Origin: Bacteroidales bacterium | Lineage (GTDB): Bacteria; Bacteroidota; Bacteroidia; Bacteroidales; Marinilabiliaceae | Assembly (NCBI GenBank): GCA_017417385.1 | Contig: JAFPZF010000073.1 | Coordinates: 1 to 59,863, forward strand | Length of the DNA: 59,863 nucleotides | Direction: 5' to 3' | Part shown: positions 1-59,863 of the stretch, piece by piece | Layout of the letters: every line of letters begins with the position of its first letter | Numbering within the stretch: the stretch's first letter is position 1 | Program-made: the position numbers and the translations under genes | The notes under the pieces: generated by a model | What the model was told of the DNA's origin: nothing | Seen by the model: the letters and a program-made list of their open reading frames with translations, nothing else | Database searches by the model: none

Positions 1-380
1 AGAAATGGATAACTATCTTTCAGGTCCTTAATTATCTTCTTCTGTGCCTCCTTGAGGACAACCTTGCTTTTTATATTCGCAAACCTGTTCCAGTCTATAT
101 ATATCGTCGGATATTTATTGAGGTGAGTCTCATAGTCCTTCACCTTCTCTATCTCTAGTCCCTTGAACAGCTCCCGCGAGTCGCTCGACCTGTCGTAATA
201 TGCATACAGCATCTGCGCCGCCACGGACTTTCCAAATCTCCGCGGCCTCGATATGCATATAAACTTCTTTACCTTGCCTATACGCTCATTTGTAAATGCT
301 ATCAGCCCAGACTTGTCTACGAAGTCGCTGTCCCTGACGCTCTGGAAATCATAGTTCCCGTAATCTATGAACTCGCTCAT
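1..380 (-). CDS. AAA-ATPase-like / PD-(D/E)XK family protein, N-terminal part (cut by window edge)
   Basis: The ATG is at 380 on the minus strand and the frame stays open to base 1, giving 126 visible residues. The start MSEFIDYGNYDFQSVRDSDF, then VDKS (residues 21-24), FICISRPRRFGKS (40-52, the Walker A-like RPRRFGKS of this family) and IYIDWNRF match the Bacteroidota AAA-ATPase-like family (PF09820 type). Family members usually carry a C-terminal PD-(D/E)XK nuclease domain and run to about 500-580 residues; that part lies outside the window. Its cellular role is not established; members occur in many near-identical copies per genome. The gene has a TATCTTTG promoter element 27 nt upstream and a polypurine leader. 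Confidence 0.85.
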   Translation of the reverse strand, partial: MSEFIDYGNYDFQSVRDSDFVDKSGLIAFTNERIGKVKKFICISRPRRFGKSVAAQMLYAYYDRSSDSRELFKGLEIEKVKDYETHLNKYPTIYIDWNRFANIKSKVVLKEAQKKIIKDLKDSYPF

Positions 381-406
381 GCCTTTTCCTTTCCTTTCTT
401 CCTCTG

Positions 407-414
407 CAAAGATA
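407..414 (-). promoter_or_regulatory. -7 element (TATCTTTG) of the AAA-ATPase-like gene
   Basis: On the minus strand TATCTTTG matches the Bacteroidota TAnnTTTG consensus. It is followed by a purine-only leader of about 25 nt before the ATG. No clear -33 TTTG is seen at the right distance. Confidence 0.5.
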
Positions 415-483
415 ACAAAAAAGACATTCGCTTCTTCCCCCTTCTCTCTCCCTCATCTCCTTTCCCTCTCCCTGCGAATGGTC

Positions 484-553
484 CCCTCATTCCTAATTGC
501 TCATTGCTAATTGGGTTAGCCCTCTATTAGACCTGACCCCTCTTATGTTAACT
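484..553 (-). repeat. Interspersed repeat family C (AGTTAACATAAGAGGGG type), reverse orientation
   Basis: Reading the minus strand, AGTTAACATAAGAGGGG is followed by a GGCTAA-rich stretch and then AATTAGCAATGAGC. Related copies lie at 22728-22776, 33721-33770 and 44709-44760, with fragments near 26440 and 34062. It is intergenic and has no coding potential. Confidence 0.6.
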
Positions 554-614
554 TCCGTCCCAGCCGACCCTTAATCCCTCATTGCACATTCCTCATTCTT
601 TTTGCTCTCATATA

Positions 615-645
615 TTGTGTGTTACATAAATTATCCATAAATTTG
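615..645 (+). promoter_or_regulatory. Promoter of rplU-rpmA
   Basis: TTG at 615-617, a 20-nt spacer and TAAATTTG at 638-645 fit the Bacteroidota sigma consensus. The predicted transcription start is near 650, leaving a leader of about 90 nt before rplU. The 37 nt at 611-647 match the promoter of the rplM operon (33605-33641, minus) at 32 positions, including 19 consecutive bases upstream of the -7 element. Confidence 0.8.
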
Positions 646-741
646 CGCCCGATTTATGCTTGATAGGCTCTGATAAAGTGCCGCGACGCTGATTGTCGAG
701 GACGCCTACAAGTGAAACACGCAAACAGTAAGACTAAGAAA

Positions 742-1059
742 ATGTATGCGATTGTAGAAATTGCTGGTCAGCAATTTAGGGTAGAGAAGGGCAACAAGCT
801 GTTCGTCCACCATCTCCCAGAGAAGAACGAGGGTGAGAGCGTAGAGTTCGGAAACGTCCTCCTCATCGACAACGAGGGCGCTGTCAAGGTCGGGGCTCCG
901 ACTATCAGCGGCGCTAAGGTAACGGCGAAGGTCATCAATCCTCTGGTTAAGGGCGATAAGGTTATCGTCTTCAAGAAGCGTAAGCGTAAGGGCTACCAGA
1001 AGAAGAACGGTCATCGTCAGCAGTTCACTCAGATCGAGGTCAACGACATCATCGCGTAG
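742..1059 (+). CDS. rplU: 50S ribosomal protein L21
   Basis: This encodes a 105-residue protein starting [17 protein letters not shown], the classic L21 N-terminus, with [15 protein letters not shown] near the C-terminus (rRNA-binding basic region). L21 binds 23S rRNA early in 50S assembly. An in-frame GTG at 712 would add ten residues, but the family begins at MYAIVEI, so the ATG at 742 is preferred. rpmA follows 44 nt downstream, and the pair ends in a strong terminator (1431-1480), so they form a two-gene operon. Codon use favours GTC, ATC and CGT, unlike the ATA/AGG-rich genes further right. Confidence 0.97.
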
Positions 1060-1103
1060 TTGACTTATTCTCTCAACGAAAAATGTATTAGGAGGAAAGA
1101 AAG

Positions 1104-1370
1104 ATGGCACACAAGAAAGGTGTAGGTAGTTCTAAGAACGGTCGCGATTCAGAGAGCAAGAGGCTCGGCTTGAAACTCTTCGGAGGTCAGGTCGCTAAGG
1201 CAGGCAACATAATCCTCCGCCAGAGGGGGACAGCTCATCACGCTGGCGTCAACGTCGGCATGGGCAAGGACCACACGCTCTTCGCTCTCGTCGACGGAGT
1301 CGTCAGCTTCACGAGAAAGAAGGACGACAGGTCTTACGTGTCAGTTATCCCGGCGGCAGCAGAGGAGTAG
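1104..1370 (+). CDS. rpmA: 50S ribosomal protein L27
   Basis: An 88-residue protein starting [20 protein letters not shown], with [16 protein letters not shown] and [18 protein letters not shown], which are diagnostic for L27. The N-terminal tail reaches toward the peptidyl transferase centre. As in other Bacteroidota the mature-type MAHKKG start is encoded directly, without the cleavable extension seen in Firmicutes. A purine-rich AGGAGGAAAGAAAG lies just before the ATG, one of the few convincing Shine-Dalgarno sites in the window. It is co-transcribed with rplU. Confidence 0.97.
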
Positions 1371-1430
1371 TCTGACAGCACGAAGTGCAAGAGCCTCACG
1401 GCTCTTGACGAGTTGCCAAAGTACGGAATT

Positions 1431-1480
1431 GCGCGGATTGTGCGGGATTAAGATTTTAATCTGCCAATCTGCGCTTTTTT
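1431..1480 (+). terminator. Rho-independent terminator after rpmA
   Basis: A long stem (GCGCGGATTG pairing with CAATCTGCGC, extended by GGATTAA with TTAATC and a few wobbles) is followed by TTTTTT at 1475-1480. A smaller perfect hairpin, CAAGAGCC-TCAC-GGCTCTTG, lies upstream at 1388-1407. Confidence 0.85.
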
Positions 1481-1513
1481 CGCTAAGTATATTAGGAGAA
1501 AGGAGAGATTCAA

Positions 1514-2791
1514 ATGCTCACACTAAAACTTATACAGGAAAAGAGAGACTTCGTCATCGAGCGTCTCAAAGTCAAGAACTTCGACGCTACGCAGATCGTA
1601 GACGAGATTATCGCTCTCGACAACCAGAGGAAGCAACAGCAGGCCGAGGCTGAGAATATCCAGCAGGAACTGAACAAGATCTCTAAGTCGGTCGGCGAAC
1701 TGATGCGCAACGGCAAGAAGGACGAGGCTGAGGCTGCTAAGGCTGAGGTCGCCAAGATGAAGGAACAGCAGAAGGAGATCGAGGGTAAGCAGAAGGAGGC
1801 CGAGGACGCTCTCCTCGCTAAGCTCGTGCTACTGCCTAACCTCCCGTGCGACATCGTCCCAGAGGGTAAGACGGCCGCCGACAACGTCATCGTCTACTGC
1901 TCTGTCAAGGAGGAACCGGTCATGCCAGAAGGCAGCCTGCCTCACTGGGAGCTCATCAAGAAATATGACATCATCGACTTCGACCTCGGCACGAAGGTGA
2001 CCGGCGCTGGCTTCCCGTTCTACAAGGGTAAGGGCGCTAAGCTCCAGCGTGCGCTGATCTCTTTCTTCCTCGACAACGCTATCGCTGCCGGCTACAACGA
2101 GGTCCAGCCTCCTCTCGTCGTCAATCAGGACTCTGGCTTCGGCACGGGGCAGCTGCCCGACAAGGAAGGGCAGATGTACTGCGTCACGGCCGACGGCTTC
2201 TATCTGATCCCGACGGCCGAGGTCCCTGTGACTAACATCTACCGCGACGTCATCCTCAAGGCTAGCGACTTCCCTGTCAAGAACTGCGCCTACTCTCAGT
2301 GCTTCCGCCGCGAGGCTGGCTCCTGGGGCGCCGACGTGCGTGGCCTCAACAGGCTCCACCAGTTCGACAAGGTCGAGATCGTTCGCCTCTCTCACCCTGA
2401 CCACTCCTACGAGGCTCTCGACGAGATGGTCGCTCACGTCCGTAGCCTCGTCGAGAAGCTGGAACTCCCGTTCCGTATCGTCCGCCTCTGTGGCGGCGAC
2501 ATGAGCTTCACCTCTGCCCTGACCTACGACTTCGAGGTCTTCTCGGCAGCACAGAAGAGATGGCTGGAGGTTAGCTCGGTATCTAACTTCGAGTCCTACC
2601 AGGCCAACAGGCTCAAGCTGAGATTCAAGGAGGAGGGTAGCAAGAAGACGCAGCTCTGCCACACGCTCAACGGTAGCGCACTGGCTCTGCCTCGTATCGT
2701 TGCCGCTCTGCTCGAGAACAACCAGACGAAGGACGGTATCAGGATCCCGAAGGCTCTCGTACCTTACACTGGATTCGAGTATATCGACTAA
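1514..2791 (+). CDS. serS: Serine--tRNA ligase (cytoplasmic, class II)
   Basis: A 425-residue enzyme that charges tRNA-Ser. The N-terminal 110 residues form the tRNA-binding coiled coil (KQQQAEAENIQQELNKIS and EAEAAKAEVAKMKEQQKE). The class II core carries motif 2 (CFRREAGSWGADVRGLNRLHQF) and motif 3 (NGSALALPRIVAALLENNQ), preceded by the substrate-binding PTAEVPVTN. Length is normal for the family. The start MLTLKLIQEKRDFV matches SerRS. Genes on both sides are separated by terminators (1431-1480 and 2811-2860), so it is probably monocistronic. Codon choice is strongly that of a highly expressed gene. Confidence 0.97.
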   Translation: MLTLKLIQEKRDFVIERLKVKNFDATQIVDEIIALDNQRKQQQAEAENIQQELNKISKSVGELMRNGKKDEAEAAKAEVAKMKEQQKEIEGKQKEAEDALLAKLVLLPNLPCDIVPEGKTAADNVIVYCSVKEEPVMPEGSLPHWELIKKYDIIDFDLGTKVTGAGFPFYKGKGAKLQRALISFFLDNAIAAGYNEVQPPLVVNQDSGFGTGQLPDKEGQMYCVTADGFYLIPTAEVPVTNIYRDVILKASDFPVKNCAYSQCFRREAGSWGADVRGLNRLHQFDKVEIVRLSHPDHSYEALDEMVAHVRSLVEKLELPFRIVRLCGGDMSFTSALTYDFEVFSAAQKRWLEVSSVSNFESYQANRLKLRFKEEGSKKTQLCHTLNGSALALPRIVAALLENNQTKDGIRIPKALVPYTGFEYID

Positions 2792-2810
2792 GATATAGAC
2801 TGATAGGCTG

Positions 2811-2860
2811 CGGTGGAAGAATGACAAAAGTCTATTTCGTAATTCTTCCACCGTTGCTTT
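2811..2860 (+). terminator. Terminator after serS
   Basis: A perfect 12-bp stem, CGGTGGAAGAAT (2811-2822) with ATTCTTCCACCG (2842-2853), is followed by TTGCTTTG. The T-tract is modest. Confidence 0.75.
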
Positions 2861-2874
2861 GTTAATGCACTGCG

Positions 2875-3180
2875 ATGTTTCTATTCAATACGACTTTCAC
2901 GGTAGACGACCGTGAGTTCCTCTGGTGGCAGGACTGGATGCGCGAAACCTACAAGGCTGGCATCCTCGAGGTCGCCCCAGACTCCGAACTCTCTGTCTAC
3001 TCGATCGACGCGACGAGCGACGGCGTCTCCAAGTCGTTCTCGGCGCAGTGGCACTGCTCGACGCTCCAAGACCTCGGGCGCGTTCGACTCAAGTCGATGT
3101 CGCTCTGCCAGAAACTGCTGGCGGAGAAGGGCGAGAGGTGCCTCTCCTTCACGACTCTGATGAGGCGTCTAAATATCTGA
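2875..3180 (+). CDS. DUF4286 family protein
   Basis: A 101-residue protein starting MFLFNTTFTVDDREFLWWQDW, with SKSFSAQWHCSTLQDLGR and a C-terminal LAEKGERCLSFTTLMRRL. The pattern of an N-terminal beta strand, a WxxWxxxxY-like helix and a conserved FSxQ matches the small Bacteroidota DUF4286 family, which often sits next to ruvC. Its function is unknown. It ends 11 nt before the ruvC start, so the two are probably co-transcribed and translationally coupled. No signal peptide is seen, so it is presumably cytoplasmic. Confidence 0.85.
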   Translation: MFLFNTTFTVDDREFLWWQDWMRETYKAGILEVAPDSELSVYSIDATSDGVSKSFSAQWHCSTLQDLGRVRLKSMSLCQKLLAEKGERCLSFTTLMRRLNI

Positions 3181-3191
3181 TTTTTAGGTCT

Positions 3192-3782
3192 ATGAAGAGA
3201 CGTATACTCGGCATAGACCCTGGAACTAACGTGATGGGCTATGCTATCCTCGACGCCGAGGGTAACCACGCCCAGGCTGTCGTCCTCGGTGCTGTGCAGA
3301 TGCAGCGCGTGGCGGACCACTATCAGCGCCTGAAAAGGATCAACGACCGCCTCCAGGTCATCATCGAGGAGTTCAAGCCCGACGAACTGGCTATCGAGGC
3401 TCCCTTCTTCGGGAAAAACGTTCAGAGTATGCTCAAGCTCGGAAGGGCGCAAGGTATCTGCATGGCAGCGGCTCTGAGCAAGGGTATGCCGGTCACGGAG
3501 TACGCCCCGACGAAGATCAAGATGGCTATCACGGGTAACGGCTCGGCGACTAAGGAGCAGGTGGCGCGTATGCTCCAGAAACTCTTGGCTTTCTCCGAGA
3601 TTCCTAAATATCTCGATGCGACGGACGCCTTGGCTATCGCCTACTGTCACTTCATGGAGGGCCGCACGATGGCTCTCAGGGAGGCGGCTGGCGCGGCAGC
3701 TGTGAAGATTCCTAAGTCGAGCGGCAAGAAGACGTCTTGGGAGGACTTCGTCAAGGCCAACCCCGACAAGATAACACACTGA
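3192..3782 (+). CDS. ruvC: Crossover junction endodeoxyribonuclease RuvC
   Basis: A 196-residue Holliday junction resolvase. MKRRILGIDPGTNVMGYAI supplies the first catalytic Asp (D9); AIEAPFF supplies E69; LDATDALAIAYCH supplies D142 and D145, so the RNase H-fold tetrad is complete. The reading frame is open for 89 further codons upstream, inside the DUF4286 gene, but RuvC proteins begin at the ATG chosen here. RuvC works as a dimer with RuvAB in recombinational repair; ruvA and ruvB are not in the window. The lysine-rich tail (IPKSSGKKTSWEDF) is longer than in E. coli. queA begins 4 nt downstream. Confidence 0.96.
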   Translation: MKRRILGIDPGTNVMGYAILDAEGNHAQAVVLGAVQMQRVADHYQRLKRINDRLQVIIEEFKPDELAIEAPFFGKNVQSMLKLGRAQGICMAAALSKGMPVTEYAPTKIKMAITGNGSATKEQVARMLQKLLAFSEIPKYLDATDALAIAYCHFMEGRTMALREAAGAAAVKIPKSSGKKTSWEDFVKANPDKITH

Positions 3783-3786
3783 TACT

Positions 3787-4992
3787 ATGATCAATCTTGA
3801 CCTAAGTAAATATACATACGTCCTGCCCGACGAGAGGATTGCGAAATATCCCCTGCCAGACAGGTCGTCCTCCAAACTCCTTGTCTTCGGCGCCGACGGC
3901 TCTATCACCGACCACGTGTTCCGCGAGATTCCCGGTCTGCTGCCCTCTGGCGCTCTGCTCGTCCGCAACGACACTAAGGTGATCCGCGCGAGACTGCGTT
4001 TTGCCAAGGAGAGCGGCGCGAAGATCGAGATTTTCTGCCTCGAGCCCGCCGGTGGCGTGGACGTTCAGATTGCGTTCACTGAGCACGAGCAGACGGAGTG
4101 GAAATGTATCGTCGGCAACTCTAAGCGCTGGAAGTCAGGAGACCTCTCTCTCTCGATTGGCGAGGGCGACAAGGTGGTGACGCTGACTGCGACACGCGTC
4201 CGTCAGGACGGCGAGACGTCGGTCGTGCGCTTCTGCTGGACTGGCGGAGAGAGCTTCGCGGAGGTGATGACGCGGACTGGCGAGATGCCTATCCCGCCCT
4301 ACCTCAATAGGAAGACGGAGGCTATCGACGAGACGAGATATCAGACGGTCTACAGCTGCCACGACGGCTCGGTTGCCGCCCCGACGGCTGGTCTCCACTT
4401 TACCAACGAGGTGCTCGACGAGGTCAGGGCGAAGGGGCACGAGATTGCTAACGTGACGCTCCATGTCGGCGCCGGCACTTTCAAGCCTATCTCGGCCAAG
4501 TCGATTGAGGAACACGTCATGCACACTGAACATATCGTCGTGACGCTCGACGCGCTCCGCAAGATCCGGGAGAAGATGGGCAACATTGTTGCCGTCGGGA
4601 CGACTTCCGTCCGGACGCTCGAGAGTCTCTACTGGCTCGGCGTAAAGCTCCTGGCAGGTCAGGACATCAGCAATGGTCTGTCCCAGTGGGAGGCCTACGA
4701 CCTGCCGCAAGACAAGTCTGCCACTGAGGCTTTCGACGCACTTATCGGCTACGTCGAACATCAGGGCGACGACTTCCTGAGGTCGCAGACGCAGATCCTG
4801 ATCGTCCCGCCCTACAAGATGAGGGTCATCAACGCACTGATAACGAACTTCCATCAGCCTGACAGCACTCTGCTGCTGCTCGTGGCGGCAATAGTCGGCG
4901 AGGGCTGGCACGACATCTATGACCACGCCCTGGCTAACGGATACAGATTCTTGAGCTACGGAGACTCCTCGCTCCTCATGCCCAGGGCTTAA
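3787..4992 (+). CDS. queA: S-adenosylmethionine:tRNA ribosyltransferase-isomerase
   Basis: A 401-residue enzyme of queuosine synthesis that transfers and rearranges the ribosyl part of SAM onto preQ1-modified tRNA to give epoxyqueuosine. Family hallmarks are visible: LPDERIAKYPLPDRSSSKLLV, LLVRNDTKVIRARL, GEMPIPPYL, QTVYSCHDGSVAAPTAGLHF and HVGAGTFKPI. It is somewhat longer than E. coli QueA (about 356 residues), with an acidic insert near KLLAGQDISNGLSQWEAYDLP, a form seen in Bacteroidota. It is separated by 4 nt from ruvC and by 21 nt from pssA, suggesting an operon from the DUF4286 gene to pssA. Confidence 0.95.
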   Translation: MINLDLSKYTYVLPDERIAKYPLPDRSSSKLLVFGADGSITDHVFREIPGLLPSGALLVRNDTKVIRARLRFAKESGAKIEIFCLEPAGGVDVQIAFTEHEQTEWKCIVGNSKRWKSGDLSLSIGEGDKVVTLTATRVRQDGETSVVRFCWTGGESFAEVMTRTGEMPIPPYLNRKTEAIDETRYQTVYSCHDGSVAAPTAGLHFTNEVLDEVRAKGHEIANVTLHVGAGTFKPISAKSIEEHVMHTEHIVVTLDALRKIREKMGNIVAVGTTSVRTLESLYWLGVKLLAGQDISNGLSQWEAYDLPQDKSATEAFDALIGYVEHQGDDFLRSQTQILIVPPYKMRVINALITNFHQPDSTLLLLVAAIVGEGWHDIYDHALANGYRFLSYGDSSLLMPRA

Positions 4993-5013
4993 CGATTGAA
5001 ATTTAGAATCATG

Positions 5014-5760
5014 ATGAGCATAAAGAAGTACATACCGAACAGCATCACGTCGATGAACCTGCTTTGCGGCTCTCTGGCGACTGCTATGGCCTTTGCTGGC
5101 AACCTGCAATATGCGGCCCTGCTGATTATAGCCGGCGCCGTTTTCGACTTCTTCGACGGCTTCGCGGCGCGCCTCCTCGGCGTCAGCGGAGAGATGGGCA
5201 AGGAACTCGACTCGCTGGCGGACTGCATATCGTTCGGCCTCGCGCCGGCTGCTATGTGGTCGACCTACATCAAGTGGCACCTGACGGGGACGACGACAGG
5301 ACAGCTGTTCCTCTGCGGCGGAAAGGCGGAGGTGGCTCTCGTCCTGCTGCCCCTCATTCTCTCTGTCTTCGCCGGTCTCCGTCTGGCTAAGTTCAACATC
5401 GACACGAGGCAGACTGTCGACTTCCTCGGCCTGACGACGACGGCGACGGGTCTCTTCACGGCGTCACTCCTCTGGATGCTCGACGAGCACGAGGAACTCT
5501 TCCGTCAGTACCTGACGCCGTATGTCACGCTCGCCATGCTGGCTGTATTCTGCTTCCTTCTGGTCAGCGAGATCCCGATGTTCTCTCTGAAGATTAAGCA
5601 TTGGACGCTCAGCGGCAACGAACTGAAACTTATTCTCCTCCTCGTCGGCATCGGCTCTATCGTGATGCTCGGCCTCGGCGGTCTGAGCGTGACGATTGCG
5701 CTCTACATTGTCTTCGGCGTTGTGAAGTGTCTCTTCTCCCGCAAGAAGTCTGAGGAGTAG
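5014..5760 (+). CDS. pssA: CDP-diacylglycerol--serine O-phosphatidyltransferase
   Basis: A 248-residue integral membrane enzyme that makes phosphatidylserine, the precursor of phosphatidylethanolamine. The CDP-alcohol phosphotransferase signature DG-x2-AR-x8-G-x3-D-x3-D is intact in FDGFAARLLGVSGEMGKELD followed by SLAD, near residues 48-70. About seven hydrophobic helices follow. Two adjacent ATG codons (5011 and 5014) are possible starts; an upstream TTG at 4996 is less likely because family members begin MxIKKxIPN. It is the last gene of the queA operon and is followed by a clear terminator. Confidence 0.94.
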   Translation: MSIKKYIPNSITSMNLLCGSLATAMAFAGNLQYAALLIIAGAVFDFFDGFAARLLGVSGEMGKELDSLADCISFGLAPAAMWSTYIKWHLTGTTTGQLFLCGGKAEVALVLLPLILSVFAGLRLAKFNIDTRQTVDFLGLTTTATGLFTASLLWMLDEHEELFRQYLTPYVTLAMLAVFCFLLVSEIPMFSLKIKHWTLSGNELKLILLLVGIGSIVMLGLGGLSVTIALYIVFGVVKCLFSRKKSEE

Positions 5761-5790
5761 CCTCACACGTAATAGCAGATAAAAAGAAAT

Positions 5791-5834
5791 GGCTTGCTGT
5801 ATCTCTTGTGAGACGCAGCAAGCCTTATTTTTTT
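5791..5834 (+). terminator. Terminator after pssA
   Basis: A perfect stem, GGCTTGCTG (5791-5799) with CAGCAAGCC (5816-5824), is followed by TTATTTTTTT. It sits between converging genes but only the plus-side T-tract is good. Confidence 0.85.
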
Positions 5835-5874
5835 GAGGTGTTGTCGGGTTCCCCTTTCTCCCCCTTCTGCCCAC

Positions 5875-6297
5875 TTATCCGAGACGGAGCAACGAGGGGT
5901 TGATGTGCGGACCGTTATCATGATTGTGCTCGTGATGATGCCCTCCGCAGGAGTCGTGGCTACAACTTCCGTCGCCGTAGGTGATTGTGCCCTCTATATA
6001 CATCTTGAGGATGGTGTCGACGTCAAGACTTGGCGCTCCAGCGTGTAGCGCGATGTTCATCTCGGCGAGCATGTCTGCTGCGCCCCCACCTATTCCGCCA
6101 CATATCACGTCCGTGCAGTCGTGGCTCTTGATAAATCTTGGCATCGAGCCGTGCTCGTGCTCTGGCGCGACGAGTGTCGTCTTACTCGTGACAGTGTTGT
6201 TCTCGACTATGGCAACTGTCACTAGTGGCGCCTTGCCGAAGTGCTGAAAGAGGCGTCCGTCTGAGGTCGGGATGGCTATTTTCTGATATGAAATCAT
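5875..6297 (-). CDS. NifX/NifB-type dinitrogenase iron-molybdenum cofactor-binding domain protein with His-rich tail
   Basis: A 140-residue protein. The first 105 residues (KIAIPTSDGRLFQHFGKAP, then VICGGIGGGAADML) are the Nitro_FeMo-Co fold (PF02579), also found in many non-nitrogen-fixing anaerobes as a small metal-cluster-binding protein. The last 30 residues, SCSHDSCGGHHHEHNHDN, are rich in His and Cys and look like a metal-binding extension. No nif genes are nearby. It shares no operon with its neighbours. A cytoplasmic role in Fe-S cluster handling or metal storage is inference. Confidence 0.85.
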   Translation of the reverse strand: MISYQKIAIPTSDGRLFQHFGKAPLVTVAIVENNTVTSKTTLVAPEHEHGSMPRFIKSHDCTDVICGGIGGGAADMLAEMNIALHAGAPSLDVDTILKMYIEGTITYGDGSCSHDSCGGHHHEHNHDNGPHINPSLLRLG

Positions 6298-6368
6298 GCC
6301 TTTGTGCTGTAAATGATGAAAAAGTTAGGCAAAAGTAAGGAAAATATCGCAACTGAGGGGCTTTAGCG

Positions 6369-6399
6369 TTTGTCAAATAGGAAAAGTGTATTACCTTTG
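6369..6399 (+). promoter_or_regulatory. Promoter of tRNA-Leu
   Basis: TTTG (6369-6372), a 19-nt spacer and TACCTTTG (6392-6399) form a textbook Bacteroidota promoter about 20 nt before the tRNA. GGAAAAGTGT at 6380-6389 is the same box that precedes several accessory-gene promoters. Confidence 0.85.
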
Positions 6400-6419
6400 C
6401 ACTCGGAATTGAGAGAGAT

Positions 6420-6501
6420 GCCCTGATGGCGGAATAGGTAGACGCGTTGGTCTCAAACACCAATGGAGCGATCCGTCCCGGTTCGACCCCGGGTCAGGGT
6501 A
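6420..6501 (+). tRNA. tRNA-Leu (anticodon CAA)
   Basis: A class II tRNA. The acceptor arm GCCCTGA pairs with TCAGGGT (6494-6500, with a terminal G-U). The D arm contains GGCGGAATAGGTAGACGC. The anticodon stem is TTGGT/ACCAA with loop CTCAAAC, giving anticodon CAA. A long variable arm (TGGAGCGATCCGT) and a T arm, CCCGG TTCGACC CCGGG, follow. The 3' CCA is not encoded. Confidence 0.95.
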
Positions 6502-6530
6502 CATTTCCAAATATCTTTTTCATAAGACGA

Positions 6531-6558
6531 AGGCGAGCTGAACAAGTTCGCCTTTTTT
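6531..6558 (+). terminator. Terminator after tRNA-Leu
   Basis: GGCGA (6532-6536) pairs with TCGCC (6548-6552) and is followed by TTTTTT. It may also serve the convergent hemW. Confidence 0.7.
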
Positions 6559-6565
6559 CGTGTAC

Positions 6566-7669
6566 TTATATCAGCCGACAGAGGATGGCGTTGCTGATGA
6601 GCCAATGTCGCTCGGGGATGCGGACGTTCCCCGTCTCCGTCCTCTCTAGGAATCCGTCCGCCATCTCTCGCTCGACCTTAGGGGCTATCTCCCGCCTCGC
6701 TGCCTCAGAGAGCTGTGCGACATCGAGGCCCATCGACGTGCGCAGCGACAGCATGACTATCTCCTCGTCTATCTCCGCCTCAGTGAGCTCCTCCTCGACT
6801 AGCGAGCCGCCTCCAGCACAATAGGCTGCGACATCGGTGGTGTTTGTCCACCGACGCCTCCCGACGAAAGAAGCTGCCGCAGGACCAAAGCCGTAGTAGG
6901 GGACGCGCTGCCAATAGGATGTGTTGTGGACGGCCATTCGACCCGGGAGCGCGTAGTTGGAGATCTCGTAGTGGAGAAAGCAGGCAGAGCGAAGTGTACG
7001 AGTGACTCGCTCGTAGTCCTCGGCGACCTCGTCGTCGTCTCTTAGTCTGACTGCCCCTTTGCTCACGAGGCGGTCGAGCGGCGTCGACTCCTCGACTGTC
7101 AAGGCGTAGGCTGATAGGTGCTGGACGTCGAGGGCGACGAACTTCTCCAGGTCTTCCCCGAGGTCGTAGCCTTCGACCTTCGGGAGTCCAAAGATTATAT
7201 CGACACTGATGTTGTCAATCCCGACACTACGCAGCGCAGAGATGGCCGCCAGGACTTCAGACGAGTCGTGCCTCCTGTTGAGGAGACGCAGCATGTCGTC
7301 GTTGAGCGACTGCACTCCCATGCTGACGCGTGTGACGCCATGTCTGCTGAGGACGGAGGCGAGAGCGGGTGTGACATCGTCGGGATTGCACTCGACGGTG
7401 TACTCTGTGAGGCCCGAGAGGTCGAAGGAGTCTGAAATGGTGTCGAGAAGTCGCCCGAGACCCTCGAGACCGAGTGCCGAGGGCGTGCCGCCACCGACAT
7501 AGACTGTCGATGGTGCAGAGGCATATACAGAAGAACGACGCATATCTTCCCCCACTCGGGAAAGATATGCGTCGACTCGTTTCATATCTGTCGAACTGCA
7601 GAATGCGCAATATACACAGCGTGAGAGGCAGAAGGGGACATGCACGTAGATGCCGAGACGCTCTGCCAT
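6566..7669 (-). CDS. hemW: HemW-type radical SAM protein (heme chaperone / coproporphyrinogen III oxidase-like)
   Basis: A 367-residue protein. The N-terminus MAERLGIYVHVPFCLSRCVYCAFC carries the CxxxCxxC iron-sulfur site (C14, C18, C21) plus the extra Cys that marks HemW. GGGTPSAL, VECNPDD, RVSMGVQSL and VDIIFGLPKV are further family blocks. HemW-type proteins bind heme and are now viewed as heme-insertion factors rather than true HemN enzymes. The gene starts only 9 nt after the GH2 gene and is the last of the minus-strand run that starts at tyrS. Confidence 0.93.
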   Translation of the reverse strand: MAERLGIYVHVPFCLSRCVYCAFCSSTDMKRVDAYLSRVGEDMRRSSVYASAPSTVYVGGGTPSALGLEGLGRLLDTISDSFDLSGLTEYTVECNPDDVTPALASVLSRHGVTRVSMGVQSLNDDMLRLLNRRHDSSEVLAAISALRSVGIDNISVDIIFGLPKVEGYDLGEDLEKFVALDVQHLSAYALTVEESTPLDRLVSKGAVRLRDDDEVAEDYERVTRTLRSACFLHYEISNYALPGRMAVHNTSYWQRVPYYGFGPAAASFVGRRRWTNTTDVAAYCAGGGSLVEEELTEAEIDEEIVMLSLRTSMGLDVAQLSEAARREIAPKVEREMADGFLERTETGNVRIPERHWLISNAILCRLI

Positions 7670-7678
7670 GACGACTGT

Positions 7679-10441
7679 CTATTTCAATGCTGGCTTCAGC
7701 TCGTCCGGAGAGTCCTTGGTGAACATGTTGACGGCCGGAGCATTCTCGTTGAAGAGTTTCTGGAGCTGGTCGATGGTGACCGATGTCCGTGGGTTGAAGT
7801 CCTTGCCCTTCATGTAGCGGAGGACGGAGTGGCGTAGCTGCCTTGCGACAACCCTGTGGTCGAGGTCGCTGTCTAGGTCCATCGTCGTCAAGAGGAGCTT
7901 GCCCTTGCCGACCTTGACCTCGAACATCATGCCGAGCTTGCGCGATATGTGCCACGTGTCGACAGGCTGCACCATCGGCTTGAGCTCACGAGGGAGCTCG
8001 CCCATGTTGACGACCTGCGTGTAGTTGGTCAGCTCCCACCAGTTGAGGTTCTGCCAGTCGTCGGTCTCGAAGTCGGCGAAGACAGGATGCTCAGCGTTGA
8101 TGTAGGCGCCCGTCGTATGTGGTGGGCGCATCTTGAACCAGCTCGTGTTCCAGAAGACGGGGAGGAAGTGGTGCTTGACGTCGTCGCCATACTTGACCTT
8201 GCCGCCACAGAGGAGGAGGACCTTGCCGCCCTTCTCGAGGCACTGCAGTGCGTCGTCATTGAGCTCGTTGGCGACGAGGATGCCCGCAGGCTCTTCGAGA
8301 TTCAGGTCGTTGTCGTAGACCCATATCTCCCACGAGTTGCCGCCTGCACCATTGGCCTCTGTCGTCGTCCGCAGAGTGAGCTTTGCAGGGAGCTGGACGC
8401 CGTATTTCTTGACGACTGCGCCGAGAGGTATCTGGACGTTGGCCTTGTCGCGAGACTTGCCCTCGTCGATTCGCTGCGTCGTCGTCTTGGAGTTGAAGAG
8501 CTCGACGCCCCGCTCATCGACAAGTGTCGTCAGGATCTGAGCATAGTTGAGCGCACGACCGGATGCGTTGTAGATGTCGATGGCAGCACGCAGAGTGTCG
8601 GCAGAAGTAAAGACGAACTTAGGGAGCTTCATGAGGGGGACTATGTCTGAACAGAAGCCCCTCCAATACTCCTGAGTCTGGATGCCGTCAGCCTTCTCCT
8701 CCCAGAATACGTTGAGTGGTCCGACGAGAGCCGTCCCCTGACCAGAGTAGTCGTTGAGGCCGAGTATCTGGAAGCCCGAGTAGCCGGCTGTGCGGAGGTT
8801 ACGCTCGATGTCGTACTTGTAGGCGAGGTTCTGGAGATGGCGGCTGCTGACGAGGAACTTCTTCTCCATGTCCGCCATGCCGTTGTCGTGGAGGAGGTCT
8901 CGGAAGATGACGAAGTTGTCGGCCTTGTAGACGCCCCGGTACTTAGATATCTCCGAGAAGTCTGGGAAGGCGCACCACTGCCCCTGCTCGTGAGCGAGGA
9001 TTGGGCTGTCGTTGTCTTTTTCTCCCTTGTAGTTGCGTGGGCGGAGCATCATGTCGTCGAAGTTGTCAACAGACTGAGGCATAGAGCGGTCCCACTCGAG
9101 GCCACGGGCGCCCCCCTTGACGTGGTAGTCCGAGGCGTCGTCCCACGCCCAGCCACCGCCGACACTGGCGACGCAATAGATATGAGTCGTGTCGTAGTCG
9201 TGCATCTTCGCGACCCACTCGCGACCCCAGCCTACCCAGTCGCCTGCAGGCTCGTTGCCAGCGGCAAGCATGATCATAGAGGGGTGATGGCCGTATGTGT
9301 CGATGATGCGCTTGGTCTCGCTGTCGAGGTAGGCGTCTATGGTCATGCCGCGCTTGAGTTTCACACCATGGTTAGGCCATGACGGTCCCTCCGGCTGGAG
9401 GTAGAAGCCGAGGCTATCGGCAGCGACGAAGGCAGCCTCCGGGGGGCAGTAGCTATGGAAGCGCATCATGTTGAGCCCGTAGTCCTTGCACTTCTTGATG
9501 ATCTTGACCCAGCTCTGGATGTCGGTCGGGGGGAAGCCGGTAAGGGGGAAGTTGCAGTTCTCGACGGTGCCACGGATGAAGATAGGCTTGCCGTTGAGGA
9601 CGATATCCTTGCCGACGGCCTTTACCTTGCGGAGACCGAAGCGGACGGTCACGTTCTCGCCCTTGTGCTTGATGACCTTCGTATAGATATAAGGGTTGTG
9701 CTCGTCCCAGAGGCGGGGGTTCCTGCCGATCTTGATGCGGTAGGGAGTGTTGTCGATAAGGATGTGGACAGCCTTGAAGTCGTCCTCGGGGATGACACGG
9801 ATGACGTGAGACTTGCCACCCTTGCGGAGCTCAATCTTGCCGGCGAGACCGTTCCAGTTGCCCTGAGTCTGGTCGGTGACGCTATGAGAGTCCTGACCGA
9901 CACAGACGTTCTCGATGCCGTTGTAGACCTCGACCTCGATCTCGTTCTCCTTGCCAGGCGCGAGGAGGCCCGTCAGGTCGTACTCGTGAGGGACGCAGAG
10001 AGACATCTCGTGACCGACGAGCTTGCCGTTGACGCAGAGAGTCGTCTCGATATGTGGGCGCTCGATGAAGAGAGTTGCCTTGCTGCCGTTCCAGCTTGAG
10101 GGGACGTTGACCTTGCGCTTGTAGACGACGCGGCCGACGTAGTGCTTCTCTGGGGTGAGGAAGAAAGGGAACTTGACGTGCCCCGGCTCGCGGTACTTCT
10201 TCATCTTCGGGTTGAAGTAGAAAGAAGAGTCGTAGAGGGAGCCAGTCCATTGGGTAGAGACCGAAGGGTCGTCGCCGATATGGTTGGTCAGCAGAGAGCC
10301 AGGGAGAGAGACCTTGCCGGAATACTTACCGTCCTTCGTAGCCATGTCCCACTGGCCGGCGAGGCTGATAGCATTCTGAGCTGCCACAGTACCGGAGAGG
10401 AGAGTGGCGGACAGAAGGAGTAAGTGTCTCAGTCTAATCAT
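7679..10441 (-). CDS. Secreted glycoside hydrolase family 2 protein
   Basis: A 920-residue protein with signal peptide MIRLRHLLLLSATLLSGTVA ending AQ. The order is an N-terminal sugar-binding jelly roll (about 25-220, LAGQWDMA and ERPHIETTLCVNGKLVGH), an immunoglobulin-like middle (220-280) and a GH2 TIM barrel from about 280. GNEP (395-398) gives the likely acid/base Glu397, and AHEQGQW gives the likely nucleophile Glu485. A long C-terminal part (600-920) has no domain that I recognise. Linkage specificity cannot be read from sequence; related Bacteroidota enzymes act on galactosides, glucuronides or glycan side chains. It sits between GT32 and hemW with gaps of 21 and 9 nt. Confidence 0.88.
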   Translation of the reverse strand: MIRLRHLLLLSATLLSGTVAAQNAISLAGQWDMATKDGKYSGKVSLPGSLLTNHIGDDPSVSTQWTGSLYDSSFYFNPKMKKYREPGHVKFPFFLTPEKHYVGRVVYKRKVNVPSSWNGSKATLFIERPHIETTLCVNGKLVGHEMSLCVPHEYDLTGLLAPGKENEIEVEVYNGIENVCVGQDSHSVTDQTQGNWNGLAGKIELRKGGKSHVIRVIPEDDFKAVHILIDNTPYRIKIGRNPRLWDEHNPYIYTKVIKHKGENVTVRFGLRKVKAVGKDIVLNGKPIFIRGTVENCNFPLTGFPPTDIQSWVKIIKKCKDYGLNMMRFHSYCPPEAAFVAADSLGFYLQPEGPSWPNHGVKLKRGMTIDAYLDSETKRIIDTYGHHPSMIMLAAGNEPAGDWVGWGREWVAKMHDYDTTHIYCVASVGGGWAWDDASDYHVKGGARGLEWDRSMPQSVDNFDDMMLRPRNYKGEKDNDSPILAHEQGQWCAFPDFSEISKYRGVYKADNFVIFRDLLHDNGMADMEKKFLVSSRHLQNLAYKYDIERNLRTAGYSGFQILGLNDYSGQGTALVGPLNVFWEEKADGIQTQEYWRGFCSDIVPLMKLPKFVFTSADTLRAAIDIYNASGRALNYAQILTTLVDERGVELFNSKTTTQRIDEGKSRDKANVQIPLGAVVKKYGVQLPAKLTLRTTTEANGAGGNSWEIWVYDNDLNLEEPAGILVANELNDDALQCLEKGGKVLLLCGGKVKYGDDVKHHFLPVFWNTSWFKMRPPHTTGAYINAEHPVFADFETDDWQNLNWWELTNYTQVVNMGELPRELKPMVQPVDTWHISRKLGMMFEVKVGKGKLLLTTMDLDSDLDHRVVARQLRHSVLRYMKGKDFNPRTSVTIDQLQKLFNENAPAVNMFTKDSPDELKPALK

Positions 10442-10462
10442 ATTGAAAAGAATTAGAGGGTA

Positions 10463-11203
10463 TCAATTAAAGTCAAACCAGAGGCGGAGCTTCTCGATGA
10501 GGGAGGGGTGCCAGCTGTGCATGCAGAGGTGGACGGCGACGGAGTCTGGCGACTTCTCGTGCTTGTTGCCGGCGAAGCGTGAGGAGGGGTAGATATGCAT
10601 GCCGTCGGAGAGATGCTGCTCGGTATCGAGATAGCGGAAGCCATAGTTCTCGGCGATACGAGAGTAGATATATGGGGCGAGGATGTCCGTCTGGAGGTTG
10701 CCGTCGGCCTTGCGGAAGTCGAAGTTGTCGTAGAAGGCCATGACGTCGCGGAGGAAGGGGTGACCGACAGTCGCGCCCATGACAGCAGCCTGGAGCTGCA
10801 AGCCCTGGATATATTGGCAGGAGGGGGAGCGCACTCCGTCGGCGTCGATAGCCTCCTTAGTGCCGGAGGCGAGGAGCTGTGAGGGGTGGTGCTCGATAGA
10901 GGAGAAGAAGTCGTCGGCGAGGAAGTTGTCGAGAGGGGAGAGGAGCTGCACGTCGGAGTCCAGGTATATACCACCCTCGTTGTAGAGGGCGTAGGCACGG
11001 ATATAGTCAGCGGCGAAAGCCCACTTGCGAGCCTCGCAAGCCTGACGGACGTAGGGCACGCTGTCGACATCGAAGCGGTAGCCGTCCCAGCAGACGATCT
11101 CGTAATCGGGGAGAAAAGCATGCCAGGACTCGAGACACTTCTCAGCGAGACGAGGAAGGCTCTCACCACTAAGCCAGCAGTAGTGTATCTTCTTGGGAAT
11201 CAT
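10463..11203 (-). CDS. Glycosyltransferase family 32 (DXD sugar transferase)
   Basis: A 246-residue cytoplasmic protein. MIPKKIHYCWLSG and the KWAFAADYIRAYALYNEGGI block followed by YLDSDV (DSD at 82-84, the metal/nucleotide-sugar DXD motif) are typical of GT32, the family of Och1 and of many capsular polysaccharide genes. It probably adds a hexose to a surface glycan (LPS core, O-antigen or capsule); donor and acceptor are unknown. It starts 3 nt after the GT2 gene stop and precedes the GH2 gene, inside one minus-strand transcription unit. Confidence 0.9.
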   Translation of the reverse strand: MIPKKIHYCWLSGESLPRLAEKCLESWHAFLPDYEIVCWDGYRFDVDSVPYVRQACEARKWAFAADYIRAYALYNEGGIYLDSDVQLLSPLDNFLADDFFSSIEHHPSQLLASGTKEAIDADGVRSPSCQYIQGLQLQAAVMGATVGHPFLRDVMAFYDNFDFRKADGNLQTDILAPYIYSRIAENYGFRYLDTEQHLSDGMHIYPSSRFAGNKHEKSPDSVAVHLCMHSWHPSLIEKLRLWFDFN

Positions 11204-11206
11204 AGT

Positions 11207-11986
11207 TTAGCAGGAACCATTGTCAGACTTAGGGTCCATCTTTTCAGCCAGTTCGTTCTCGTACATCTTGGCGAGGACGGAGAGCTTGTAGAAAGCCTCC
11301 TTCTGAGCCTGTATGTAGCCCACGCGTCCGAGGAGGAAGCCGCCCTTGAGGAAATAGACCTTGAAGAACTGGACAAGGGGCTTGAAGACAAGGTCGAAGA
11401 TAGAGACGTTCTCATCCTGGCGACGGACAGCCTCGTTGTCAGAATAGACATTGAGCTTGTCGAGCTGCTTGTGCATAGAGTCCTGAAGGTGGACGAGGGC
11501 GAGGTCCTTACGGTTGCGGTCGATCCTACCGATCTTACCATCGACAATCGGATGGGAGTGGATCGTAGGGGGCCAGGAGACCTTGTCGCGACGGAGGAAG
11601 CGAGTCTGGTAGTCGGGGTAGGAAGAAGGGGTGAAGCGGAAGAACATAAAGTTCTTGCGAGGGATCTGGAGAGCGTCGTAGCGATCCTTGAGACATTCCT
11701 CGTAGAGGTAGTCGCGGAGCTTGGCGGGGACCTCCTCGTCGGCATCGATGACTAGGACCCACTCGTGCTTGGCGGAGTGGATAGCGAAGTCGCGAGCAGG
11801 CTCGCAGATGTTGAAGTCGCCCTTTGGGAAGGTGACGATCGTGCAACCGTATTCGCGGGCGATATCGAGTGTCTCGTCAGTACTCTCCATGTCGCAGACG
11901 AGAATCTCGTCGAAGGACTTGACCGAGTCGAGGGTCCTCCGGAGAGACTTAGCTGCATTGTAGGTATTGATGACGACACTAATCAT
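11207..11986 (-). CDS. Glycosyltransferase family 2 (WaaE/KdtX-like)
   Basis: A 259-residue protein beginning [20 protein letters not shown], with EILVCDMESTDET and VLVIDADEEV (DAD at 81-83). It keeps the GT-A fold with the conserved RFLRRDKV block and a C-terminal KVYFLKGGFLLGRVGY segment, as in LPS core heptosyl or glucosyl transferases of the WaaE type. An upstream in-frame extension lies within the GT4 coding region and is rejected. It overlaps the GT4 gene by 8 nt. A role in lipid A-core or surface glycan assembly is inferred from family and neighbours. Confidence 0.9.
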   Translation of the reverse strand: MISVVINTYNAAKSLRRTLDSVKSFDEILVCDMESTDETLDIAREYGCTIVTFPKGDFNICEPARDFAIHSAKHEWVLVIDADEEVPAKLRDYLYEECLKDRYDALQIPRKNFMFFRFTPSSYPDYQTRFLRRDKVSWPPTIHSHPIVDGKIGRIDRNRKDLALVHLQDSMHKQLDKLNVYSDNEAVRRQDENVSIFDLVFKPLVQFFKVYFLKGGFLLGRVGYIQAQKEAFYKLSVLAKMYENELAEKMDPKSDNGSC

Positions 11987-13163
11987 TAGAAGGCTTGCTA
12001 AGCAAAGAGTTACAAAGGTCGACGAACTGACGGACGACGTTCTCGGCAGAGAAGCGCTCGGCAGAGGCCAAGCCACCGATGACGAGGGAGTTGCGGAGGT
12101 CATCGTCGGAAGTGACGCGGATGATAGCGTCGGCTAGAGCGTCGTTGTCGCCTACAGGCACAAGCACGCCAGCCTTGCCGTCCTCGAGAATCTCGCGCGG
12201 ACCTGTCGGAGCGTCGGATGCGATGACGGGCGTCCCGAGCGACTGTGCCTCGAGGAGGACCGTCGGCAGGCCTTCGAACTTAGTAGACAGGACGAACGCC
12301 TTGGCGCGAGCGATGTAGGGCATAGGGTTGTCGAGGAAGCCGAGGAAGCGGACCTTAGCGTCGAGCTTGAGAGCGGCGACCTGAGCTTTCAGCTTAGCCT
12401 CGTCGGGCCCGTTACCGATAATGACGAGGGGCATGAACGACCTGTCGCTAGACCGCTGGACATCCTTGTAGGCGCGGAGGAGGCTTGCAACATCCTTCTG
12501 ACTCTCGTCGAGGCGGCAGACAGAGACGATGAAGTCTCCGGAGACGACAGGAGTGTAGGCGCGCGAGAGCGTCTGGAGCTCGGTGGCGTCGATAGGGTTG
12601 AAAATCGTCTTCAGCTTAGGGGCGAGGTGTGGGTAGCGTTGCTGAGCCTCTGCCATCATAGCGTTGCTGACGCAGACGACAGAGTCGTAGGAATCTAGCG
12701 AGCGGCCGAGGCGAGCGAGTTTCTTCTCGTTGCCACGATGGTAGCTGTTGACCGAGAAGTGGAAGAAGGCGATCTTAGGCTTATTGACCTTACCGAGGAA
12801 GGAGTAGGAAGTGCTGTCGAAGTCGACGACGACATCGCAGTCGGCGATAGACTTCCTGAGACAGAGACGAGTCGTAAGGCGACGGAGCGGTCGGAGGATA
12901 GCTTCCTCGGCGAGCGTCTCGAAGACGTTGAGCTTACGTTGTCTCTTCTTCTCGCACAGAGAAGTCAGGAAGTTCGACGAGACGACGTATCTCATCTCGG
13001 CGACCTCCCTGACCTTAGGAGCATAAACCTCGCTATGAGCGTAGCGTTCGCGGACGACAAGGACGGGCTCGACCCCGAACTGCCCGACGCTAGTCAGGTA
13101 GCGGAGGAGCGAAGTGTCGATGCCGCCTACGAGAAGCCTGCTTATGAGGAATGCTATGCGCAT
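11979..13163 (-). CDS. Glycosyltransferase family 4
   Basis: A 394-residue GT-B protein. The N-terminal Rossmann domain starts [20 protein letters not shown] (GGID replaces the usual GGAE). The C-terminal domain has [48 protein letters not shown] and the [18 protein letters not shown] nucleotide-sugar block with its EX7E Glu pair. It probably uses a UDP- or GDP-sugar to extend a surface polysaccharide. It starts 10 nt inside the 3' end of tyrS and overlaps the GT2 gene by 8 nt, so translation is likely coupled. Confidence 0.92.
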
Positions 13164-14440
13164 ACGAGGATATAGAAGTTCTTCTTACCTTTCTGAACGA
13201 GGATATACTTACCGTTGAGGAGAGCGGAGGCGTTGACCACGTCGTCTGGTGTAGCGACCTTCTCCTTGTTGATCTGCAGACCTGCGATGCCGCGGCGGAG
13301 CTCACTCTTGGAAGGGAAGACCGGAGCGATGTCCGTCAGGAGCTTGCTGACAGGGATGCCAGCGGCGAGGTCGGCAGCAGGGACGTTGAACGTCGGGACG
13401 CCGTCGAAGACAGAGAGGAACAGTTTCTCGTCCATCTGACGGAGCGTCTCCGTCGTACCCTTGCCGAAGAGAATCTGGCTTGCGTTGAGGGCGGCGTCGA
13501 GAGCCTCCTTGCCGTGGACCATGATCGTCATCTCGTCGGCGAGACGCTTCTGGAGCGGGCGAGCGGAAGGATCCTGCGCCTGCTGAGCGACGAGAGTCTC
13601 GATCTCGTCGATAGGGAGCATAGTGAAGATCTTGATATAGCGAGCGGCGTCCTCGTCGGAGGTGTTGAGCCAGAACTGGTAGAACTTGTAAGGCGAGGTC
13701 TTCTCGGCGTCGAGCCAGATGTTGCCACTCTCAGTCTTGCCGAACTTACCGCCGTCAGCCTTAGTGATGAGCGGGCAGACGAGGGCGTAGGCCTCTCTGC
13801 CTGAGGTGCGGCGGATAAGCTCCGTACCCGTCGTGATGTTGCCCCACTGGTCGGAGCCTCCGAGCTGGAGCTTGCAGTTGTAGTGCTCATTGAGGTAGAG
13901 GAAGTCGTAGCCCTGCATGAGCTGGTAGCTGAACTCGGTGAAAGACATACCCTCGCGGCTTTCCTGGCTGAGGCGCTTCTTGACAGAGTCCTTGGCCATC
14001 ATATAGTTGACCGTGATATGCTTACCTATGTCGCGGATGAAGTTGATGAAAGAGTAGTCCTTCATCCAGTCGTAGTTGTTGACGAGGAGGGCGGCGTTAG
14101 GAGCCTTGGAGTCGAAGTCGAGGAAGCGCTCGAGCTGGTGCTTGATGCATTCGACATTGTGGCGAAGAGTAGCCTCGTCGAGGAGGTTACGCTCAGCGCT
14201 CTTCATAGACGGGTCGCCGATCATGCCAGTAGCGCCACCGACGAGGGCTATAGGACGGTGTCCGGCAGCCTGTAGGTGCTTGAGGAGCATTACGGAGACG
14301 AGGTGTCCGATATGTAGAGAGTCTGCAGTCGGGTCAATGCCGACGTAAGCAGTCGTCATTTCACGGTTAAGTTGTTCTTCGGTTCCTGGCATGAGGGAGT
14401 GTATCATGCCTCGCCACTTAAGTTCTTCTACGAAGTTCAT
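13154..14440 (-). CDS. tyrS: Tyrosine--tRNA ligase
   Basis: A 428-residue class I synthetase. HIGH occupies residues 43-46, the KMSKS-equivalent KFGKT 232-236, and the tyrosine pocket is seen in [11 protein letters not shown] and [13 protein letters not shown]-terminal S4-type RNA-binding domain ([14 protein letters not shown]) follows. The start [15 protein letters not shown] fits bacterial TyrRS; the in-frame extension to 14491 is not conserved. The last 10 nt overlap the GT4 start, tying a housekeeping gene to a glycosyltransferase operon. Confidence 0.96.
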
Positions 14441-14574
14441 CTTATAATATGCATAGTAATTCTTGATTGCGAAGTTACGAAAAAGATTCAAGAAAAAAGT
14501 GATGGGAGCGGAATAGAGGTGTGAATAAGGGTCGGCAAGAGGGTGGGAATTGGAGAGAAGAGGATGGGAAGAGG

Positions 14575-15531
14575 TTATGCGCGAGAGTGAGCGCTGCGGC
14601 GGAGCGAGAAGAAGAAAAGAGAGAAGCCGAGGAGAGAGGGGAGGACGATATTGAGGAGCCAGAGGAGAACGGTCGCGGAGTAGACGGCGGAAGGCTCGAC
14701 GAGGGAGGGGGCAAAGACGGCGGCGGCGAGGGCACCCTTGACACCGACATCGACAAAGTTGAGGCGAGGGAGGAAAGTCAGGAAGAGATAGTAGACAAGG
14801 ACGAGGAGGAAGAGCGGCAAGGCGGGAGAGAGACTCCCGACAGAGAGGAGGAGGAAGAGCTGGAGCGAGAAGACGAGGACGCGGAGACAGCCGAGGGCGA
14901 GGGCGAGGAGGGCACGACGGACACCGACGAGGGCAAGAGTGGAGGATAGCAACGAGGACAGACGTGAGGAGAAGCGGACAGCGAGAAAGGCGGCGAGAGC
15001 GACGAGGAGGACGAAGGCGGCGGAGAACGTCAGCAGAGGGTAGAGAGTAGAAAGGGAAGAATACGCATTAGAGAGAGACGAGCCGAGAGAGAACAAAAGG
15101 GCGGAAGCGACGGAGCCGACGAGGAATATCGACAGAGAGGTGAGAGCAGAGGCGAGGACGCTAAGCGAGGCAGCAGTCTTCTTGTCGGAAGCATCGAGGG
15201 AGCGGGCGAGGTGCTCGCCGAGATTGGCAGGGGAAGCGTTGCCGAGGGCGGAGGCGAGGAGGACAGTCTTGAGGGAATGGAGGAAGGAGCAGCGGACATG
15301 GCCAGAGTAGACGACACGCCAGCGGAGGGCTTCGAGAGAGACGTTGGCGAGGAGGAGGAAGACCTCGGAAAAGATAAGAAGACGATCCGAGAAGAAGGAG
15401 GGGAGGAGGGCAAGGACTTCGTCGGAACGGAGCCAAAGAGAATATACGAACCAGGCGAGACACGCGAGGGAGAAGAGGAGCGTGAGAGCGAAAAGGAACT
15501 TGCTTTGCGAGAGATGATGATATAGTTTCAT
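14575..15531 (-). CDS. Polytopic membrane protein, lysylphosphatidylglycerol synthase/flippase-like (UPF0104)
   Basis: A 318-residue protein with about eight hydrophobic helices. The block [15 protein letters not shown], then [20 protein letters not shown], resembles the (E)xxRW and GxxTPxxxGE signatures of the LPG synthase transmembrane/glycosyltransferase AglD-type flippase-like family. It is very rich in Ser and Leu because the coding strand is pyrimidine-rich (TCC, CTC), against the rest of this region where the plus strand is purine-rich whatever the gene direction. The ATG at 15531 lies 5 nt after a TATCTTTG element, predicting a leaderless mRNA. An upstream extension to 15756 is not supported. 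Confidence 0.75.
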
Positions 15532-15536
15532 GGACG

Positions 15537-15544
15537 CAAAGATA
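15537..15544 (-). promoter_or_regulatory. -7 element placed for a leaderless transcript
   Basis: On the minus strand TATCTTTG is followed by CGTCC and then the ATG of the membrane protein. Since Bacteroidota transcripts start about 5-7 nt after this element, the first transcribed base is at or next to the start codon. Confidence 0.6.
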
Positions 15545-15653
15545 AGAAATAAGGGGGAGGATAAGAGGATAAGAGAAGAAGAGAAGGAGGCGTGGTCTGC
15601 GAAGTGAAAGAGAAAAGAAACAGCGATAGTGGAAAAGAAAACAAAAAAAACAT

Positions 15654-15661
15654 TATCTTTG
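15654..15661 (+). promoter_or_regulatory. -7 element of the pectate lyase gene
   Basis: TATCTTTG lies 107 nt upstream of the ATG, after an A-rich stretch. No clear -33 box is seen. Confidence 0.5.
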
Positions 15662-15768
15662 AAAACAAAAGCAAACGGAACCCTAAGGGTAAGAGAAGAC
15701 AACGAAAGGGTCGAAGGTGTGGAGCTAAAAGGGAAACAACAACATACAAATATCAACTACATAGCAGA

Positions 15769-18585
15769 ATGAAAAGAATTGCAGCATGCGTAGCGGCGAT
15801 GGCACTGGCGGGTGGCATTGACGGCTTGGCGGAGGAACAGTTACTGGCATTTCCTGGGGCAGAGGGCTTCGGCAGGTATGCGACAGGCGGACGAGGTGGC
15901 GAGGTGTATCATGTCACGAATCTCGAGGACAGTGGTGAGGGGTCGTTCAGGGACGCCGTTAGCCAGGGGAACAGGATAGTCGTCTTCGACGTGAGCGGAG
16001 TAATCAGGCTGAAGAGTGCAGTCACACCGGCGAGCAACATCACGATAGCCGGGCAGACGGCGCCTGGCGAAGGCATCACGCTATATGGCGAGAGACTGGC
16101 ATTCTCGAACAAGGAGAATATCATCTGCAGGTATCTGAGGGTTCGTTTTGGAATGAACGGCGCAGACGGGAAGGATGCGATGGGGATATCGGACGAGAGC
16201 CACAACATGATTTTCGACCACGTGTCGGTCACGTGGGGAAGGGACGAGAACTTCTCAATCAACAGCACGTCGGCCTACGACATCACCATCCAGAACAGCA
16301 TAATAGGTCAGGGGCTGCAGAACCACTCGTGTGGCGGGCTGATACAGACGAACACGGAGCACGGCATCACGCTGTATGGCAACCTGTACATAGACAACAA
16401 GACGAGGAACCCGAAGGTGAAGGGGCTCAACCAGTTCGTCAACAACGTCGTCTACAACTGGGGAGAAGGCGCGGCATACAACATGGGCGGCGAGAGTGCC
16501 GGCAACAGTCTTACGACGATCGAGAACAACTACTTCATAGTCGGGCCGGTCGTGAACTATCAGAACGTCAGGGTTGACGACAACACGATAGACTACGGTC
16601 GTCTTGTCGAGGTGAGTCCGGCACGTCCGTTCCTCGGAGGCAACGAGGAGTTCTCGACATACTGCGTCGGGAACTACTATGACAAGAACAAGGACGGGGC
16701 GCTGAACGGCATCGAGATAACGAGGGAGAACTGGGAGCAGGAGGCGAAGGACAATCCGACGTTTCTTGATGCGCGGCCTGAGGAGATGCCGGCGATAAGC
16801 AACATGATGACAGCAGAGGAGACGTACTACTACGTCGTGAAGGGCGTCGGAGCGTCGCTGCCGGTACGTGACGAGGTCGACGCATACATGATAGATGAGC
16901 TGACGTCGCTCGGGACGAAGGGGACCATAATCCAGGACGAGAGGAACACGACACAGTTTCCGATAGGCGGTCCTGGTGAGATCAGAAAGGGCAAGAAGCT
17001 ACAGGACACAGACAACGACGGGATGCCGGACGAATGGGAGAAAGCTAACGGCACGAACCCCGAGGTAGACGACGCGATGGAGATAGCGGAGAACGGGTAT
17101 GCAAACATCGAGAACTACATCAACAGCATAGATGGTCCGCAGCCATTCTTTGCGGGTCCGGGCCTACTCAGGTCAATTTCAAGTCTAAGGAGCATAAGAC
17201 TCATGTGGACAGACAAGTCGGACAAGGAGACGGGCTTCGTGCTGGAGCAGCTTGACGGCGAGGAATGGAAGGAGATAGCTACGGTCGCAGCCGACGAGAC
17301 GAGCTATGAGGTCGAGGGTCTCGAAGAGGGGACGAAGTACACGTTCAGGATAAAGGCAGTCGGCGAGGGCGAGGAGAGCGAATATTCCGAGATCCTCAGC
17401 ACAAGGACATTCTTCACGCCGGCAGTGCCCAACAAGGTGGAGGCAGTGAAGCCTGAGAACGGCAGCACGCTATACACAGCGAAGAGCGAGGAGTACAAAT
17501 TCGAGTGGAGCTATGCGGAGCCAAACGAGGACAGCGGCAAGAGCACCTTCACGCTGTACGTCGGCGAGAGCGAGGAAGGCATGACGGCAGTCGAGGGAGC
17601 AGAGGGCATCAGCGTCATGTACAGCTACGTCGCAATAGAGAGTGGCAAGAAGTATTATTGGAGAGTTGACGCCACGAATCCGCAGGGTACGACAGTTGGC
17701 GACACCTATACATTTGAGACAGTCGAGCTCGTCGAGAAGGAGCCAATAGTATATCTCCCGATGAATGGAGACACGAAGAACTATGCACCGGCGGCGATAG
17801 CGTTGGCGAAGAATGGCGTCAGCGTGGACGGCGAGAAGGACAACGTAGAAGGCGAATACGAGAGCGGGCATGACGGCAAGGCGCTGGGATTCCCGATGGT
17901 GACGGAGGAGACGAAGAGCGCAGGCGTCAGAGTCCCATACTACGAGGGGATGGCGATAGGCGGGTCGGCAAGCGTCTCGCTATGGATAAAGGCTGACGGG
18001 ACCTTCTATGGCAGTGCATACATCTGGCACAAGGGTGAGTGGGGCACACCGATATGGATAGGCGCGGAGGTCAGAGGCGGAACTCTATACTACGTCGCGA
18101 AGAGAGGGAAGAACAAGCAGGAAATAAAAGTAGCGACAGGCGACAGGTACACATCCATCATGGACGGGAACTGGCATCACCTCGTCTTCGTCAGGGACCA
18201 GGAGAGCCAGACGATGGTCTTCTATCTCGACGGAGAGCTGACGCAGACCAACGCCTTCTCGAAGACGAGCGACGCAGTGTTCAACAGCGAGACCGGCATC
18301 ACGATAGGCAACTCGATGGATGCCGGGACAAACGACGAGCCATTCACAGGTAGCATAGACGAGTTCAAGCTGTATGACAGTGCGCTGACGGCTGGCGAGG
18401 TTGCGAACCTCTATGCGACAGGCACGACGAGCGGGAAGTCGGCAGTCACGGCAGTCAGGAGCGTAAGGACGGCTGTCGGACGCGATGGTGTCTATGACAT
18501 GGCCGGCAGGAAGGTAGCGGACGAGATAGGCGGACTCGGGAGAGGCGTGTATGTTAAGGATGGGAAGAAGGTGATAGTCAAGTAG
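15769..18585 (+). CDS. Secreted polysaccharide lyase family 1-like protein with FnIII and LamG/ConA-like domains
   Basis: A 938-residue protein. The signal peptide MKRIAACVAAMALAGGIDGL is followed by a right-handed beta-helix (about 25-400) opening with AFPGAEGFGRYATGGRGGEV and containing SNITIAGQTAPGEGITLYG and MIFDHVSVTWGRDENFSI, the usual layout of Bacteroidota PL1 pectate lyases. DTDNDGMPDEWE (about 410) is a calcium-type linker. FnIII modules (about 470-650) and a LamG/ConA-like domain (about 675-885, DGNWHHLVFVRD, FTGSIDEFKLYD) follow. The end, VYDMAGRKVADEIGG to GVYVKDGKKVIVK, resembles a Prevotella-type sorting tail. It is likely exported to the surface to bind and cleave pectin-like polysaccharide. 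Codon use is AGG/ATA-leaning. Confidence 0.88.
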   Translation: MKRIAACVAAMALAGGIDGLAEEQLLAFPGAEGFGRYATGGRGGEVYHVTNLEDSGEGSFRDAVSQGNRIVVFDVSGVIRLKSAVTPASNITIAGQTAPGEGITLYGERLAFSNKENIICRYLRVRFGMNGADGKDAMGISDESHNMIFDHVSVTWGRDENFSINSTSAYDITIQNSIIGQGLQNHSCGGLIQTNTEHGITLYGNLYIDNKTRNPKVKGLNQFVNNVVYNWGEGAAYNMGGESAGNSLTTIENNYFIVGPVVNYQNVRVDDNTIDYGRLVEVSPARPFLGGNEEFSTYCVGNYYDKNKDGALNGIEITRENWEQEAKDNPTFLDARPEEMPAISNMMTAEETYYYVVKGVGASLPVRDEVDAYMIDELTSLGTKGTIIQDERNTTQFPIGGPGEIRKGKKLQDTDNDGMPDEWEKANGTNPEVDDAMEIAENGYANIENYINSIDGPQPFFAGPGLLRSISSLRSIRLMWTDKSDKETGFVLEQLDGEEWKEIATVAADETSYEVEGLEEGTKYTFRIKAVGEGEESEYSEILSTRTFFTPAVPNKVEAVKPENGSTLYTAKSEEYKFEWSYAEPNEDSGKSTFTLYVGESEEGMTAVEGAEGISVMYSYVAIESGKKYYWRVDATNPQGTTVGDTYTFETVELVEKEPIVYLPMNGDTKNYAPAAIALAKNGVSVDGEKDNVEGEYESGHDGKALGFPMVTEETKSAGVRVPYYEGMAIGGSASVSLWIKADGTFYGSAYIWHKGEWGTPIWIGAEVRGGTLYYVAKRGKNKQEIKVATGDRYTSIMDGNWHHLVFVRDQESQTMVFYLDGELTQTNAFSKTSDAVFNSETGITIGNSMDAGTNDEPFTGSIDEFKLYDSALTAGEVANLYATGTTSGKSAVTAVRSVRTAVGRDGVYDMAGRKVADEIGGLGRGVYVKDGKKVIVK

Positions 18586-18604
18586 AGCCTCATAGTAAAG
18601 AGAG

Positions 18605-18656
18605 AAACCCATCGGTCCGTGCGGGAAGTGCGGGCCGATGGGTTGTTTTTTATTTT
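18605..18656 (+). terminator. Terminator after the pectate lyase gene (left member of a look-alike pair)
   Basis: AACCCATCGG (18606-18615) pairs perfectly with CCGATGGGTT (18635-18644), followed by GTTTTTTATTTT. The loop contains GTGCGGGA. A sister hairpin at 19734-19774 has a compensated base pair and a similar loop. Confidence 0.85.
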
Positions 18657-18708
18657 AGGGAGGAGGGGGAGAGGAAGGAGAAATGGGAGGTGGGGAGAAA
18701 AGAAATAT

Positions 18709-18726
18709 GGAAAAGTGTTATCTTTA
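18709..18726 (+). promoter_or_regulatory. Promoter box GGAAAAGTGT + TATCTTTA (Rpn-type gene)
   Basis: GGAAAAGTGT (18709-18718) abuts TATCTTTA (18719-18726). The arrangement is almost identical upstream of the thioredoxin-like gene (21229-21246) and related at 53571 and 54605. A polypurine stretch lies upstream. Confidence 0.6.
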
Positions 18727-18747
18727 CGGCGATTAAAAGACAAGTAA

Positions 18748-19713
18748 ATGGAGAAGGGCGAGAGACGAGACCTAGTGAGGTTCGACTGGGCGATGAAGAA
18801 GATGCTCAGGAACAAGGCGAACTTCGGGATATTGGAGGGCTTCATAGAGGTCTTCCTGGGCAAGAAGTGCAAGATAACAGAGATACTGGAAAGCGAAGGG
18901 AATCAGGAGTCGGCAGAGGATAAATACAACAGGGTCGATATAAAGGCGAAGGATAGCGACGGAGAGTACTTCATAGTCGAGGTGCAGACGACGAGATATA
19001 CGTATTATTTTGAGAGAGTTTTGTATGGGGTCTCGAAGGCCATCACGGAACAGATGGGAGCCGGGAAAAAGTATGGCGACATCAAGCAGGTGTACTCCAT
19101 ATCGATAGTCTATTACGACCTCGGCAAGGGTGTGGACTACTTCTATGAGGCGAAGACGGACTTCATAGGGGTGCATGAGGGTGACGTACTGAAGTTGTCG
19201 AGGAGGGAAGAGGTGACGACGGAGAAGATAAACGGGGGAGACAAGAGGAAGTTCAAATATGTAGATAAGCTGGCGAGCGATATATTCCCGAAGTACTACC
19301 TGATAAGGATAAACGGATTCCATAACGTCGTCCGGAATGCTATGGACGAGTGGATGAAGTTCTTGAAGGACAACAGCATAAAGGCAGACACGAAGGTGCC
19401 GGGACTGGTGCAGGCGAAGGAGCAGTTGGCAGTGGACAGGATGACGCCTGCGGAGAAGTCTGTCTATCGCAGACATCTAGACGCCCTCGACATGGAGCAG
19501 GACGTCGCGATAAATTACAAGGAGGATGGAAGGGAAGAGGGGTTTATAGAAGGGGAGAAGAAAGGAATCGAGAAAGGAAGAAGAGAGGGATTGCTAGAGG
19601 GTGAGAAGAAGAAGGCGAGAGAGATGGCTAAGGTATTGAAGGATAAGGGAGTGGCGATAGAGACGATAGTAGTTGCGAGCGGATTGACAAGCGAAGAGAT
19701 AGAGAAACTGTAG
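18748..19713 (+). CDS. Rpn-type PD-(D/E)XK nuclease/transposase-like protein
   Basis: A 321-residue protein. After FDWAMKKMLRNKANFGILEG comes the nuclease core: RVDIKAKDSDGEYFIVEVQ gives the Asp and the ExQ motif (D65, E78/Q80 region) of the Rpn/PF12784 family, whose characterised members are recombination-promoting endonucleases. The C-terminal 70 residues are a charged helix (EDGREEGFIEGEKKGIEKG) with the degenerate EG-K repeats usual for this family. Such genes are abundant, fast-evolving and found singly in Bacteroidota genomes. It is bracketed by two related terminators, which suggests movement as a cassette. A second, distantly related family member is at 54648. Confidence 0.85.
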   Translation: MEKGERRDLVRFDWAMKKMLRNKANFGILEGFIEVFLGKKCKITEILESEGNQESAEDKYNRVDIKAKDSDGEYFIVEVQTTRYTYYFERVLYGVSKAITEQMGAGKKYGDIKQVYSISIVYYDLGKGVDYFYEAKTDFIGVHEGDVLKLSRREEVTTEKINGGDKRKFKYVDKLASDIFPKYYLIRINGFHNVVRNAMDEWMKFLKDNSIKADTKVPGLVQAKEQLAVDRMTPAEKSVYRRHLDALDMEQDVAINYKEDGREEGFIEGEKKGIEKGRREGLLEGEKKKAREMAKVLKDKGVAIETIVVASGLTSEEIEKL

Positions 19714-19733
19714 AATAAGTCAACAAAATAAAG

Positions 19734-19774
19734 AAGCCATCGGTCGGTGCGGGAGCACGGGCCGATGGCTTTTG
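19734..19774 (+). terminator. Terminator after the Rpn-type gene (right member of the pair)
   Basis: AAGCCATCGG (19734-19743) pairs with CCGATGGCTT (19762-19771), then TTTT interrupted by GGG. Compared with the copy at 18605 the outer pair changes from C-G to G-C, preserving the stem. Confidence 0.75.
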
Positions 19775-19814
19775 GGTTGAGGGAGAGCTGTGAGACACAC
19801 ATAAGGATGGGGAC

Positions 19815-20072
19815 TCACTTTCTCATCAGTTTGGTGAACCACAGTTCATTGGGATGGAAGCCGAAGAAGGCCTTGCCATCGCCACCCAAGTCCCAGGGGT
19901 TCATGACCTCGAAGGACTTTAGGGGGAGAAGGGAAGAATCATAGCTTCTCCCTTTGCATAGGAGGGCACGCGCCAGACGGCGGAACTTGCGGCTACTCGC
20001 CTGCTTACCTTTCTTTTGCGACTTGCAGCAGCACCATGTGCCGACTGGCATTCGCTTTCTACTTCTGCTCAT
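19815..20072 (-). CDS. Small conserved basic protein (MSRSRKR...CCC type), function unknown
   Basis: An 85-residue protein starting MSRSRKRMPVGTWCCCKSQK, with KFRRLARALL and NPWDLGGDGKAFFGFHPNEL before a final KLMRK. Short proteins with an MSRSxKKxP start, clustered Cys and a late W-D-x-x-D/G-G-K-x-x-F motif recur in Bacteroidota and some phages; none that I know has an assigned role. It is strongly basic with no signal peptide, so nucleic-acid binding is possible but unproven. It stands alone, convergent with the Rpn-type gene. Confidence 0.6.
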   Translation of the reverse strand: MSRSRKRMPVGTWCCCKSQKKGKQASSRKFRRLARALLCKGRSYDSSLLPLKSFEVMNPWDLGGDGKAFFGFHPNELWFTKLMRK

Positions 20073-20112
20073 AGACTCGTAAATGACGTGAGGCGACAGG
20101 GACGGTAGTCCT

Positions 20113-20124
20113 CGAGTCGACTCG
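20113..20124. other. Perfect 12-bp palindrome CGAGTCGACTCG
   Basis: This self-complementary site lies between the small basic protein and the toxin-antitoxin pair. It could be an operator or part of a weak terminator. No T-tract follows on either strand. Confidence 0.35.
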
Positions 20125-20173
20125 GTTGAACATTACGAGGCTGTAGAGATTAGAGAGTCAGTGTTCATATTTG

Positions 20174-20494
20174 CTATTCGTTTAGGGTTACCGTGGTATC
20201 TAGGTCGTGGAGGATTGAGAGTTGCAGACAATCCTCAATCTTTGATATAGTTTCAAGAGAAAGATTCTCCTGTCCTTTCAAGACCTTTGAAACATATTGC
20301 TGGCTACAGCCAAGCAGTTCAGCCAACTGTTTCTGGTTCAATCCCAGCTCGTCCATTTTCTCAAGCATCAACACAGCGATAGTCTGAGAGTGACGCAGCC
20401 ACGACTTGTTCTGCTGCCTCCACTCAGCCCTTTCTCTCCATCTGGAAGGAGTTGTTGACTGATGTTCCTTCAGTCGTGCAATTAGCTGTTTCAT
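20174..20494 (-). CDS. XRE-family helix-turn-helix protein, likely antitoxin
   Basis: A 106-residue protein. MDELGLNQKQLAELLGCSQQYVSKVLKGQENLSLETISKIEDCL (about 50-92) is a standard HTH_3 DNA-binding domain. The N-terminal 45 residues (KEHQSTTPSRWRERAEWRQQ) probably contact the partner. A strong AGGAGG lies 5 nt before the ATG at 20494, deciding against the GTG two codons earlier. It lies 20 nt downstream of the 191-residue gene in a HigBA-like toxin-first order. Base composition is more AT-rich than the flanks, consistent with recent transfer. Confidence 0.85.
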   Translation of the reverse strand: MKQLIARLKEHQSTTPSRWRERAEWRQQNKSWLRHSQTIAVLMLEKMDELGLNQKQLAELLGCSQQYVSKVLKGQENLSLETISKIEDCLQLSILHDLDTTVTLNE

Positions 20495-20514
20495 AAGCAC
20501 CTCCTAAGCATAAA

Positions 20515-21090
20515 TTAGAGTAATTCGCTCAGATAATCAACAAAAGAACCCTTGTCAACTATATTGTTTGTCAACAGATGCGAACGTACCTTCTCCATCT
20601 TTGCCAACTCTTGGAGAGTATGCTCTCGCTCCTGCATAGTACGAGTAAGTTTGATAGCACCACCTGTTATGACATAGATTCCTGGGTCCAACTTTATTGC
20701 ATATATTCTAAGCCAAGAAGCATGCCTATACACATCCTTCAGTCGAGCCTTTTCCTTGCCGAGCAATATGTCAGCGAAACGGCTATTCTCTAACGGTCTG
20801 AAAAGTTTGTCCAGATCCGCATCTGGAGAAATATCCATAATAAGACATTGTAATCGTTCGCTGTCCTCAATCGTATCGTAAATGGCCTCATTGACATCCG
20901 TTATCTTAAAATAAGAAATCAAGTCGGCCATGTTCTCTTTGAAGAATTGATAAAGCCACTTCACATCATTCCGCTGCTCAAAAAGCATATAGAGCGCATT
21001 GTCTTCGTAGCCGTCATACCTGACAGCCCATAGTCTACCATCCTCAGTTATGCTATCATAAGTCATAATTGACACATCTTTTGGGTGCAT
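20515..21090 (-). CDS. Probable toxin of a toxin-antitoxin pair (RelE/HigB-like C-terminal part)
   Basis: A 191-residue protein. The N-terminal region (EDGRLWAVRYDGYEDNALYM, LFEQRNDVKWLYQFFKENMA) is unlike known toxins, but the second half, VYRHASWLRIYAIKLDPGIY followed by VITGGAIKLTRTMQ, resembles the strand pattern of RelE/HigB-type toxins (an IYVITGGAIKLT strand before a helix). Toxicity and target are inferred only from this and from the linked HTH gene. An alternative start is the ATG at 21066. An inverted repeat 26 nt upstream of the ATG may be the autoregulatory operator. Confidence 0.65.
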   Translation of the reverse strand: MHPKDVSIMTYDSITEDGRLWAVRYDGYEDNALYMLFEQRNDVKWLYQFFKENMADLISYFKITDVNEAIYDTIEDSERLQCLIMDISPDADLDKLFRPLENSRFADILLGKEKARLKDVYRHASWLRIYAIKLDPGIYVITGGAIKLTRTMQEREHTLQELAKMEKVRSHLLTNNIVDKGSFVDYLSELL

Positions 21091-21115
21091 AGTTAAGGAT
21101 AAATTTCGAAGAAAA

Positions 21116-21129
21116 CAACCTTTAGGTTG
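21116..21129 (-). promoter_or_regulatory. Inverted repeat CAACCT-AA-AGGTTG, candidate operator of the TA pair
   Basis: This perfect 6+2+6 inverted repeat lies 26 nt upstream of the toxin start codon. Its position suits autorepression by the XRE antitoxin; binding is inferred. Confidence 0.45.
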
Positions 21130-21228
21130 ATTTCTATGCAGTCAAGTAGTCGTGCGCACGAAGATAGAATAGAGGAGAGGAAGGAAAAAAGTGGAGAGAC
21201 GGGGAGGAGGAGGGGAGAAGAGAAATGT

Positions 21229-21246
21229 GGAAAAGTATTATCTTTG
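21229..21246 (+). promoter_or_regulatory. Promoter box GGAAAAGTAT + TATCTTTG (thioredoxin-like gene)
   Basis: GGAAAAGTAT (21229-21238) directly precedes TATCTTTG (21239-21246), matching the arrangement at 18709. The ATG follows about 40 nt later, after a polypurine upstream stretch. Confidence 0.6.
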
Positions 21247-21285
21247 GGGAAGAGAATCAAGGAATTATAACCATAACACGGGGGC

Positions 21286-22587
21286 ATGAAAAGGAAAAGC
21301 ATACTCGGGATAGTGGCAGCGGCAGTCGTAGCAGGTGGATGCACGGGAAGGCTGGCGGACAAGATACAGGACGGGGACGACTACAGGGGCGTCATGGAGG
21401 AGACCGTCAAGAGGATAAAGGAGACGGGGAAGATAGAGTACGACGTAAGAAGCAAGGCCTGGGCAGTGTACGAGACGGAGAAGGACGGGCGAGTGCATGA
21501 ATGGAGCTACGTCGAGATAGACTATCCAGAGGACCCGTATTGCGGAAGCCAGTACGTCTATTACCTTGGCAAGGAGTTTAGATTTGCATACGACGGGACG
21601 AGGAGACTACGTCCAGTGCTCGAAGGAGAGGGCTACGAGATGGACTCGCTGTTCCACCTAGGATCGCTGACGGGGAAGGCGAGAGCAGTGGGAGTGCCAT
21701 TCTACCACTGCTGCGGGAGGATACTGGAGTATGCGCTGAACCCGACGGACTCGGCAGACGTGGCACTGAGGGACGAGGACGGGAGCGTAGTCGTAGAAGT
21801 GACGGCGTACCCCGAGAAGGGGATTGAGCTAATATTCAGCATGGCGAGCCTCGATCCGCACATAGAGAATCCGACAGCTGTCGACAATAGGAGCAAATGG
21901 ACAGTCTATATCGACAAGAAGATGGGTCTGCCGTGGAGGTACGTCAGGGATGTCGACGAGGGCGAATGCTGCAGTCGGGAGATAATAGGAATCAGGAAGA
22001 AGGGAGAGACAGGGAAGAAGGGAGAGACGCCGATGAGCGTATATGACATGCTGCCGGCGGGGGCGAAGCTCCGAAAGATAGGCGTGGAAGAGGGGGACGA
22101 GACGGGAGAGAAGGGGAAGAGGGAAGAGAAGGGGGCGAGAGAGTCGTCGGCATTGATAGGGAAGATGGCGCCGGAGTGGACGCTGAGAGACACGGAGGGA
22201 AGACGTCACAGCCTCGGGGACTACAGGGGGAGATGGTTACTGATAGAGTTCACGTCGTGCAGGGGGTGCGGAGCGTGCATAATGGCGCAGCCGTTCGTCT
22301 CGCAGATGAGCAAGGGGAGAGAAGGAGGAATAGAAGGACTGGAGGTTGTCAGCATAGACTGCAACAACGACAAGGAGGCGTGCAAGAGATACGTCGAGAA
22401 CAAGGGTGTAGACTACACATACCTCGTAGGGGAGAAGGGCGTTCACGAGGCGTACACGAAATTTATGGTGACGCCAGACTTTTACCTCGTAGATAAGGAG
22501 GGAATAGTAAGGTATGTCTCGGTAGGCTTTGGCGACGACTCGACGATGAGGAGGGAGATAGAGAAGGTGATGAGAGCGGGGAAGTAG
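21286..22587 (+). CDS. Thioredoxin-fold (TlpA-like) lipoprotein with CxxCxxC site
   Basis: A 433-residue protein. The lipoprotein signal MKRKSILGIVAAAVVAGGC puts the lipidated Cys at 19. Residues 30-280 form a unique N-terminal domain (DVRSKAWAVYETEKDG, VYYLGKEFRFAYDG), then a charged low-complexity linker (EEGDETGEKGKREEKG). From about 295 there is a TlpA/AhpC-like domain (LIGKMAPEWTLRDTEGRRHS, VSIDCNND, VTPDFYLVDKEGIVRYVSVG). The usual WCxPC is replaced by C325-R-G-C328-G-A-C331, so redox chemistry or metal binding may differ. It is probably anchored in the periplasm or outer membrane. It is monocistronic. Confidence 0.82.
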   Translation: MKRKSILGIVAAAVVAGGCTGRLADKIQDGDDYRGVMEETVKRIKETGKIEYDVRSKAWAVYETEKDGRVHEWSYVEIDYPEDPYCGSQYVYYLGKEFRFAYDGTRRLRPVLEGEGYEMDSLFHLGSLTGKARAVGVPFYHCCGRILEYALNPTDSADVALRDEDGSVVVEVTAYPEKGIELIFSMASLDPHIENPTAVDNRSKWTVYIDKKMGLPWRYVRDVDEGECCSREIIGIRKKGETGKKGETPMSVYDMLPAGAKLRKIGVEEGDETGEKGKREEKGARESSALIGKMAPEWTLRDTEGRRHSLGDYRGRWLLIEFTSCRGCGACIMAQPFVSQMSKGREGGIEGLEVVSIDCNNDKEACKRYVENKGVDYTYLVGEKGVHEAYTKFMVTPDFYLVDKEGIVRYVSVGFGDDSTMRREIEKVMRAGK

Positions 22588-23214
22588 ATAGCAGATAAAG
22601 CGGACGTCAGATGTCGGAGAGGTGGACGGCGTAGACGAGAGTTTACGCCGAGGGGGGTAGTTGTCACTATTTCGAGGGAGGCATGAGGGGAGAAAGGGGA
22701 GAAAAACATGGGTATAAATACGGAACAGGGCTAATGCAAGGCTAACCCAATTAGCAATTAGCAATGAGGAATTGGGAGCTGAGAGGTCGGAGGTGGAAGA
22801 ATGGGACGAAAAAGAGGTGACGGAGGGAAGGGGAGAAGAGTGAGAGAAGGAAGGGGGAGAGAAGAGGGGGAGAGAAGAGGGGAAACACAAGAGAAAAATC
22901 GAAAGCAATAGAAATATCGGGGCAAGAAAACGAAACACTATGAGAGGAGAAGACGTAAAGAGGGCGGGGGTGAAAAGACGAGGATGCTCTTGTGCGTCAG
23001 AATGAGAGTATGGCATGGAGACGGGAGAAGGGAAGTCAAGGGAGAGAAGAAAGGGTGAAGAGAGGATGGAGAAAGGGACGCGTGGAGAAATAAGAGGTTT
23101 CTTGCTTTAGAATAAGACAAGAGAGGAGCGGGAATTGCCAAAGGCGGGGAGAAGTAAATTTAGGGAATTAGCGAAAAAACAATAAAATACAGCAAAGCGT
23201 AAGACATATATAGC
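22588..23214. other. Gene-free purine-rich stretch with one family C repeat
   Basis: Apart from a family C repeat (22728-22776) this 630-nt gap is dominated by A/G on the plus strand (GGAGAAGAG-like runs). The long minus-strand frames here are serine/leucine-rich artefacts of that composition. I see no RNA gene or IS end. Confidence 0.5.
22728..22776 (+). repeat. Interspersed repeat family C, copy 2
   Basis: GGGCTAATGCAAGGCTAACC, then CAATTAGCAATTAGCAATGA, corresponds to the 3' half of the copies at 33721 and 44709. Confidence 0.6.
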
Positions 23215-23243
23215 TTGTTTCTCGAAAAAAGATATTACTTTTG
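23215..23243 (+). promoter_or_regulatory. Promoter of the S24 gene
   Basis: TTG (23215-23217), an 18-nt spacer and TACTTTTG (23236-23243), 44 nt upstream of the ATG. Confidence 0.65.
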
Positions 23244-23287
23244 CGCACAACAAAGTATGACATAGGAAGAAACAAAAAGACAAAAAC

Positions 23288-24001
23288 ATGGAGGACAAAG
23301 AAACGCTAAGGGAGGACAAAGAAACACTAAGGATACGAGAGTCAGTGAACGAGAACTTCCGGAGGGCAGTCAACTACCTGCTGGAGAAGCGGATAGCGCG
23401 GAACAAGACGGAGGTGATGGAGAGCCTGGGACTGTATCTAGGGAGGCTGACATTGATATTGGGGAGCAAGGCGAACGTGTCGACGGACAACCTGGCATGC
23501 CTAGTAGAGAGATATGGCGTATCCTCAGAGTTTCTGCTACTCGGGAAGGAGCCGATACTATCCGGGGAACCGGTCGTGAGGGTGAGCGGACCAAAGCAGA
23601 AGAGCTTGCCACTGATCCCGATAGCGGCGATAGCTGGCTTCAGCGGAATAGACGAGAGCGGGGTGAAGTATGACGACTGCGTCCAGTACATAGTTCCGGA
23701 GTTCATATCAGCGGGAGCGGACTTCCTGATCAGGGTGCAGGGCGGGTCGATGACGCCGACGTACGTCAGCGGAGACCTCGTCGCGTGCAAGAGAGTCGAG
23801 GAGCGGTCGTGGATAGACTATGGGGAGGTGTACGTGATTGACGGCCTCCAGGGCGTCATGATAAAGAGGATATACAACGACCCGGAGAATCCGGAGAGCA
23901 TGATATGCAAGAGTGACAACCCGGAGGTGCCGCCGTTCAAGATTAGCAGGAGCGACATACGAAGTCTGTCGAAAGTAATCGGAGTCATACGAAACGCATA
24001 G
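23288..24001 (+). CDS. S24 family (LexA/CI-like) repressor-protease
   Basis: A 237-residue protein. An N-terminal helix-turn-helix-like region (20-85; NKTEVMESLGLYLGRLTLIL, then NVSTDNLACLVERYGVSSEF) precedes a C-terminal S24 domain. The domain has a candidate self-cleavage Ala116-Gly117 (PIAAIAGFSG), catalytic Ser154 in GGSMTPTYVSGD and Lys193 in VMIKRIY. This is the plan of phage CI and LexA-like repressors. No phage structural or integrase genes lie nearby, so it may regulate an adjacent RNA or a distant locus. The first 15 residues repeat: EDKETLR occurs twice, from a 21-bp tandem duplication (23291-23332). Confidence 0.85.
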   Translation: MEDKETLREDKETLRIRESVNENFRRAVNYLLEKRIARNKTEVMESLGLYLGRLTLILGSKANVSTDNLACLVERYGVSSEFLLLGKEPILSGEPVVRVSGPKQKSLPLIPIAAIAGFSGIDESGVKYDDCVQYIVPEFISAGADFLIRVQGGSMTPTYVSGDLVACKRVEERSWIDYGEVYVIDGLQGVMIKRIYNDPENPESMICKSDNPEVPPFKISRSDIRSLSKVIGVIRNA

Positions 24002-24244
24002 ACGCAAGCAACCGTTCGCGTAACGAAAGTGCGTAAAAGAGTGCAGTTGGTCAAAGAAAAGCGTCCGTTGGTCAAAAAAAGGAAGAAAAATTAGGGAATT
24101 TGAAAGAAATAGATATAAATTAGCGGGCGAAAGGAAAAGCATGGGGCAATGACCGTGGGCGAAGGGAATCGAAAGGGTTCGGAAAGAGAGACGTGGTCGA
24201 AGAGTTAGCGAGAGAAAATACAAAGGCACACATAGAGAGTTCAA

Positions 24245-24357
24245 GAGGCGGGACGCAGACCGCCTCGATATTTAGGGATCGCAGAAACCCTAGAGAGAAC
24301 TTCCGGTGATTAACGATGACGAGGCGCTGTCGCAGAAGCGCCTCGTCTATTTTTTTA
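24245..24357 (+). ncRNA. Candidate structured RNA: three hairpins sharing a CGCAGA loop, ending in a terminator
   Basis: Hairpin 1 is GAGGCGG / GACGCAGA loop / CCGCCTC (24245-24266). Hairpin 2 is TAGGG / ATCGCAGAAA / CCCTA (about 24273-24292). Hairpin 3 is GACGAGGCGCT / GTCGCAGA / AGCGCCTCGTC (24318-24347) with a T-tract to 24357, a near-perfect intrinsic terminator. The stems are unrelated but each loop holds CGCAGA. It could be a long 3' UTR of the S24 gene or a separate small RNA; no promoter is obvious between 24001 and 24245. Confidence 0.45.
24318..24357 (+). terminator. Strong intrinsic terminator downstream of the S24 gene
   Basis: A perfect 11-bp stem, GACGAGGCGCT (24318-24328) with AGCGCCTCGTC (24337-24347), then TATTTTTTTT. 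It ends whatever transcript covers the three-hairpin region. Confidence 0.9.
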
Positions 24358-24431
24358 GGGGAGGTGAGGATGAAGGAGGATGTTGAACAACACAAGGGAG
24401 GTAGAGAGCGATTTTTAATAGGGTGTAGATA

Positions 24432-24459
24432 TTGGGGATTGAAATTTCATATATATTTG
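24432..24459 (+). promoter_or_regulatory. Promoter upstream of the MITE-like element and nfeD
   Basis: TTG (24432-24434), a 17-nt spacer and TATATTTG (24452-24459). The next gene, nfeD, starts at 24825, so the repeat at 24471-24785 would be transcribed as its 5' UTR. Confidence 0.55.
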
Positions 24460-24470
24460 CAAAAGGAAAC

Positions 24471-24785
24471 TTCTATAAATTGTTTTTCTGCGTTGGCGTT
24501 GCCTTCATTCCTTACGCTCGGCAATTTGTGCAAGCACATTGCTCTCGCTTAATCGGAATGTTACACTCAACTTTGAAATCCTCATGTACTATAGTACACT
24601 CCGGTGTTCAAAGTCTCGTGTGCCTTAGCTTCGCTTCATGTGCTCACGCTCGGCAATATGAGCAAGCTCATTGACTAGCGTCTTACTTTCTTACGCTCTG
24701 CAATTGGAACAAGTTCCATTGCACTCGCTTAATCGAAAGTTTGCGCTCGCTTAATCGCACAAGTGAAAAACCTAATTTCTAGAAG
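24471..24785 (+). repeat. MITE-like repeat family A, long copy
   Basis: The ends are imperfect inverted repeats (TTCTATAAATT at the left; TTCTAGAAATT reading in from the right). Inside are three hairpins of the form GCAAT-stem-AA-stem-ATTGC (24521-24542, 24653-24674, 24700-24722), each followed by CGCTTAAT or a relative, and a larger hairpin ACTTTGAA...TTCAAAGT enclosing the palindrome TGTACTATAGTACA. A second copy lies at 57184-57430 and a single-hairpin fragment at 42066-42113. It has no coding capacity and encodes no transposase. Confidence 0.8.
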
Positions 24786-24824
24786 CCCCCATAATTAAAA
24801 AGAAATAAAGGAGGAAACAAAGAC

Positions 24825-25307
24825 ATGGGAGCAGTATACATGTGGCTGGCATTGGCGGGTCTGCTGTTCATAATAGAGATAATGACAGTCGGATTCGGGG
24901 CGATATGCTTTGCACTGGGTGCGCTGGTCAGTGCCGGGGCGGCATATCTTGGGTTATCTACGGCGTGGCAGATAATAGTATTCGCAGTCATCTCGTTGCT
25001 GGCGTTCTTCTTGGCAAGGCCGGTGATAATGAAGCACATGACGAGGAAGGACGAGCTGAAGACCGGCATAGACGCGCTGATAGGCAGGACGGCAGTCGTC
25101 ACGGAGCCGATAGACATGGTCAAGCACACGGGCAGGGCGAAGGTCGATGGTGACGACTGGAAGGCAGTGACGGAGGAGAAGGGCGTCATAGAAGTCGGCG
25201 AGGACGTCACGATACTCGAGGTGAACAGCGTCATACTGACAGTAAAGAGAGTGCATCCGCGGAGGGAGGTCAAGAGCGAAGAGGCGCCAGCGGAGAAGAC
25301 AGAATAG
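24825..25307 (+). CDS. NfeD-like membrane protein
   Basis: A 160-residue protein. There are three or four transmembrane helices in the first 75 residues (MWLALAGLLFIIEIMTVGFG, WQIIVFAVISLLAFFLARPV). A C-terminal OB-fold (NfeD domain) follows, with LIGRTAVVTEPIDM, GRAKVDGDDWKAVTEE and VGEDVTILEVNSVILTVKRV. NfeD proteins partner with SPFH/stomatin proteins in membrane microdomains; the SPFH gene follows 35 nt downstream, so the pair is surely an operon. A GGAGG (24810-24814) lies 10 nt before the ATG. Confidence 0.92.
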   Translation: MGAVYMWLALAGLLFIIEIMTVGFGAICFALGALVSAGAAYLGLSTAWQIIVFAVISLLAFFLARPVIMKHMTRKDELKTGIDALIGRTAVVTEPIDMVKHTGRAKVDGDDWKAVTEEKGVIEVGEDVTILEVNSVILTVKRVHPRREVKSEEAPAEKTE

Positions 25308-25342
25308 AAACAAAACAAACAAAAATAAAACAGAGAAAGACT

Positions 25343-26302
25343 ATGGAACCAATGACAGTAGTATTAGGCGTGGTGGTCCTGCTCGTGGTGTATTACATCT
25401 CGAAGGGCTTTAAGATCGTCTCTCAGTCGCAGACGATGATAGTGGAGCGCCTAGGAAAATTCGAGAAGGTGCTGGGTCCTGGAGTTAACATCGTCCTTCC
25501 AATATTGGAGAGCACGAAGATGATGACAGTAAGGACGGCGCAGGGCAGGATGACGCAGACGGACAAGATAGACCTCCGCGAGCAGGTCATGGACTTCGAC
25601 AAGCAGAGCGTCATCACGAAGGACAACGTCATGACGGAGATCAACGCGCTCCTCTACTATCAGATCAGTGACCCGAAGGCAGCGGTATATGCAGTGCAGA
25701 ACCTGCCACTCGCAATAGAGAAGCTGACTCAGACGTCGCTGCGTAACGTCGTCGGCGAGCTCGAGCTTGACGAGACGCTGACATCTCGTGACACCATCAA
25801 CTCGAAGCTTAGGAGCATACTGGACGAGGCGACGAACAAGTGGGGCGTGAAGGTGAACCGAGTAGAGCTCCAGGACATCACGCCGCCAGCTAGCATCAGG
25901 CAGACGATGGAGCTGCAGATGCAGGCAGAGCGCAACAGGCGTGCAGAGATCTTGAGGGCAGAGGGCGAGAAGCAGGCAGCCATCTTGAACTCTGAGGGAC
26001 AGAAGCAGGCGGCTATCAATGCAGCAGAGGCAGACAAGCAGACGAACATCCTGAAGGCGGAAGGCGAGGCGAAGTCCAAGATGCTGCAGGCGCAGGGTGA
26101 GGCAGAGGCCATCAAGCTGATAGCGCAGGCAGTAGCAGGACAGGGAGCTGACCCAGTTAACTACATGCTGGCCGTCAAGTACATCGACACGCTGCGTTAC
26201 ATCGGTGTCGGGACAGAGAACAAGACCATCTTCATGCCATACGAGGCGAGCAACATGCTTGGCTCTATCGGAGGCATCAAGGAGCTGTTCAACAAGGCTT
26301 AG
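25343..26302 (+). CDS. SPFH/Band 7 (stomatin/QmcA-type) membrane protein
   Basis: A 319-residue protein. The N-terminal anchor (TVVLGVVVLLVVYYIS) leads to an SPFH domain (SQTMIVERLGKFEKVLGPGV; QVMDFDKQSVITKDNVM; ALLYYQISDPKAAVYAV) and then an Ala/Glu-rich coiled coil (about 190-255, with ILRAEGEKQAAI repeats). The end, MLAVKYIDTLRYIGVGTENK, matches QmcA-like stomatins. It forms oligomeric cages in membrane microdomains that influence proteolysis. Its nfeD partner is directly upstream and a terminator follows. It has a balanced codon choice typical of a well-expressed gene. Confidence 0.93.
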   Translation: MEPMTVVLGVVVLLVVYYISKGFKIVSQSQTMIVERLGKFEKVLGPGVNIVLPILESTKMMTVRTAQGRMTQTDKIDLREQVMDFDKQSVITKDNVMTEINALLYYQISDPKAAVYAVQNLPLAIEKLTQTSLRNVVGELELDETLTSRDTINSKLRSILDEATNKWGVKVNRVELQDITPPASIRQTMELQMQAERNRRAEILRAEGEKQAAILNSEGQKQAAINAAEADKQTNILKAEGEAKSKMLQAQGEAEAIKLIAQAVAGQGADPVNYMLAVKYIDTLRYIGVGTENKTIFMPYEASNMLGSIGGIKELFNKA

Positions 26303-26324
26303 AGAAAATAGAGATAATGCCAAG

Positions 26325-26360
26325 GTCGGGAGGATGCAAGACGCAGCCTCCCGACTTTCG
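26325..26360 (+). terminator. Terminator after the SPFH gene
   Basis: A perfect 9-bp stem, GTCGGGAGG (26325-26333) with CCTCCCGAC (26347-26355), then TTTCG. The loop contains GACGCAG. Confidence 0.7.
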
Positions 26361-26676
26361 TATATGGGATCTTCAAAATTCTAGAACTTCCCTGCAAGGA
26401 AACGAAAGAGGATGGAGTGGGAGTAGATATAAGGGACATTGACTAATACAAGACTAACTACGGGCGATGGTTAGAGAGGTCAGAGGAGGCATTCGCATGA
26501 TTAGATGAGGGAGACAGGAGGTCAAAAGGGTCGAGGAGGCGGAAAAATGTTTAGTCAGGTATGGCAAGGAACTGAAAAATTTTGTAACTTGCATACGGTT
26601 TCGTGTCGAATCGGCATCTGAAAAGAAGCGGAGCCGCAGCGAACAGGAAATAAAACAAGCAATAATAACAGAGACA
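26361..26676. other. Gene-free gap before tonB-1
   Basis: It contains a lone AATTCTAGAACTTCCC (26376-26391), one end of the family A element, and a family C fragment near 26437-26460. The tonB-1 promoter is not convincing; AATTTTGTAACTTGC near 26578 is the best candidate. Confidence 0.4.
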
Positions 26677-27366
26677 ATGGAAGTCAAGAAGTCTGAAAAG
26701 GCTGACCTCGAGAACAAGAAGGGTCTCTTCACAGAGATAGGGCTGGCAGTAGTGCTGGCGGCTACTCTGGGGGCCTTTGAGTACTCTGTGAAAGATCAGA
26801 AGATCGAGATCATGGAGGTTACTCAGGAGGTCGAGGCCGTAGATGAGCTTCCGCCTGTCACGACGCAGGAGGAAGTAAAACCGCCACCACCACCACCGCC
26901 ACCACCAGTGGTCGAAGTCCTGACGATTGTCGATGACGACACCGACATACAGGATGAGTTTGAGTTGCAGGACACCGAGGCAGAGGAGAATACAGAGATT
27001 GTAGAGTACCAGGCTGTCGAGGTCGTCGAGGAGGAAGAAGAGCCTACAGACGAGGTCTTCATCATAGTCGAGCAGATGCCAGTATTCCCTGGCGGAGACG
27101 AGGCGTTGAGGAAGTTCTTGGCCCAGGAGGTGAAGTATCCGGTCATTGCACAGGAGAACGGCATACAGGGTCGTGTCTTCGTAAAGTTCGTGATTGGAGC
27201 AGACGGGTCGGTCAGCAACGTAGAGGTTGCACGTCCGTATGACCCGAACCTTGACAAGGAGGCAGTCCGCGTGGTTAAGTCCATGCCGAAGTGGTCTCCT
27301 GGCAAGCAGAGAGGAAAACCTGTAAAGGTGTCCTACACGGTGCCGATCAACTTCGTGCTCCAGTAG
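26677..27366 (+). CDS. TonB family energy transducer, paralogue 1
   Basis: A 229-residue protein. A single N-terminal anchor (LFTEIGLAVVLAATLGAFEY) follows a short cytoplasmic start, MEVKKSEKADLENKKG. The periplasmic linker has nine prolines (about 69-77) and acidic stretches (VVEEEEEPTDEVF). The C-terminal TonB domain (about 125-229) has FPGGDEALRKFLAQEVKYP, RVFVKFVIGADGSVSNVEV and KWSPGKQRGKPVKVSYTVP. It delivers ExbBD energy to SusC-type outer-membrane receptors. A close paralogue follows 266 nt downstream with an equivalent terminator, showing tandem duplication. Confidence 0.93.
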   Translation: MEVKKSEKADLENKKGLFTEIGLAVVLAATLGAFEYSVKDQKIEIMEVTQEVEAVDELPPVTTQEEVKPPPPPPPPPVVEVLTIVDDDTDIQDEFELQDTEAEENTEIVEYQAVEVVEEEEEPTDEVFIIVEQMPVFPGGDEALRKFLAQEVKYPVIAQENGIQGRVFVKFVIGADGSVSNVEVARPYDPNLDKEAVRVVKSMPKWSPGKQRGKPVKVSYTVPINFVLQ

Positions 27367-27379
27367 GAAACGGAAAGAT

Positions 27380-27414
27380 AGAGGGGCTGTCTCGGAAGAG
27401 GCGGCCTCTTTTCT
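27380..27414 (+). terminator. Terminator after tonB-1
   Basis: AGAGG/CCTCT outer stem, CTGTCTC/GAGGCGG inner stem (with G-U pairs), GGAA loop, then TTTTCTT. It is homologous to the terminator at 28347. Confidence 0.75.
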
Positions 27415-27632
27415 TATATATGTATATATAGTGGTCTTTTGGGGCAAGTAGTCGCTTCTCGTAACACTTTTTGGGGAATAGGCAGAGGAGGGGTTAAGAA
27501 AGCCTAAAGCGGCGTAAATAGAGGGGTTTCGGAGGAATAACGGAGGGGGAAAATCAGTAAATTAGAGTAAGTCGAAACCCCGAGAGGAGTTCGGGGGGAG
27601 ATGAATACATTAACTAATTAATCGAAAAGGCC

Positions 27633-28322
27633 ATGGAGACAAAGAAGACAGAAAGGGCGGACCTCGAGAAGAGACGTCCCATCTTTGGAGAGGTGGCGCT
27701 GGCGTTCGTACTAGTGTGCACGTTAGGAGCGTTTGAGTACTCAGTAAGGGATCAGACGGTTCGCTTATTTGACGAGGCTCAGACAGTTGATGTTATCGAT
27801 GAACTGCCGCCGATCACGATGCCGGTGGAGCAGCAGACTCCTCCACCACCCCCACCGCCACCAGCAGTAGAGCTGATCACCATTGTAGATGATGACGAGG
27901 AACTGCCAAACGACTTTGAGTTCCTCAGTACGGAGGCGACGCAGGAGGATGCAGTCATCGAGTATCAGACAATCGATGTCGTTGAGCCAGATGACGATGA
28001 GCCGGTGGACATATTTATCGCTGCGGAGCAGATGCCGGAGTTCCCGGGCGGAACAGGGGCGTTGATGAGGTATATCGCCCAGTCGATCAAGTACCCACCT
28101 ATGGCAATTGACAACGGCATACAGGGGAAGGTGTTCGTGAAGTTCGTCGTAGAGGCAGACGGATCGGTCAGCAATGTAGAGGTTGCGCGCCCGTATGACC
28201 CGAGCCTAGACAAGGAGGCAGTGAGAGTCGTCAAGTCGATGCCGAAGTGGAGTCCTGGGAAGCAGAGGGGCAGGCCAGTCAGAGTGGCATATACAATGCC
28301 TATCAACTTCGTACTACAGTAG
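27633..28322 (+). CDS. TonB family energy transducer, paralogue 2
   Basis: A 229-residue protein with the same plan as paralogue 1: METKKTERADLEKRRPIFGE start, one transmembrane helix (VALAFVLVCTLGAFEYSVRD), an eight-proline run, an acidic linker and the TonB C-terminal domain (FPGGTGALMRYIAQSIKYPP, VFVKFVVEADGSVSNVEVAR). The last 45 residues are nearly identical to paralogue 1, while the linker and first helix have drifted. Same length and matching terminators indicate gene duplication followed by linker divergence, perhaps for different receptor sets. The 266-nt gap between them has no other gene. Confidence 0.93.
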   Translation: METKKTERADLEKRRPIFGEVALAFVLVCTLGAFEYSVRDQTVRLFDEAQTVDVIDELPPITMPVEQQTPPPPPPPPAVELITIVDDDEELPNDFEFLSTEATQEDAVIEYQTIDVVEPDDDEPVDIFIAAEQMPEFPGGTGALMRYIAQSIKYPPMAIDNGIQGKVFVKFVVEADGSVSNVEVARPYDPSLDKEAVRVVKSMPKWSPGKQRGRPVRVAYTMPINFVLQ

Positions 28323-28346
28323 GGACTGGGTTGGCTAGATAGATAA

Positions 28347-28382
28347 GGGAGGTCGTCTCGGGAGAGGCGGCCTCCTTTTTTA
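28347..28382 (+). terminator. Terminator after tonB-2
   Basis: GGAGG/CCTCC outer stem, CGTCTC/GAGGCG inner stem, GGGA loop, then TTTTTTT. Compared with 27380 the first base pair is changed on both sides (A-T to G-C). Confidence 0.85.
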
Positions 28383-28415
28383 GGAAGTTAAAGGAAGGGC
28401 GGGGCGAGGAAAGGA

Positions 28416-29021
28416 CTATAAGACTTGGACGGCGCTTATGCCGAGGGAGGCGGCGGCGAGGCAGTTAGTATCGTTGTCGTCGTAGAAGGCGGCGTCCGAG
28501 GGGGAGGCTTTATGGTGGTCGAGGACAAGCTGCCAGGTAGATAGTTCGGGCTTGCTCTTGTGGATCTCCTGAGAGAAGAAGACAGAGTCGAACAAGTCGT
28601 CGAAGGAGTCGCCATTGAAGCGGCTGGTGAAGCGTCGGCGGCACTCGACAGTGTGAAGCTCGTTGCAGTTGCTCAGGAGGGCGATAGTGAAGCCCTCGGA
28701 GCGAAGACGGCGGACAGTCTCGATATTCGGGACGATGAAGTCGCCGAGCATAGCGTTCCAGGCGTTGACGAGCTGCTCGTCGGTAGCGGAGATATGGAAA
28801 TCAGAGCGGAGGCCGGCGATAAACTCATCAGTAGTGACGAGGCCGTTGCAGTAGAGTGTGAAGATGCCGCCGGCGGCGTGACTGTTGCTGACGACGCCGT
28901 CGAAAGCGGGGAAGCCGAGGGCCTGGAGTTCAGAGAGCGTCTTCTTGGCGTCGACCTCGATAAGGACGCCGCCGAGGTCGAAGATCTGCAACTTGCGAGA
29001 TTTGTCGATAGAAAGTGACAT
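28416..29021 (-). CDS. HAD-superfamily phosphatase (YihX-like)
   Basis: A 201-residue protein. Motif I is QIFDLGGVLIEVD (nucleophile Asp; the second acid is replaced by Gly, as in the YihX/sEH-N subgroup). Motif II is ALLSNCNELH, motif III is the Lys in IHKSKPEL, and motif IV is AFYDDNDTN. A helical cap lies between motifs I and II. This subgroup dephosphorylates sugar phosphates such as glucose-1-phosphate; the actual substrate is unknown. The ATG at 29021 (MSLSID) is preferred over the one two codons earlier. It is divergent from the small gene at 29126. Confidence 0.88.
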   Translation of the reverse strand: MSLSIDKSRKLQIFDLGGVLIEVDAKKTLSELQALGFPAFDGVVSNSHAAGGIFTLYCNGLVTTDEFIAGLRSDFHISATDEQLVNAWNAMLGDFIVPNIETVRRLRSEGFTIALLSNCNELHTVECRRRFTSRFNGDSFDDLFDSVFFSQEIHKSKPELSTWQLVLDHHKASPSDAAFYDDNDTNCLAAASLGISAVQVL

Positions 29022-29125
29022 AGGCAAAACAAGTTAATGTGGGAGAAATTGATTGAGAGCTTTTGAAAGGGGGAAAATAATTAGTTTCTTTGCTAAGCGA
29101 AAACGAACAAAACAGGAAGGAAACA

Positions 29126-29491
29126 ATGAAAGGTTGTCTTGCGGCAGCGGTAGTGCTGTTTGGTCTGCTATGCGTAGGCCTGTTCAAATACTATTGGGTG
29201 TTCGGCGAGGGCGTGAAAGCCGGGGAGCTGAACTACATAGTAAAGAAAGGGTACGTCTTCAAGACGTATGAGGGGAAGTTGATACAGGCCGGATTCAAGG
29301 CAGACGGAGGCTCGGCGATACAGAGCTACGAGTTCATGTTCTCGGTCGAGCGTCCGGAGATAGCGGACAGCCTCATGCGATGCTCTGGGAGGACAGTAGA
29401 GCTATACTACAAGGAGTACAAAGGTACGTTGCCATGGCGCGGCATGAGCGAGTATGTAGTAGATAGCATAGTCTCCGTACAGAAGCGCTAA
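29126..29491 (+). CDS. Small membrane-anchored conserved protein, function unknown
   Basis: A 121-residue protein. An N-terminal hydrophobic helix (MKGCLAAAVVLFGLLCVGLF) is followed by a periplasmic beta-rich part, GVKAGELNYIVKKGYVFKTY, then EGKLIQAGF and FMFSVERPEIADSLMRCSGR. Similar short Bacteroidota proteins with a GxLxxxxKKGxxFKTYEGxL motif are sometimes mislabelled as 6-phosphogluconate dehydrogenase; no enzymatic motif is present. The ATG at 29126 follows AGGAAGGAAAC. The downstream family A mini-repeat probably serves as its terminator. Confidence 0.7.
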   Translation: MKGCLAAAVVLFGLLCVGLFKYYWVFGEGVKAGELNYIVKKGYVFKTYEGKLIQAGFKADGGSAIQSYEFMFSVERPEIADSLMRCSGRTVELYYKEYKGTLPWRGMSEYVVDSIVSVQKR

Positions 29492-29492
29492 T

Positions 29493-29528
29493 AGGGAACT
29501 TCTATAAATCCCTATTACTAGAACTCCC
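29493..29528. repeat. Family A mini-element (two inverted ends only)
   Basis: GGGAACTTCTATAAAT is followed after 4 nt by ATTACTAGAACTCCCC, so the two ends of the family A element face each other with no interior. It lies between convergent genes and would fold as a hairpin, possibly a bidirectional terminator. A similar mini form, ATTCTATAACTAGAA, lies at 39880-39894. Confidence 0.6.
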
Positions 29529-29530
29529 CA

Positions 29531-30481
29531 TCAGAAGAGGTTCTTGACGACGTCGCAGACCATGTCGACAGCGCCGAGGGTATAGTAGTGGATGCACGGA
29601 ACGCCGTGAGCCTTGAGATCCTCGGACTGCCTAAAGAGCCAATCAGTACCAATCTTACGGGACTCGGAATCGTCCTTAGCTGCCTCGACCTGCTGAACGA
29701 GGGGCTGAGGGATTTCCGTGTTGAACACACTAGGAAGGATACTAAGCTGCTTCTTCTTGCTGAGAGGCTTGAGGCCTGGGATGATAGGCACGTTGATGCC
29801 GGCGGCGTGAGCCTTGTCGCGGAAGCGGTAGAAGTGGTCGTTGTCGTAGAAGAGCTGAGTCACGACATACTGTGCGCCCATATCGACCTTCGCCTTGAGG
29901 CGCTGGATGTCAGTCTCGAGGTTAGGGGCCTCGGAGTGCTTCTCCGGGTAGCCGGCGACGCCGTAGGAGAAGGGGACGTCGGGCTTCTCGAAGAGCGAGC
30001 CGTCGATAGACTTGCCGTTGTTGAAGTCGTTGACTTGCTGGATGAGGTCGATAGCGAACTTGTGGGAAGCCTCGCGAGGGACGAGCGTCTCCTTGTCAGT
30101 ATCGCCACGGAGGACGAGGAGGTCGGTTACGCCGAGGAAGTTGAGGTCTATGAGGACGTATTCAGTCTCCTCTGGGGAGAAGCCCATGCAGATAATATGG
30201 GGGACAGTCGGTATATTGTAGCGATGCCTGATAGCGGCAGCGACAGCGACGGTGCCGGGTCTCTTACGGACGAAGACCTTGCGGAGGTTGCCGTCGTCGC
30301 CAGCGGCCATATAGACAGGCTCGGAGTGGTGAGTCGTGATGTTGACGAAGAGGGGTTTATGCTCGACCAGCTTGTCGAGGTCGGCGAAGACCTTGTTGAG
30401 GTTCTTGCCCTTGAGGGGAGGGAGGATTTCGATAGAGAAGCCCGTCTGGGTTCTATTCTTAAGTATCTCAGCTACGCTCAT
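29531..30481 (-). CDS. metF: Methylenetetrahydrofolate reductase
   Basis: A 316-residue FAD enzyme reducing 5,10-methylene-THF to 5-methyl-THF for methionine synthesis. Family blocks are FSIEILPPLKGKNLNKVF, HIICMGFSPEETEYVLIDLN followed by FLGVTDLLVLRGD, YGVAGYPEKHSEAPN, KVDMGAQYVVTQLFYDN and PIIPGLKPLS. Residue count is close to the bacterial norm (about 300). It lies downstream of tsf beyond a terminator, in the same direction, and is probably expressed alone. Confidence 0.96.
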   Translation of the reverse strand: MSVAEILKNRTQTGFSIEILPPLKGKNLNKVFADLDKLVEHKPLFVNITTHHSEPVYMAAGDDGNLRKVFVRKRPGTVAVAAAIRHRYNIPTVPHIICMGFSPEETEYVLIDLNFLGVTDLLVLRGDTDKETLVPREASHKFAIDLIQQVNDFNNGKSIDGSLFEKPDVPFSYGVAGYPEKHSEAPNLETDIQRLKAKVDMGAQYVVTQLFYDNDHFYRFRDKAHAAGINVPIIPGLKPLSKKKQLSILPSVFNTEIPQPLVQQVEAAKDDSESRKIGTDWLFRQSEDLKAHGVPCIHYYTLGAVDMVCDVVKNLF

Positions 30482-30519
30482 ATAACCACAAATTAAGCGA
30501 TGGGAGAGTTTAAAAGGAG

Positions 30520-30550
30520 AAAGGGTGCGACAGAGACTGTAGCACCCTTT
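30520..30550 (-). terminator. Terminator after tsf
   Basis: A perfect 9-bp stem (AAAGGGTGC with GCACCCTTT). On the minus strand it is followed by CTCCTTTTAAA, a weak T-tract. Confidence 0.7.
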
Positions 30551-30577
30551 CCATGATAGTTGTCTGTACTCAGTCGA

Positions 30578-31579
30578 TTAGTTGCCAAGAGCGAGGCGGA
30601 CGAGCGCGACCGGCTTGAGGTCCTTGTCGACCTTAGCGAGGAAAGCGCCGACGCTCATCGGCTGGCCCTCTTCAGCCATGACGAAGTCCTGACCGGTGAG
30701 AGTGCTCTCCTTGAGGAACTTCTCGATACGGCCCTTGACGATGTTCTGAACCATCTGTTCAGGCATGTTGGCAGCCTTCTGCTCAGCGACCTCCTTCTTG
30801 ATGCGGCGGATGTCGTCGGCCTGCTCAGCCGTGATGTTGCCCTTCATGATACCCTCGTTGAGGTGCTCCTCGTTCTCAGCGATGTAGAGGTTGTAGCCAG
30901 CCTTCTTGAGAGCAGCCTCGACAGCCTTGTTGCACTGGTCGAGCTTAGTCTTCTCGATAGCGGTAGCCTTCTCGCTCTCGATGACGCTCTGCGGAACAGC
31001 CTCAGGGCTGACAGCGACAGGAGACATCGTAGCGACCTGGATAGCGATATCCTTGCCGATACGCTCGTCGACAGCCTTGTTGAAGCCGACGAGAGCAGCG
31101 ATCTTGCCACCAGCGTGGATATAGAGAGAGACGTACTCAGCCTCAACCTTGTCGTAGGCAGAGAGGTCGATCTTCTCGCCGATGATACCAGTGAGCTCGT
31201 TGACGCGCTCAGCTACAGTAGCGTTGCCGAGCTGCATAGCCTTGAGAGCCTCGAGGTCAGCTGGCTTGCTGCTGAGAGCGAGGTCGATGATCTCGTTAGC
31301 GAGGGCGACGAACTTGTCGTTCTTAGCGACGAAGTCAGTCTCGCTGTTGAGGATGATAGCGACGCCGAGCTTCTTGTCAGCGGAGAGCTTGCCGATAGCG
31401 AGGCCGTCAGAAGCGACGCGGTCAGCCCTCTTGGCTGCGATAACCTGTCCGCGCTCCTTCAGGATCTCCCTTGCCCTTTCGAAGTCGCCGTTAGCCTCTG
31501 TCAATGCCTTCTTGCAGTCCATCATACCTGCGTTGGTCAGGTCTCTGAGTCGCTTTACGTCTTGTGCTGATATAGCCAT
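30578..31579 (-). CDS. tsf: Elongation factor Ts
   Basis: A 333-residue guanine nucleotide exchange factor for EF-Tu. MAISAQDVKRLRDLTNAGMM then DCKKALTEANGDFERA is the family signature (UBA-like N-terminus), followed by core repeats with ILNSETDFVAKNDKFVALAN. It is longer than E. coli EF-Ts (283 residues) owing to an insert around SPEAVPQSVIESEKATAIEK, typical of Bacteroidota. An AAGGAGGAT Shine-Dalgarno lies before the ATG. It is the last gene of rplM-rpsI-rpsB-tsf, separated from rpsB by an attenuator-like hairpin. Confidence 0.97.
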   Translation of the reverse strand: MAISAQDVKRLRDLTNAGMMDCKKALTEANGDFERAREILKERGQVIAAKRADRVASDGLAIGKLSADKKLGVAIILNSETDFVAKNDKFVALANEIIDLALSSKPADLEALKAMQLGNATVAERVNELTGIIGEKIDLSAYDKVEAEYVSLYIHAGGKIAALVGFNKAVDERIGKDIAIQVATMSPVAVSPEAVPQSVIESEKATAIEKTKLDQCNKAVEAALKKAGYNLYIAENEEHLNEGIMKGNITAEQADDIRRIKKEVAEQKAANMPEQMVQNIVKGRIEKFLKESTLTGQDFVMAEEGQPMSVGAFLAKVDKDLKPVALVRLALGN

Positions 31580-31611
31580 TTTAAAAAATCCTCCTTAAAC
31601 GATTAAAGTGT

Positions 31612-31675
31612 TGTAAAATAAAAGCAGATGCTCACACACTTAAACTCACGAATGGAAGTGCGCAAACATCTGCTT
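31612..31675 (-). terminator. Attenuator-like hairpin between rpsB and tsf
   Basis: On the minus strand AAGCAGATG pairs with CATCTGCTT across a 36-nt loop that holds a smaller hairpin (CACTT/AAGTG), then TTTATTTT. It could lower tsf expression relative to rpsB, or mark a processing site. Confidence 0.55.
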
Positions 31676-31710
31676 AATTTCAGATGAAGTCACCAAGGGG
31701 TGTCTTCACA

Positions 31711-32499
31711 TTATTCTGCGCTTTCAGCTTCAGCCTTCTTGCCGCGAGCGCTTGTCTTAGCGCCAGCCTTGCGCTGCTCCTTAGCCTCAGTCTCCTCCTC
31801 AGGCTTTTCAGCCTTTCTTTCCTCGAGACCCTCGCGGATAGCCTGTGTCATCGTGTCGACGATGAGCTCGATAGACTTCGAAGCGTCGTCGTTAGCTGGG
31901 ATGACGTAGTCAACGTCAGCAGGGTTAGAGTTCGTGTCGACCATAGCGAAGACAGGGATGTTGAGCCTGTTAGCCTCGTTGATGGCGATATGCTCCTTAG
32001 TAACGTCGATGACGAAGAGAGCAGCCGGCTGACGGTTGAGGTCAGCGACAGAACCGAGGTTCTTGTTGAGCTTCTCCCTCTGGCGGTTGATCTGGAGTCG
32101 CTCCCTCTTAGAGAGGCTGTTGAAGACAGGGTCCTTAACGAGCTTGTCGAGGGACGTCATCTTCTTGACAGTCTTGCGGATGGTAGCGAAGTTGGTCAAC
32201 ATGCCACCCGGCCAGCGCTCGACGACGAAAGGCATGCCAACAGCGGCAACCTTGTCGGCGACGATGTCGCGTGCCTGCCTCTTAGTAGCGACGAAGAGGA
32301 TCTTACGGCCGGACTTAGCGATATTCTTGAGAGCCTCAGCGGCCTCGTCGATCTTAGCTACAGTCTTGTGGAGGTCGAGGATGTGGATACCGTTCTTCTC
32401 CATGAAGATGTACGGCTTCATAGCCGGGTTCCACTTCCTGGTGAGGTGGCCGAAGTGGACACCTGCCTCGAGGAGCTGGTCAAAATTTGTTCTTGACAT
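31711..32499 (-). CDS. rpsB: 30S ribosomal protein S2
   Basis: A 262-residue protein starting MSRTNFDQLLEAGVHFGHLT and RKWNPAMKPYIF, with RWPGGMLTNFATIRK and VDTNSNPADVDYVIPANDDA. The C-terminal extension (ERKAEKPEEETEAKEQRKAG) is acidic/basic low complexity, common in this phylum. S2 binds late to the 30S head and helps place S1. The upstream in-frame extension to 32565 lies in the structured leader and is rejected. Confidence 0.97.
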   Translation of the reverse strand: MSRTNFDQLLEAGVHFGHLTRKWNPAMKPYIFMEKNGIHILDLHKTVAKIDEAAEALKNIAKSGRKILFVATKRQARDIVADKVAAVGMPFVVERWPGGMLTNFATIRKTVKKMTSLDKLVKDPVFNSLSKRERLQINRQREKLNKNLGSVADLNRQPAALFVIDVTKEHIAINEANRLNIPVFAMVDTNSNPADVDYVIPANDDASKSIELIVDTMTQAIREGLEERKAEKPEEETEAKEQRKAGAKTSARGKKAEAESAE

Positions 32500-32526
32500 T
32501 GTGTTCTGTTTACTTTCTTTTGAATC

Positions 32527-32575
32527 AACAGCAAGGTAGGTTAAGCGGCCAGAGCCGGGTAGCATCCTTGCTGTT
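32527..32575 (-). promoter_or_regulatory. Structured leader hairpin between rpsI and rpsB
   Basis: AACAGCAAGG pairs with CCTTGCTGTT (10 bp, no mismatch) around a 29-nt GC-rich loop, ending about 27 nt before the rpsB ATG. There is no T-tract; it is a candidate S2 autoregulatory element or processing hairpin. Confidence 0.45.
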
Positions 32576-32601
32576 TAGATACTAAACAATAAATAATAAT
32601 A

Positions 32602-32994
32602 TTAACGCTTGCTGAACTGGAATCTCTTCCTTGCCTTCGGCTGTCCTGGCTTCTTACGCTCGACGACACGGGAGTCGCGAGTCATGAAGCCCTCAGCCCT
32701 AAGAGCTGGCTTATCTTCAGCGTTGATCTTGACGAGAGCCCTAGCGATAGCGAGGCGGAGAGCCTCAGCCTGGCCCTTGATGCCGCCACCGTTGAGGTTG
32801 GCCTTGATGTCGTAGCTTTCAGCGACGCCGAGAGTGTTCAGCGGCTGCTTGACGATGTACTGAAGGTTAGCGTCCGGGAAGTAGTTGTTGAGTTCCCTCT
32901 TGTTGATAGTGATCACGCCCGTACCTGCTGTCAGGTAGACGCGTGCAACAGCTGCCTTACGGCGGCCCAATGCGTTAGTTACATCTGCGCTCAT
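32602..32994 (-). CDS. rpsI: 30S ribosomal protein S9
   Basis: A 130-residue protein: NALGRRKAAVARVYLTAGTG near the start, ELNNYFPDANLQYIVKQPL in the middle and the invariant C-terminal tail KARKRFQFSKR that reaches the P-site tRNA. Length and both ends match S9. It follows rplM after 19 nt, the standard L13-S9 pair. Confidence 0.97.
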   Translation of the reverse strand: MSADVTNALGRRKAAVARVYLTAGTGVITINKRELNNYFPDANLQYIVKQPLNTLGVAESYDIKANLNGGGIKGQAEALRLAIARALVKINAEDKPALRAEGFMTRDSRVVERKKPGQPKARKRFQFSKR

Positions 32995-33013
32995 GTCTGC
33001 TTAGAAATACGGG

Positions 33014-33469
33014 TTAATAAATCTTGGTGATGTCGATAGCCTTAGGCTGCTGAGCCTCCTGCTTGTGCTCAGGGCCAGCGTAGACCTTAACGTTGGCGAA
33101 GATCTTCTCACCGAGGCGAGTCTTCGGGAGCATGCCCTTGATAGCGTGCTCGACGAGCTTGACAGGGTTCTTAGCGAGGAGTTCGCCAGCCTTCTTGTCG
33201 TGGCGGCCGCCTGGGTAGCCGCTGTAGAAGAAGAGCTCACGGCCCTGCTCCTTGTTGCCGGTGAGGACAACCTTGGAAGCGTTGATGATTACGACGTTGT
33301 CACCGCAATCGACATGAGGTGTGAAGTTGGTCTTGTGCTTACCGCGGAGGAGCTTAGCCACTACGGAAGCGAGTCGACCGAGCACGACGTCTGAAGCGTC
33401 GACGAGCAGCCACTGCTTGTCGACGGTCTGCGCGTTAGCGCTCTCAGTCCTGTAACTTAAAGTGTTCAC
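33014..33469 (-). CDS. rplM: 50S ribosomal protein L13 (GTG start)
   Basis: A 151-residue protein. The coding frame is open further upstream, but L13 of Bacteroidota begins M(D/N)TLSYKT; here that position is a GTG at 33469 (V/M-NTLSYRTESANAQ). Diagnostic blocks are QWLLVDASDVVLGRLASVVA, LLRGKHKTNFTPHVDCGDNV, YSGYPGG and MLPKTRLG. It is the first gene of the rplM-rpsI-rpsB-tsf operon. The promoter lies about 135 nt upstream and the long leader may carry regulation. Confidence 0.94.
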   Translation of the reverse strand: MNTLSYRTESANAQTVDKQWLLVDASDVVLGRLASVVAKLLRGKHKTNFTPHVDCGDNVVIINASKVVLTGNKEQGRELFFYSGYPGGRHDKKAGELLAKNPVKLVEHAIKGMLPKTRLGEKIFANVKVYAGPEHKQEAQQPKAIDITKIY

Positions 33470-33604
33470 AGTCTTTTTTGTTGTTTTGTTAGACTTGTCG
33501 AGGCCACTCACGTGTCCTCTTGATTTAATAGCGCGTATCCGAGAGGGCCGTGCCAGATGCAACTCGTCTACTGGCTAAATGCCGACCCGAACACACAAAT
33601 CGGC

Positions 33605-33641
33605 TGCAAATGTAGGGATTATTTATGTAACACACAATAAA
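33605..33641 (-). promoter_or_regulatory. Promoter of the rplM-rpsI-rpsB-tsf operon
   Basis: On the minus strand ATTGTGTGTTACATAAAT leads to TACATTTG, with TTG 20 nt before it. It matches the rplU promoter at 32 of 37 positions, including 19 consecutive bases in the -33/spacer region. Confidence 0.85.
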
Positions 33642-33720
33642 TAAGGAGAAAAAGATTGGGAATTAGGAATTAGGGGTCGGAAGGGTCGGGGACTGTGCGT
33701 CGGGCGGAGGGGGTGGCGGA

Positions 33721-33770
33721 AGTTAACATAAGAGGGGAAAAGGCTAATACAAGGCTAACCGAATTAGGAA
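33721..33770 (+). repeat. Interspersed repeat family C, copy 3
   Basis: AGTTAACATAAGAGGGGAAA followed by AGGCTAATACAAGGCTAACC, nearly identical to 44709-44760. Confidence 0.7.
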
Positions 33771-33775
33771 TTAGG

Positions 33776-34010
33776 GGTCGGAGTCGTCGGAATCGTCAGA
33801 GTCGTCGGAATTGTCGGAATTGTCGGAGGGGTCGGAGGGGTCGGAGGGGTCGGAATCGTCAGAGTCGTCGGAATCGTCGGAGGGGTCAGAGTCGTCGGAG
33901 TTGTCAGAGTCGTCGGAGGGGTCAGAGGGGGCGGAAACGTCTGAGTCGTCTGAGTCGTCGGAATCGTCGGAGTCGTCGGAGGGAGCGGAGTTGTCGGAAA
34001 TGGCGGAGGA
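33776..34010 (+). repeat. Nonamer tandem array GTCGGA+NNN, about 26 units (family D)
   Basis: The unit is GTCGGA (or GTCAGA/GTCTGA) plus a variable triplet chosen almost only from GTC, ATC, ATT, GTT and GGG. It keeps 9-bp phase for about 234 bp. Shorter arrays are at 41816, 42206, 44772, 44925 and 45142. The arrays are intergenic; translation gives SES/SEG repeats with no start signal. Confidence 0.75.
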
Positions 34011-34242
34011 GGTGGGTGAACGTAGTTCAGCGGAGGCTAATCTATGGGGGGCTTCTGGTTAACATAAGAAGGGTCGGGGCGAGTGCAGGTGTGGGCCGGA
34101 GGTGAAAATGAAGAGAGGAGAGTAAGGAGGGGACGCGACATTCGTAACAGGTAAAGGCGTTGAAATAAGAGCGTTGTGGCGGAGGGACGGAGGTCGGCGG
34201 GAGGTTGCGGTTGTTAATTTTTGAATTTTCGATTAAATAATT

Positions 34243-34272
34243 TTTGTTTCTAAATGCAAAGTGCTAATTTTA
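34243..34272 (+). promoter_or_regulatory. Probable susC-susD promoter
   Basis: TTTG (34243-34246), an 18-nt spacer and TAATTTTA (34265-34272), leaving a leader of about 95 nt. Confidence 0.5.
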
Positions 34273-34371
34273 CGGAGACGAAGCGCGAGGTTTTAGTGAG
34301 TCAGACCGACGACGAGAGACTGAGCGCGGCGGCGAAAGAAAAACACAACACTCAATTAAAACTATTCTTGG

Positions 34372-37300
34372 ATGTTTCTCAAAAGATGTTTAAGAGGGAG
34401 CAAGACCCTCTTAGTCTCGCAGCTTTGCTTGCTCATGGCGACAGGCGCCATGGCGCAGGACAGTAAGCAGGTCAGGGGACGGGTGCTTGACAGCACTGGG
34501 CAGCCGATAGTCGGAGCAGCGGTCGTAGTGGACGGGACAACTACGGGTACTGTGACGGACATAGACGGTAATTATACATTGACGGTTCCGGACGGTTCGA
34601 CGTTGACAGTATCCTTCATAGGGTATGACAAGGCGAGCCAGCCAGTTTCTGGAGAGGTGATGAACTTCACGTTGAGCGAGGAGTTCAACGAGCTGGACGA
34701 GCTGGTGGTCGTCGGTTACGGTGTTCAGAAGAAGAGCGACGTGACAGGTGCATTAGTTCGTGTCGATGCGGAGACGTTGAACCAGAGGCCAGTCTCGAAC
34801 GCATTCGAGGCATTGCAGGGTAAGGCAGCAGGTGTCGATATTACGAGCAGCGAGCGTCCAGGTTCTGTCGGAAAGATCAGGATTCGTGGTAACAGGTCGC
34901 TCAATGCGAGCAACGAGCCTTTGTATGTCGTCGATGGAGTGCCCTTGAGTGCAGGTGGTATCGAGAGCATCAACCCGAGGGATATCGAGAGTGTCGACAT
35001 CTTGAAGGATGCTTCTTCGACGGCTATCTATGGTTCGAGAGGTGCGAACGGTGTCGTCCTCATCACGACGAAGCATGGACATGAGGGCCAGATGAAGGTC
35101 AACTACTCGGGATCGTGGACGATAGAGAGCATCAAGGACTTGGCTCCAGCGATGTCGGCGAGCGACTATATAACATGGCGCAGGTGGGCATACCACAACT
35201 TGAGTCCGGACTTGTATAATCCGGGGGATCAGCCAGACTACGAGCAGGACCAGAAGATATGGAGCAGTGATCCGAACGCGTTGGCAAACGTCAACAAGGG
35301 CTGGGTCAACGGCAAGTGGGACGGCAGCAGGGTCACGAACACCGACTGGACCGACTTTGTCACGCAGAAGGGCTTGACGCAGGAGCACACACTCAGTGCG
35401 AGCGGAGGTACGGAGAAGCTCCAGGCGTTCGCATCTTTCGGCTACTTGAAGAACAAGGGAACCCAGAAGGGACAGGAATATGAGAGGTTCAACGGTGCAC
35501 TCTCGCTCGACCTCCAGGCAAAGGACTGGTTCAGGATGGGTGGTACGGCAAACTTCTCGAAGGCTACGCAGAAGTATGGCTGGGCACAGGGCACGTTCAG
35601 TTTCTCGGGAAGTGGTCCTGTCGACATCTACAGTGCAGCTAAGGACATACCTAACTACACAGTAGCATACGACGAGAAGGGCGAGATCATCAACACGCCA
35701 GGTGGATCTGAGGTCAACAGGTACACCATCATCGACGAGTGGAACAAGTCAATCGATGACCGTTCGACATTCCGTACGCTTGCAAGCATCTACGCATTGG
35801 TAGATTTCGGAGGCTTCACGGAGGCGTTGAAGGGCTTGAACTACAAGATCTCCTTCGGTCCGGACTTCAGGAGCTATCGTCAGGGCAAGTTCACGGACTC
35901 GTCTTCAGCAGGACTTGGTGGCGGTGCTAACAGGGCTTCGCGTACGGACGAGCGTTACTTCTCGTGGACACTCGACAACATGATCACGTACAACAACAAG
36001 TTTGCAGAGGTTCACAACATCGGATTGACGTTGCTGCAGAGTGCTAGCAAGTATCAGAAGGAGAACGCAAGCCAGAGCGCACAGAACATCCCGATGCCGT
36101 CGTTCAAGTGGAACAACATGGGCAGCATCGACATCTCTGACAACACGAAGTATAAGCCAGGACTTGGCACTGGTATTTCGGAGAACTCGTTGACCTCTTA
36201 CATGGTAAGGTTGAACTACTCGTTCAAGGATCGTTACTTGTTGACGATGTCTGGACGATGGGATGGAGCGTCAGTCTTGGCAGAGGGCAACAAGTGGGAC
36301 TTCTTCCCATCTGCAGCTATTGGCTGGCGTATCGATCAGGAGGACTTCATGTATGATATCGAGGCACTCGATCAGTTGAAGCTCCGTGTAGGTTTCGGTG
36401 CAACTGGTAACTCGTCAGTCAGTGCATACGGCACGCTGGGTACAGTCAACTCTTACTGGATGCCATTTAGCGAGGGCAACGAGCAGATCCTCGTAACGAA
36501 CGAGCCGTATTACACGAACAGCTCTAACAGGATGCCTAACAAGGATCTCGGCTGGGAGAGGACGACGCAGTTCAACATTGGTGTAGATTTCAACCTGTAC
36601 AAGGGCAAGATCGGTGGTACGATTGACTTCTATCATTCGAAGACGACAGACCTGTTGATGTCTATGAACATCCCGACATTGTCTGGTTACCCAAGCACAA
36701 TGGCTAACATCGGTGAGACGAAGAACAACGGTATCGATATCACGATCAACGCTACACCGGTAGAGATAGGTGACTTTGCATGGAACACGAGCCTTAATGC
36801 AGCATGGCAGAAGGACGAGATCGTAGAGCTTGCTAACGGCAAGGAGGATGACATCTCGAACGGCTGGTTCATCGGCGAGGCACTTTCAGTATACTATGGT
36901 ATCGACAATGATGGCTTGTGGCAGGAGAGCGATGCAGCCGAGATGGCAAAGTTCAACGAGAAGGGTGCTAAGTTCACCGCAGGAACGGTACGTCCGGTCG
37001 ATCAGAATGGCGACTACGTCATCGACGACAAGGATCGTGTAATCCTTGGCAACCAGAATCCACGTTGGACTCTTGGCTGGACGAACACCTTCTCATGGAA
37101 GGGACTTGAGTTGACGGTCGACATGTGGGGCCGCTTCAAGTACATGATCAACACCGGCGGTGAGGGCCAGTATGGTATGTATCAGCAGAGGGACATCGAC
37201 TACTGGACACCGAGCAACACTGGTGCGGACTACCAGAAGCCAGTCTATAGCACGGCGGGTGGCGATGCATATAGCAGCTTGCTTGGATTCAAGGATGCGT

Positions 37301-37503
37301 CGTTCATCAAGTTGAGAAACTTGTCTCTCGGCTATCGTTTCGACAAGTCGATCACGGATGCGATGAAGATAGAGGGCTTGAAGGTCTACGTCCAGGGCAA
37401 GAACCTTGGCAGGATTTACTCATCGGTAGACTTCATGGATCTCGACATGGGAACCTCGTATTACAATCGTGGTGTGACGTTTGGCGTCCAGGTTGACTTC
37501 TAA
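34372..37503 (+). CDS. SusC/RagA-type TonB-linked outer-membrane transporter
   Basis: A 1043-residue protein. The signal peptide ends MATGAMAQ. A carboxypeptidase-regulatory-like domain (30-110, VRGRVLDSTGQPIVGAAVVV) precedes the TonB-box region NELDELVVVGYGVQKKSDVT. The plug domain (ISVDILKDASSTAIYGSRGA-type block, seen as ESVDILKDASSTAIYGSRGA) and a 22-strand barrel follow. It imports oligosaccharides or peptides with the SusD lipoprotein encoded 30 nt downstream and is energised by TonB, for which two candidates lie at 26.7-28.3 kb. No sigma/anti-sigma or hybrid two-component regulator is adjacent, so how it is induced is unknown. Its ATC/TTG/GGT-rich codon use is unlike the neighbouring accessory genes. 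Confidence 0.95.
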   Translation: MFLKRCLRGSKTLLVSQLCLLMATGAMAQDSKQVRGRVLDSTGQPIVGAAVVVDGTTTGTVTDIDGNYTLTVPDGSTLTVSFIGYDKASQPVSGEVMNFTLSEEFNELDELVVVGYGVQKKSDVTGALVRVDAETLNQRPVSNAFEALQGKAAGVDITSSERPGSVGKIRIRGNRSLNASNEPLYVVDGVPLSAGGIESINPRDIESVDILKDASSTAIYGSRGANGVVLITTKHGHEGQMKVNYSGSWTIESIKDLAPAMSASDYITWRRWAYHNLSPDLYNPGDQPDYEQDQKIWSSDPNALANVNKGWVNGKWDGSRVTNTDWTDFVTQKGLTQEHTLSASGGTEKLQAFASFGYLKNKGTQKGQEYERFNGALSLDLQAKDWFRMGGTANFSKATQKYGWAQGTFSFSGSGPVDIYSAAKDIPNYTVAYDEKGEIINTPGGSEVNRYTIIDEWNKSIDDRSTFRTLASIYALVDFGGFTEALKGLNYKISFGPDFRSYRQGKFTDSSSAGLGGGANRASRTDERYFSWTLDNMITYNNKFAEVHNIGLTLLQSASKYQKENASQSAQNIPMPSFKWNNMGSIDISDNTKYKPGLGTGISENSLTSYMVRLNYSFKDRYLLTMSGRWDGASVLAEGNKWDFFPSAAIGWRIDQEDFMYDIEALDQLKLRVGFGATGNSSVSAYGTLGTVNSYWMPFSEGNEQILVTNEPYYTNSSNRMPNKDLGWERTTQFNIGVDFNLYKGKIGGTIDFYHSKTTDLLMSMNIPTLSGYPSTMANIGETKNNGIDITINATPVEIGDFAWNTSLNAAWQKDEIVELANGKEDDISNGWFIGEALSVYYGIDNDGLWQESDAAEMAKFNEKGAKFTAGTVRPVDQNGDYVIDDKDRVILGNQNPRWTLGWTNTFSWKGLELTVDMWGRFKYMINTGGEGQYGMYQQRDIDYWTPSNTGADYQKPVYSTAGGDAYSSLLGFKDASFIKLRNLSLGYRFDKSITDAMKIEGLKVYVQGKNLGRIYSSVDFMDLDMGTSYYNRGVTFGVQVDF

Positions 37504-37533
37504 ACCAACATAAATAGTTAAGAAATAAGAATC

Positions 37534-39657
37534 ATGAAACTGAATATATTGAAAGGGGCTGGATGGTCGGCGGTGGCGCTGCTGATGGCGATGACATCCT
37601 GTAAGGACAGCTTCCTTGAGGAGGACGGTAGCCACATGTACTCCGACGACCTGATGAAGACGGAGCAGGGAGCACTATCGGCGGCTGCAGGTCTGTACGC
37701 TAACATACGTTGGCACTTTGGATACGAGTGGGCATACGGCATCACGCTGTATGGCACGGACGAGTTTACGAACGGTGCGGACTTGACGGCAGAGCCATGG
37801 AACACGTATGACAACCGTCTGAACCCGATGGACTGTACGCCGGCGACGGGTGCAGCTAACAAGAACTGCCCGGCAGTATCTGCGCTCTGGACACAGATGT
37901 ACTATGGTATCTCTTCGGCCAACAACCTTCTTGCGCGTGCGACGTACGTCGGTGATGAGGCTACGAGGAACAAGGTCCTTGGTGAGGCTTACTTCTTGAG
38001 GGGTTACAACTACTACAGGCTGTTTGCACAGTACGGTGGTGTTGTCCTTCAGACAGAGCCTACGGAGGGTGTCGTCAGGAACTTCGAAAGGGCGAGTGCA
38101 GAGGCTACGTTGAATCAGGTCATCAGTGACCTCGAGCAGGCGTACAATTTGCTGCCAACGACGAAGTGGAGAGGCAATGGCACGTGGACGAAGTACACGG
38201 CAGCACACTTCCTGGCGAAGGCGTTGTTGTTCCGTCAGAGCGAGCGTTGCGCTGAGTTCAGCAGCAAATACAATAAGGAGACAGACCTGAGAAGAGTAGT
38301 ATCACTCTGCGAGGAGGTCGAGGCAGCATGCCCGTTGGCAGCTAACTATGAGGATCTGTATGGCAATTGGACAGGCGTAGATTGCGCTAACGAGGGCTTG
38401 AGCGAGATACTCATGGCATGCGAGCACAATGGCGACAGCAACACGAAGGGGCGTTATGGCAACAGGACGTACAACTACTTTGCACCGCAGTTCTCGAACT
38501 TCTCGGCAGGATGGGTACAGAGAGGACAGTACATCGGCGAGATGGACTTCCAGAGGTGCCGTCCGACGGAGTACGCATACGAGGTCTTCGACAACGTCAA
38601 CGACGCACGTATGTGGAAGACATTCCATACCGTCTTTGGCATCAACAATGCTGCAGTTGCAGACGCAAAGGTGATCGAGGACAATGGTATCACGGCAGAT
38701 CAGGTACCTGATCTCGGAGATGAGGGCATCGTGTTCATCTTGAACAAGAAGGACGATCCGCGTTTCCAGGATGAGAGCACGTTTGGTACATTCGGTCGAG
38801 GTGGCGTAAAGCACTCTTTCGTGAACCCGTTGACGGGCAAGTGGGTACCGAACGTATTTCCGGTATATCTTGGTGGCAAGTATGTCATGAACACATACGG
38901 TGTATCTGGCAACCCGGCGCAGAGCAACGTCTTCTGCGGCATCAACAAGACGGCTGACGGCAGTCGTGATGCGGAGAAGGGTGATGCACACAGGGACGTC
39001 ATCATGGCGAGGACGGGTGAGACCGTACTTGTCAGGGCAGAGGCACTCGTAAGACTTGGTGACTTCGGTGGTGCAATCTCGGCAATCAACAAGCTGAGGG
39101 CAAGGGCACAGTGGAAGGCTGGCGAGGCACGTGACAGCTATGTTGATGGTACGATAGCATTCGACAAGGACAAGAACACGACGGCAGCAAGCACGACGCC
39201 TAAGAAGAACAAGGACAAGAAGGGTACCGTCTTGAATAACCAGCAGGCATACAACTACTCGAACTTGTGGAAGAACTCTTACTACTTGTCGACAGGCATA
39301 GAGCCGACGACGGAGGCAAGCAACCTTCAGATCACGAGCTTCGACAATCTGCCGGCAGAGGATGAGGCGATACTGAGTGAGCTCCACTGCTCGAATGCGC
39401 AGGAGCGTGCCATCAACTTCATCATGAACGAGAGGACGCGCGAGCTTCTCGGCGAGTGGAACCGTTGGGAGGAGTTGAGCCGTACGGGCTTGCTCATCAC
39501 GAGGGCAAAGCTGTTCAACCCGGAGGCACAGGCTATCACGGCTGGCAAGCATGAGCTGAGGCCGATCCCGATGGCATTCCTGGAGACGTTGCAGAATTCT
39601 GATGGTTCGAACTTGACGGACGCTCAGAAGGCAGCATGGCAGAATCCGGGCTACTAA
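37534..39657 (+). CDS. SusD/RagB-type nutrient-binding outer-membrane lipoprotein
   Basis: A 707-residue protein. The lipoprotein signal ends LLMAMTSC with Cys23. The SusD TPR-like core is clear: LGEAYFLRGYNYYRLFAQYG, a block ending TEPTEG, LNQVISDLEQAYNLLP, YTAAHFLAKALLF, and late RAQWKAGEARD and NFIMNERTRELLGEWNRWEE. It forms the lid over the SusC channel. It is longer than most SusD proteins (500-600), with an extra Asp/Lys-rich segment (AFDKDKNTTAASTTPKKNKD). It shares a transcript with susC and ends at a strong terminator. The pair is not adjacent to glycosidases, so it is an incomplete or peptide-type uptake locus. Confidence 0.95.
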   Translation: MKLNILKGAGWSAVALLMAMTSCKDSFLEEDGSHMYSDDLMKTEQGALSAAAGLYANIRWHFGYEWAYGITLYGTDEFTNGADLTAEPWNTYDNRLNPMDCTPATGAANKNCPAVSALWTQMYYGISSANNLLARATYVGDEATRNKVLGEAYFLRGYNYYRLFAQYGGVVLQTEPTEGVVRNFERASAEATLNQVISDLEQAYNLLPTTKWRGNGTWTKYTAAHFLAKALLFRQSERCAEFSSKYNKETDLRRVVSLCEEVEAACPLAANYEDLYGNWTGVDCANEGLSEILMACEHNGDSNTKGRYGNRTYNYFAPQFSNFSAGWVQRGQYIGEMDFQRCRPTEYAYEVFDNVNDARMWKTFHTVFGINNAAVADAKVIEDNGITADQVPDLGDEGIVFILNKKDDPRFQDESTFGTFGRGGVKHSFVNPLTGKWVPNVFPVYLGGKYVMNTYGVSGNPAQSNVFCGINKTADGSRDAEKGDAHRDVIMARTGETVLVRAEALVRLGDFGGAISAINKLRARAQWKAGEARDSYVDGTIAFDKDKNTTAASTTPKKNKDKKGTVLNNQQAYNYSNLWKNSYYLSTGIEPTTEASNLQITSFDNLPAEDEAILSELHCSNAQERAINFIMNERTRELLGEWNRWEELSRTGLLITRAKLFNPEAQAITAGKHELRPIPMAFLETLQNSDGSNLTDAQKAAWQNPGY

Positions 39658-39700
39658 AGAAAAGCATACGCGAGAAGCGTTAGCTTGATTGAGAGTGGAT

Positions 39701-39737
39701 AACACCCCCGACTGCGTGAGGTAGTCGGGGGTGTTTC
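39701..39737 (+). terminator. Terminator after susD
   Basis: AACACCCCCGACT (39701-39713) pairs with AGTCGGGGGTGTT (39723-39735), a 13-bp stem, followed by TCAT after GTGTTT. Confidence 0.8.
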
Positions 39738-39850
39738 ATAAGATAGGGGGAAGAGGGGAAGATGTAGAGAGGGGAGAAGAGGAGAAGAGGAGAAGGGGAG
39801 AAGGGGGAGAGAAAAAAAGAAGAGAGGATAACAAGAGAAAGAGGAATAGA
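39738..39850 (+). other. Polypurine tract upstream of sppA
   Basis: Almost pure A/G (GGAAGAGGGGAAG, GAGAAGAGGAGAAG) for about 100 nt before the promoter of sppA. Comparable tracts precede other accessory genes in the sense orientation. Confidence 0.5.
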
Positions 39851-39851
39851 C

Positions 39852-39859
39852 TATTTTTG
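39852..39859 (+). promoter_or_regulatory. -7 element of sppA
   Basis: TATTTTTG lies 39 nt before the ATG. A family A mini-repeat (ATTCTATAACTAGAA) lies in the leader. Confidence 0.55.
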
Positions 39860-39898
39860 TATAATAAACACAAAGAAAATTCTATAACTAGAAACTAA

Positions 39899-41713
39899 AT
39901 GGAGACAGGCAACAGAACGGCACCGGCTAAGGAAGGGTGCATGAAGCGATTCCTAATTACACTGGCGGCGGTGCTGGTGGGTGGATTTCTACTGCTGATA
40001 CTACCGATACTCGTCATTGCGGGCAAGATGTCGGGCGAGGAAGCGAATATCGTAGAGGAGAACAGCATATTGACGCTCGACCTGAGCGAGAGCATAGTAA
40101 ACTTCAAGAGTGGCGACAAGTCGGCACTCAGCAACAAGATGATGGGCAAGGGTTCGGAGACGAGCGTCTATGACATCAAGGAGGCGCTTGAGAAGGCGGC
40201 AGAGGACCCGAACATAGCCATGCTGGCGCTCGAGGGAACGGCAGTCGGAGCAAGCACGACAGAGATGGCGGAGCTGAGGAGGGCGATACTGGACTTCAAG
40301 GCGAAGAGCGGGAAGCCAGTCTATTACTATGGGAACACGCTGAGCACGGGCATAATGTACGTAGCGACGGCAGGAGACTCGCTATTCGTCACGCCGGAGG
40401 GAGGAGTCAGCCTGATAGGGTTGACGACGAGCAGGCTGTACTTTGCAGGACTTGCGGAGAAGCTCGGGATAGACGTGGACGTCGTCAAGCACGGGAAGTA
40501 CAAGAGTGCGGTCGAGCAGTACACGAGGAAGAGCATCAGCGACGAGGACAGGGAGCAGACAGAGACGTATGTCAACACCATCTGGAGCGAGCTCAGGGAC
40601 ACCATAGCGAAGGGCAGAGGAGTCAGTCCGGAGGCGATAGACGCATTCGTCGACAACCTCAAGTGGATAGAGCATGCCAAGACGGCGAAAGAGGAGGGGC
40701 TGGTAGATGGCCTGATGTACTACGACGAGTACAAGAGCCTATTGGCGTCGAAGGTAGGCGTCGAGGAGAAGGACCTCAAGACGATAAGTGTCAACAAGTA
40801 CAGGAACAGCCTCGGATTCAAGGGTGACGAGAAGGAGGCCAAGGACAAGATAGCGATAGTCTTTGCAGAAGGTCAGATAAAGGACGGGAACGAAAGCAGC
40901 GCATCGGGGACGATATATGGTGACGACCTGAGTGCGACGCTGAGGGAGATCAGGAAGGACGAGGACATCAAGGGCGTAGTCTTCAGAGTGAACTCGCCGG
41001 GTGGCTCGGCATTGGCGTCGGACATCATCTGGAGGGAGGTAGAGCTCATGAAGAAAGAGAAGCCGATAGTAGTCAGCATGGGCACATACGCAGCGTCTGG
41101 CGGGTACTATATTTCTTGTGCGTCTGACTACATATATGCAGAGAACTCGACGTTGACGGGCTCGATAGGCGTCTTTGGCATACTGCCGAACGGCAGGAAG
41201 GCGGCAGAGAAGGTCGGCGTCGGCATCTCGATAGTCAGCAGCAACAAGAATGCGGCTGTGATAGGCATGCAGGACCTGACGGAGGAGCAGAAGAAGGCTC
41301 TCCAGGGCTCGATAGACGACACATACGACACGTTCCTGACGAGGGTGGCGAACGGCAGGAAGATGACGAAGGAGCAGGTCGACAGCATAGCACAGGGCCG
41401 AGTATGGGCTGGTGGTGATGCTATCAAGATAGGTCTCGTCGATGCGATAGGAGGACTGGACGATGCGATAGCGAAGGTCGTCGAGATGGCGTCGCTGGAA
41501 GAGTATGAGACAGAGATATATCCGGAGAAGGACGACTCGCCGATGGCGATGATCATGGAGATGATGCAGGAGGCAAGGGTAAGCATCCTGAGCAAGCTCC
41601 TCGGAGTCGAAGTCGAGAAGGCAGCGGAGAAGGTGGACGAGGCGAGTGAGATAATGAGCAGCAGGATGCCGAAGGTGTATATGTTGTCGGATAAGATAGA
41701 GGTGAAGATGTAG
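39899..41713 (+). CDS. sppA: Signal peptide peptidase SppA (67K type)
   Basis: A 604-residue inner-membrane protease that degrades cleaved signal peptides. An N-terminal anchor (LITLAAVLVGGFLLLILPIL) precedes two tandem ClpP/crotonase-fold halves. The catalytic Lys is in HGKYKSAVEQY (Lys202) in the first half, and the Ser is in MGTYAASGGYYIS (Ser400) in the second, as in E. coli SppA. The in-frame ATG at 39941 (MKRFLIT) is an equally plausible start, which would remove 14 residues. It is probably a single-gene unit, with a terminator at 41752. Confidence 0.94.
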   Translation: METGNRTAPAKEGCMKRFLITLAAVLVGGFLLLILPILVIAGKMSGEEANIVEENSILTLDLSESIVNFKSGDKSALSNKMMGKGSETSVYDIKEALEKAAEDPNIAMLALEGTAVGASTTEMAELRRAILDFKAKSGKPVYYYGNTLSTGIMYVATAGDSLFVTPEGGVSLIGLTTSRLYFAGLAEKLGIDVDVVKHGKYKSAVEQYTRKSISDEDREQTETYVNTIWSELRDTIAKGRGVSPEAIDAFVDNLKWIEHAKTAKEEGLVDGLMYYDEYKSLLASKVGVEEKDLKTISVNKYRNSLGFKGDEKEAKDKIAIVFAEGQIKDGNESSASGTIYGDDLSATLREIRKDEDIKGVVFRVNSPGGSALASDIIWREVELMKKEKPIVVSMGTYAASGGYYISCASDYIYAENSTLTGSIGVFGILPNGRKAAEKVGVGISIVSSNKNAAVIGMQDLTEEQKKALQGSIDDTYDTFLTRVANGRKMTKEQVDSIAQGRVWAGGDAIKIGLVDAIGGLDDAIAKVVEMASLEEYETEIYPEKDDSPMAMIMEMMQEARVSILSKLLGVEVEKAAEKVDEASEIMSSRMPKVYMLSDKIEVKM

Positions 41714-41751
41714 AAGGGGAAGGGGAACTTCTTCTAAAGGAGATATGAACG

Positions 41752-41787
41752 ATGGGCAGGCGTTGATGTCTGCCCATTCTTTTTTTT
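41752..41787 (+). terminator. Terminator after sppA
   Basis: ATGGGCAG (41752-41759) pairs with CTGCCCAT (41770-41777), then TCTTTTTTTT. Confidence 0.9.
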
Positions 41788-41815
41788 CAATGAGGGATGA
41801 GGAATTGGAGGGCGG

Positions 41816-41895
41816 AGGGGTCGGAGTCGTCAGAGTCGTCGGAGGTATCGGAGTGGACGGAGGGGTGGAATCGTCGGAGGGTCGGAGAGGTGGAC
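41816..41895 (+). repeat. Family D array (short)
   Basis: GTCGGAGTCGTCAGAGTCGT-type units, less regular than at 33776. Confidence 0.55.
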
Positions 41896-41902
41896 GGGGG
41901 AA

Positions 41903-41990
41903 TTTTTAGCCTCACACAGAGGGCACAGAGGGGTCACCTGACGGTGACGGGAGGACACAGAGAGTCGCCTTCGGCGGAAGTGAGGAAGAG
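41903..41990 (+). repeat. Family E repeat with alternative hairpins
   Basis: TTTTTAGCCTCACACAGAGG opens the unit. Where other copies carry GCGAGC-TGGC-GCTCGC, this one has GTCACC-TGAC-GGTGAC (41933-41948) and later CGCC-TTC-GGCG (41966-41976): the same hairpin position with different, fully complementary stems. Confidence 0.65.
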
Positions 41991-42011
41991 GAGGGGAGAA
42001 CACAATTTTCA

Positions 42012-42055
42012 CCTAGGGTGCTGCCCTAGGCTGGGACTATTTTGCCCCTTAGCTT
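42012..42055 (+). repeat. Family F repeat, copy 1
   Basis: Hairpin CCTAGGG/CCCTAGG (42012-42030), then CTGGGACTATTTTGCCCCTT. Confidence 0.65.
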
Positions 42056-42065
42056 CGCTGACTTT

Positions 42066-42113
42066 TCTCACGCTCGGCAATTTGTGCAAGCACATTGCGC
42101 TCGCTTAATCGAA
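42066..42113 (+). repeat. Family A fragment (one hairpin unit)
   Basis: CTCACGCTCGGCAATTTGTG, then CAAGCACATTGCGCTCGCTT. One GCAAT-stem-loop (42077-42098) identical to the first hairpin of the copy at 24471. Confidence 0.7.
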
Positions 42114-42146
42114 AAGTTCAGGGCGGGGGGGACCGTACGTCTTTAA

Positions 42147-42192
42147 CCCAGGGCGGGTGCCCTGGGCTTGGACTATTTTGCCCCTTCGGGGC
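42147..42192 (+). repeat. Family F repeat, copy 2
   Basis: Hairpin CCCAGGG/CCCTGGG (42147-42166) followed by the same CTTGGACTATTTTGCCCCTT and a second hairpin GCCCC-TTC-GGGGC. Relative to copy 1 a T-A pair in the stem has become C-G. Confidence 0.65.
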
Positions 42193-42205
42193 GGAAGTTA
42201 GTAAT

Positions 42206-42290
42206 CATCAAGGGCGTCGGAGTCGTCGGAGTCGTCGGAATGGTCGGAGTCGTCGGAGGGTCGGAGGGGGCGGAGGGGGCGGGGACGGGG
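42206..42290 (+). repeat. Family D array (short)
   Basis: GTCGGAGTCGTCGGAGTCGT and related units end just before the WYL gene promoter. Confidence 0.55.
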
Positions 42291-42341
42291 AGTGGACGGA
42301 GGGGAAGAAGGAAGGGACGAAGAGAGAAGAAGAATTATAGC

Positions 42342-42374
42342 TATATTTGTAGGGATAAACAACGAAAGGAGGGG
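42342..42374 (+). promoter_or_regulatory. Promoter -7 element and strong ribosome binding site of the WYL gene
   Basis: TATATTTG at 42342-42349, then AAAGGAGGGG (42365-42374) directly before TC-ATG. A near-consensus Shine-Dalgarno is unusual in this window. Confidence 0.65.
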
Positions 42375-42376
42375 TC

Positions 42377-43318
42377 ATGAATATAGCGAGGCTATTCAGA
42401 GAGTACTGCTGGATAATAGACACGATACGCAGGGCGGGGAAGATAACGCTGGCGGAGATAAACAAGAAGTGGGGAGAACGCATAGAGAGCGAAGGGAACG
42501 AGATACCGAGGACGACATTCAACAGGCACAGGGCGGCGATACTCGAGATGTTCGGGATAATCATAGAATGCGACAGGAGGAACGACTACACATACTACAT
42601 AGAGAATGCGGAGGAGCTGAAAGAGAATACGATACAGAACTGGCTATGGTCGACACTGAGTGTCAGGAACATGATAGAGGATAACGTAGCAGTCAGGGGA
42701 AGGATACTGATAGAGAGCATACCATCGGGGGACGAGACGCTAAGGACTGTGATAGAGGCGATGAAGGAGGGACGGCAGCTAATGATAGGGTATAAGAGAT
42801 ATGGGGCCGTCATGGGGAACAGGGTGGCGGTGCAGCCGTACTGCGTCAAGGTGTTCAACAGGCGGTGGTACATGCTCGGGAGGATAGAGAGAGTAAGGGA
42901 GGTAAACGGAAAGAGGAGGACAGAGGGAGTCTTGACAGTATTCGCAATAGACAGGATAGAGAGCATAAGGATGATGGAGACACGATTTGAGGTGGATAAG
43001 AAGTTCGACGCGGAGGAGTATTTCGGGGAGTGCTATGGAATAGTAGTCGGAGACGGGACGGAGGCGGAGCGGATAGTGATAAGAGCATACGGGAAGGAGG
43101 CGCACTACATGAGGGACGTCCCAATACACAGGAGTCAGAAGGAGATAGCGGAGACAGAGGAGTACACAGACTATGAGATGAGGGTAAGGCCGACGAGCGA
43201 CCTCGTGTCTTACATAATGTCGAGAGGGGAGAACATAAAAGTGATAGAGCCGGAATCGCTCGCAGAGAAAGTTAGGGAGAGACTGAGGGCGGCGATGGAG
43301 GTGTACGAAAACAATTAG
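42377..43318 (+). CDS. WYL-domain transcriptional regulator
   Basis: A 313-residue protein. An N-terminal winged-helix region (RLFREYCWIIDTIRRAGKIT, RTTFNRHRAAILEMFGIIIE) precedes a WYL domain (about 125-200, RQLMIGYKRYGAVMGNRVAV, VFNRRWYMLGRIE, TVFAIDRIESI) and a WCX-like C-terminal extension. WYL regulators sense ligands, probably nucleic-acid pieces or nucleotides, and often control defence or DNA-repair loci. Nearly every isoleucine codon is ATA and Arg is mainly AGG/AGA, an extreme form of the local bias. It is not operonic; family E repeats flank it downstream. Confidence 0.9.
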   Translation: MNIARLFREYCWIIDTIRRAGKITLAEINKKWGERIESEGNEIPRTTFNRHRAAILEMFGIIIECDRRNDYTYYIENAEELKENTIQNWLWSTLSVRNMIEDNVAVRGRILIESIPSGDETLRTVIEAMKEGRQLMIGYKRYGAVMGNRVAVQPYCVKVFNRRWYMLGRIERVREVNGKRRTEGVLTVFAIDRIESIRMMETRFEVDKKFDAEEYFGECYGIVVGDGTEAERIVIRAYGKEAHYMRDVPIHRSQKEIAETEEYTDYEMRVRPTSDLVSYIMSRGENIKVIEPESLAEKVRERLRAAMEVYENN

Positions 43319-43365
43319 GAATTAGGAATTAGGAATGAGGAATGAAGGGGAGAAGGGGAGGGAGT

Positions 43366-43480
43366 ATTTTTAGCCTCACACAGAGAGCACAGAGGCACGG
43401 AGGTTTTAAGATCACAGAGGCGAGCTGGCGCTCGCGGGAAGGGCACAGAGAGGGACGGAGGAAAGAGGAATGAGAGTTCG
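43366..43480 (+). repeat. Family E repeat
   Basis: TTTTTAGCCTCACACAGAGA, then hairpin GCGAGC-TGGC-GCTCGC at 43420-43435, then GGGCACAGAGAGGGACGGAG. Confidence 0.7.
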
Positions 43481-43502
43481 GAGAGGTCGGGGACGGGGAG
43501 TG

Positions 43503-43612
43503 TTTTTAGCCTCACACAGAGAGCACAGAGGTCACGGAGGTTTTAAAATCACAGAGGCGAGCTGGCGCTCGCGGGGAGGGCACAGAGAGGGACGGAGGAA
43601 AGAGGAAAGAGG
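43503..43612 (+). repeat. Family E repeat, adjacent copy
   Basis: Nearly the same as 43366-43480, with hairpin at 43557-43572. The two form a direct tandem pair separated by about 20 nt. Confidence 0.7.
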
Positions 43613-43704
43613 AATGAAGGGGAGAAGGGGAGAAGGTGAGGGAAGATGTGAGAAAAGGGGAAGAAAAGCGAGACGTTGTACCGCGATATGGGACAAGAGG
43701 GGCG

Positions 43705-43712
43705 TATCTTCG
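43705..43712 (+). promoter_or_regulatory. Probable -7 element of the HIRAN gene
   Basis: TATCTTCG, one mismatch from TAnnTTTG, 27 nt before the ATG. Confidence 0.4.
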
Positions 43713-43739
43713 TGACATACATTAAAAAAACAAAGGCGT

Positions 43740-44084
43740 ATGGAAACGAAGAAGAAGTATTACATGGAGTGCCACCTGGCGGGTCGGAAGTATTATGACG
43801 CGGACGAGGTGTGGGACAAGCTAAGGGTCGGGACAGTAGTGGAGCTGGAGCGAGACCTCGAGAACAAGTTTGACGGGAACGCCGTCGCAGTCATGTACAG
43901 TGACGAAGAGACGGAAGGACCGGTGTGCCTCGGGTACATACCGAGGGAGGACAACGACACGATAGCGGCGTTCATGGACATGGGGTGGGGGGGCATCTTC
44001 GAGTGCAGGATAAGCAGGGTGAACGCCGAGGCGTATTCCGAGCAACAGATATACCTAACGATAAAGATAAAGAGGAGACAATGA
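43740..44084 (+). CDS. HIRAN-domain protein
   Basis: A 114-residue stand-alone HIRAN domain: YYMECHLAGRKYYDADEVWD, VVELERDLENKFDGNAVAVM and PVCLGYIPREDNDTIAAFMD match the family pattern (AGxxyy, L.RE..N.yD.nAV.V, lGYiPr). HIRAN domains in HLTF/Rad5 recognise 3' DNA ends; bacterial stand-alone versions are unassigned but occur near nucleases and repeat proteins. Its stop overlaps the start of the next gene (ATGA), so the two are translationally coupled. Confidence 0.88.
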   Translation: METKKKYYMECHLAGRKYYDADEVWDKLRVGTVVELERDLENKFDGNAVAVMYSDEETEGPVCLGYIPREDNDTIAAFMDMGWGGIFECRISRVNAEAYSEQQIYLTIKIKRRQ

Positions 44085-44630
44085 TAGAGAGGAGAACAAG
44101 AAAGATAGAAGTCGGGAAGGGCAGGGCAGTAGAGGTCCCGACAGAATACACGGACTTCGTATTGACATACTCGTCGAACCCCGAGGAGTATGGATATACG
44201 CAGGCGGAGGTCGAGGGGAATACTACGGTGCATAAAGGAGGACCGGCTGGAGGACATAGAGCTGGACTGCGAAACGATGCACGACATCGGGGCGTTCTTC
44301 GAGAACGGGGTATGCGTGAAGCCGGACATAAAGGCGGCGGTATATTGGTATGAGTTGGCGGTCGAGTGCGGGAGTGACCTGGCGAAGAGCGACCTGGCGG
44401 ATGTGCTGAGGAAGGGGAGTCAGGGGTATCCGAAGGACCTGAGAAGGGCATTCGACCTATACAAGGACTGCGGACTCCCGTATGCGCACTACAGAGTCGG
44501 GGAGTTCTATGAGCACGGGTGGGGAGTCGAGCAGGACAAGGAGTCGGCTAAGGCATATTACAGGCTGGCGCTGAAGGAGGGCCACGGGCTGGCGGAGCGG
44601 AAGTTGAAGGAATGGAATTTTCTCGAATGA
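44081..44630 (+). pseudogene. Sel1/TPR-repeat gene broken by a +1 frameshift
   Basis: From the ATG at 44081 (overlapping the HIRAN stop) the frame reads MIERRTRKIEVGKGRAVEVP and on to YTQAEVEG. At a GGGG run (44215-44218) the coding signal moves to another frame: RCIKEDRLEDIELDCETMHD, then IGAFFENGVCVKPDIKAAVY, and Sel1-like repeats (AHYRVGEFYEHGWGVEQDKE, AYYRLALKEGHGLAERKL). Deleting one G joins them into one protein of about 182 residues with a smooth junction. It may be a real mutation, a sequencing error in a G-run, or slippage-based phase switching. Confidence 0.75.
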
Positions 44631-44666
44631 GGAATCCAAATTGCAATGTGCAATGATGGGATAATC

Positions 44667-44696
44667 GCCACATCTCGGGAGGGGTGTGGCAATTTT
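44667..44696 (+). terminator. Terminator after the Sel1 gene
   Basis: GCCACA pairs with TGTGGC around a 12-nt loop, then AATTTTT. Confidence 0.65.
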
Positions 44697-44708
44697 TGTG
44701 CATATTGT

Positions 44709-44760
44709 AGTTAACATAAGAGGGGAAAAGGCTAATACAGGGCTAAGGCAATGAGGAATT
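44709..44760 (+). repeat. Interspersed repeat family C, copy 4
   Basis: AGTTAACATAAGAGGGGAAA followed by AGGCTAATACAGGGCTAAGG, then AATGAGGAATTAGGAATGA. Confidence 0.7.
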
Positions 44761-44805
44761 AGGAATGAAGAATTGGAGGTCGGAGGAGTCAGAGAGGTCG
44801 GAGGG

Positions 44806-44899
44806 ATTTTTAGGCCTCACACAGAGGGCACAGAGGCACAGAGTTTTTAGGACACAGAGGCGAGCTGGCGCTCGCAGGGAGGACACAGAGACAGAGCAA
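44806..44899 (+). repeat. Family E repeat
   Basis: TTTTTAGGCCTCACACAGAG start with hairpin GCGAGC-TGGC-GCTCGC. Flanked by family D units on both sides. Confidence 0.7.
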
Positions 44900-44924
44900 T
44901 TCAATTAGGAATGAGGAATTAGAG

Positions 44925-45012
44925 GTCGGAGTCGTCGGAGTCGTCAGAGTCGTCGGAGTCGTCGGAGGTGTCGGAATGGTCGGAGAGGTCGGAGTCGTCG
45001 GAGGGGACGGGG
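44925..45012 (+). repeat. Family D array (about nine units)
   Basis: GTCGGAGTCGTCGGAGTCGT and relatives, in 9-bp phase, between two family E repeats. Confidence 0.65.
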
Positions 45013-45023
45013 AGGACACGGGG

Positions 45024-45120
45024 ATTTTTAGGCCTCACACAGAGGGCACAGAGGCACAGAGTTTTTTAGATCACAGAGGCGAGCTGGCGCTCGCAGGGAG
45101 AGCACAGAGACGGAGCAATT
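45024..45120 (+). repeat. Family E repeat
   Basis: The same unit as at 44806. The D-E-D-E alternation (44772-45180) suggests duplication of a composite block. Confidence 0.7.
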
Positions 45121-45274
45121 CAATGAGGAATGAGGAATGAGAGGTCGGAGGGGGTGGAAACGTCGGATGGTCGGAGGTGTGGAAAGAGAGGGATGACAAG
45201 AAACGAGGGGAGTAAAAGAGAGGGGGGGAGAACAAAAAGAGAGGGGAGAAGAGAATGATATAAAAGAGAATGTC

Positions 45275-45282
45275 TAATTTTG
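45275..45282 (+). promoter_or_regulatory. -7 element placed for a leaderless rdgB transcript
   Basis: TAATTTTG is followed by CAGAC and then the rdgB ATG at 45288, the same 5-nt spacing as the minus-strand promoter at 15537. Confidence 0.6.
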
Positions 45283-45287
45283 CAGAC

Positions 45288-45881
45288 ATGAAAGAGATAT
45301 TGTTTGCGACACACAACAGGAATAAGGCGCGAGAGGTGGCTGCCCTATTGGGGGATGGCTACAGAGTCGTCACGCTCGACGAGAAGGGGATAGACAAGGA
45401 GACGGAGGAAGACGGGGAGACCCTGAAAGACAACGCACTAAAGAAGGCGCGGGAGGCACACGAGGCGAGCGGGATAGCATGTTTCGCGGACGATACGGGG
45501 CTGATAGTAGATAGCCTCGGGGGGCGGCCTGGAGTCATGACGGCGCGGTATGCCGGCGAGGCGTGCGACCCGGACGCGAACATCAGGAAGCTCCTCGGGG
45601 AGATGGAGGGGAAGGCGGACAGGAGAGCGAGATTTAAGACCATCGTAGCCCTCGTCGAGGGTGACGGGAAGGAGCACATATTCGAAGGAGTCTGCGAAGG
45701 GCAGATAACGGCGGTGCGACAGGGGAATGGCGGATTCGGCTACGACCCAGTATTTGCGCCGGAGGGATATGAGGGGAAGACATTTGCGGAGCTCTCGATG
45801 GAGGAGAAGAACAAGATAAGCCACAGGGGGCGGGCCATGCGGGCGCTGATAGAGTGGCTAAGGGAAAGGGCAGAGAAATGA
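45288..45881 (+). CDS. rdgB: XTP/dITP diphosphatase (house-cleaning NTPase)
   Basis: A 197-residue protein that hydrolyses non-canonical purine NTPs to keep them out of DNA. KEILFATHNRNKAREV contains the THNxxK substrate motif; IACFADDTGLIVDSLGGRPG holds the metal-binding Asp pair; GNGGFGYDPVF and ISHRGRAMRAL complete the signature. The in-frame ATG six codons upstream falls inside the promoter element, so 45288 is the start. It overlaps porZ by 4 nt (ATGA). Confidence 0.95.
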   Translation: MKEILFATHNRNKAREVAALLGDGYRVVTLDEKGIDKETEEDGETLKDNALKKAREAHEASGIACFADDTGLIVDSLGGRPGVMTARYAGEACDPDANIRKLLGEMEGKADRRARFKTIVALVEGDGKEHIFEGVCEGQITAVRQGNGGFGYDPVFAPEGYEGKTFAELSMEEKNKISHRGRAMRALIEWLRERAEK

Positions 45882-48214
45882 TGAAGGGAGGAGAGATACT
45901 CGCCGGGGGAATCAGGAGAGCGAGGGCGGCTGTCGTGCAGCTACTGCTAATGGTGAGCGTCGGGGCGAGCGGGCAGTGGTCCGACCACTTCAGCTACGCA
46001 TCGCCGACGATGGCGACGACCGTCGGGGAGTACATGGTCGTCAGCAATGACGTCGGGGCGATGGTATTGCAGGGGTATGAAGTCACGAGACTCACGAAAG
46101 TGAACCACCTGAGCGACGGAGGAATCACGGCGATAGGAGGAGACAAGACACGCCTATACGTCGGGTATGACAACGGCAACATAGACATAGTAGAACTGAA
46201 GGACAGAGTCACGACAAACATACCGGAGCTCAAGAACAGCCAGAACATCGAGATGAGGAAGATACTCTCGATGACAGCCGTCGGGAACAGACTGCTATGC
46301 GGGTCGCAGTGCGGACTCGTCGACATAGACATCAGGAAGGCAGAGATCAGGGGGATATACAAGTTCGACGGAGGCCTCGTCAGAGCAGCGACAATAGCAG
46401 ACGGGCAGATATATGCCGCGACAGCCAACGGACTGTACGTCGGTAAGGCGGACGACCCGATACTCGAGGACCTCAGGGAGTGGAAGCAGATAGACAGCGG
46501 GGAATGCCAGGGCATAGCAGCGAAGGGGGACAACAGCGTCGCGTACGTCGTCAAGAAAGACGGCAGCTACATACTGAGGGAGACGAAAGGCGGCACGGGG
46601 ACGAAAGACATAGACAAGATAGCGAGATATACAGGGATGTCAGTCAGCGGAGACCTCATAGCGATAACCGAGACAGACTCGATCATCGTATATAACGGAG
46701 GGAAGAAGAGCACGACGCTGAAGGCATACACATCGGGAGTCTCGGACGGAGTGATAAAGGCGAACGCCATCAGCTGGAAGGGGAACTTCCTCGTCGTAGC
46801 AGACCAGCAGAAGGGCCTCGTCGTGACAGACCTTGCGGGAAAGGCAGGGCAGGTGCTACTGGACGGACCGGGGAGCAACACCACGTACAGGATAGGATGT
46901 GCGAAGGGGACACTATATGCGACAGCCGGAGGCACGACAGAGGCGTATAACAACATCTGGAAGAGGGTAGAGGTATACACCATGAGAGACGGGCGATGGA
47001 CAGTCAGTCAGGGGGACGGAGTTGACGCCACGGACATAGCGATAGACCCCAATGCCGGGGACTCAGTCTATATCTCGACGTGGGGCTCTGGAATCTTCAA
47101 GGTAGAAGGGACGGCACTCACGGAGCACTACAACGGGGCGAACTCCGTCCTGAAAGACATATTCGGGGGAACGAACACATACGTCAGGACCAAGGCCATA
47201 GCATACGACAACGACCACAACCTCGTAGTCTTCCATGCGTCGATGCCGGAGGGCATAAAAGTCAAGACGGCGGACAACGAGTGGCATGCGATCAGCTATC
47301 CGCCGATAAACGAGCTACACTCGACAGAGGCGCTCGTCTTCACAGAGAACGGTAACGGGTGGGCAGTGCTGCCGCGCGTAAACCAGGGACTATTCGTCTT
47401 CAACATGAACGGGACCATAGAGGACGACAGTGACGACGTGTATATGAGCGTAATGGCGAACGACAACGACAGACGTTGCAAGGGACAGATAAGACTGATA
47501 GACGGTGACGGGGAGCTCATATCGAACGTCGTCACGAGCGTGGCGGTCGATAGAGACGGCGTAGTATGGGTAGGCTCGGACAACGGGATATGCAGATTCA
47601 CCGACGACAAGCATCTATTTGACGGAGGGACGCCGACATTCTCGAGGGTGAAAGTCCCGAGGAACGACGGGACAGACCTGGCGGACTACCTCCTGGACGG
47701 TGTGACAGTCAAGAGCATAGCCGTCGACGGGGCGAACAGGAAGTGGATAGGGACATACGACCAGGGCGTGTACGTAGTCTCGTCGGACGGACTCGAGACC
47801 GACCACACGTTCAACGTCGACAACAGTCCGCTGATATCCAACGAGATAATCGACATCGCCATAGACGACGAGAGCGGGGAAGTGTACATATCGACGCCAC
47901 TGGGACTCCAGTCTTACAGAGGCGAGGCCACGGGACCGGCGAAGAAGCTCGAGAAGATAAAAGTGTATCCGAACCCCATACGGCATGGAGACAGTCCAGG
48001 GTACGTCAGCATGACAGGATTCGAGGACGGGAGCAGAGTCATAATCACCGATGCCAGTGGAGTCCTCGTAAGGGAGACAGTGTCGCTCGGCGGAAGGGCG
48101 ACGTGGGACCTCAGGAGGCCTGACGGCAGCAAGGCGAGTGCGGGGATATACATAGTCTGGGCGACGAACGGAGACGGGACGAACAAGGCGATAGGCAAAA
48201 TAATGGTCAAGTAA
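45878..48214 (+). CDS. porZ: Type IX secretion system protein PorZ-like (two-propeller surface protein)
   Basis: A 778-residue protein, about the length of Porphyromonas PorZ. The signal peptide (VVQLLLMVSVGASG) ends before QWSDHFSYASPTMATTVGEY, the usual PorZ opening. Two beta-propellers follow, with repeats such as HLSDGGITAIGGDKTRLYVG and DRDGVVWVGSDNGICRF (the two-component-propeller type). A C-terminal type IX sorting domain follows (KIKVYPNPIRHG, DASGVLVRETVSLGGRATWD, ASAGIYIVWATNG). PorZ sits in the attachment complex that links cargo proteins to A-LPS. Its presence predicts a functional type IX system encoded elsewhere. It is coupled to rdgB and precedes an OmpA-type lipoprotein after 12 nt. 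Confidence 0.87.
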   Translation: MMKGGEILAGGIRRARAAVVQLLLMVSVGASGQWSDHFSYASPTMATTVGEYMVVSNDVGAMVLQGYEVTRLTKVNHLSDGGITAIGGDKTRLYVGYDNGNIDIVELKDRVTTNIPELKNSQNIEMRKILSMTAVGNRLLCGSQCGLVDIDIRKAEIRGIYKFDGGLVRAATIADGQIYAATANGLYVGKADDPILEDLREWKQIDSGECQGIAAKGDNSVAYVVKKDGSYILRETKGGTGTKDIDKIARYTGMSVSGDLIAITETDSIIVYNGGKKSTTLKAYTSGVSDGVIKANAISWKGNFLVVADQQKGLVVTDLAGKAGQVLLDGPGSNTTYRIGCAKGTLYATAGGTTEAYNNIWKRVEVYTMRDGRWTVSQGDGVDATDIAIDPNAGDSVYISTWGSGIFKVEGTALTEHYNGANSVLKDIFGGTNTYVRTKAIAYDNDHNLVVFHASMPEGIKVKTADNEWHAISYPPINELHSTEALVFTENGNGWAVLPRVNQGLFVFNMNGTIEDDSDDVYMSVMANDNDRRCKGQIRLIDGDGELISNVVTSVAVDRDGVVWVGSDNGICRFTDDKHLFDGGTPTFSRVKVPRNDGTDLADYLLDGVTVKSIAVDGANRKWIGTYDQGVYVVSSDGLETDHTFNVDNSPLISNEIIDIAIDDESGEVYISTPLGLQSYRGEATGPAKKLEKIKVYPNPIRHGDSPGYVSMTGFEDGSRVIITDASGVLVRETVSLGGRATWDLRRPDGSKASAGIYIVWATNGDGTNKAIGKIMVK

Positions 48215-48226
48215 ACGAGAAACAAG

Positions 48227-49348
48227 ATGAGAGTAAGGAAGAGCATAGTAGCGGCGGTAGCGGCGATAGCGATGACGGGAATCGTCAGCAGCTGCGTCCC
48301 GACGAGCAAGTATCAGGAGCAGCAGCGGGCATCGAGCAGCAAGCAGAAGAAGATAGAGAGTCAGGAGGTCGAGATAGACCAGCTCAAGAAGAACATAGCA
48401 CAGTTGAAGAGGGACCTGGCGGCGGCGCAGAAGGCGAGCGACATACTGGCGCAGGACACCTCGCTAGCAGGCATCAGGAACAGGACGCTAAGCAACAGGC
48501 TGAACGTCCTCGAGAACGACCTGAAGGCGTTGACGGCGAAGATGGGGGACGTCCCCGAGTACAGATCTCTCATGCAGCACCTCTCGCAGATGCAGGACGA
48601 GCTGGCGGACAGCCAGGACAAGCTCCTCGACAGCGAGAAGGCGGCCGAGCTGAACAGGAAGAAGCTCAGGGAGGCAAACAGTGCCCTCGCGGAGAGCGAG
48701 AAGCAGCTACAGGAGAGCGAGAAGCAGCTGGAGGCCAGCAATGCAGACATAGCGAGGAAGCAGAAGACCATAGCCGACCAGGAGGCAGCACTTGCCGGGG
48801 CGCGGAAAGACATAGAGAGGCAGGCGCAGCAGCTAAGAGAGATGGAAGCTGCGCTGAAGGCCAAGGACGAGGCCATGGCGAGTCTGAGGAACAAGATAGC
48901 GACGGCGCTGAACGACTTCAACCCCGACGAGCTGACAGTAGTCCACAAGGACGGGAAAGTCTACGTCTCGCTGGAGGAGAAGCTCCTCTTCGCGAGCGGC
49001 AAGTATGACGTCAACGAGAAGGGCAAGCAGGCGATAGCCAAGATAGCACAAGTCCTGAAGACGACAGACGCACAGATGGACATCAACGTCGAGGGGCACA
49101 CAGACAACGTCCCGCTGAAGGGACAGGTCATCGAGGACAACTGGGACCTCTCCGTAAAGAGGGCGACGAGCGTCGTCAGACTCCTCATAGCCGGGGGACT
49201 CCAGGCGGAGAGGATAGAGGCGGCAGGCAGGGCTGACACCAAGCCAGTCGCGCCCAACACCACCGATGAGGGCAGGAGGAAGAACAGGAGGACCGAGATA
49301 GTCCTCTCGCCGAAGATAGAGGAACTGCTAAAGCAGATAGCCGACTAA
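48227..49348 (+). CDS. OmpA-family lipoprotein with long coiled coil
   Basis: A 373-residue protein. The lipoprotein signal ends GIVSSC (Cys23). Residues 35-235 form a coiled coil of Lys/Glu/Gln heptads, including a near-repeat [16 protein letters not shown]. The C-terminal OmpA peptidoglycan-binding domain (about 245-355) has the key [25 protein letters not shown] and [12 protein letters not shown] blocks; the NRRTEIVL ending supplies the Arg that binds diaminopimelate. It probably ties the outer membrane to peptidoglycan at a distance set by the coiled coil. It overlaps dxs by one base (TAATG). Confidence 0.92.
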
Positions 49349-51204
49349 TGTACGAGCTACTCGACAAGATAGACAGTCCGGCGGACCTAAAGAAGCTGAG
49401 CGTCGACGAGCTGCCGCAGCTATGCGACGAGCTACGGCGATTCATAATAGCGCAGCTATCCCATGCGCCGGGGCACTTTGCGGCGAGCCTCGGTGTCGTC
49501 GAGCTGACCGTCGCCCTACACTACGTCTATGACCTGCCGACCGACAAACTCGTATGGGACGTCGGGCATCAGGCGTATGGACATAAGATACTGACAGGCA
49601 GGCGGGAGTCGTTCAAGACAAACAGGAAGCGGGGTGGCATCAGTGGATTCCCGAACATCGCGGAGAGCGAGTATGACGCGTTCGGAGTCGGGCACTCGTC
49701 GACCTCCATATCGGCGGCGCTCGGCATGGCGACAGCCTTCAAGCTAAGCGGCGAGAAGGGTCGGCACGTAGTAGCCGTCATAGGCGACGGCGCCATGACA
49801 GGCGGGGAAGCCTTTGAGGGACTGAACAACATGGCGGAGAACGAGGCCGACATGCTTGTCATCCTGAACGACAACAACATGGCCATAGACGAGGTCACCG
49901 GGGGACTCAACCAGTACCTCCTGGACATCACCACCTCCGGGACATACAACAGACTGAGGACGAGGATAGCGAAGAGGGACAAGGGGGGCATACTACACAG
50001 GATGGCGAGGAGCCTGAAGAACCTCATAACGCACCGGTCGAATGTCTTCGAGGGCCTCGGCATCAGATATTTCGGTCCGGCAGACGGGCACGACGTGAAG
50101 TACCTCGTCGGGGTGCTAAGCGACCTGAAGAAGATAGGCGGGGCGAAGATGCTGCACGTCATCACGAAGAAGGGCAAAGGATTCAAGGCGGCGGAGGAGA
50201 ATCCGACAGTATGGCACTCCGTCGATAGCGACTTTGACCCGGAGACAGGCGTCTCGACAAAGGAGAAGAGCGAGGAGCCCATGCCGCCGAAGTTCCAGAC
50301 TGTATTTGGTGAGACATTGCTAGAGTTGGCGGAGAAGAACGAGAAGATCCTCGGGATAACGCCGGCGATGCCGACAGGATGCAGCCTGAACATCATGATG
50401 AAGGCGATGCCGGAGCGGTGTTTCGACGTCGGGATAGCCGAGCAGCATGCCGTCACCTTTGCGGCAGGGCTTGCAGTGAGCGGATACGTCCCGTTCTGCA
50501 ACATATACAGCACATTTGCACAGAGGGCTTTTGACCAGGTCATACATGACGTTGCGCTACAGAAGCTGCATGTCGTCATGTGCTTTGACAGGGGCGGACT
50601 CGTCGGGGCAGACGGTCCGACGCACCACGGAGTGTTTGACATAGCCATGCTACGATGCATCCCGAACCTAACGATAATGTCGCCTATGGACGAGCCGGAG
50701 CTGCGCAACATGATGTACACAGCGCAGAAGGAGAACGTCGGGTCCGTCGTCATCAGGTATCCGAGAGGGCGCGGGAGCGTCATCGACTGGAGGAAGCCGA
50801 TGAGCGAGATAGAGATAGGGAGGAGCAGAGTCATCAGAGAAGGGAAGGACGTTGCCGTGATAAGCTTCGGTCCGATAGGCGTAAGAGCGTCGAGGGCTGC
50901 GGAGCGGACGGGAGCCATGCACATAGACCTGAGGTTTGCGAAGCCGATAGACACGGCGATGCTCGACAGAGTCATGGGGCAGGTCGGAGCGATAGTGACA
51001 GTCGAGGACGGGGCAGTCTGCGGAGGAATTGGAACGGCGATAGCGGAGTATGCAGAGAAGAACGGTTACAGGGGGAAGATAACGACCATAGGAGTGCCGG
51101 ACAGATTCATAGCTCACGGGACAGTCGAGGAGCTGTATGCAGAGTGCGGCATGGACGAGGAGAGCATAGTCAGGGCGATAGAAGAGGCAAAGAGCAAGGC
51201 ATAG
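49348..51204 (+). CDS. dxs: 1-deoxy-D-xylulose-5-phosphate synthase
   Basis: A 618-residue thiamine-diphosphate enzyme making DXP from pyruvate and glyceraldehyde-3-phosphate, the entry to the MEP isoprenoid pathway. Seen are [16 protein letters not shown], the GDG...NN cofactor motif in [24 protein letters not shown]-type [11 protein letters not shown] equivalent ([13 protein letters not shown]), and the transketolase central block [19 protein letters not shown], then [15 protein letters not shown]. The residue count is normal. Placing an isoprenoid gene directly behind rdgB-porZ-ompA gives a four-gene coupled operon. Confidence 0.96.
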
Positions 51205-51432
51205 GCAAGCCTGGCAGAGGACGCACGGGGGAAGAGGAAAGAAGGGGAGTGAGAAGGAGGAAGAAGAGGAAGAGAGGGAGAGAAGGAGAGAAGGCAGGAA
51301 AGAGACCAACTGGCAGGAAGAAAGTCACGAGGGAGGAGAGAAGGACACGAAAAAGGGAAGAGAAGAGGGAAGAGAAAAGAGGAGAGAAGGGGAGGGAAGA
51401 AGGACGAGAGAGAAGGAGAGAAGGAGGAAAGC
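51205..51432 (+). other. 228-nt polypurine gap between dxs and the HHH gene
   Basis: Only about one base in ten is a pyrimidine (runs such as GAGAAGGAGGAAGAAGAGGA). No promoter, terminator or open frame with normal composition is visible. Confidence 0.6.
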
Positions 51433-53511
51433 ATGAGAAGACAGGACACATCGACGAAGAGAATGGCAGAGAGGGGAAGACACATCGGGGATGCACATCG
51501 AATAGCACTAGTGGCGGTACTAATAGCAATAGCGGTCACGGCAAGGGGGCAGATGACAGCCAGCCAAGTCGTCGAGGACTTTGCAGAAGAGATGGCGGAG
51601 GAGGACAGACTGACAGAGGAAGTCCAGGAAGGCATCGCGGAGATGATGCAGATAGCAGAGAGGAAGATAGACCTCAACAGAGCCGACGAGGAGGAAATAG
51701 GAAAGATACTATTCCTCAGCAAACACCAGATATACAGCCTATTGAGACACCGCCGACTGGCGGGAAGGATAGTGAGGGAGGACGAGCTCAGGACCGTCAG
51801 CGGATTTGACGACCTCGCAGTAGATAGACTCATGTGCTTCGCAGAGATAGGGGACAGCGCAGAGACGAGGAGAAGTGGGAAGCCGAGCAGCGCGAACAGC
51901 ATAGTCAGACTATGGGGGAACGTCCCCAAAGCGAAGGGGTACCTCGGAGAAGAGCCGAAGTACCTCGGCGGACCAGTCGGGACACTGATAAGGACAGAGG
52001 TCGAGGGAGGGAGAGTCTGGAAGGCAGGACTCGTATTGAAGAACGAGCCCGGGGAGGTGGCCTTCGGGCGGGGGACGACACTGACAGACTACGTCGGCGG
52101 ATATGCACTCTACAGCAACCCATACGGAACAGTCAGGAAAGTCATAGCAGGGAACTACAACGTATGTCTCGGGCAGGGACTTGGAATCTGGACAGGGTTT
52201 ACAGCCGACGTGCTTGGCGGGGACATCACGGGCGACAGGAGGGCGAACGGGATAGGCAAGACAATGAGCAGCACGGCAGAGATGAGAGGAGTCGCGACAG
52301 AAGTCAAGACGGGGAGAGTCGTCACGACAGGATATTACTCTGACAGCGACCTCGACGGGACAATCAGGAAGAGAGAGGACGGGAGCGAATACATACTGAC
52401 GGCGACGGCAGGGGGACAACACAGGACAGAAGGCGAGAGGAAGAAGAGAAACGCCATAAGGACAAGGACAGCAGGGGGATACATAAAATACTCGACAGAC
52501 GGGATGATGATAGGCGGAGGGTATAACAGGAGGGAGACGGACGTCGAGACGTGGCACGGGAACCAGGAATACAGAAAGAACTACATGACGGGGAAGACGC
52601 ACACGACGATACACATCGACGGGAAAGGATATATGACGAGAAAAGCAGTGTATGGAGAGATAGCATATCAGGGGAAGGACGCATGGGGAGGTGTCTTAGG
52701 AGGGGACTTCAGACTAAGGAGGACGGGAGGAATGGTGGCGTGCGCAGTCAGACACTTCGGGGACAAATATCAGGCGATACAGCAGAATCCGAGGAGCAGG
52801 GCGAGCGCCGCAGGAGGAGAGAGCGGGGTGTACGTAGCGGCTACGCTATCGGCAGGGCGGAGGACAGAGATAGCGTGGAGCGGAGACATATACAAGGAGC
52901 GGAACAGACAGAGCGGGAAGTGGAGTGCGGAAAAGGGAATACTCCTCAGAGGGAGGAGCGAGACGCGAACGGGGCGAAGGGGAAAGCTGACACTCGGCAT
53001 AAGGCACAGCCACAGAGAGATGAGGGAGAACGACAGCACGAGGACGGCATACGAAGCACTGACGAGGCCCAAGATAGCATGGACGACAGAGATAGAGGGA
53101 GGAAGAGGGAAGCTGAGGCTCGGGACAATGGTGGAAGGGAGCAGATATTCAGGGATGGGGAAGAGGGCGAAAGGAGGAGTCCTGTGTCAGACAGCGCAAT
53201 GGACATCGGATAAAGAGAAGGTCTCGATAAACATATCGGCAGACATATTCAGGACCGAGGATTACGAGGCGAGAGTATATTCGAAGCAGGCCAACGTCCT
53301 CTATGACATGAGTTTCCCGACGAGGAACGGACGAGGAATGGCGGGGACGATGATGGTAAAGCTGATGCCGAGGCAGGACATCAGGATATGGCTGCTCGGG
53401 ACGCACACGAGGTATCTCGACAGAGAGGAGGTCGGGACGGGGAACGAGACAACGAAGGGTGCTGGGCGGAGCACGATAAAGGTGCAGGTGCAGTGGAAAT
53501 GGCATAGGTAG
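51433..53511 (+). CDS. Helix-hairpin-helix plus beta-barrel outer-membrane protein
   Basis: A 692-residue protein. A signal anchor (IALVAVLIAIAVTARGQ) is followed by a ComEA-like HhH segment (about 75-140; KIDLNRADEEEIGKILFLSK, LRTVSGFDDLAVDRL). The remaining 500 residues alternate polar/hydrophobic strands rich in Gly, Arg and Thr (VEGGRVWKAGLVLKNEPGEV, GNYNVCLGQGLGIWTGFTAD), typical of an outer-membrane barrel, ending VKVQVQWKW-like (STIKVQVQWKWHR). Such proteins are widespread and unassigned in Bacteroidota; a role in DNA uptake is suggested only by the HhH motif. Codon use is extremely ATA/AGG-biased and the protein is unusually arginine-rich for a barrel. Confidence 0.8.
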   Translation: MRRQDTSTKRMAERGRHIGDAHRIALVAVLIAIAVTARGQMTASQVVEDFAEEMAEEDRLTEEVQEGIAEMMQIAERKIDLNRADEEEIGKILFLSKHQIYSLLRHRRLAGRIVREDELRTVSGFDDLAVDRLMCFAEIGDSAETRRSGKPSSANSIVRLWGNVPKAKGYLGEEPKYLGGPVGTLIRTEVEGGRVWKAGLVLKNEPGEVAFGRGTTLTDYVGGYALYSNPYGTVRKVIAGNYNVCLGQGLGIWTGFTADVLGGDITGDRRANGIGKTMSSTAEMRGVATEVKTGRVVTTGYYSDSDLDGTIRKREDGSEYILTATAGGQHRTEGERKKRNAIRTRTAGGYIKYSTDGMMIGGGYNRRETDVETWHGNQEYRKNYMTGKTHTTIHIDGKGYMTRKAVYGEIAYQGKDAWGGVLGGDFRLRRTGGMVACAVRHFGDKYQAIQQNPRSRASAAGGESGVYVAATLSAGRRTEIAWSGDIYKERNRQSGKWSAEKGILLRGRSETRTGRRGKLTLGIRHSHREMRENDSTRTAYEALTRPKIAWTTEIEGGRGKLRLGTMVEGSRYSGMGKRAKGGVLCQTAQWTSDKEKVSINISADIFRTEDYEARVYSKQANVLYDMSFPTRNGRGMAGTMMVKLMPRQDIRIWLLGTHTRYLDREEVGTGNETTKGAGRSTIKVQVQWKWHR

Positions 53512-53541
53512 AGGGGAAGGTGGAGAGAAGGAGGCAGAGAT

Positions 53542-53582
53542 GGGAACGGGAAAGAGAGGGAATATTAAAGGGAAAAGTGTAA
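53542..53582 (+). repeat. 41-bp direct repeat carrying a promoter, copy 1
   Basis: GGGAACGGGAAAGAGAGGGA through TATTAAAGGGAAAAGTGTAA is identical to 54576-54616. It covers the GGAAAAGTGT box and the start of the -7 element. Confidence 0.8.
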
Positions 53583-53587
53583 ATTTG
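53571..53587 (+). promoter_or_regulatory. Promoter box GGAAAAGTGT + TAAATTTG
   Basis: The GGAAAAGTGT box runs into TAAATTTG (53580-53587). A second -7 candidate, TATATTTG, lies at 53648-53655, 24 nt before the gene. Confidence 0.6.
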
Positions 53588-53678
53588 GGCAAAGGAAAGC
53601 GAGGGAGAAGAAGGGGAGGGAAGGGGGAGAAATACGAGAATAGGAGTTATATTTGCGGAGCGAAACTCAGAAACAGCA

Positions 53679-54515
53679 ATGGAGACAGCAGAGGAACTAT
53701 ATCAGACGGCGATGGGCGTGACAGGCACATCGGCGGAGGGCGCGACAGAGATGTTGAGGCAGGCGGCGGAAATGGGGAGTGCGGAAGCCATGGCAGAACT
53801 GGGGGAGCGATATGCAGAGGGACGCTACACGAAGAGGAACTATGACGAGGCGCTGAGGTGGTACACGAAGGCGCACAAGGCAAGGAACGGCAGGGCGACA
53901 AGATGGTTGATAGACTATTACAGAGAGATCGCCAACAAGAAGAGACTCGTGGAGACGGCAGAAGAGGGGGCCGAATGGGGTGACGCACATTGCATAGTGA
54001 TAATGGCGGACGCGCGAGCAGAGGGAACGGCGGAGAGAGACGTGGACCTCGAAGAAGCAATGAGATGGATAGAGAAGTTGAGGGGACGGAGGGAAGAGCT
54101 GAGCGACGAGGAGATAGAAGTAGTGAAGAAGATAGAGGGCAGGGCGGCGACACTGAGGGAGAGGAAGGGGCTGAGGACGGCGTTCAAGATATGCTCAATA
54201 GTATTCTCGATAGAACAATACGTCGGGGTCAGAGCGGCGCTATCGGTTCTCATCGGCTACTGGATAAAAAGAGGGGACGGGTTTGTAGCCCTACTGTTGA
54301 TATTGGCGTTGGGGATAGCATGTTACCTAGCGACACGCATAGTAAGGTGGAGCCGGAGGTGGTTTGGGGAACGAGTGCAGAAGATGAACTTGGCATGGAG
54401 CACATTGATAGTCGTACTGCACGTCATCCTATGTGCGGGCATGATGCTAGCGTGCTATCTAGCATGGTTTGGAGCAATATTCATAATAGGATGCTTGAAT
54501 GGGTATAGGGGGTGA
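53679..54515 (+). CDS. Sel1/TPR-repeat protein with C-terminal membrane segments
   Basis: A 278-residue protein. Residues 1-130 hold Sel1-like repeats (EMLRQAAEMGSAEAMAELGE, YDEALRWYTKAHKARNGRAT, WGDAHCIVIMADARAEGT). Then come an acidic/basic helix and two or three hydrophobic helices (FVALLLILALGIACYLATRI, LIVVLHVILCAGMMLACYLA). There is no signal peptide, so the repeats are probably cytoplasmic and the tail sits in the inner membrane. Function is unknown; Sel1 proteins often act as adaptors. It shares a 41-bp promoter repeat with the Rpn-type gene downstream. Confidence 0.7.
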   Translation: METAEELYQTAMGVTGTSAEGATEMLRQAAEMGSAEAMAELGERYAEGRYTKRNYDEALRWYTKAHKARNGRATRWLIDYYREIANKKRLVETAEEGAEWGDAHCIVIMADARAEGTAERDVDLEEAMRWIEKLRGRREELSDEEIEVVKKIEGRAATLRERKGLRTAFKICSIVFSIEQYVGVRAALSVLIGYWIKRGDGFVALLLILALGIACYLATRIVRWSRRWFGERVQKMNLAWSTLIVVLHVILCAGMMLACYLAWFGAIFIIGCLNGYRG

Positions 54516-54575
54516 AGGGAAGGGGGAGAGAAGAAGGAGAGAAGGGGGAGAGAAGAGGAAGTGGAGAGAAGGAAA

Positions 54576-54616
54576 GGGAACGGGAAAGAGAGGGAATATT
54601 AAAGGGAAAAGTGTAA
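54576..54616 (+). repeat. 41-bp direct repeat carrying a promoter, copy 2
   Basis: Identical to 53542-53582 and placed upstream of the second Rpn-type gene. Confidence 0.8.
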
Positions 54617-54621
54617 TTTTG
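54605..54621 (+). promoter_or_regulatory. Promoter box GGAAAAGTGT + TAATTTTG
   Basis: The same box as at 53571; TAATTTTG at 54614-54621, 27 nt before the ATG. Confidence 0.6.
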
Positions 54622-54647
54622 GAAATTGGAAAGAAAAGCGAGAAGAC

Positions 54648-55523
54648 ATGCACATAGCGAATCTATCATACGACACGTACTTCAAGTACCTGATGGAAGA
54701 CCAAAGGGCGGCGCGGGTGTTGCTCGGGGCGTTGCTACAATGCAAAGTGGAGAGCGTCGAACAGAGGAAGAATGAAGTGACAATCGCCGAGACGACACAG
54801 AGAGAAGGAAGCCTCAAGATGTTCAGGTTGGACTTCTCTGCTACGATAGTGGACAGCAAAGGGCGTCGGAAGGCAGTGTGTATAGAGCTTCAGCGGGCGA
54901 AGCACGTCGGAGACGTAGCGCGATTTAGGAGATACCTTGGAGCACACTACAAGGATGAGAAGCTCGTAGACGGGCATGGGAAAGCGATTCCAATAATAGC
55001 CATATACATACTCGGGCATAACCTGCCTGGGGCAGAGTTCGAACAGGCGGTGATATATGGTAACACGACATTGAAAGACGTCAATGGGGTCGACATAGAA
55101 TACAAGGGAGGTTGCGAGTACATAGACGGGCTATCTCATAGCCTGATTATCGTGCAGTTGCCGAAGGTCAAGAAGGAGAAGAAAGAGGGTTCGATACTGA
55201 ACGTACTGCTATCGTATTTCGAATATGACACAAACACAGACACGATAGAAGTCAAGGACGCAGAAGACTACAAGCTTGATGCGGAGGACACTAAGGGTGT
55301 CTTAGTCATACAGAACAGGCTATTGCAAGCTGTCGCGGACGATGAGACAAGTGCGAAACTTGAACTCGAGAAAGACGCCATGCTCATGCTCGAAAAGTAT
55401 GAGGAGGAGAAGCGGAAGGCGGAAGAGGAGAAGCGGAAGGCGGAAGAATTGGTGAAAAAAATGAGGAAGCTACTAAGAGAGAAAGGAATATCGGAAGACG
55501 AAATAAATAGCGTACAAGTGTAG
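54648..55523 (+). CDS. Rpn-type PD-(D/E)XK nuclease family protein (second, divergent)
   Basis: A 291-residue protein. YDTYFKYLMEDQRAARVLLG, then FRLDFSATIVDSKGRRKAVC and IELQRAK supply the Asp and ExQ (E-L-Q) residues of the Rpn/PF12784-like nuclease core. ILGHNLPGAE and GLSHSLIIVQLP follow. A C-terminal charged helix has a perfect repeat, EEKRKAEEEKRKAEELVKKM. It differs from the protein at 18748 in sequence but keeps the plan. The codon use is less biased than that of its neighbours. Confidence 0.8.
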   Translation: MHIANLSYDTYFKYLMEDQRAARVLLGALLQCKVESVEQRKNEVTIAETTQREGSLKMFRLDFSATIVDSKGRRKAVCIELQRAKHVGDVARFRRYLGAHYKDEKLVDGHGKAIPIIAIYILGHNLPGAEFEQAVIYGNTTLKDVNGVDIEYKGGCEYIDGLSHSLIIVQLPKVKKEKKEGSILNVLLSYFEYDTNTDTIEVKDAEDYKLDAEDTKGVLVIQNRLLQAVADDETSAKLELEKDAMLMLEKYEEEKRKAEEEKRKAEELVKKMRKLLREKGISEDEINSVQV

Positions 55524-55607
55524 GGAGAGAGAAAGGAGAGAGAAGGGGGAGAGAAGGGGAATGGAGGAAACGGAGTAGAGGAAACAACCCAAAACGAGAG
55601 AGACAAC

Positions 55608-56561
55608 ATGAAGGTATCGGTGATAGTGCCGTGCTACAACGTGGCGAAGGTGATAGCGCCACTGATGAGGAGCATAGAGAGTCAGGACTACGAAGATTTC
55701 GAGGTCATATTCGTCAATGACGGGTCGAAGGATGAGACGGGGACGGTATTGAGGACCTTCTGTGAGAAAGATACGAGGTATAGGATAGTAGAGAAGGAGA
55801 ATGGCGGAGTCGGGAGTGCGAGGAACGCAGGTCTCGAGGTCGCCCAGGGGGAGCTGATATTCTTCGTAGATGGTGACGACGAGATATTCCCGGAGACGAT
55901 AAGCAAGATGGCTGGCCTCATGACGGAGGGAGTTGACATAGCAGTCGGGGCGTTCATAAACACAGACGGGACGAGGATAGAGTTCCCGGAGATGGAGGAC
56001 AGGGACAGATGGCTACGGGTGACGATGACGAAGGGAGGCCTGACACTATGGAACAAGATGTTCAGGCGGAGCATAATAGAGGGGAACAAGATACGATTTG
56101 ACACGACGACGAAGAAGAGCGAGGACCATCTCTTTACGGCAGAATATCTGTGTCATAGCGAGGGGAGGATAGCCGTCACGAGCTATGCGGTGTACAAATA
56201 TGTCGAGAACCCGATGAGCGCGTCGAACATATCGGGGACGACGAGGACGTTCGCACCATGGATAGCGGACGGGGTGCACACGTCGATAAAGATATACAGG
56301 TTGCTGGAGCCGAAGCTGAGCAGTGGGACGCTGAGGGAGCTAAGGTATGACTCATATCACAAGTACAGGAGGGCGAGGCACTCGGCGAAGAAGCTGCACT
56401 GCACGGACAAGGCGTTCTATGAGGGTCTGCACAGAGAGATGAGGAGCATCATGCCGGAATGGGAGATGGCGTTCTTTGCCGTCAGGAGAAGGGTGAGCAT
56501 AATAGGGAAGTCGCTCGGGAAGAAGATACGGAGGGCGATAGGCAGAAAGCAAGAATCATGA
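55608..56561 (+). CDS. Glycosyltransferase family 2
   Basis: A 317-residue GT-A enzyme: MKVSVIVPCYNVAKVIAPLM, FEVIFVNDGSKDETG, EKENGGVGSARNAGLEVAQG and FFVDGDDEI with the DGDD metal motif. The later acceptor half has LWNKMFRRSIIEGNKIRFDT and SEDHLFTAEYL, as in capsule/LPS hexosyltransferases. No polysaccharide gene is adjacent except the three GT genes at 10.5-13.2 kb. It overlaps the next gene by 4 nt (ATGA). Confidence 0.92.
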   Translation: MKVSVIVPCYNVAKVIAPLMRSIESQDYEDFEVIFVNDGSKDETGTVLRTFCEKDTRYRIVEKENGGVGSARNAGLEVAQGELIFFVDGDDEIFPETISKMAGLMTEGVDIAVGAFINTDGTRIEFPEMEDRDRWLRVTMTKGGLTLWNKMFRRSIIEGNKIRFDTTTKKSEDHLFTAEYLCHSEGRIAVTSYAVYKYVENPMSASNISGTTRTFAPWIADGVHTSIKIYRLLEPKLSSGTLRELRYDSYHKYRRARHSAKKLHCTDKAFYEGLHREMRSIMPEWEMAFFAVRRRVSIIGKSLGKKIRRAIGRKQES

Positions 56562-57178
56562 GAGCGAGGGCGATAATAGCAGCGGCAGTGGTGGCAGTGG
56601 CAATGACACTGACAGGATGCGGAGCGAGCAGGCCGGCGGCAACAGACATGGTGGCGACCGACATAGCGTCGGAAGGGAAGCCACTGATAGTATATTTCTC
56701 GCATGCGGGGGACAACTACCTCGTCGGGAACGTAGATACGGGCAACACGGCGATAGTCGCGAGGCAGATAGCGGAGATGACGGGCGGGGATACGTTCGAG
56801 ATAAAGACATCGAGATATGACGGGAAGACGAAGAGGGAGCTGAGGGGAATCTCGAAAGAGGAGAGCGAGAAGGGGGAGCTGCCGGAATATGAGGGGGACG
56901 TGGACGTCTCGGGCTACAAGGTGATATTTATTGGTGGGCCGATATGGCACGGGACATACCCACGGGTGGTCTTCACATTCATGAGGAGGCACGACCTGAA
57001 CGGGAAGACGATAGTGCCGTTCGCGACGAGCGAGGGGTCGGGACTCGGGCGGACAGTGGAGGACGTCGAGGGTGCTTACCCGCGGGCGAAGGTCGTCGGG
57101 GCGTTCAGCATCAAGGGACATAAGGTGAGGGGAGATAAGGCGAGCGTTGAGGCGTGGATACGGGGGATGGGATATTAG
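56558..57178 (+). CDS. Flavodoxin-like lipoprotein
   Basis: A 206-residue protein. The lipoprotein signal ends MTLTGC (Cys21). The flavodoxin fold has PLIVYFSHAGDNYLVG (phosphate loop), GNTAIVARQIAEMTGGDTFE, VIFIGGPIWHGTYPRVVFTF and KTIVPFATSEGSGLGRTVED. Exported flavodoxins of this type are common in anaerobic Bacteroidota. FMN binding is likely, and the electron partner is unknown. It is translationally coupled to the GT2 gene although the roles seem unrelated. Confidence 0.88.
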   Translation: MRARAIIAAAVVAVAMTLTGCGASRPAATDMVATDIASEGKPLIVYFSHAGDNYLVGNVDTGNTAIVARQIAEMTGGDTFEIKTSRYDGKTKRELRGISKEESEKGELPEYEGDVDVSGYKVIFIGGPIWHGTYPRVVFTFMRRHDLNGKTIVPFATSEGSGLGRTVEDVEGAYPRAKVVGAFSIKGHKVRGDKASVEAWIRGMGY

Positions 57179-57183
57179 GTTAT

Positions 57184-57430
57184 TTCTATAAATTGTTTTT
57201 TCTGCGTTGACTTTGTCTTCATTCCTCACGCTCGGAAATTGGCGCAAGCTCCATTTCTCTCGCTTAATCGGAATGTTGCATTCAACTTTGAAATCCTCAT
57301 GTACTACAGTACACTCCGGTGTTCAAAGTCTCATGCGCCTTGGCTTCGCCTCATGTGCTCTCGCTCGGCAATATGAGCAAGCTCATTGCGCTCGCTTAAT
57401 CGCACAAGTGAAAAACCTAATTTCTAGAAA
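57184..57430 (+). repeat. MITE-like repeat family A, second copy
   Basis: The ends are TTCTATAAATT and (inward from the right) TTCTAGAAATT, both preceded by T/AT. It shares the ACTTTGAA...TTCAAAGT hairpin with the copy at 24471 and has two GCAAT-type hairpins instead of three. The first is GAAAT...ATTTC (57235-57257), a compensated change from GCAAT...ATTGC. Confidence 0.8.
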
Positions 57431-57526
57431 TCCCCTAGAGGGTGAAGAAGGGGACGGGGAGAGAAGGACGGGGAGAGAAGGTGTTTATAGTAGCGGAGTA
57501 CAAAGTCAAAGAAGTAACCTTTGAGA

Positions 57527-57605
57527 CACTCAGTGCTAAACTAACTGTAATCCTGAGTGGCAGGTAAGCCCATAAGAGTTTGAATGTACTCTTATGGGCA
57601 ATTTT
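57527..57605 (+). terminator. Two hairpins with an intrinsic terminator; possible small RNA or 3' end of a lost gene
   Basis: CACTCAG/CTGAGTG (57527-57559) is followed by a perfect 12-bp stem, GCCCATAAGAGT (57568-57579) with ACTCTTATGGGC (57588-57599), then AATTTTCATTT. A short frame before it reads VKEVTFETLSAKLTVILSGR then stop, which could be the end of a decayed gene. The upstream AACCTTTG is a poor promoter. Confidence 0.55.
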
Positions 57606-57612
57606 CATTTAA

Positions 57613-57664
57613 GGCACAATAAAAGGGAGGAACTCCCGTTACTATAGTAGATATAAACTTAGAC
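57613..57664 (+). repeat. Cassette linker segment, unit 1
   Basis: GGCACAATAAAAGGGAGGAA, then CTCCCGTTACTATAGTAG, ATATAAACTTAGA. It contains hairpin GGGAG-GAA-CTCCC and the palindrome TACTATAGTA. Related segments are at 58482 and 59104, each just before a secreted-protein gene. Confidence 0.8.
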
Positions 57665-57668
57665 AATT

Positions 57669-58325
57669 ATGAAGAGAGTGATAATGATGCTCATGATGAT
57701 GGTGAGCGTGTGTAGCGTTTGGGGGCAAAGTAATAATAATTATTCGGGTCCTACACTCGAAAAGATGATAGTAGAAGCATGCTACAATCGGGTTAATCCT
57801 AATATTACATACGATGCGGGATATTGCAAGATAGACTATCCGATGGGTGACGTTCCTGCAGACAGAGGATGTTGCAGTGATGCTGTAATCAGGGTTTTAC
57901 GTGACATTGGGATAGACCTGCAGGAGATGGTACACAAGGATATTATGCTTGGAACGAGACCACTTTTGGCGTGTCCTGATTCTGTGTGGGCTAACCCTTA
58001 CAAAAACATCAAACCGGATACTAACATTGACCATAGGCGGGTTTGGACTTTGTTGAAATTCTTTCGTATTCAGAATCGACAATATGCAAGTCCTTTATTT
58101 CGAACGTGCAAAATTAATAAACCTCTTCGTCCGGGAACAATTGTAATCTGGGAACTTTGGCCTGGACAGGGGCACATAGGTATTGTGGTGGATGGTGAGA
58201 ATGTGTTTCATCAAATTGGTTATGGTCAAGAGATTAGTGAAGATTTGCATAGTTATAAAATTGTTGCAGCCTTTGCTATTTTCGGACCAGTGTATAACGA
58301 TTTAATTAAAGAGATATATGAATGA
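57669..58325 (+). CDS. Secreted DUF1287 (NlpC/P60-like) protein, cassette 1
   Basis: A 218-residue protein. The signal peptide MKRVIMMLMMMVSVCSVWGQ is followed by the DUF1287 pattern: YPMGDVPADRGCCSDAVIRV (likely catalytic Cys69), DLQEMVHKDI, NIDHRRVWTLLKFF and GQGHIGIVVDGENVFHQIGY (His169). The family is predicted to cleave or bind peptidoglycan; activity is not shown. Its AT-rich, TTT/ATT-using 3' half differs from the rest of the window, suggesting acquisition. The promoter/leader and first five codons match the 58536 gene, although the mature parts are unrelated. Confidence 0.85.
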   Translation: MKRVIMMLMMMVSVCSVWGQSNNNYSGPTLEKMIVEACYNRVNPNITYDAGYCKIDYPMGDVPADRGCCSDAVIRVLRDIGIDLQEMVHKDIMLGTRPLLACPDSVWANPYKNIKPDTNIDHRRVWTLLKFFRIQNRQYASPLFRTCKINKPLRPGTIVIWELWPGQGHIGIVVDGENVFHQIGYGQEISEDLHSYKIVAAFAIFGPVYNDLIKEIYE

Positions 58326-58353
58326 TTTTTTGAATAGCACAGAAGGAATGTAG

Positions 58354-58509
58354 AATCTTTCCTTTGGGGATTATATTCGGTATGTAAATACGCACAATGA
58401 GCCTACAGTTGGAGAGTCGTTTGACTAGTATAATAACAGACTTGATGACATGAGAAGAGAAATTTCTGCTCATGTTTGCAACACAATAAAGGGAAAGCAT
58501 TCCCGTTAA
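58354..58509 (+). pseudogene. Coding remnant between cassettes 1 and 2
   Basis: One frame reads NLSFGDYIRYVNTHNEPTVG then ESFD, a TAG stop (58426-58428), YNNRLDDMRREISAHVCNTI and KGKHSR before a TAA inside the unit 2 hairpin. Normal amino-acid content and a single internal stop suggest the decayed 3' end of a gene. The family is unrecognised. Confidence 0.5.
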
Positions 58510-58530
58510 TATAGTACATTTAAACTTAGA
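58482..58530 (+). repeat. Cassette linker segment, unit 2
   Basis: CACAATAAAGGGAAAGCATT, then CCCGTTAATATAGTACATTT, AAACTTAGA. The hairpin is GGGAA-AGCA-TTCCC; relative to units 1 and 3 the closing G-C has become A-T on both arms. Confidence 0.8.
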
Positions 58531-58535
58531 CAATC

Positions 58536-58988
58536 ATGAAGAGAGTGATAACGATGCTATTATGTATAATTGCTTTAAGTGCAAGGGGACAATACCCTCC
58601 AACATCATTAGATACAATAGCAAGTATATTTCAGCAAGACAACGAAGATATTCGCGTTAATTGGTATTATTATTGCCCGCAATGCGGCTCGTTATTAGAA
58701 GCCTATACAAAAACAGAGGAAATGAACGATTATGGAACAAAATTCCAGCCTTCAATAATTTGTAAGCATCGGGCACAAAAATATATCTATGATGGTATAG
58801 AACACTATAAAATATACAAGGAAGGTGTTCTTGTGTATGAGCAATTCTTGTATAATAGATTTCCTGTACATGTAGATATTTTTACTATAATTCGTGCGCA
58901 AGAGGATTGGATTTGCTCGGGGAGTAGTAACTTAAAACAAATAGTTGAAGATGAATATAAAAATTCAATAGCGAGACATAAAAGATGA
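58536..58988 (+). CDS. Secreted protein of unknown function, cassette 2
   Basis: A 150-residue protein. The signal peptide MKRVITMLLCIIALSARGQ is close to that of cassette 1 (MKRVIMM) and of cassette 3 (LSARGQ). The mature part has a Cys pair, YYYCPQCGSLLEAYTK, and later ICKHRAQKY and DWICSGS, so a small metal- or disulfide-stabilised fold is possible. I recognise no family. Codon use is AT-rich. The gene could encode an immunity or adaptor protein; this is inference from the array layout only. Confidence 0.65.
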   Translation: MKRVITMLLCIIALSARGQYPPTSLDTIASIFQQDNEDIRVNWYYYCPQCGSLLEAYTKTEEMNDYGTKFQPSIICKHRAQKYIYDGIEHYKIYKEGVLVYEQFLYNRFPVHVDIFTIIRAQEDWICSGSSNLKQIVEDEYKNSIARHKR

Positions 58989-59094
58989 AGCAACAAAAGC
59001 TGCCAACGACTCAGATGCTGTGACATTTGAAAATGGAAACCCTGGTGCTATCACTGGATCTATGGTTCCTAATGCATCTTCTGGAGATTTTTAG
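58981..59094 (+). pseudogene. Coding remnant between cassettes 2 and 3
   Basis: In a frame different from the preceding gene the sequence reads KDEATKAANDSDAVTFENGN, PGAITGSMVPNASSGDF, then TAG (59092-59094), and stays in frame with the linker peptide GTINGRNSRYY. It looks like another decayed 3' gene end. Confidence 0.45.
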
Positions 59095-59103
59095 GGATTG
59101 ATT

Positions 59104-59154
59104 GGCACAATAAACGGGAGGAACTCCCGTTACTATAGTAGATATAAACTTAGA
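59104..59154 (+). repeat. Cassette linker segment, unit 3
   Basis: GGCACAATAAACGGGAGGAA, then CTCCCGTTACTATAGTAG, ATATAAACTTAGA. It differs from unit 1 by one base over about 50. Hairpin CGGGAG-GAA-CTCCCG. Confidence 0.8.
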
Positions 59155-59188
59155 ACCTCGCACTGTAAAGGTCAAGTGCTAGATGATT

Positions 59189-59617
59189 ATGAAGATAACA
59201 TTGCTGATACTATTAAGTATATTTACTTTAAGTGCGAGAGGACAGGTTTATGAGTCTGATGAAGCTCAGGTATCCGAAGAGCTAGAATGGAAGAACAGGC
59301 CGTTCCAGTCTAACAATACAATTCGTGTAAACCTCAATGATTCAACGCTACAAATTCGAGGGGATTTTACATTAGATTATCGTATTCAACGATATTTGTA
59401 TGATTTATATTCATCAGATGGTGTTTTGGTTCATTATTATGAAATTAAGAATTCATTCGGACATAGAGACATATTAATGCTGGGTGAAATGTCTGGCAGT
59501 ATTGTTACTATTACTCTTGGTTCTTATCGAAAAGAAACAGTATTTATTTATAATGGTAAGATGTTTTCGGGGATAGAGTTTAATAATATAAGAAAAAATG
59601 AAGAATGTATATATTGA
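59189..59617 (+). CDS. Secreted beta-rich protein of unknown function, cassette 3
   Basis: A 142-residue protein from the second ATG (an ATG two codons earlier is possible). The signal peptide MKITLLILLSIFTLSARGQ is followed by SNNTIRVNLNDSTLQIRGDF, YRIQRYLYDLYSSDGVLVHY and GSIVTITLGSYRKETVF, a strand-rich pattern resembling the small DUF3244-type Bacteroidota proteins; that match is weak. It is separated from the linker segment by 34 extra nt, unlike cassettes 1 and 2. Confidence 0.65.
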   Translation: MKITLLILLSIFTLSARGQVYESDEAQVSEELEWKNRPFQSNNTIRVNLNDSTLQIRGDFTLDYRIQRYLYDLYSSDGVLVHYYEIKNSFGHRDILMLGEMSGSIVTITLGSYRKETVFIYNGKMFSGIEFNNIRKNEECIY

Positions 59618-59708
59618 CAAGAGCGTAATGCCTACAGTTTAGTGGTACACCGGAGTAGATAGAGCTGAATAGGGAAAGCGAGGGAGCATGGTGAGTGGAA
59701 TGTAGTTA

Positions 59709-59863
59709 AGCGATGATTTTTATACGATGCTAAATAGTGGCTTCAGGACTGGGTATGCTTATGTTGATGCGAATGGGTTTACTCACGATGGTCCGAAATA
59801 TACGATTAATAATGCTGAGGATTTGACTAGAGTCATGCGTGACCCAAAAACAGACGTCAACGC
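59709..59863 (+). pseudogene. Open frame running off the right edge (gene fragment or remnant)
   Basis: The frame SDDFYTMLNSGFRTGYAYVD, ANGFTHDGPKYTINNAEDLT, RVMRDPKTDVN is open to the window end and has normal protein composition. The only in-window Met start is at 59727, without a visible ribosome site, and stops lie just upstream, so it may be the tail of a decayed gene or an interior part. The family is unrecognised. Confidence 0.45.

What the first reader, a model, noticed from the sequence alone, without database searches (positions are those of the whole stretch)
57613..59863. Array of unrelated secreted proteins joined by a shared hairpin linker and gene remnants
Three genes (57669, 58536, 59189) follow near-identical linker segments of about 50 nt and, in two cases, share their first five codons, yet the mature proteins are unrelated (DUF1287-like, Cys-rich, beta-rich). 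Between them lie coding remnants (58354-58509, 58981-59094) that stay in the same frame as a linker-encoded peptide (TIKGRNSRYYSRYKLR type). This suggests a site where gene ends are swapped by recombination at the linker. It resembles orphan effector/immunity arrays of interbacterial competition loci, although no such system is proven here. Composition is more AT-rich than upstream. The array continues beyond the right edge.
Basis: partly seen in the sequence, partly recalled or inferred. Interest (0 to 1): 0.8.

Follow-up and report, generated by a model that had tools for sequence, protein, structure and literature searches.

The report
Shared-leader cassettes of secreted proteins
At the end of this contig three small genes for exported proteins carry nearly the same start region, which has been reshuffled between them and may fold as an RNA knot; this looks like a local way of giving different exported proteins one common start module, but what the proteins do is not shown.

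Summary
The linkers are real. A 51-nt leader precedes three co-oriented, AT-rich genes with signal peptides (41, 50 and 41 of 51 bases shared). Related leaders occur at two other loci of this genome, before a second DUF1287 gene and before a truncated 18-codon ORF; one likely homologue precedes a secreted-protein gene in another species of the genus. The three units are mosaics: leader, start region and signal peptide support three different pairings (39 of 44 informative sites; 0 of 2000 permutations). This supports recombination or gene conversion at the linker. Unit 3, both other-locus copies and the relative can form a pseudoknot 9 nt before ATG, with two double changes between species; units 1 and 2 lack it. 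Not supported: coding remnants and a conserved linker peptide. 'Unrelated' is doubtful for P2/P3. No toxin or array-linked recombinase was found. rAID orphan-immunity arrays are the closest known system, but the recombinase criterion fails. Best reading: separately transcribed cassettes sharing a leader and export-signal module exchanged by ordinary homologous recombination; a role in bacterial competition is conjecture.

The parts
57568..57599 (+). Terminator-like hairpin (12-pair stem) just before leader 1
   Evidence: the 60 nt before leader 1 fold at -25.0 kcal/mol
57613..57668 (+). Leader 1 (without the pseudoknot segment)
57669..58325 (+). P1, secreted DUF1287 protein (218 aa), NlpC/P60-like amidase-type family, C69 and H169 kept
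   Evidence: Pfam PF06940 2.6e-34; alignment A2
58447..58476 (+). Hairpin just before leader 2 (region 58420-58479 folds at -12.1 kcal/mol)
58480..58535 (+). Leader 2 (without the pseudoknot segment)
58536..58988 (+). P2, small secreted Cys-containing protein (150 aa), orphan; codons 1-8 like P1, codons 9-19 like P3
58354..58509 (+).
58981..59094 (+).
59104..59188 (+). Leader 3, complete form
59155..59179 (+). Pseudoknot-like segment: ACCT/AGGT interleaved with GCACT/AGTGC, ending 9 nt before the ATG at 59189 (3 nt before the alternative ATG at 59183)
59183..59617 (+). P3, small secreted protein (144 aa; alternative start 59189), orphan
59706..59861 (+). Open frame running off the contig end (52 codons), no convincing relative

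Best explanation
The locus is a short array of separately expressed cassettes. Each has a common leader (probably a promoter plus 5' untranslated region, inferred because leader 1 and the C17 copy directly follow strong terminator-like hairpins), a common signal-peptide start, and its own exported protein. The leader and signal-peptide start are exchanged between units by ordinary homologous recombination or gene conversion, while the mature parts differ or diverge fast (P1 unrelated to P2/P3; P2 and P3 perhaps paralogues). In its complete form the leader RNA can form a small pseudoknot ending 9 nt before the start codon, which would tune translation; units 1 and 2 lack it, so their expression should differ. 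Shown: leader family, mosaic blocks, presence at other loci and probably in one congener. Inferred: promoter, RNA fold, regulation. Conjecture: the cargo serves competition between bacteria (a peptidoglycan amidase and immunity-like proteins).
For: Leader repeats; five copies at three loci of this genome and no other match at E<=1 in it (which scored 70 of 245 first-look candidates). The C22 copy precedes a second DUF1287 gene (58% identity) and the C17 copy a truncated 18-codon signal-like ORF. Three-block mosaic: block A pairs u1/u3 at 9 of 9 informative sites, block B u1/u2 at 10 of 13, block C u2/u3 at 19 of 22; 39 of 44 against a permuted mean of 24.7 and maximum of 30, 0 of 2000. Congener G003: profile hit E .0013 whose ATG is the start of a 162-aa AT-rich ORF with a signal-like N-terminus. 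Pseudoknot: 35 of 36 pair cells, two pairs with changes on both sides, the same 9-nt gap to ATG in all four sequences; 1 of 27 fetched hits outside the own genome has it, namely G003.
Against: The G003 hit alone is borderline: E .0013 in one of 61 genomes, about .08 expected by chance. Both double changes come from that one sequence; 24 of 500 shuffles reach the covariation score and 116 of 500 the count of further pair types. C17 breaks one pair and is missed by the strict pattern scan. The upstream hairpin is weak. The blocks were drawn, although the permutation test refits the breakpoints; block C partly reflects that u1 has another signal peptide, so it alone does not prove exchange. No TAnnTTTG box in the 220 nt before any of the six starts. 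No experiment on any protein.
Confidence: 0.6

Rival explanations
1. A rAID-like orphan immunity array: a recombinase inserts immunity genes at the repeated intergenic motif, and the proteins neutralise toxins of neighbours in the periplasm.
For: Co-oriented genes of 144-218 codons, all below 41% GC, with conserved intergenic sequence; these are rAID criteria as described in PMC12247911 (passages). The contig end leaves one side unseen.
Against: No recombinase upstream of the array; the genome has 3 PF00589 matches, on C28, C57 and C26, none on a contig with a leader copy. P1 is an enzyme family with its Cys and His kept, not a known immunity family.
Confidence: 0.15
2. Simple tandem duplication of one ancestral secreted gene, followed by very fast divergence of the mature part; the shared leader is just the slowest part, and no exchange takes place.
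For: P2/P3 mature parts weakly similar; leaders and signal peptides similar.
Against: P1 belongs to DUF1287 and shows no similarity to P2 or P3 (P .44 and .37); three blocks support three different pairings (0 of 2000 permutations), which one tree would not give.
Confidence: 0.15
3. The linker is a site for a site-specific system (integron attC or invertible promoter) that moves or switches cassettes.
For: Repeated linkers between cassettes; two interleaved inverted repeats in linker 3.
Against: All units are co-oriented; no inverted pair of 20 nt or more in 56000-59863; no GTTRRRY/RYYYAAC core on direct reading of the linkers (motif recalled); no array-linked integrase; leaders also stand alone at C22 and C17.
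Confidence: 0.07

Closest known systems
rAID (recombinase-associated acquired interbacterial defence) arrays of Bacteroidales
   Same: Short co-oriented genes under 41% GC joined by conserved intergenic sequence
   Different: No upstream tyrosine recombinase, no recognisable immunity family, leader copies scattered at three loci, an amidase-type gene in the array
Polymorphic-toxin orphan cassette arrays (Rhs, Maf, CDI; recalled, plus the start of the abstract of PMC3482391 in the listing)
   Same: Tandem units with a constant part and a variable part exchanged by recombination
   Different: The constant part here is leader plus signal peptide, and no toxin core or delivery protein was found
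Mycoplasma-type surface-protein families with constant 5' region and signal peptide (Vsa/Vpma; recalled, no call)
   Same: Constant 5' region and signal peptide joined to differing mature proteins
   Different: No inversion seen, each unit keeps its own start, no linked recombinase found
DUF1287 (PF06940) amidase-like family, CHH triad per PMC10318531 (passages)
   Same: P1 matches it and the C22 protein is 58% identical to P1
   Different: Their sequence subtype (RGCC, insert near residue 100) differs from the eight relatives aligned

Membership tests
rAID array | Tyrosine recombinase upstream of the gene array | tested here: not met
   The gene before unit 1 is a flavodoxin-like ORF; 3 PF00589 matches in the genome, none on a contig with a leader copy. 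The right side of the array lies beyond the contig end.
rAID array | Two or more co-oriented short genes (about 100-300 codons) under 41% GC | tested here: met
   218, 150 and 144 aa; GC .406.336.317
rAID array | Conserved intergenic sequence motif of the rAID kind | tested here: inconclusive
   A conserved linker exists, but the published motif was not available (the first rAID paper, sought by its recalled DOI, is not held)
rAID array | Genes related to T6SS immunity genes | tested here: not met
   P1-P3 match no immunity family over a curated cut-off; P2/P3 best E .071/.015 in Pfam.02/none in PADLOC, none at E<=1 in NCBIfam and PHROGs. Known orphan immunity proteins were not compared directly.
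Integron cassette array | attC core sites GTTRRRY / RYYYAAC and an integron integrase | tested here: not met
   Linker letters as printed lack the cores by eye (core motif recalled); the integrase search found no array-linked match
DUF1287 (PF06940) | Profile match above the curated cut-off | tested here: met
   P1: 118.7 bits, cut-off 25
DUF1287 (PF06940) | Cys-His-His triad | tested here: met
   In P1: C69 and H169 invariant in 10 of 10 aligned proteins; H181 in 9 of 10, replaced in the C22 protein. That a CHH triad exists is from PMC10318531; its assignment to these residues is inference.
DUF1287 (PF06940) | Peptidoglycan amidase activity | not testable with these tools
   Needs a biochemical assay
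Known structured RNA (Rfam 15) | Match to a curated family | tested here: not met
   No match at gathering score in the window; three matches at E .72-1.1 far below their gathering scores in 57400-59863

The most novel reading that the evidence does not exclude
A genus-level cassette system in which one structured RNA leader plus signal-peptide start serves both as the expression control and as the homology for swapping, so that a changing set of exported conflict proteins comes under one translational switch; copies that lose the pseudoknot become a differently regulated class.
Probability: 0.2. Interest if true: 0.75.

Novelty: new variant of a known kind. Interest (0 to 1): 0.48.

Why it matters
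In the cassette arrays of competition proteins that I know of, the constant part is a toxin core or a recombination site. Here it is the expression and export module. If confirmed, the leader is a marker for finding fast-evolving secreted proteins that sequence searches miss, and it is a small candidate RNA regulator without an Rfam family.

Tried and rejected
Rejected: toxin 3' end with a conserved C-terminal peptide coupled to an immunity gene. The linker frame ends in TGA overlapping ATG in units 1 and 2 (direct reading), but the peptide is not kept in C22 and C17, and stops lie inside or before it in units 2 and 3.

Rejected: leader widespread among relatives. The exact pseudoknot pattern was found in 0 records of genome contigs and 0 of viral contigs; both tools warn that the own genome or near kin may be left out, and the G003 form would not match that pattern. 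With up to 3 mismatches it is in 1 of 71 family genomes, the own one (C22 is missed for a one-base insertion). The 77-nt linker 1 query matched 2 of 61 genomes at E<=.01: the own one and a 24-nt partial match in G036. The C22 query matched 35 of 61 genomes at E<=1, outside the own genome only by short stretches of 15-48 nt; I did not inspect those.

Rejected as chance: two further own-genome matches (C47, inside a coding gene; C57, not inspected); P2 matches in two order genomes; tail-frame matches in 15 other genomes at E .02-.1 (I looked at nine loci, some printed on the wrong strand; three are adenylate kinase-like by recall); the P3 match to CDKN3 at E .11 in solved-structure sequences (P1 and P2 had none); and the G008, G014 and second G003 profile hits. 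The other outside profile hits were checked only for the pseudoknot.

Led nowhere: scans of viral contigs with P1, P2, P3; plasmids with P2, P3 and tail, phages with tail. The second genome-contig scan used the P1/C22 pair and chose only signal-peptide patterns, so its empty result says little. In one search the printed 'upstream' DNA was downstream for six of eight DUF1287 relatives; the profile search covers this instead: no hit lies at any of those eight genes (70 candidates per genome scored). In one search the C17 row of the codon table was out of register and is not used. Remnants 1 and 2 were not searched in whole genomes.

Structure prediction was never possible: machine busy, so no fold search was made.

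Full report
What is there. The window is the whole of contig C30 of its genome, which ends at 59863. Downstream of a flavodoxin-like ORF lie three co-oriented ORFs of 218, 150 and 144 aa with signal-like N-termini (signal peptides judged by eye). Their GC is .406.336 and .317, against .545 for the first 57 kb. Each is preceded by a repeated linker. Over 51 nt the linkers agree at 41 (u1/u2), 50 (u1/u3) and 41 (u2/u3) positions.

Where else. In the same genome a profile of the leaders finds five copies at E<=1: three here, one at C22 and one at C17 (which scored 70 of 245 first-look candidates). The C22 copy stands before a second DUF1287 gene, 58% identical to P1. The C17 copy stands before an ATG followed by only 18 codons. 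The segment AACCTCGCAC(T/A)GTAAAGGTCAAGTGCTAGA is in C17 and unit 3, and with one extra A in C22, and is absent from units 1 and 2. With up to three mismatches its core occurs in 1 of 71 family genomes, the own one. In 61 genomes (own plus 60 relatives) the profile gives 28 rows outside the own genome; the best is G003, same genus, E .0013. By chance about .08 such hits are expected over 61 genomes. But in G003 the model's ATG falls on the start of a 162-aa, 35%-GC ORF with a signal-like N-terminus, next to a second co-oriented 166-aa ORF of the same GC that lacks the leader. Only this one of 27 fetched outside hits carries the pseudoknot pattern (one further row was not fetched).

Mosaic. I split the aligned start regions into linker (A), the five bases before ATG plus codons 1-8 (B) and codons 9-19 (C). 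The cut was suggested. Among informative sites A pairs u1 with u3 (9 of 9), B pairs u1 with u2 (10 of 13) and C pairs u2 with u3 (19 of 22). Three blocks explain 39 of 44 sites; 2000 permutations of the site order, each with its own best breakpoints, gave a mean of 24.7 and a maximum of 30. Beyond codon 19 identity is at the level of chance (13, 13 and 15 of 60). One tree would not give this; exchange or conversion at the leader and start can. A caution: the low identity of u1 in block C would also follow from a different signal peptide of older origin.

RNA fold. In unit 3, C22, C17 and G003, ACCT can pair with AGGT, and GCACT with AGTGC (ACAAT with ATTGT in G003), in interleaved order, that is a pseudoknot, which ends 9 nt before ATG in all four. 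On these four sequences 35 of 36 cells pair; two pairs change on both sides; sliding the partner by 1-3 columns leaves at most 41.7% paired; 24 of 500 shuffles reach the covariation score and 116 of 500 the number of further pair types. Both double changes rest on G003 alone, and C17 breaks one pair. A strict pattern scan of 333,682 strand-bases gave four sites: unit 3, C22, G003 and one unrelated site; C17 is missed for its broken pair. Rfam has no match at its thresholds, and only chance-level ones below them.

Transcription. Leader 1 follows a 12-pair terminator-like hairpin and leader C17 a strong hairpin (60-nt folds -25.0 and -23.2 kcal/mol; -12.1, -12.1 and -14.8 before units 2, 3 and C22). 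I infer that the leader starts a new transcript. No TAnnTTTG box, the Bacteroidetes -7 element as I recall it, lies in the 220 nt before any of six starts, although such boxes lie within 200 nt of 4 of 10 other window positions checked. So the promoter, if present, is of another type.

Proteins. P1 is DUF1287. Ten aligned members keep C69 and H169; H181 is kept in nine. PMC10318531 (passages) lists DUF1287 among amidase-type folds with a Cys-His-His triad. Eight of 60 other genomes have a DUF1287 relative at E<=.001, and none of those eight genes has a profile hit for the leader. P2 had no relative in 60 genomes and only two chance-like hits in 392 other order genomes; P3 had none in 60. Of 500 shuffles one aligned as well as mature P2 with mature P3 (15 pairs tested); they may be paralogues.

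Remnants. Codon statistics do not mark the two intergenic stretches as coding (P .107 and .097, tail .077, upstream intergenic .373; two controls inside intact genes .02 and 0, which were also in the training set). The linker peptide has a frame change in C22 and C17. I therefore drop the remnant part of the finding, while noting that P near .1 does not exclude decayed coding DNA and that remnants 1 and 2 were not searched in whole genomes.

Compared with known systems. The rAID arrays described in PMC12247911 (passages) share gene size, orientation, low GC and conserved intergenic sequence. They are defined by an upstream tyrosine recombinase, which is missing here; the genome has three PF00589 matches, none on a contig with a leader copy. 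The locus may work like such an array but is not filed as one. Eight literature searches listed no title or abstract start describing this leader; I read only passages of two papers, and the library is not complete.

Verdict. A real, unusual leader family, so far seen in this genome and probably one congener, with good evidence of exchange and suggestive evidence of an RNA pseudoknot. Function of the cargo is open.

Noticed in passing
L112 (G003:C17:131000-150900), about 8590-10163: In the congener, a small HTH-like ORF (by eye), then two co-oriented AT-rich secreted ORFs, the second with the leader; neither protein has a match over a cut-off (best Pfam E .077 and .21; none in NCBIfam at E<=1).
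   Followed up: partly
L055 8500-11000 (G000:C17): Leader copy before an 18-codon ORF, next to small ORFs including a membrane-like protein; looks like a variable region.
   Followed up: no
L065 about 6200-8200 (G000:C26): Partial tyrosine recombinase match (177-codon open frame) close to a restriction specificity-like ORF; may be a phase-variable specificity locus (gene naming from recall).
   Followed up: no
window 14000-57000: Strong G and A skew of the + strand over much of this stretch (GC skew up to 0.39, AT skew up to 0.46).
   Followed up: no
window 57625-57637 and 58491-58504, minus strand: The linker hairpin followed by a T run reads as a terminator on the minus strand in units 1 and 2.
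   Followed up: no
   Followed up: no
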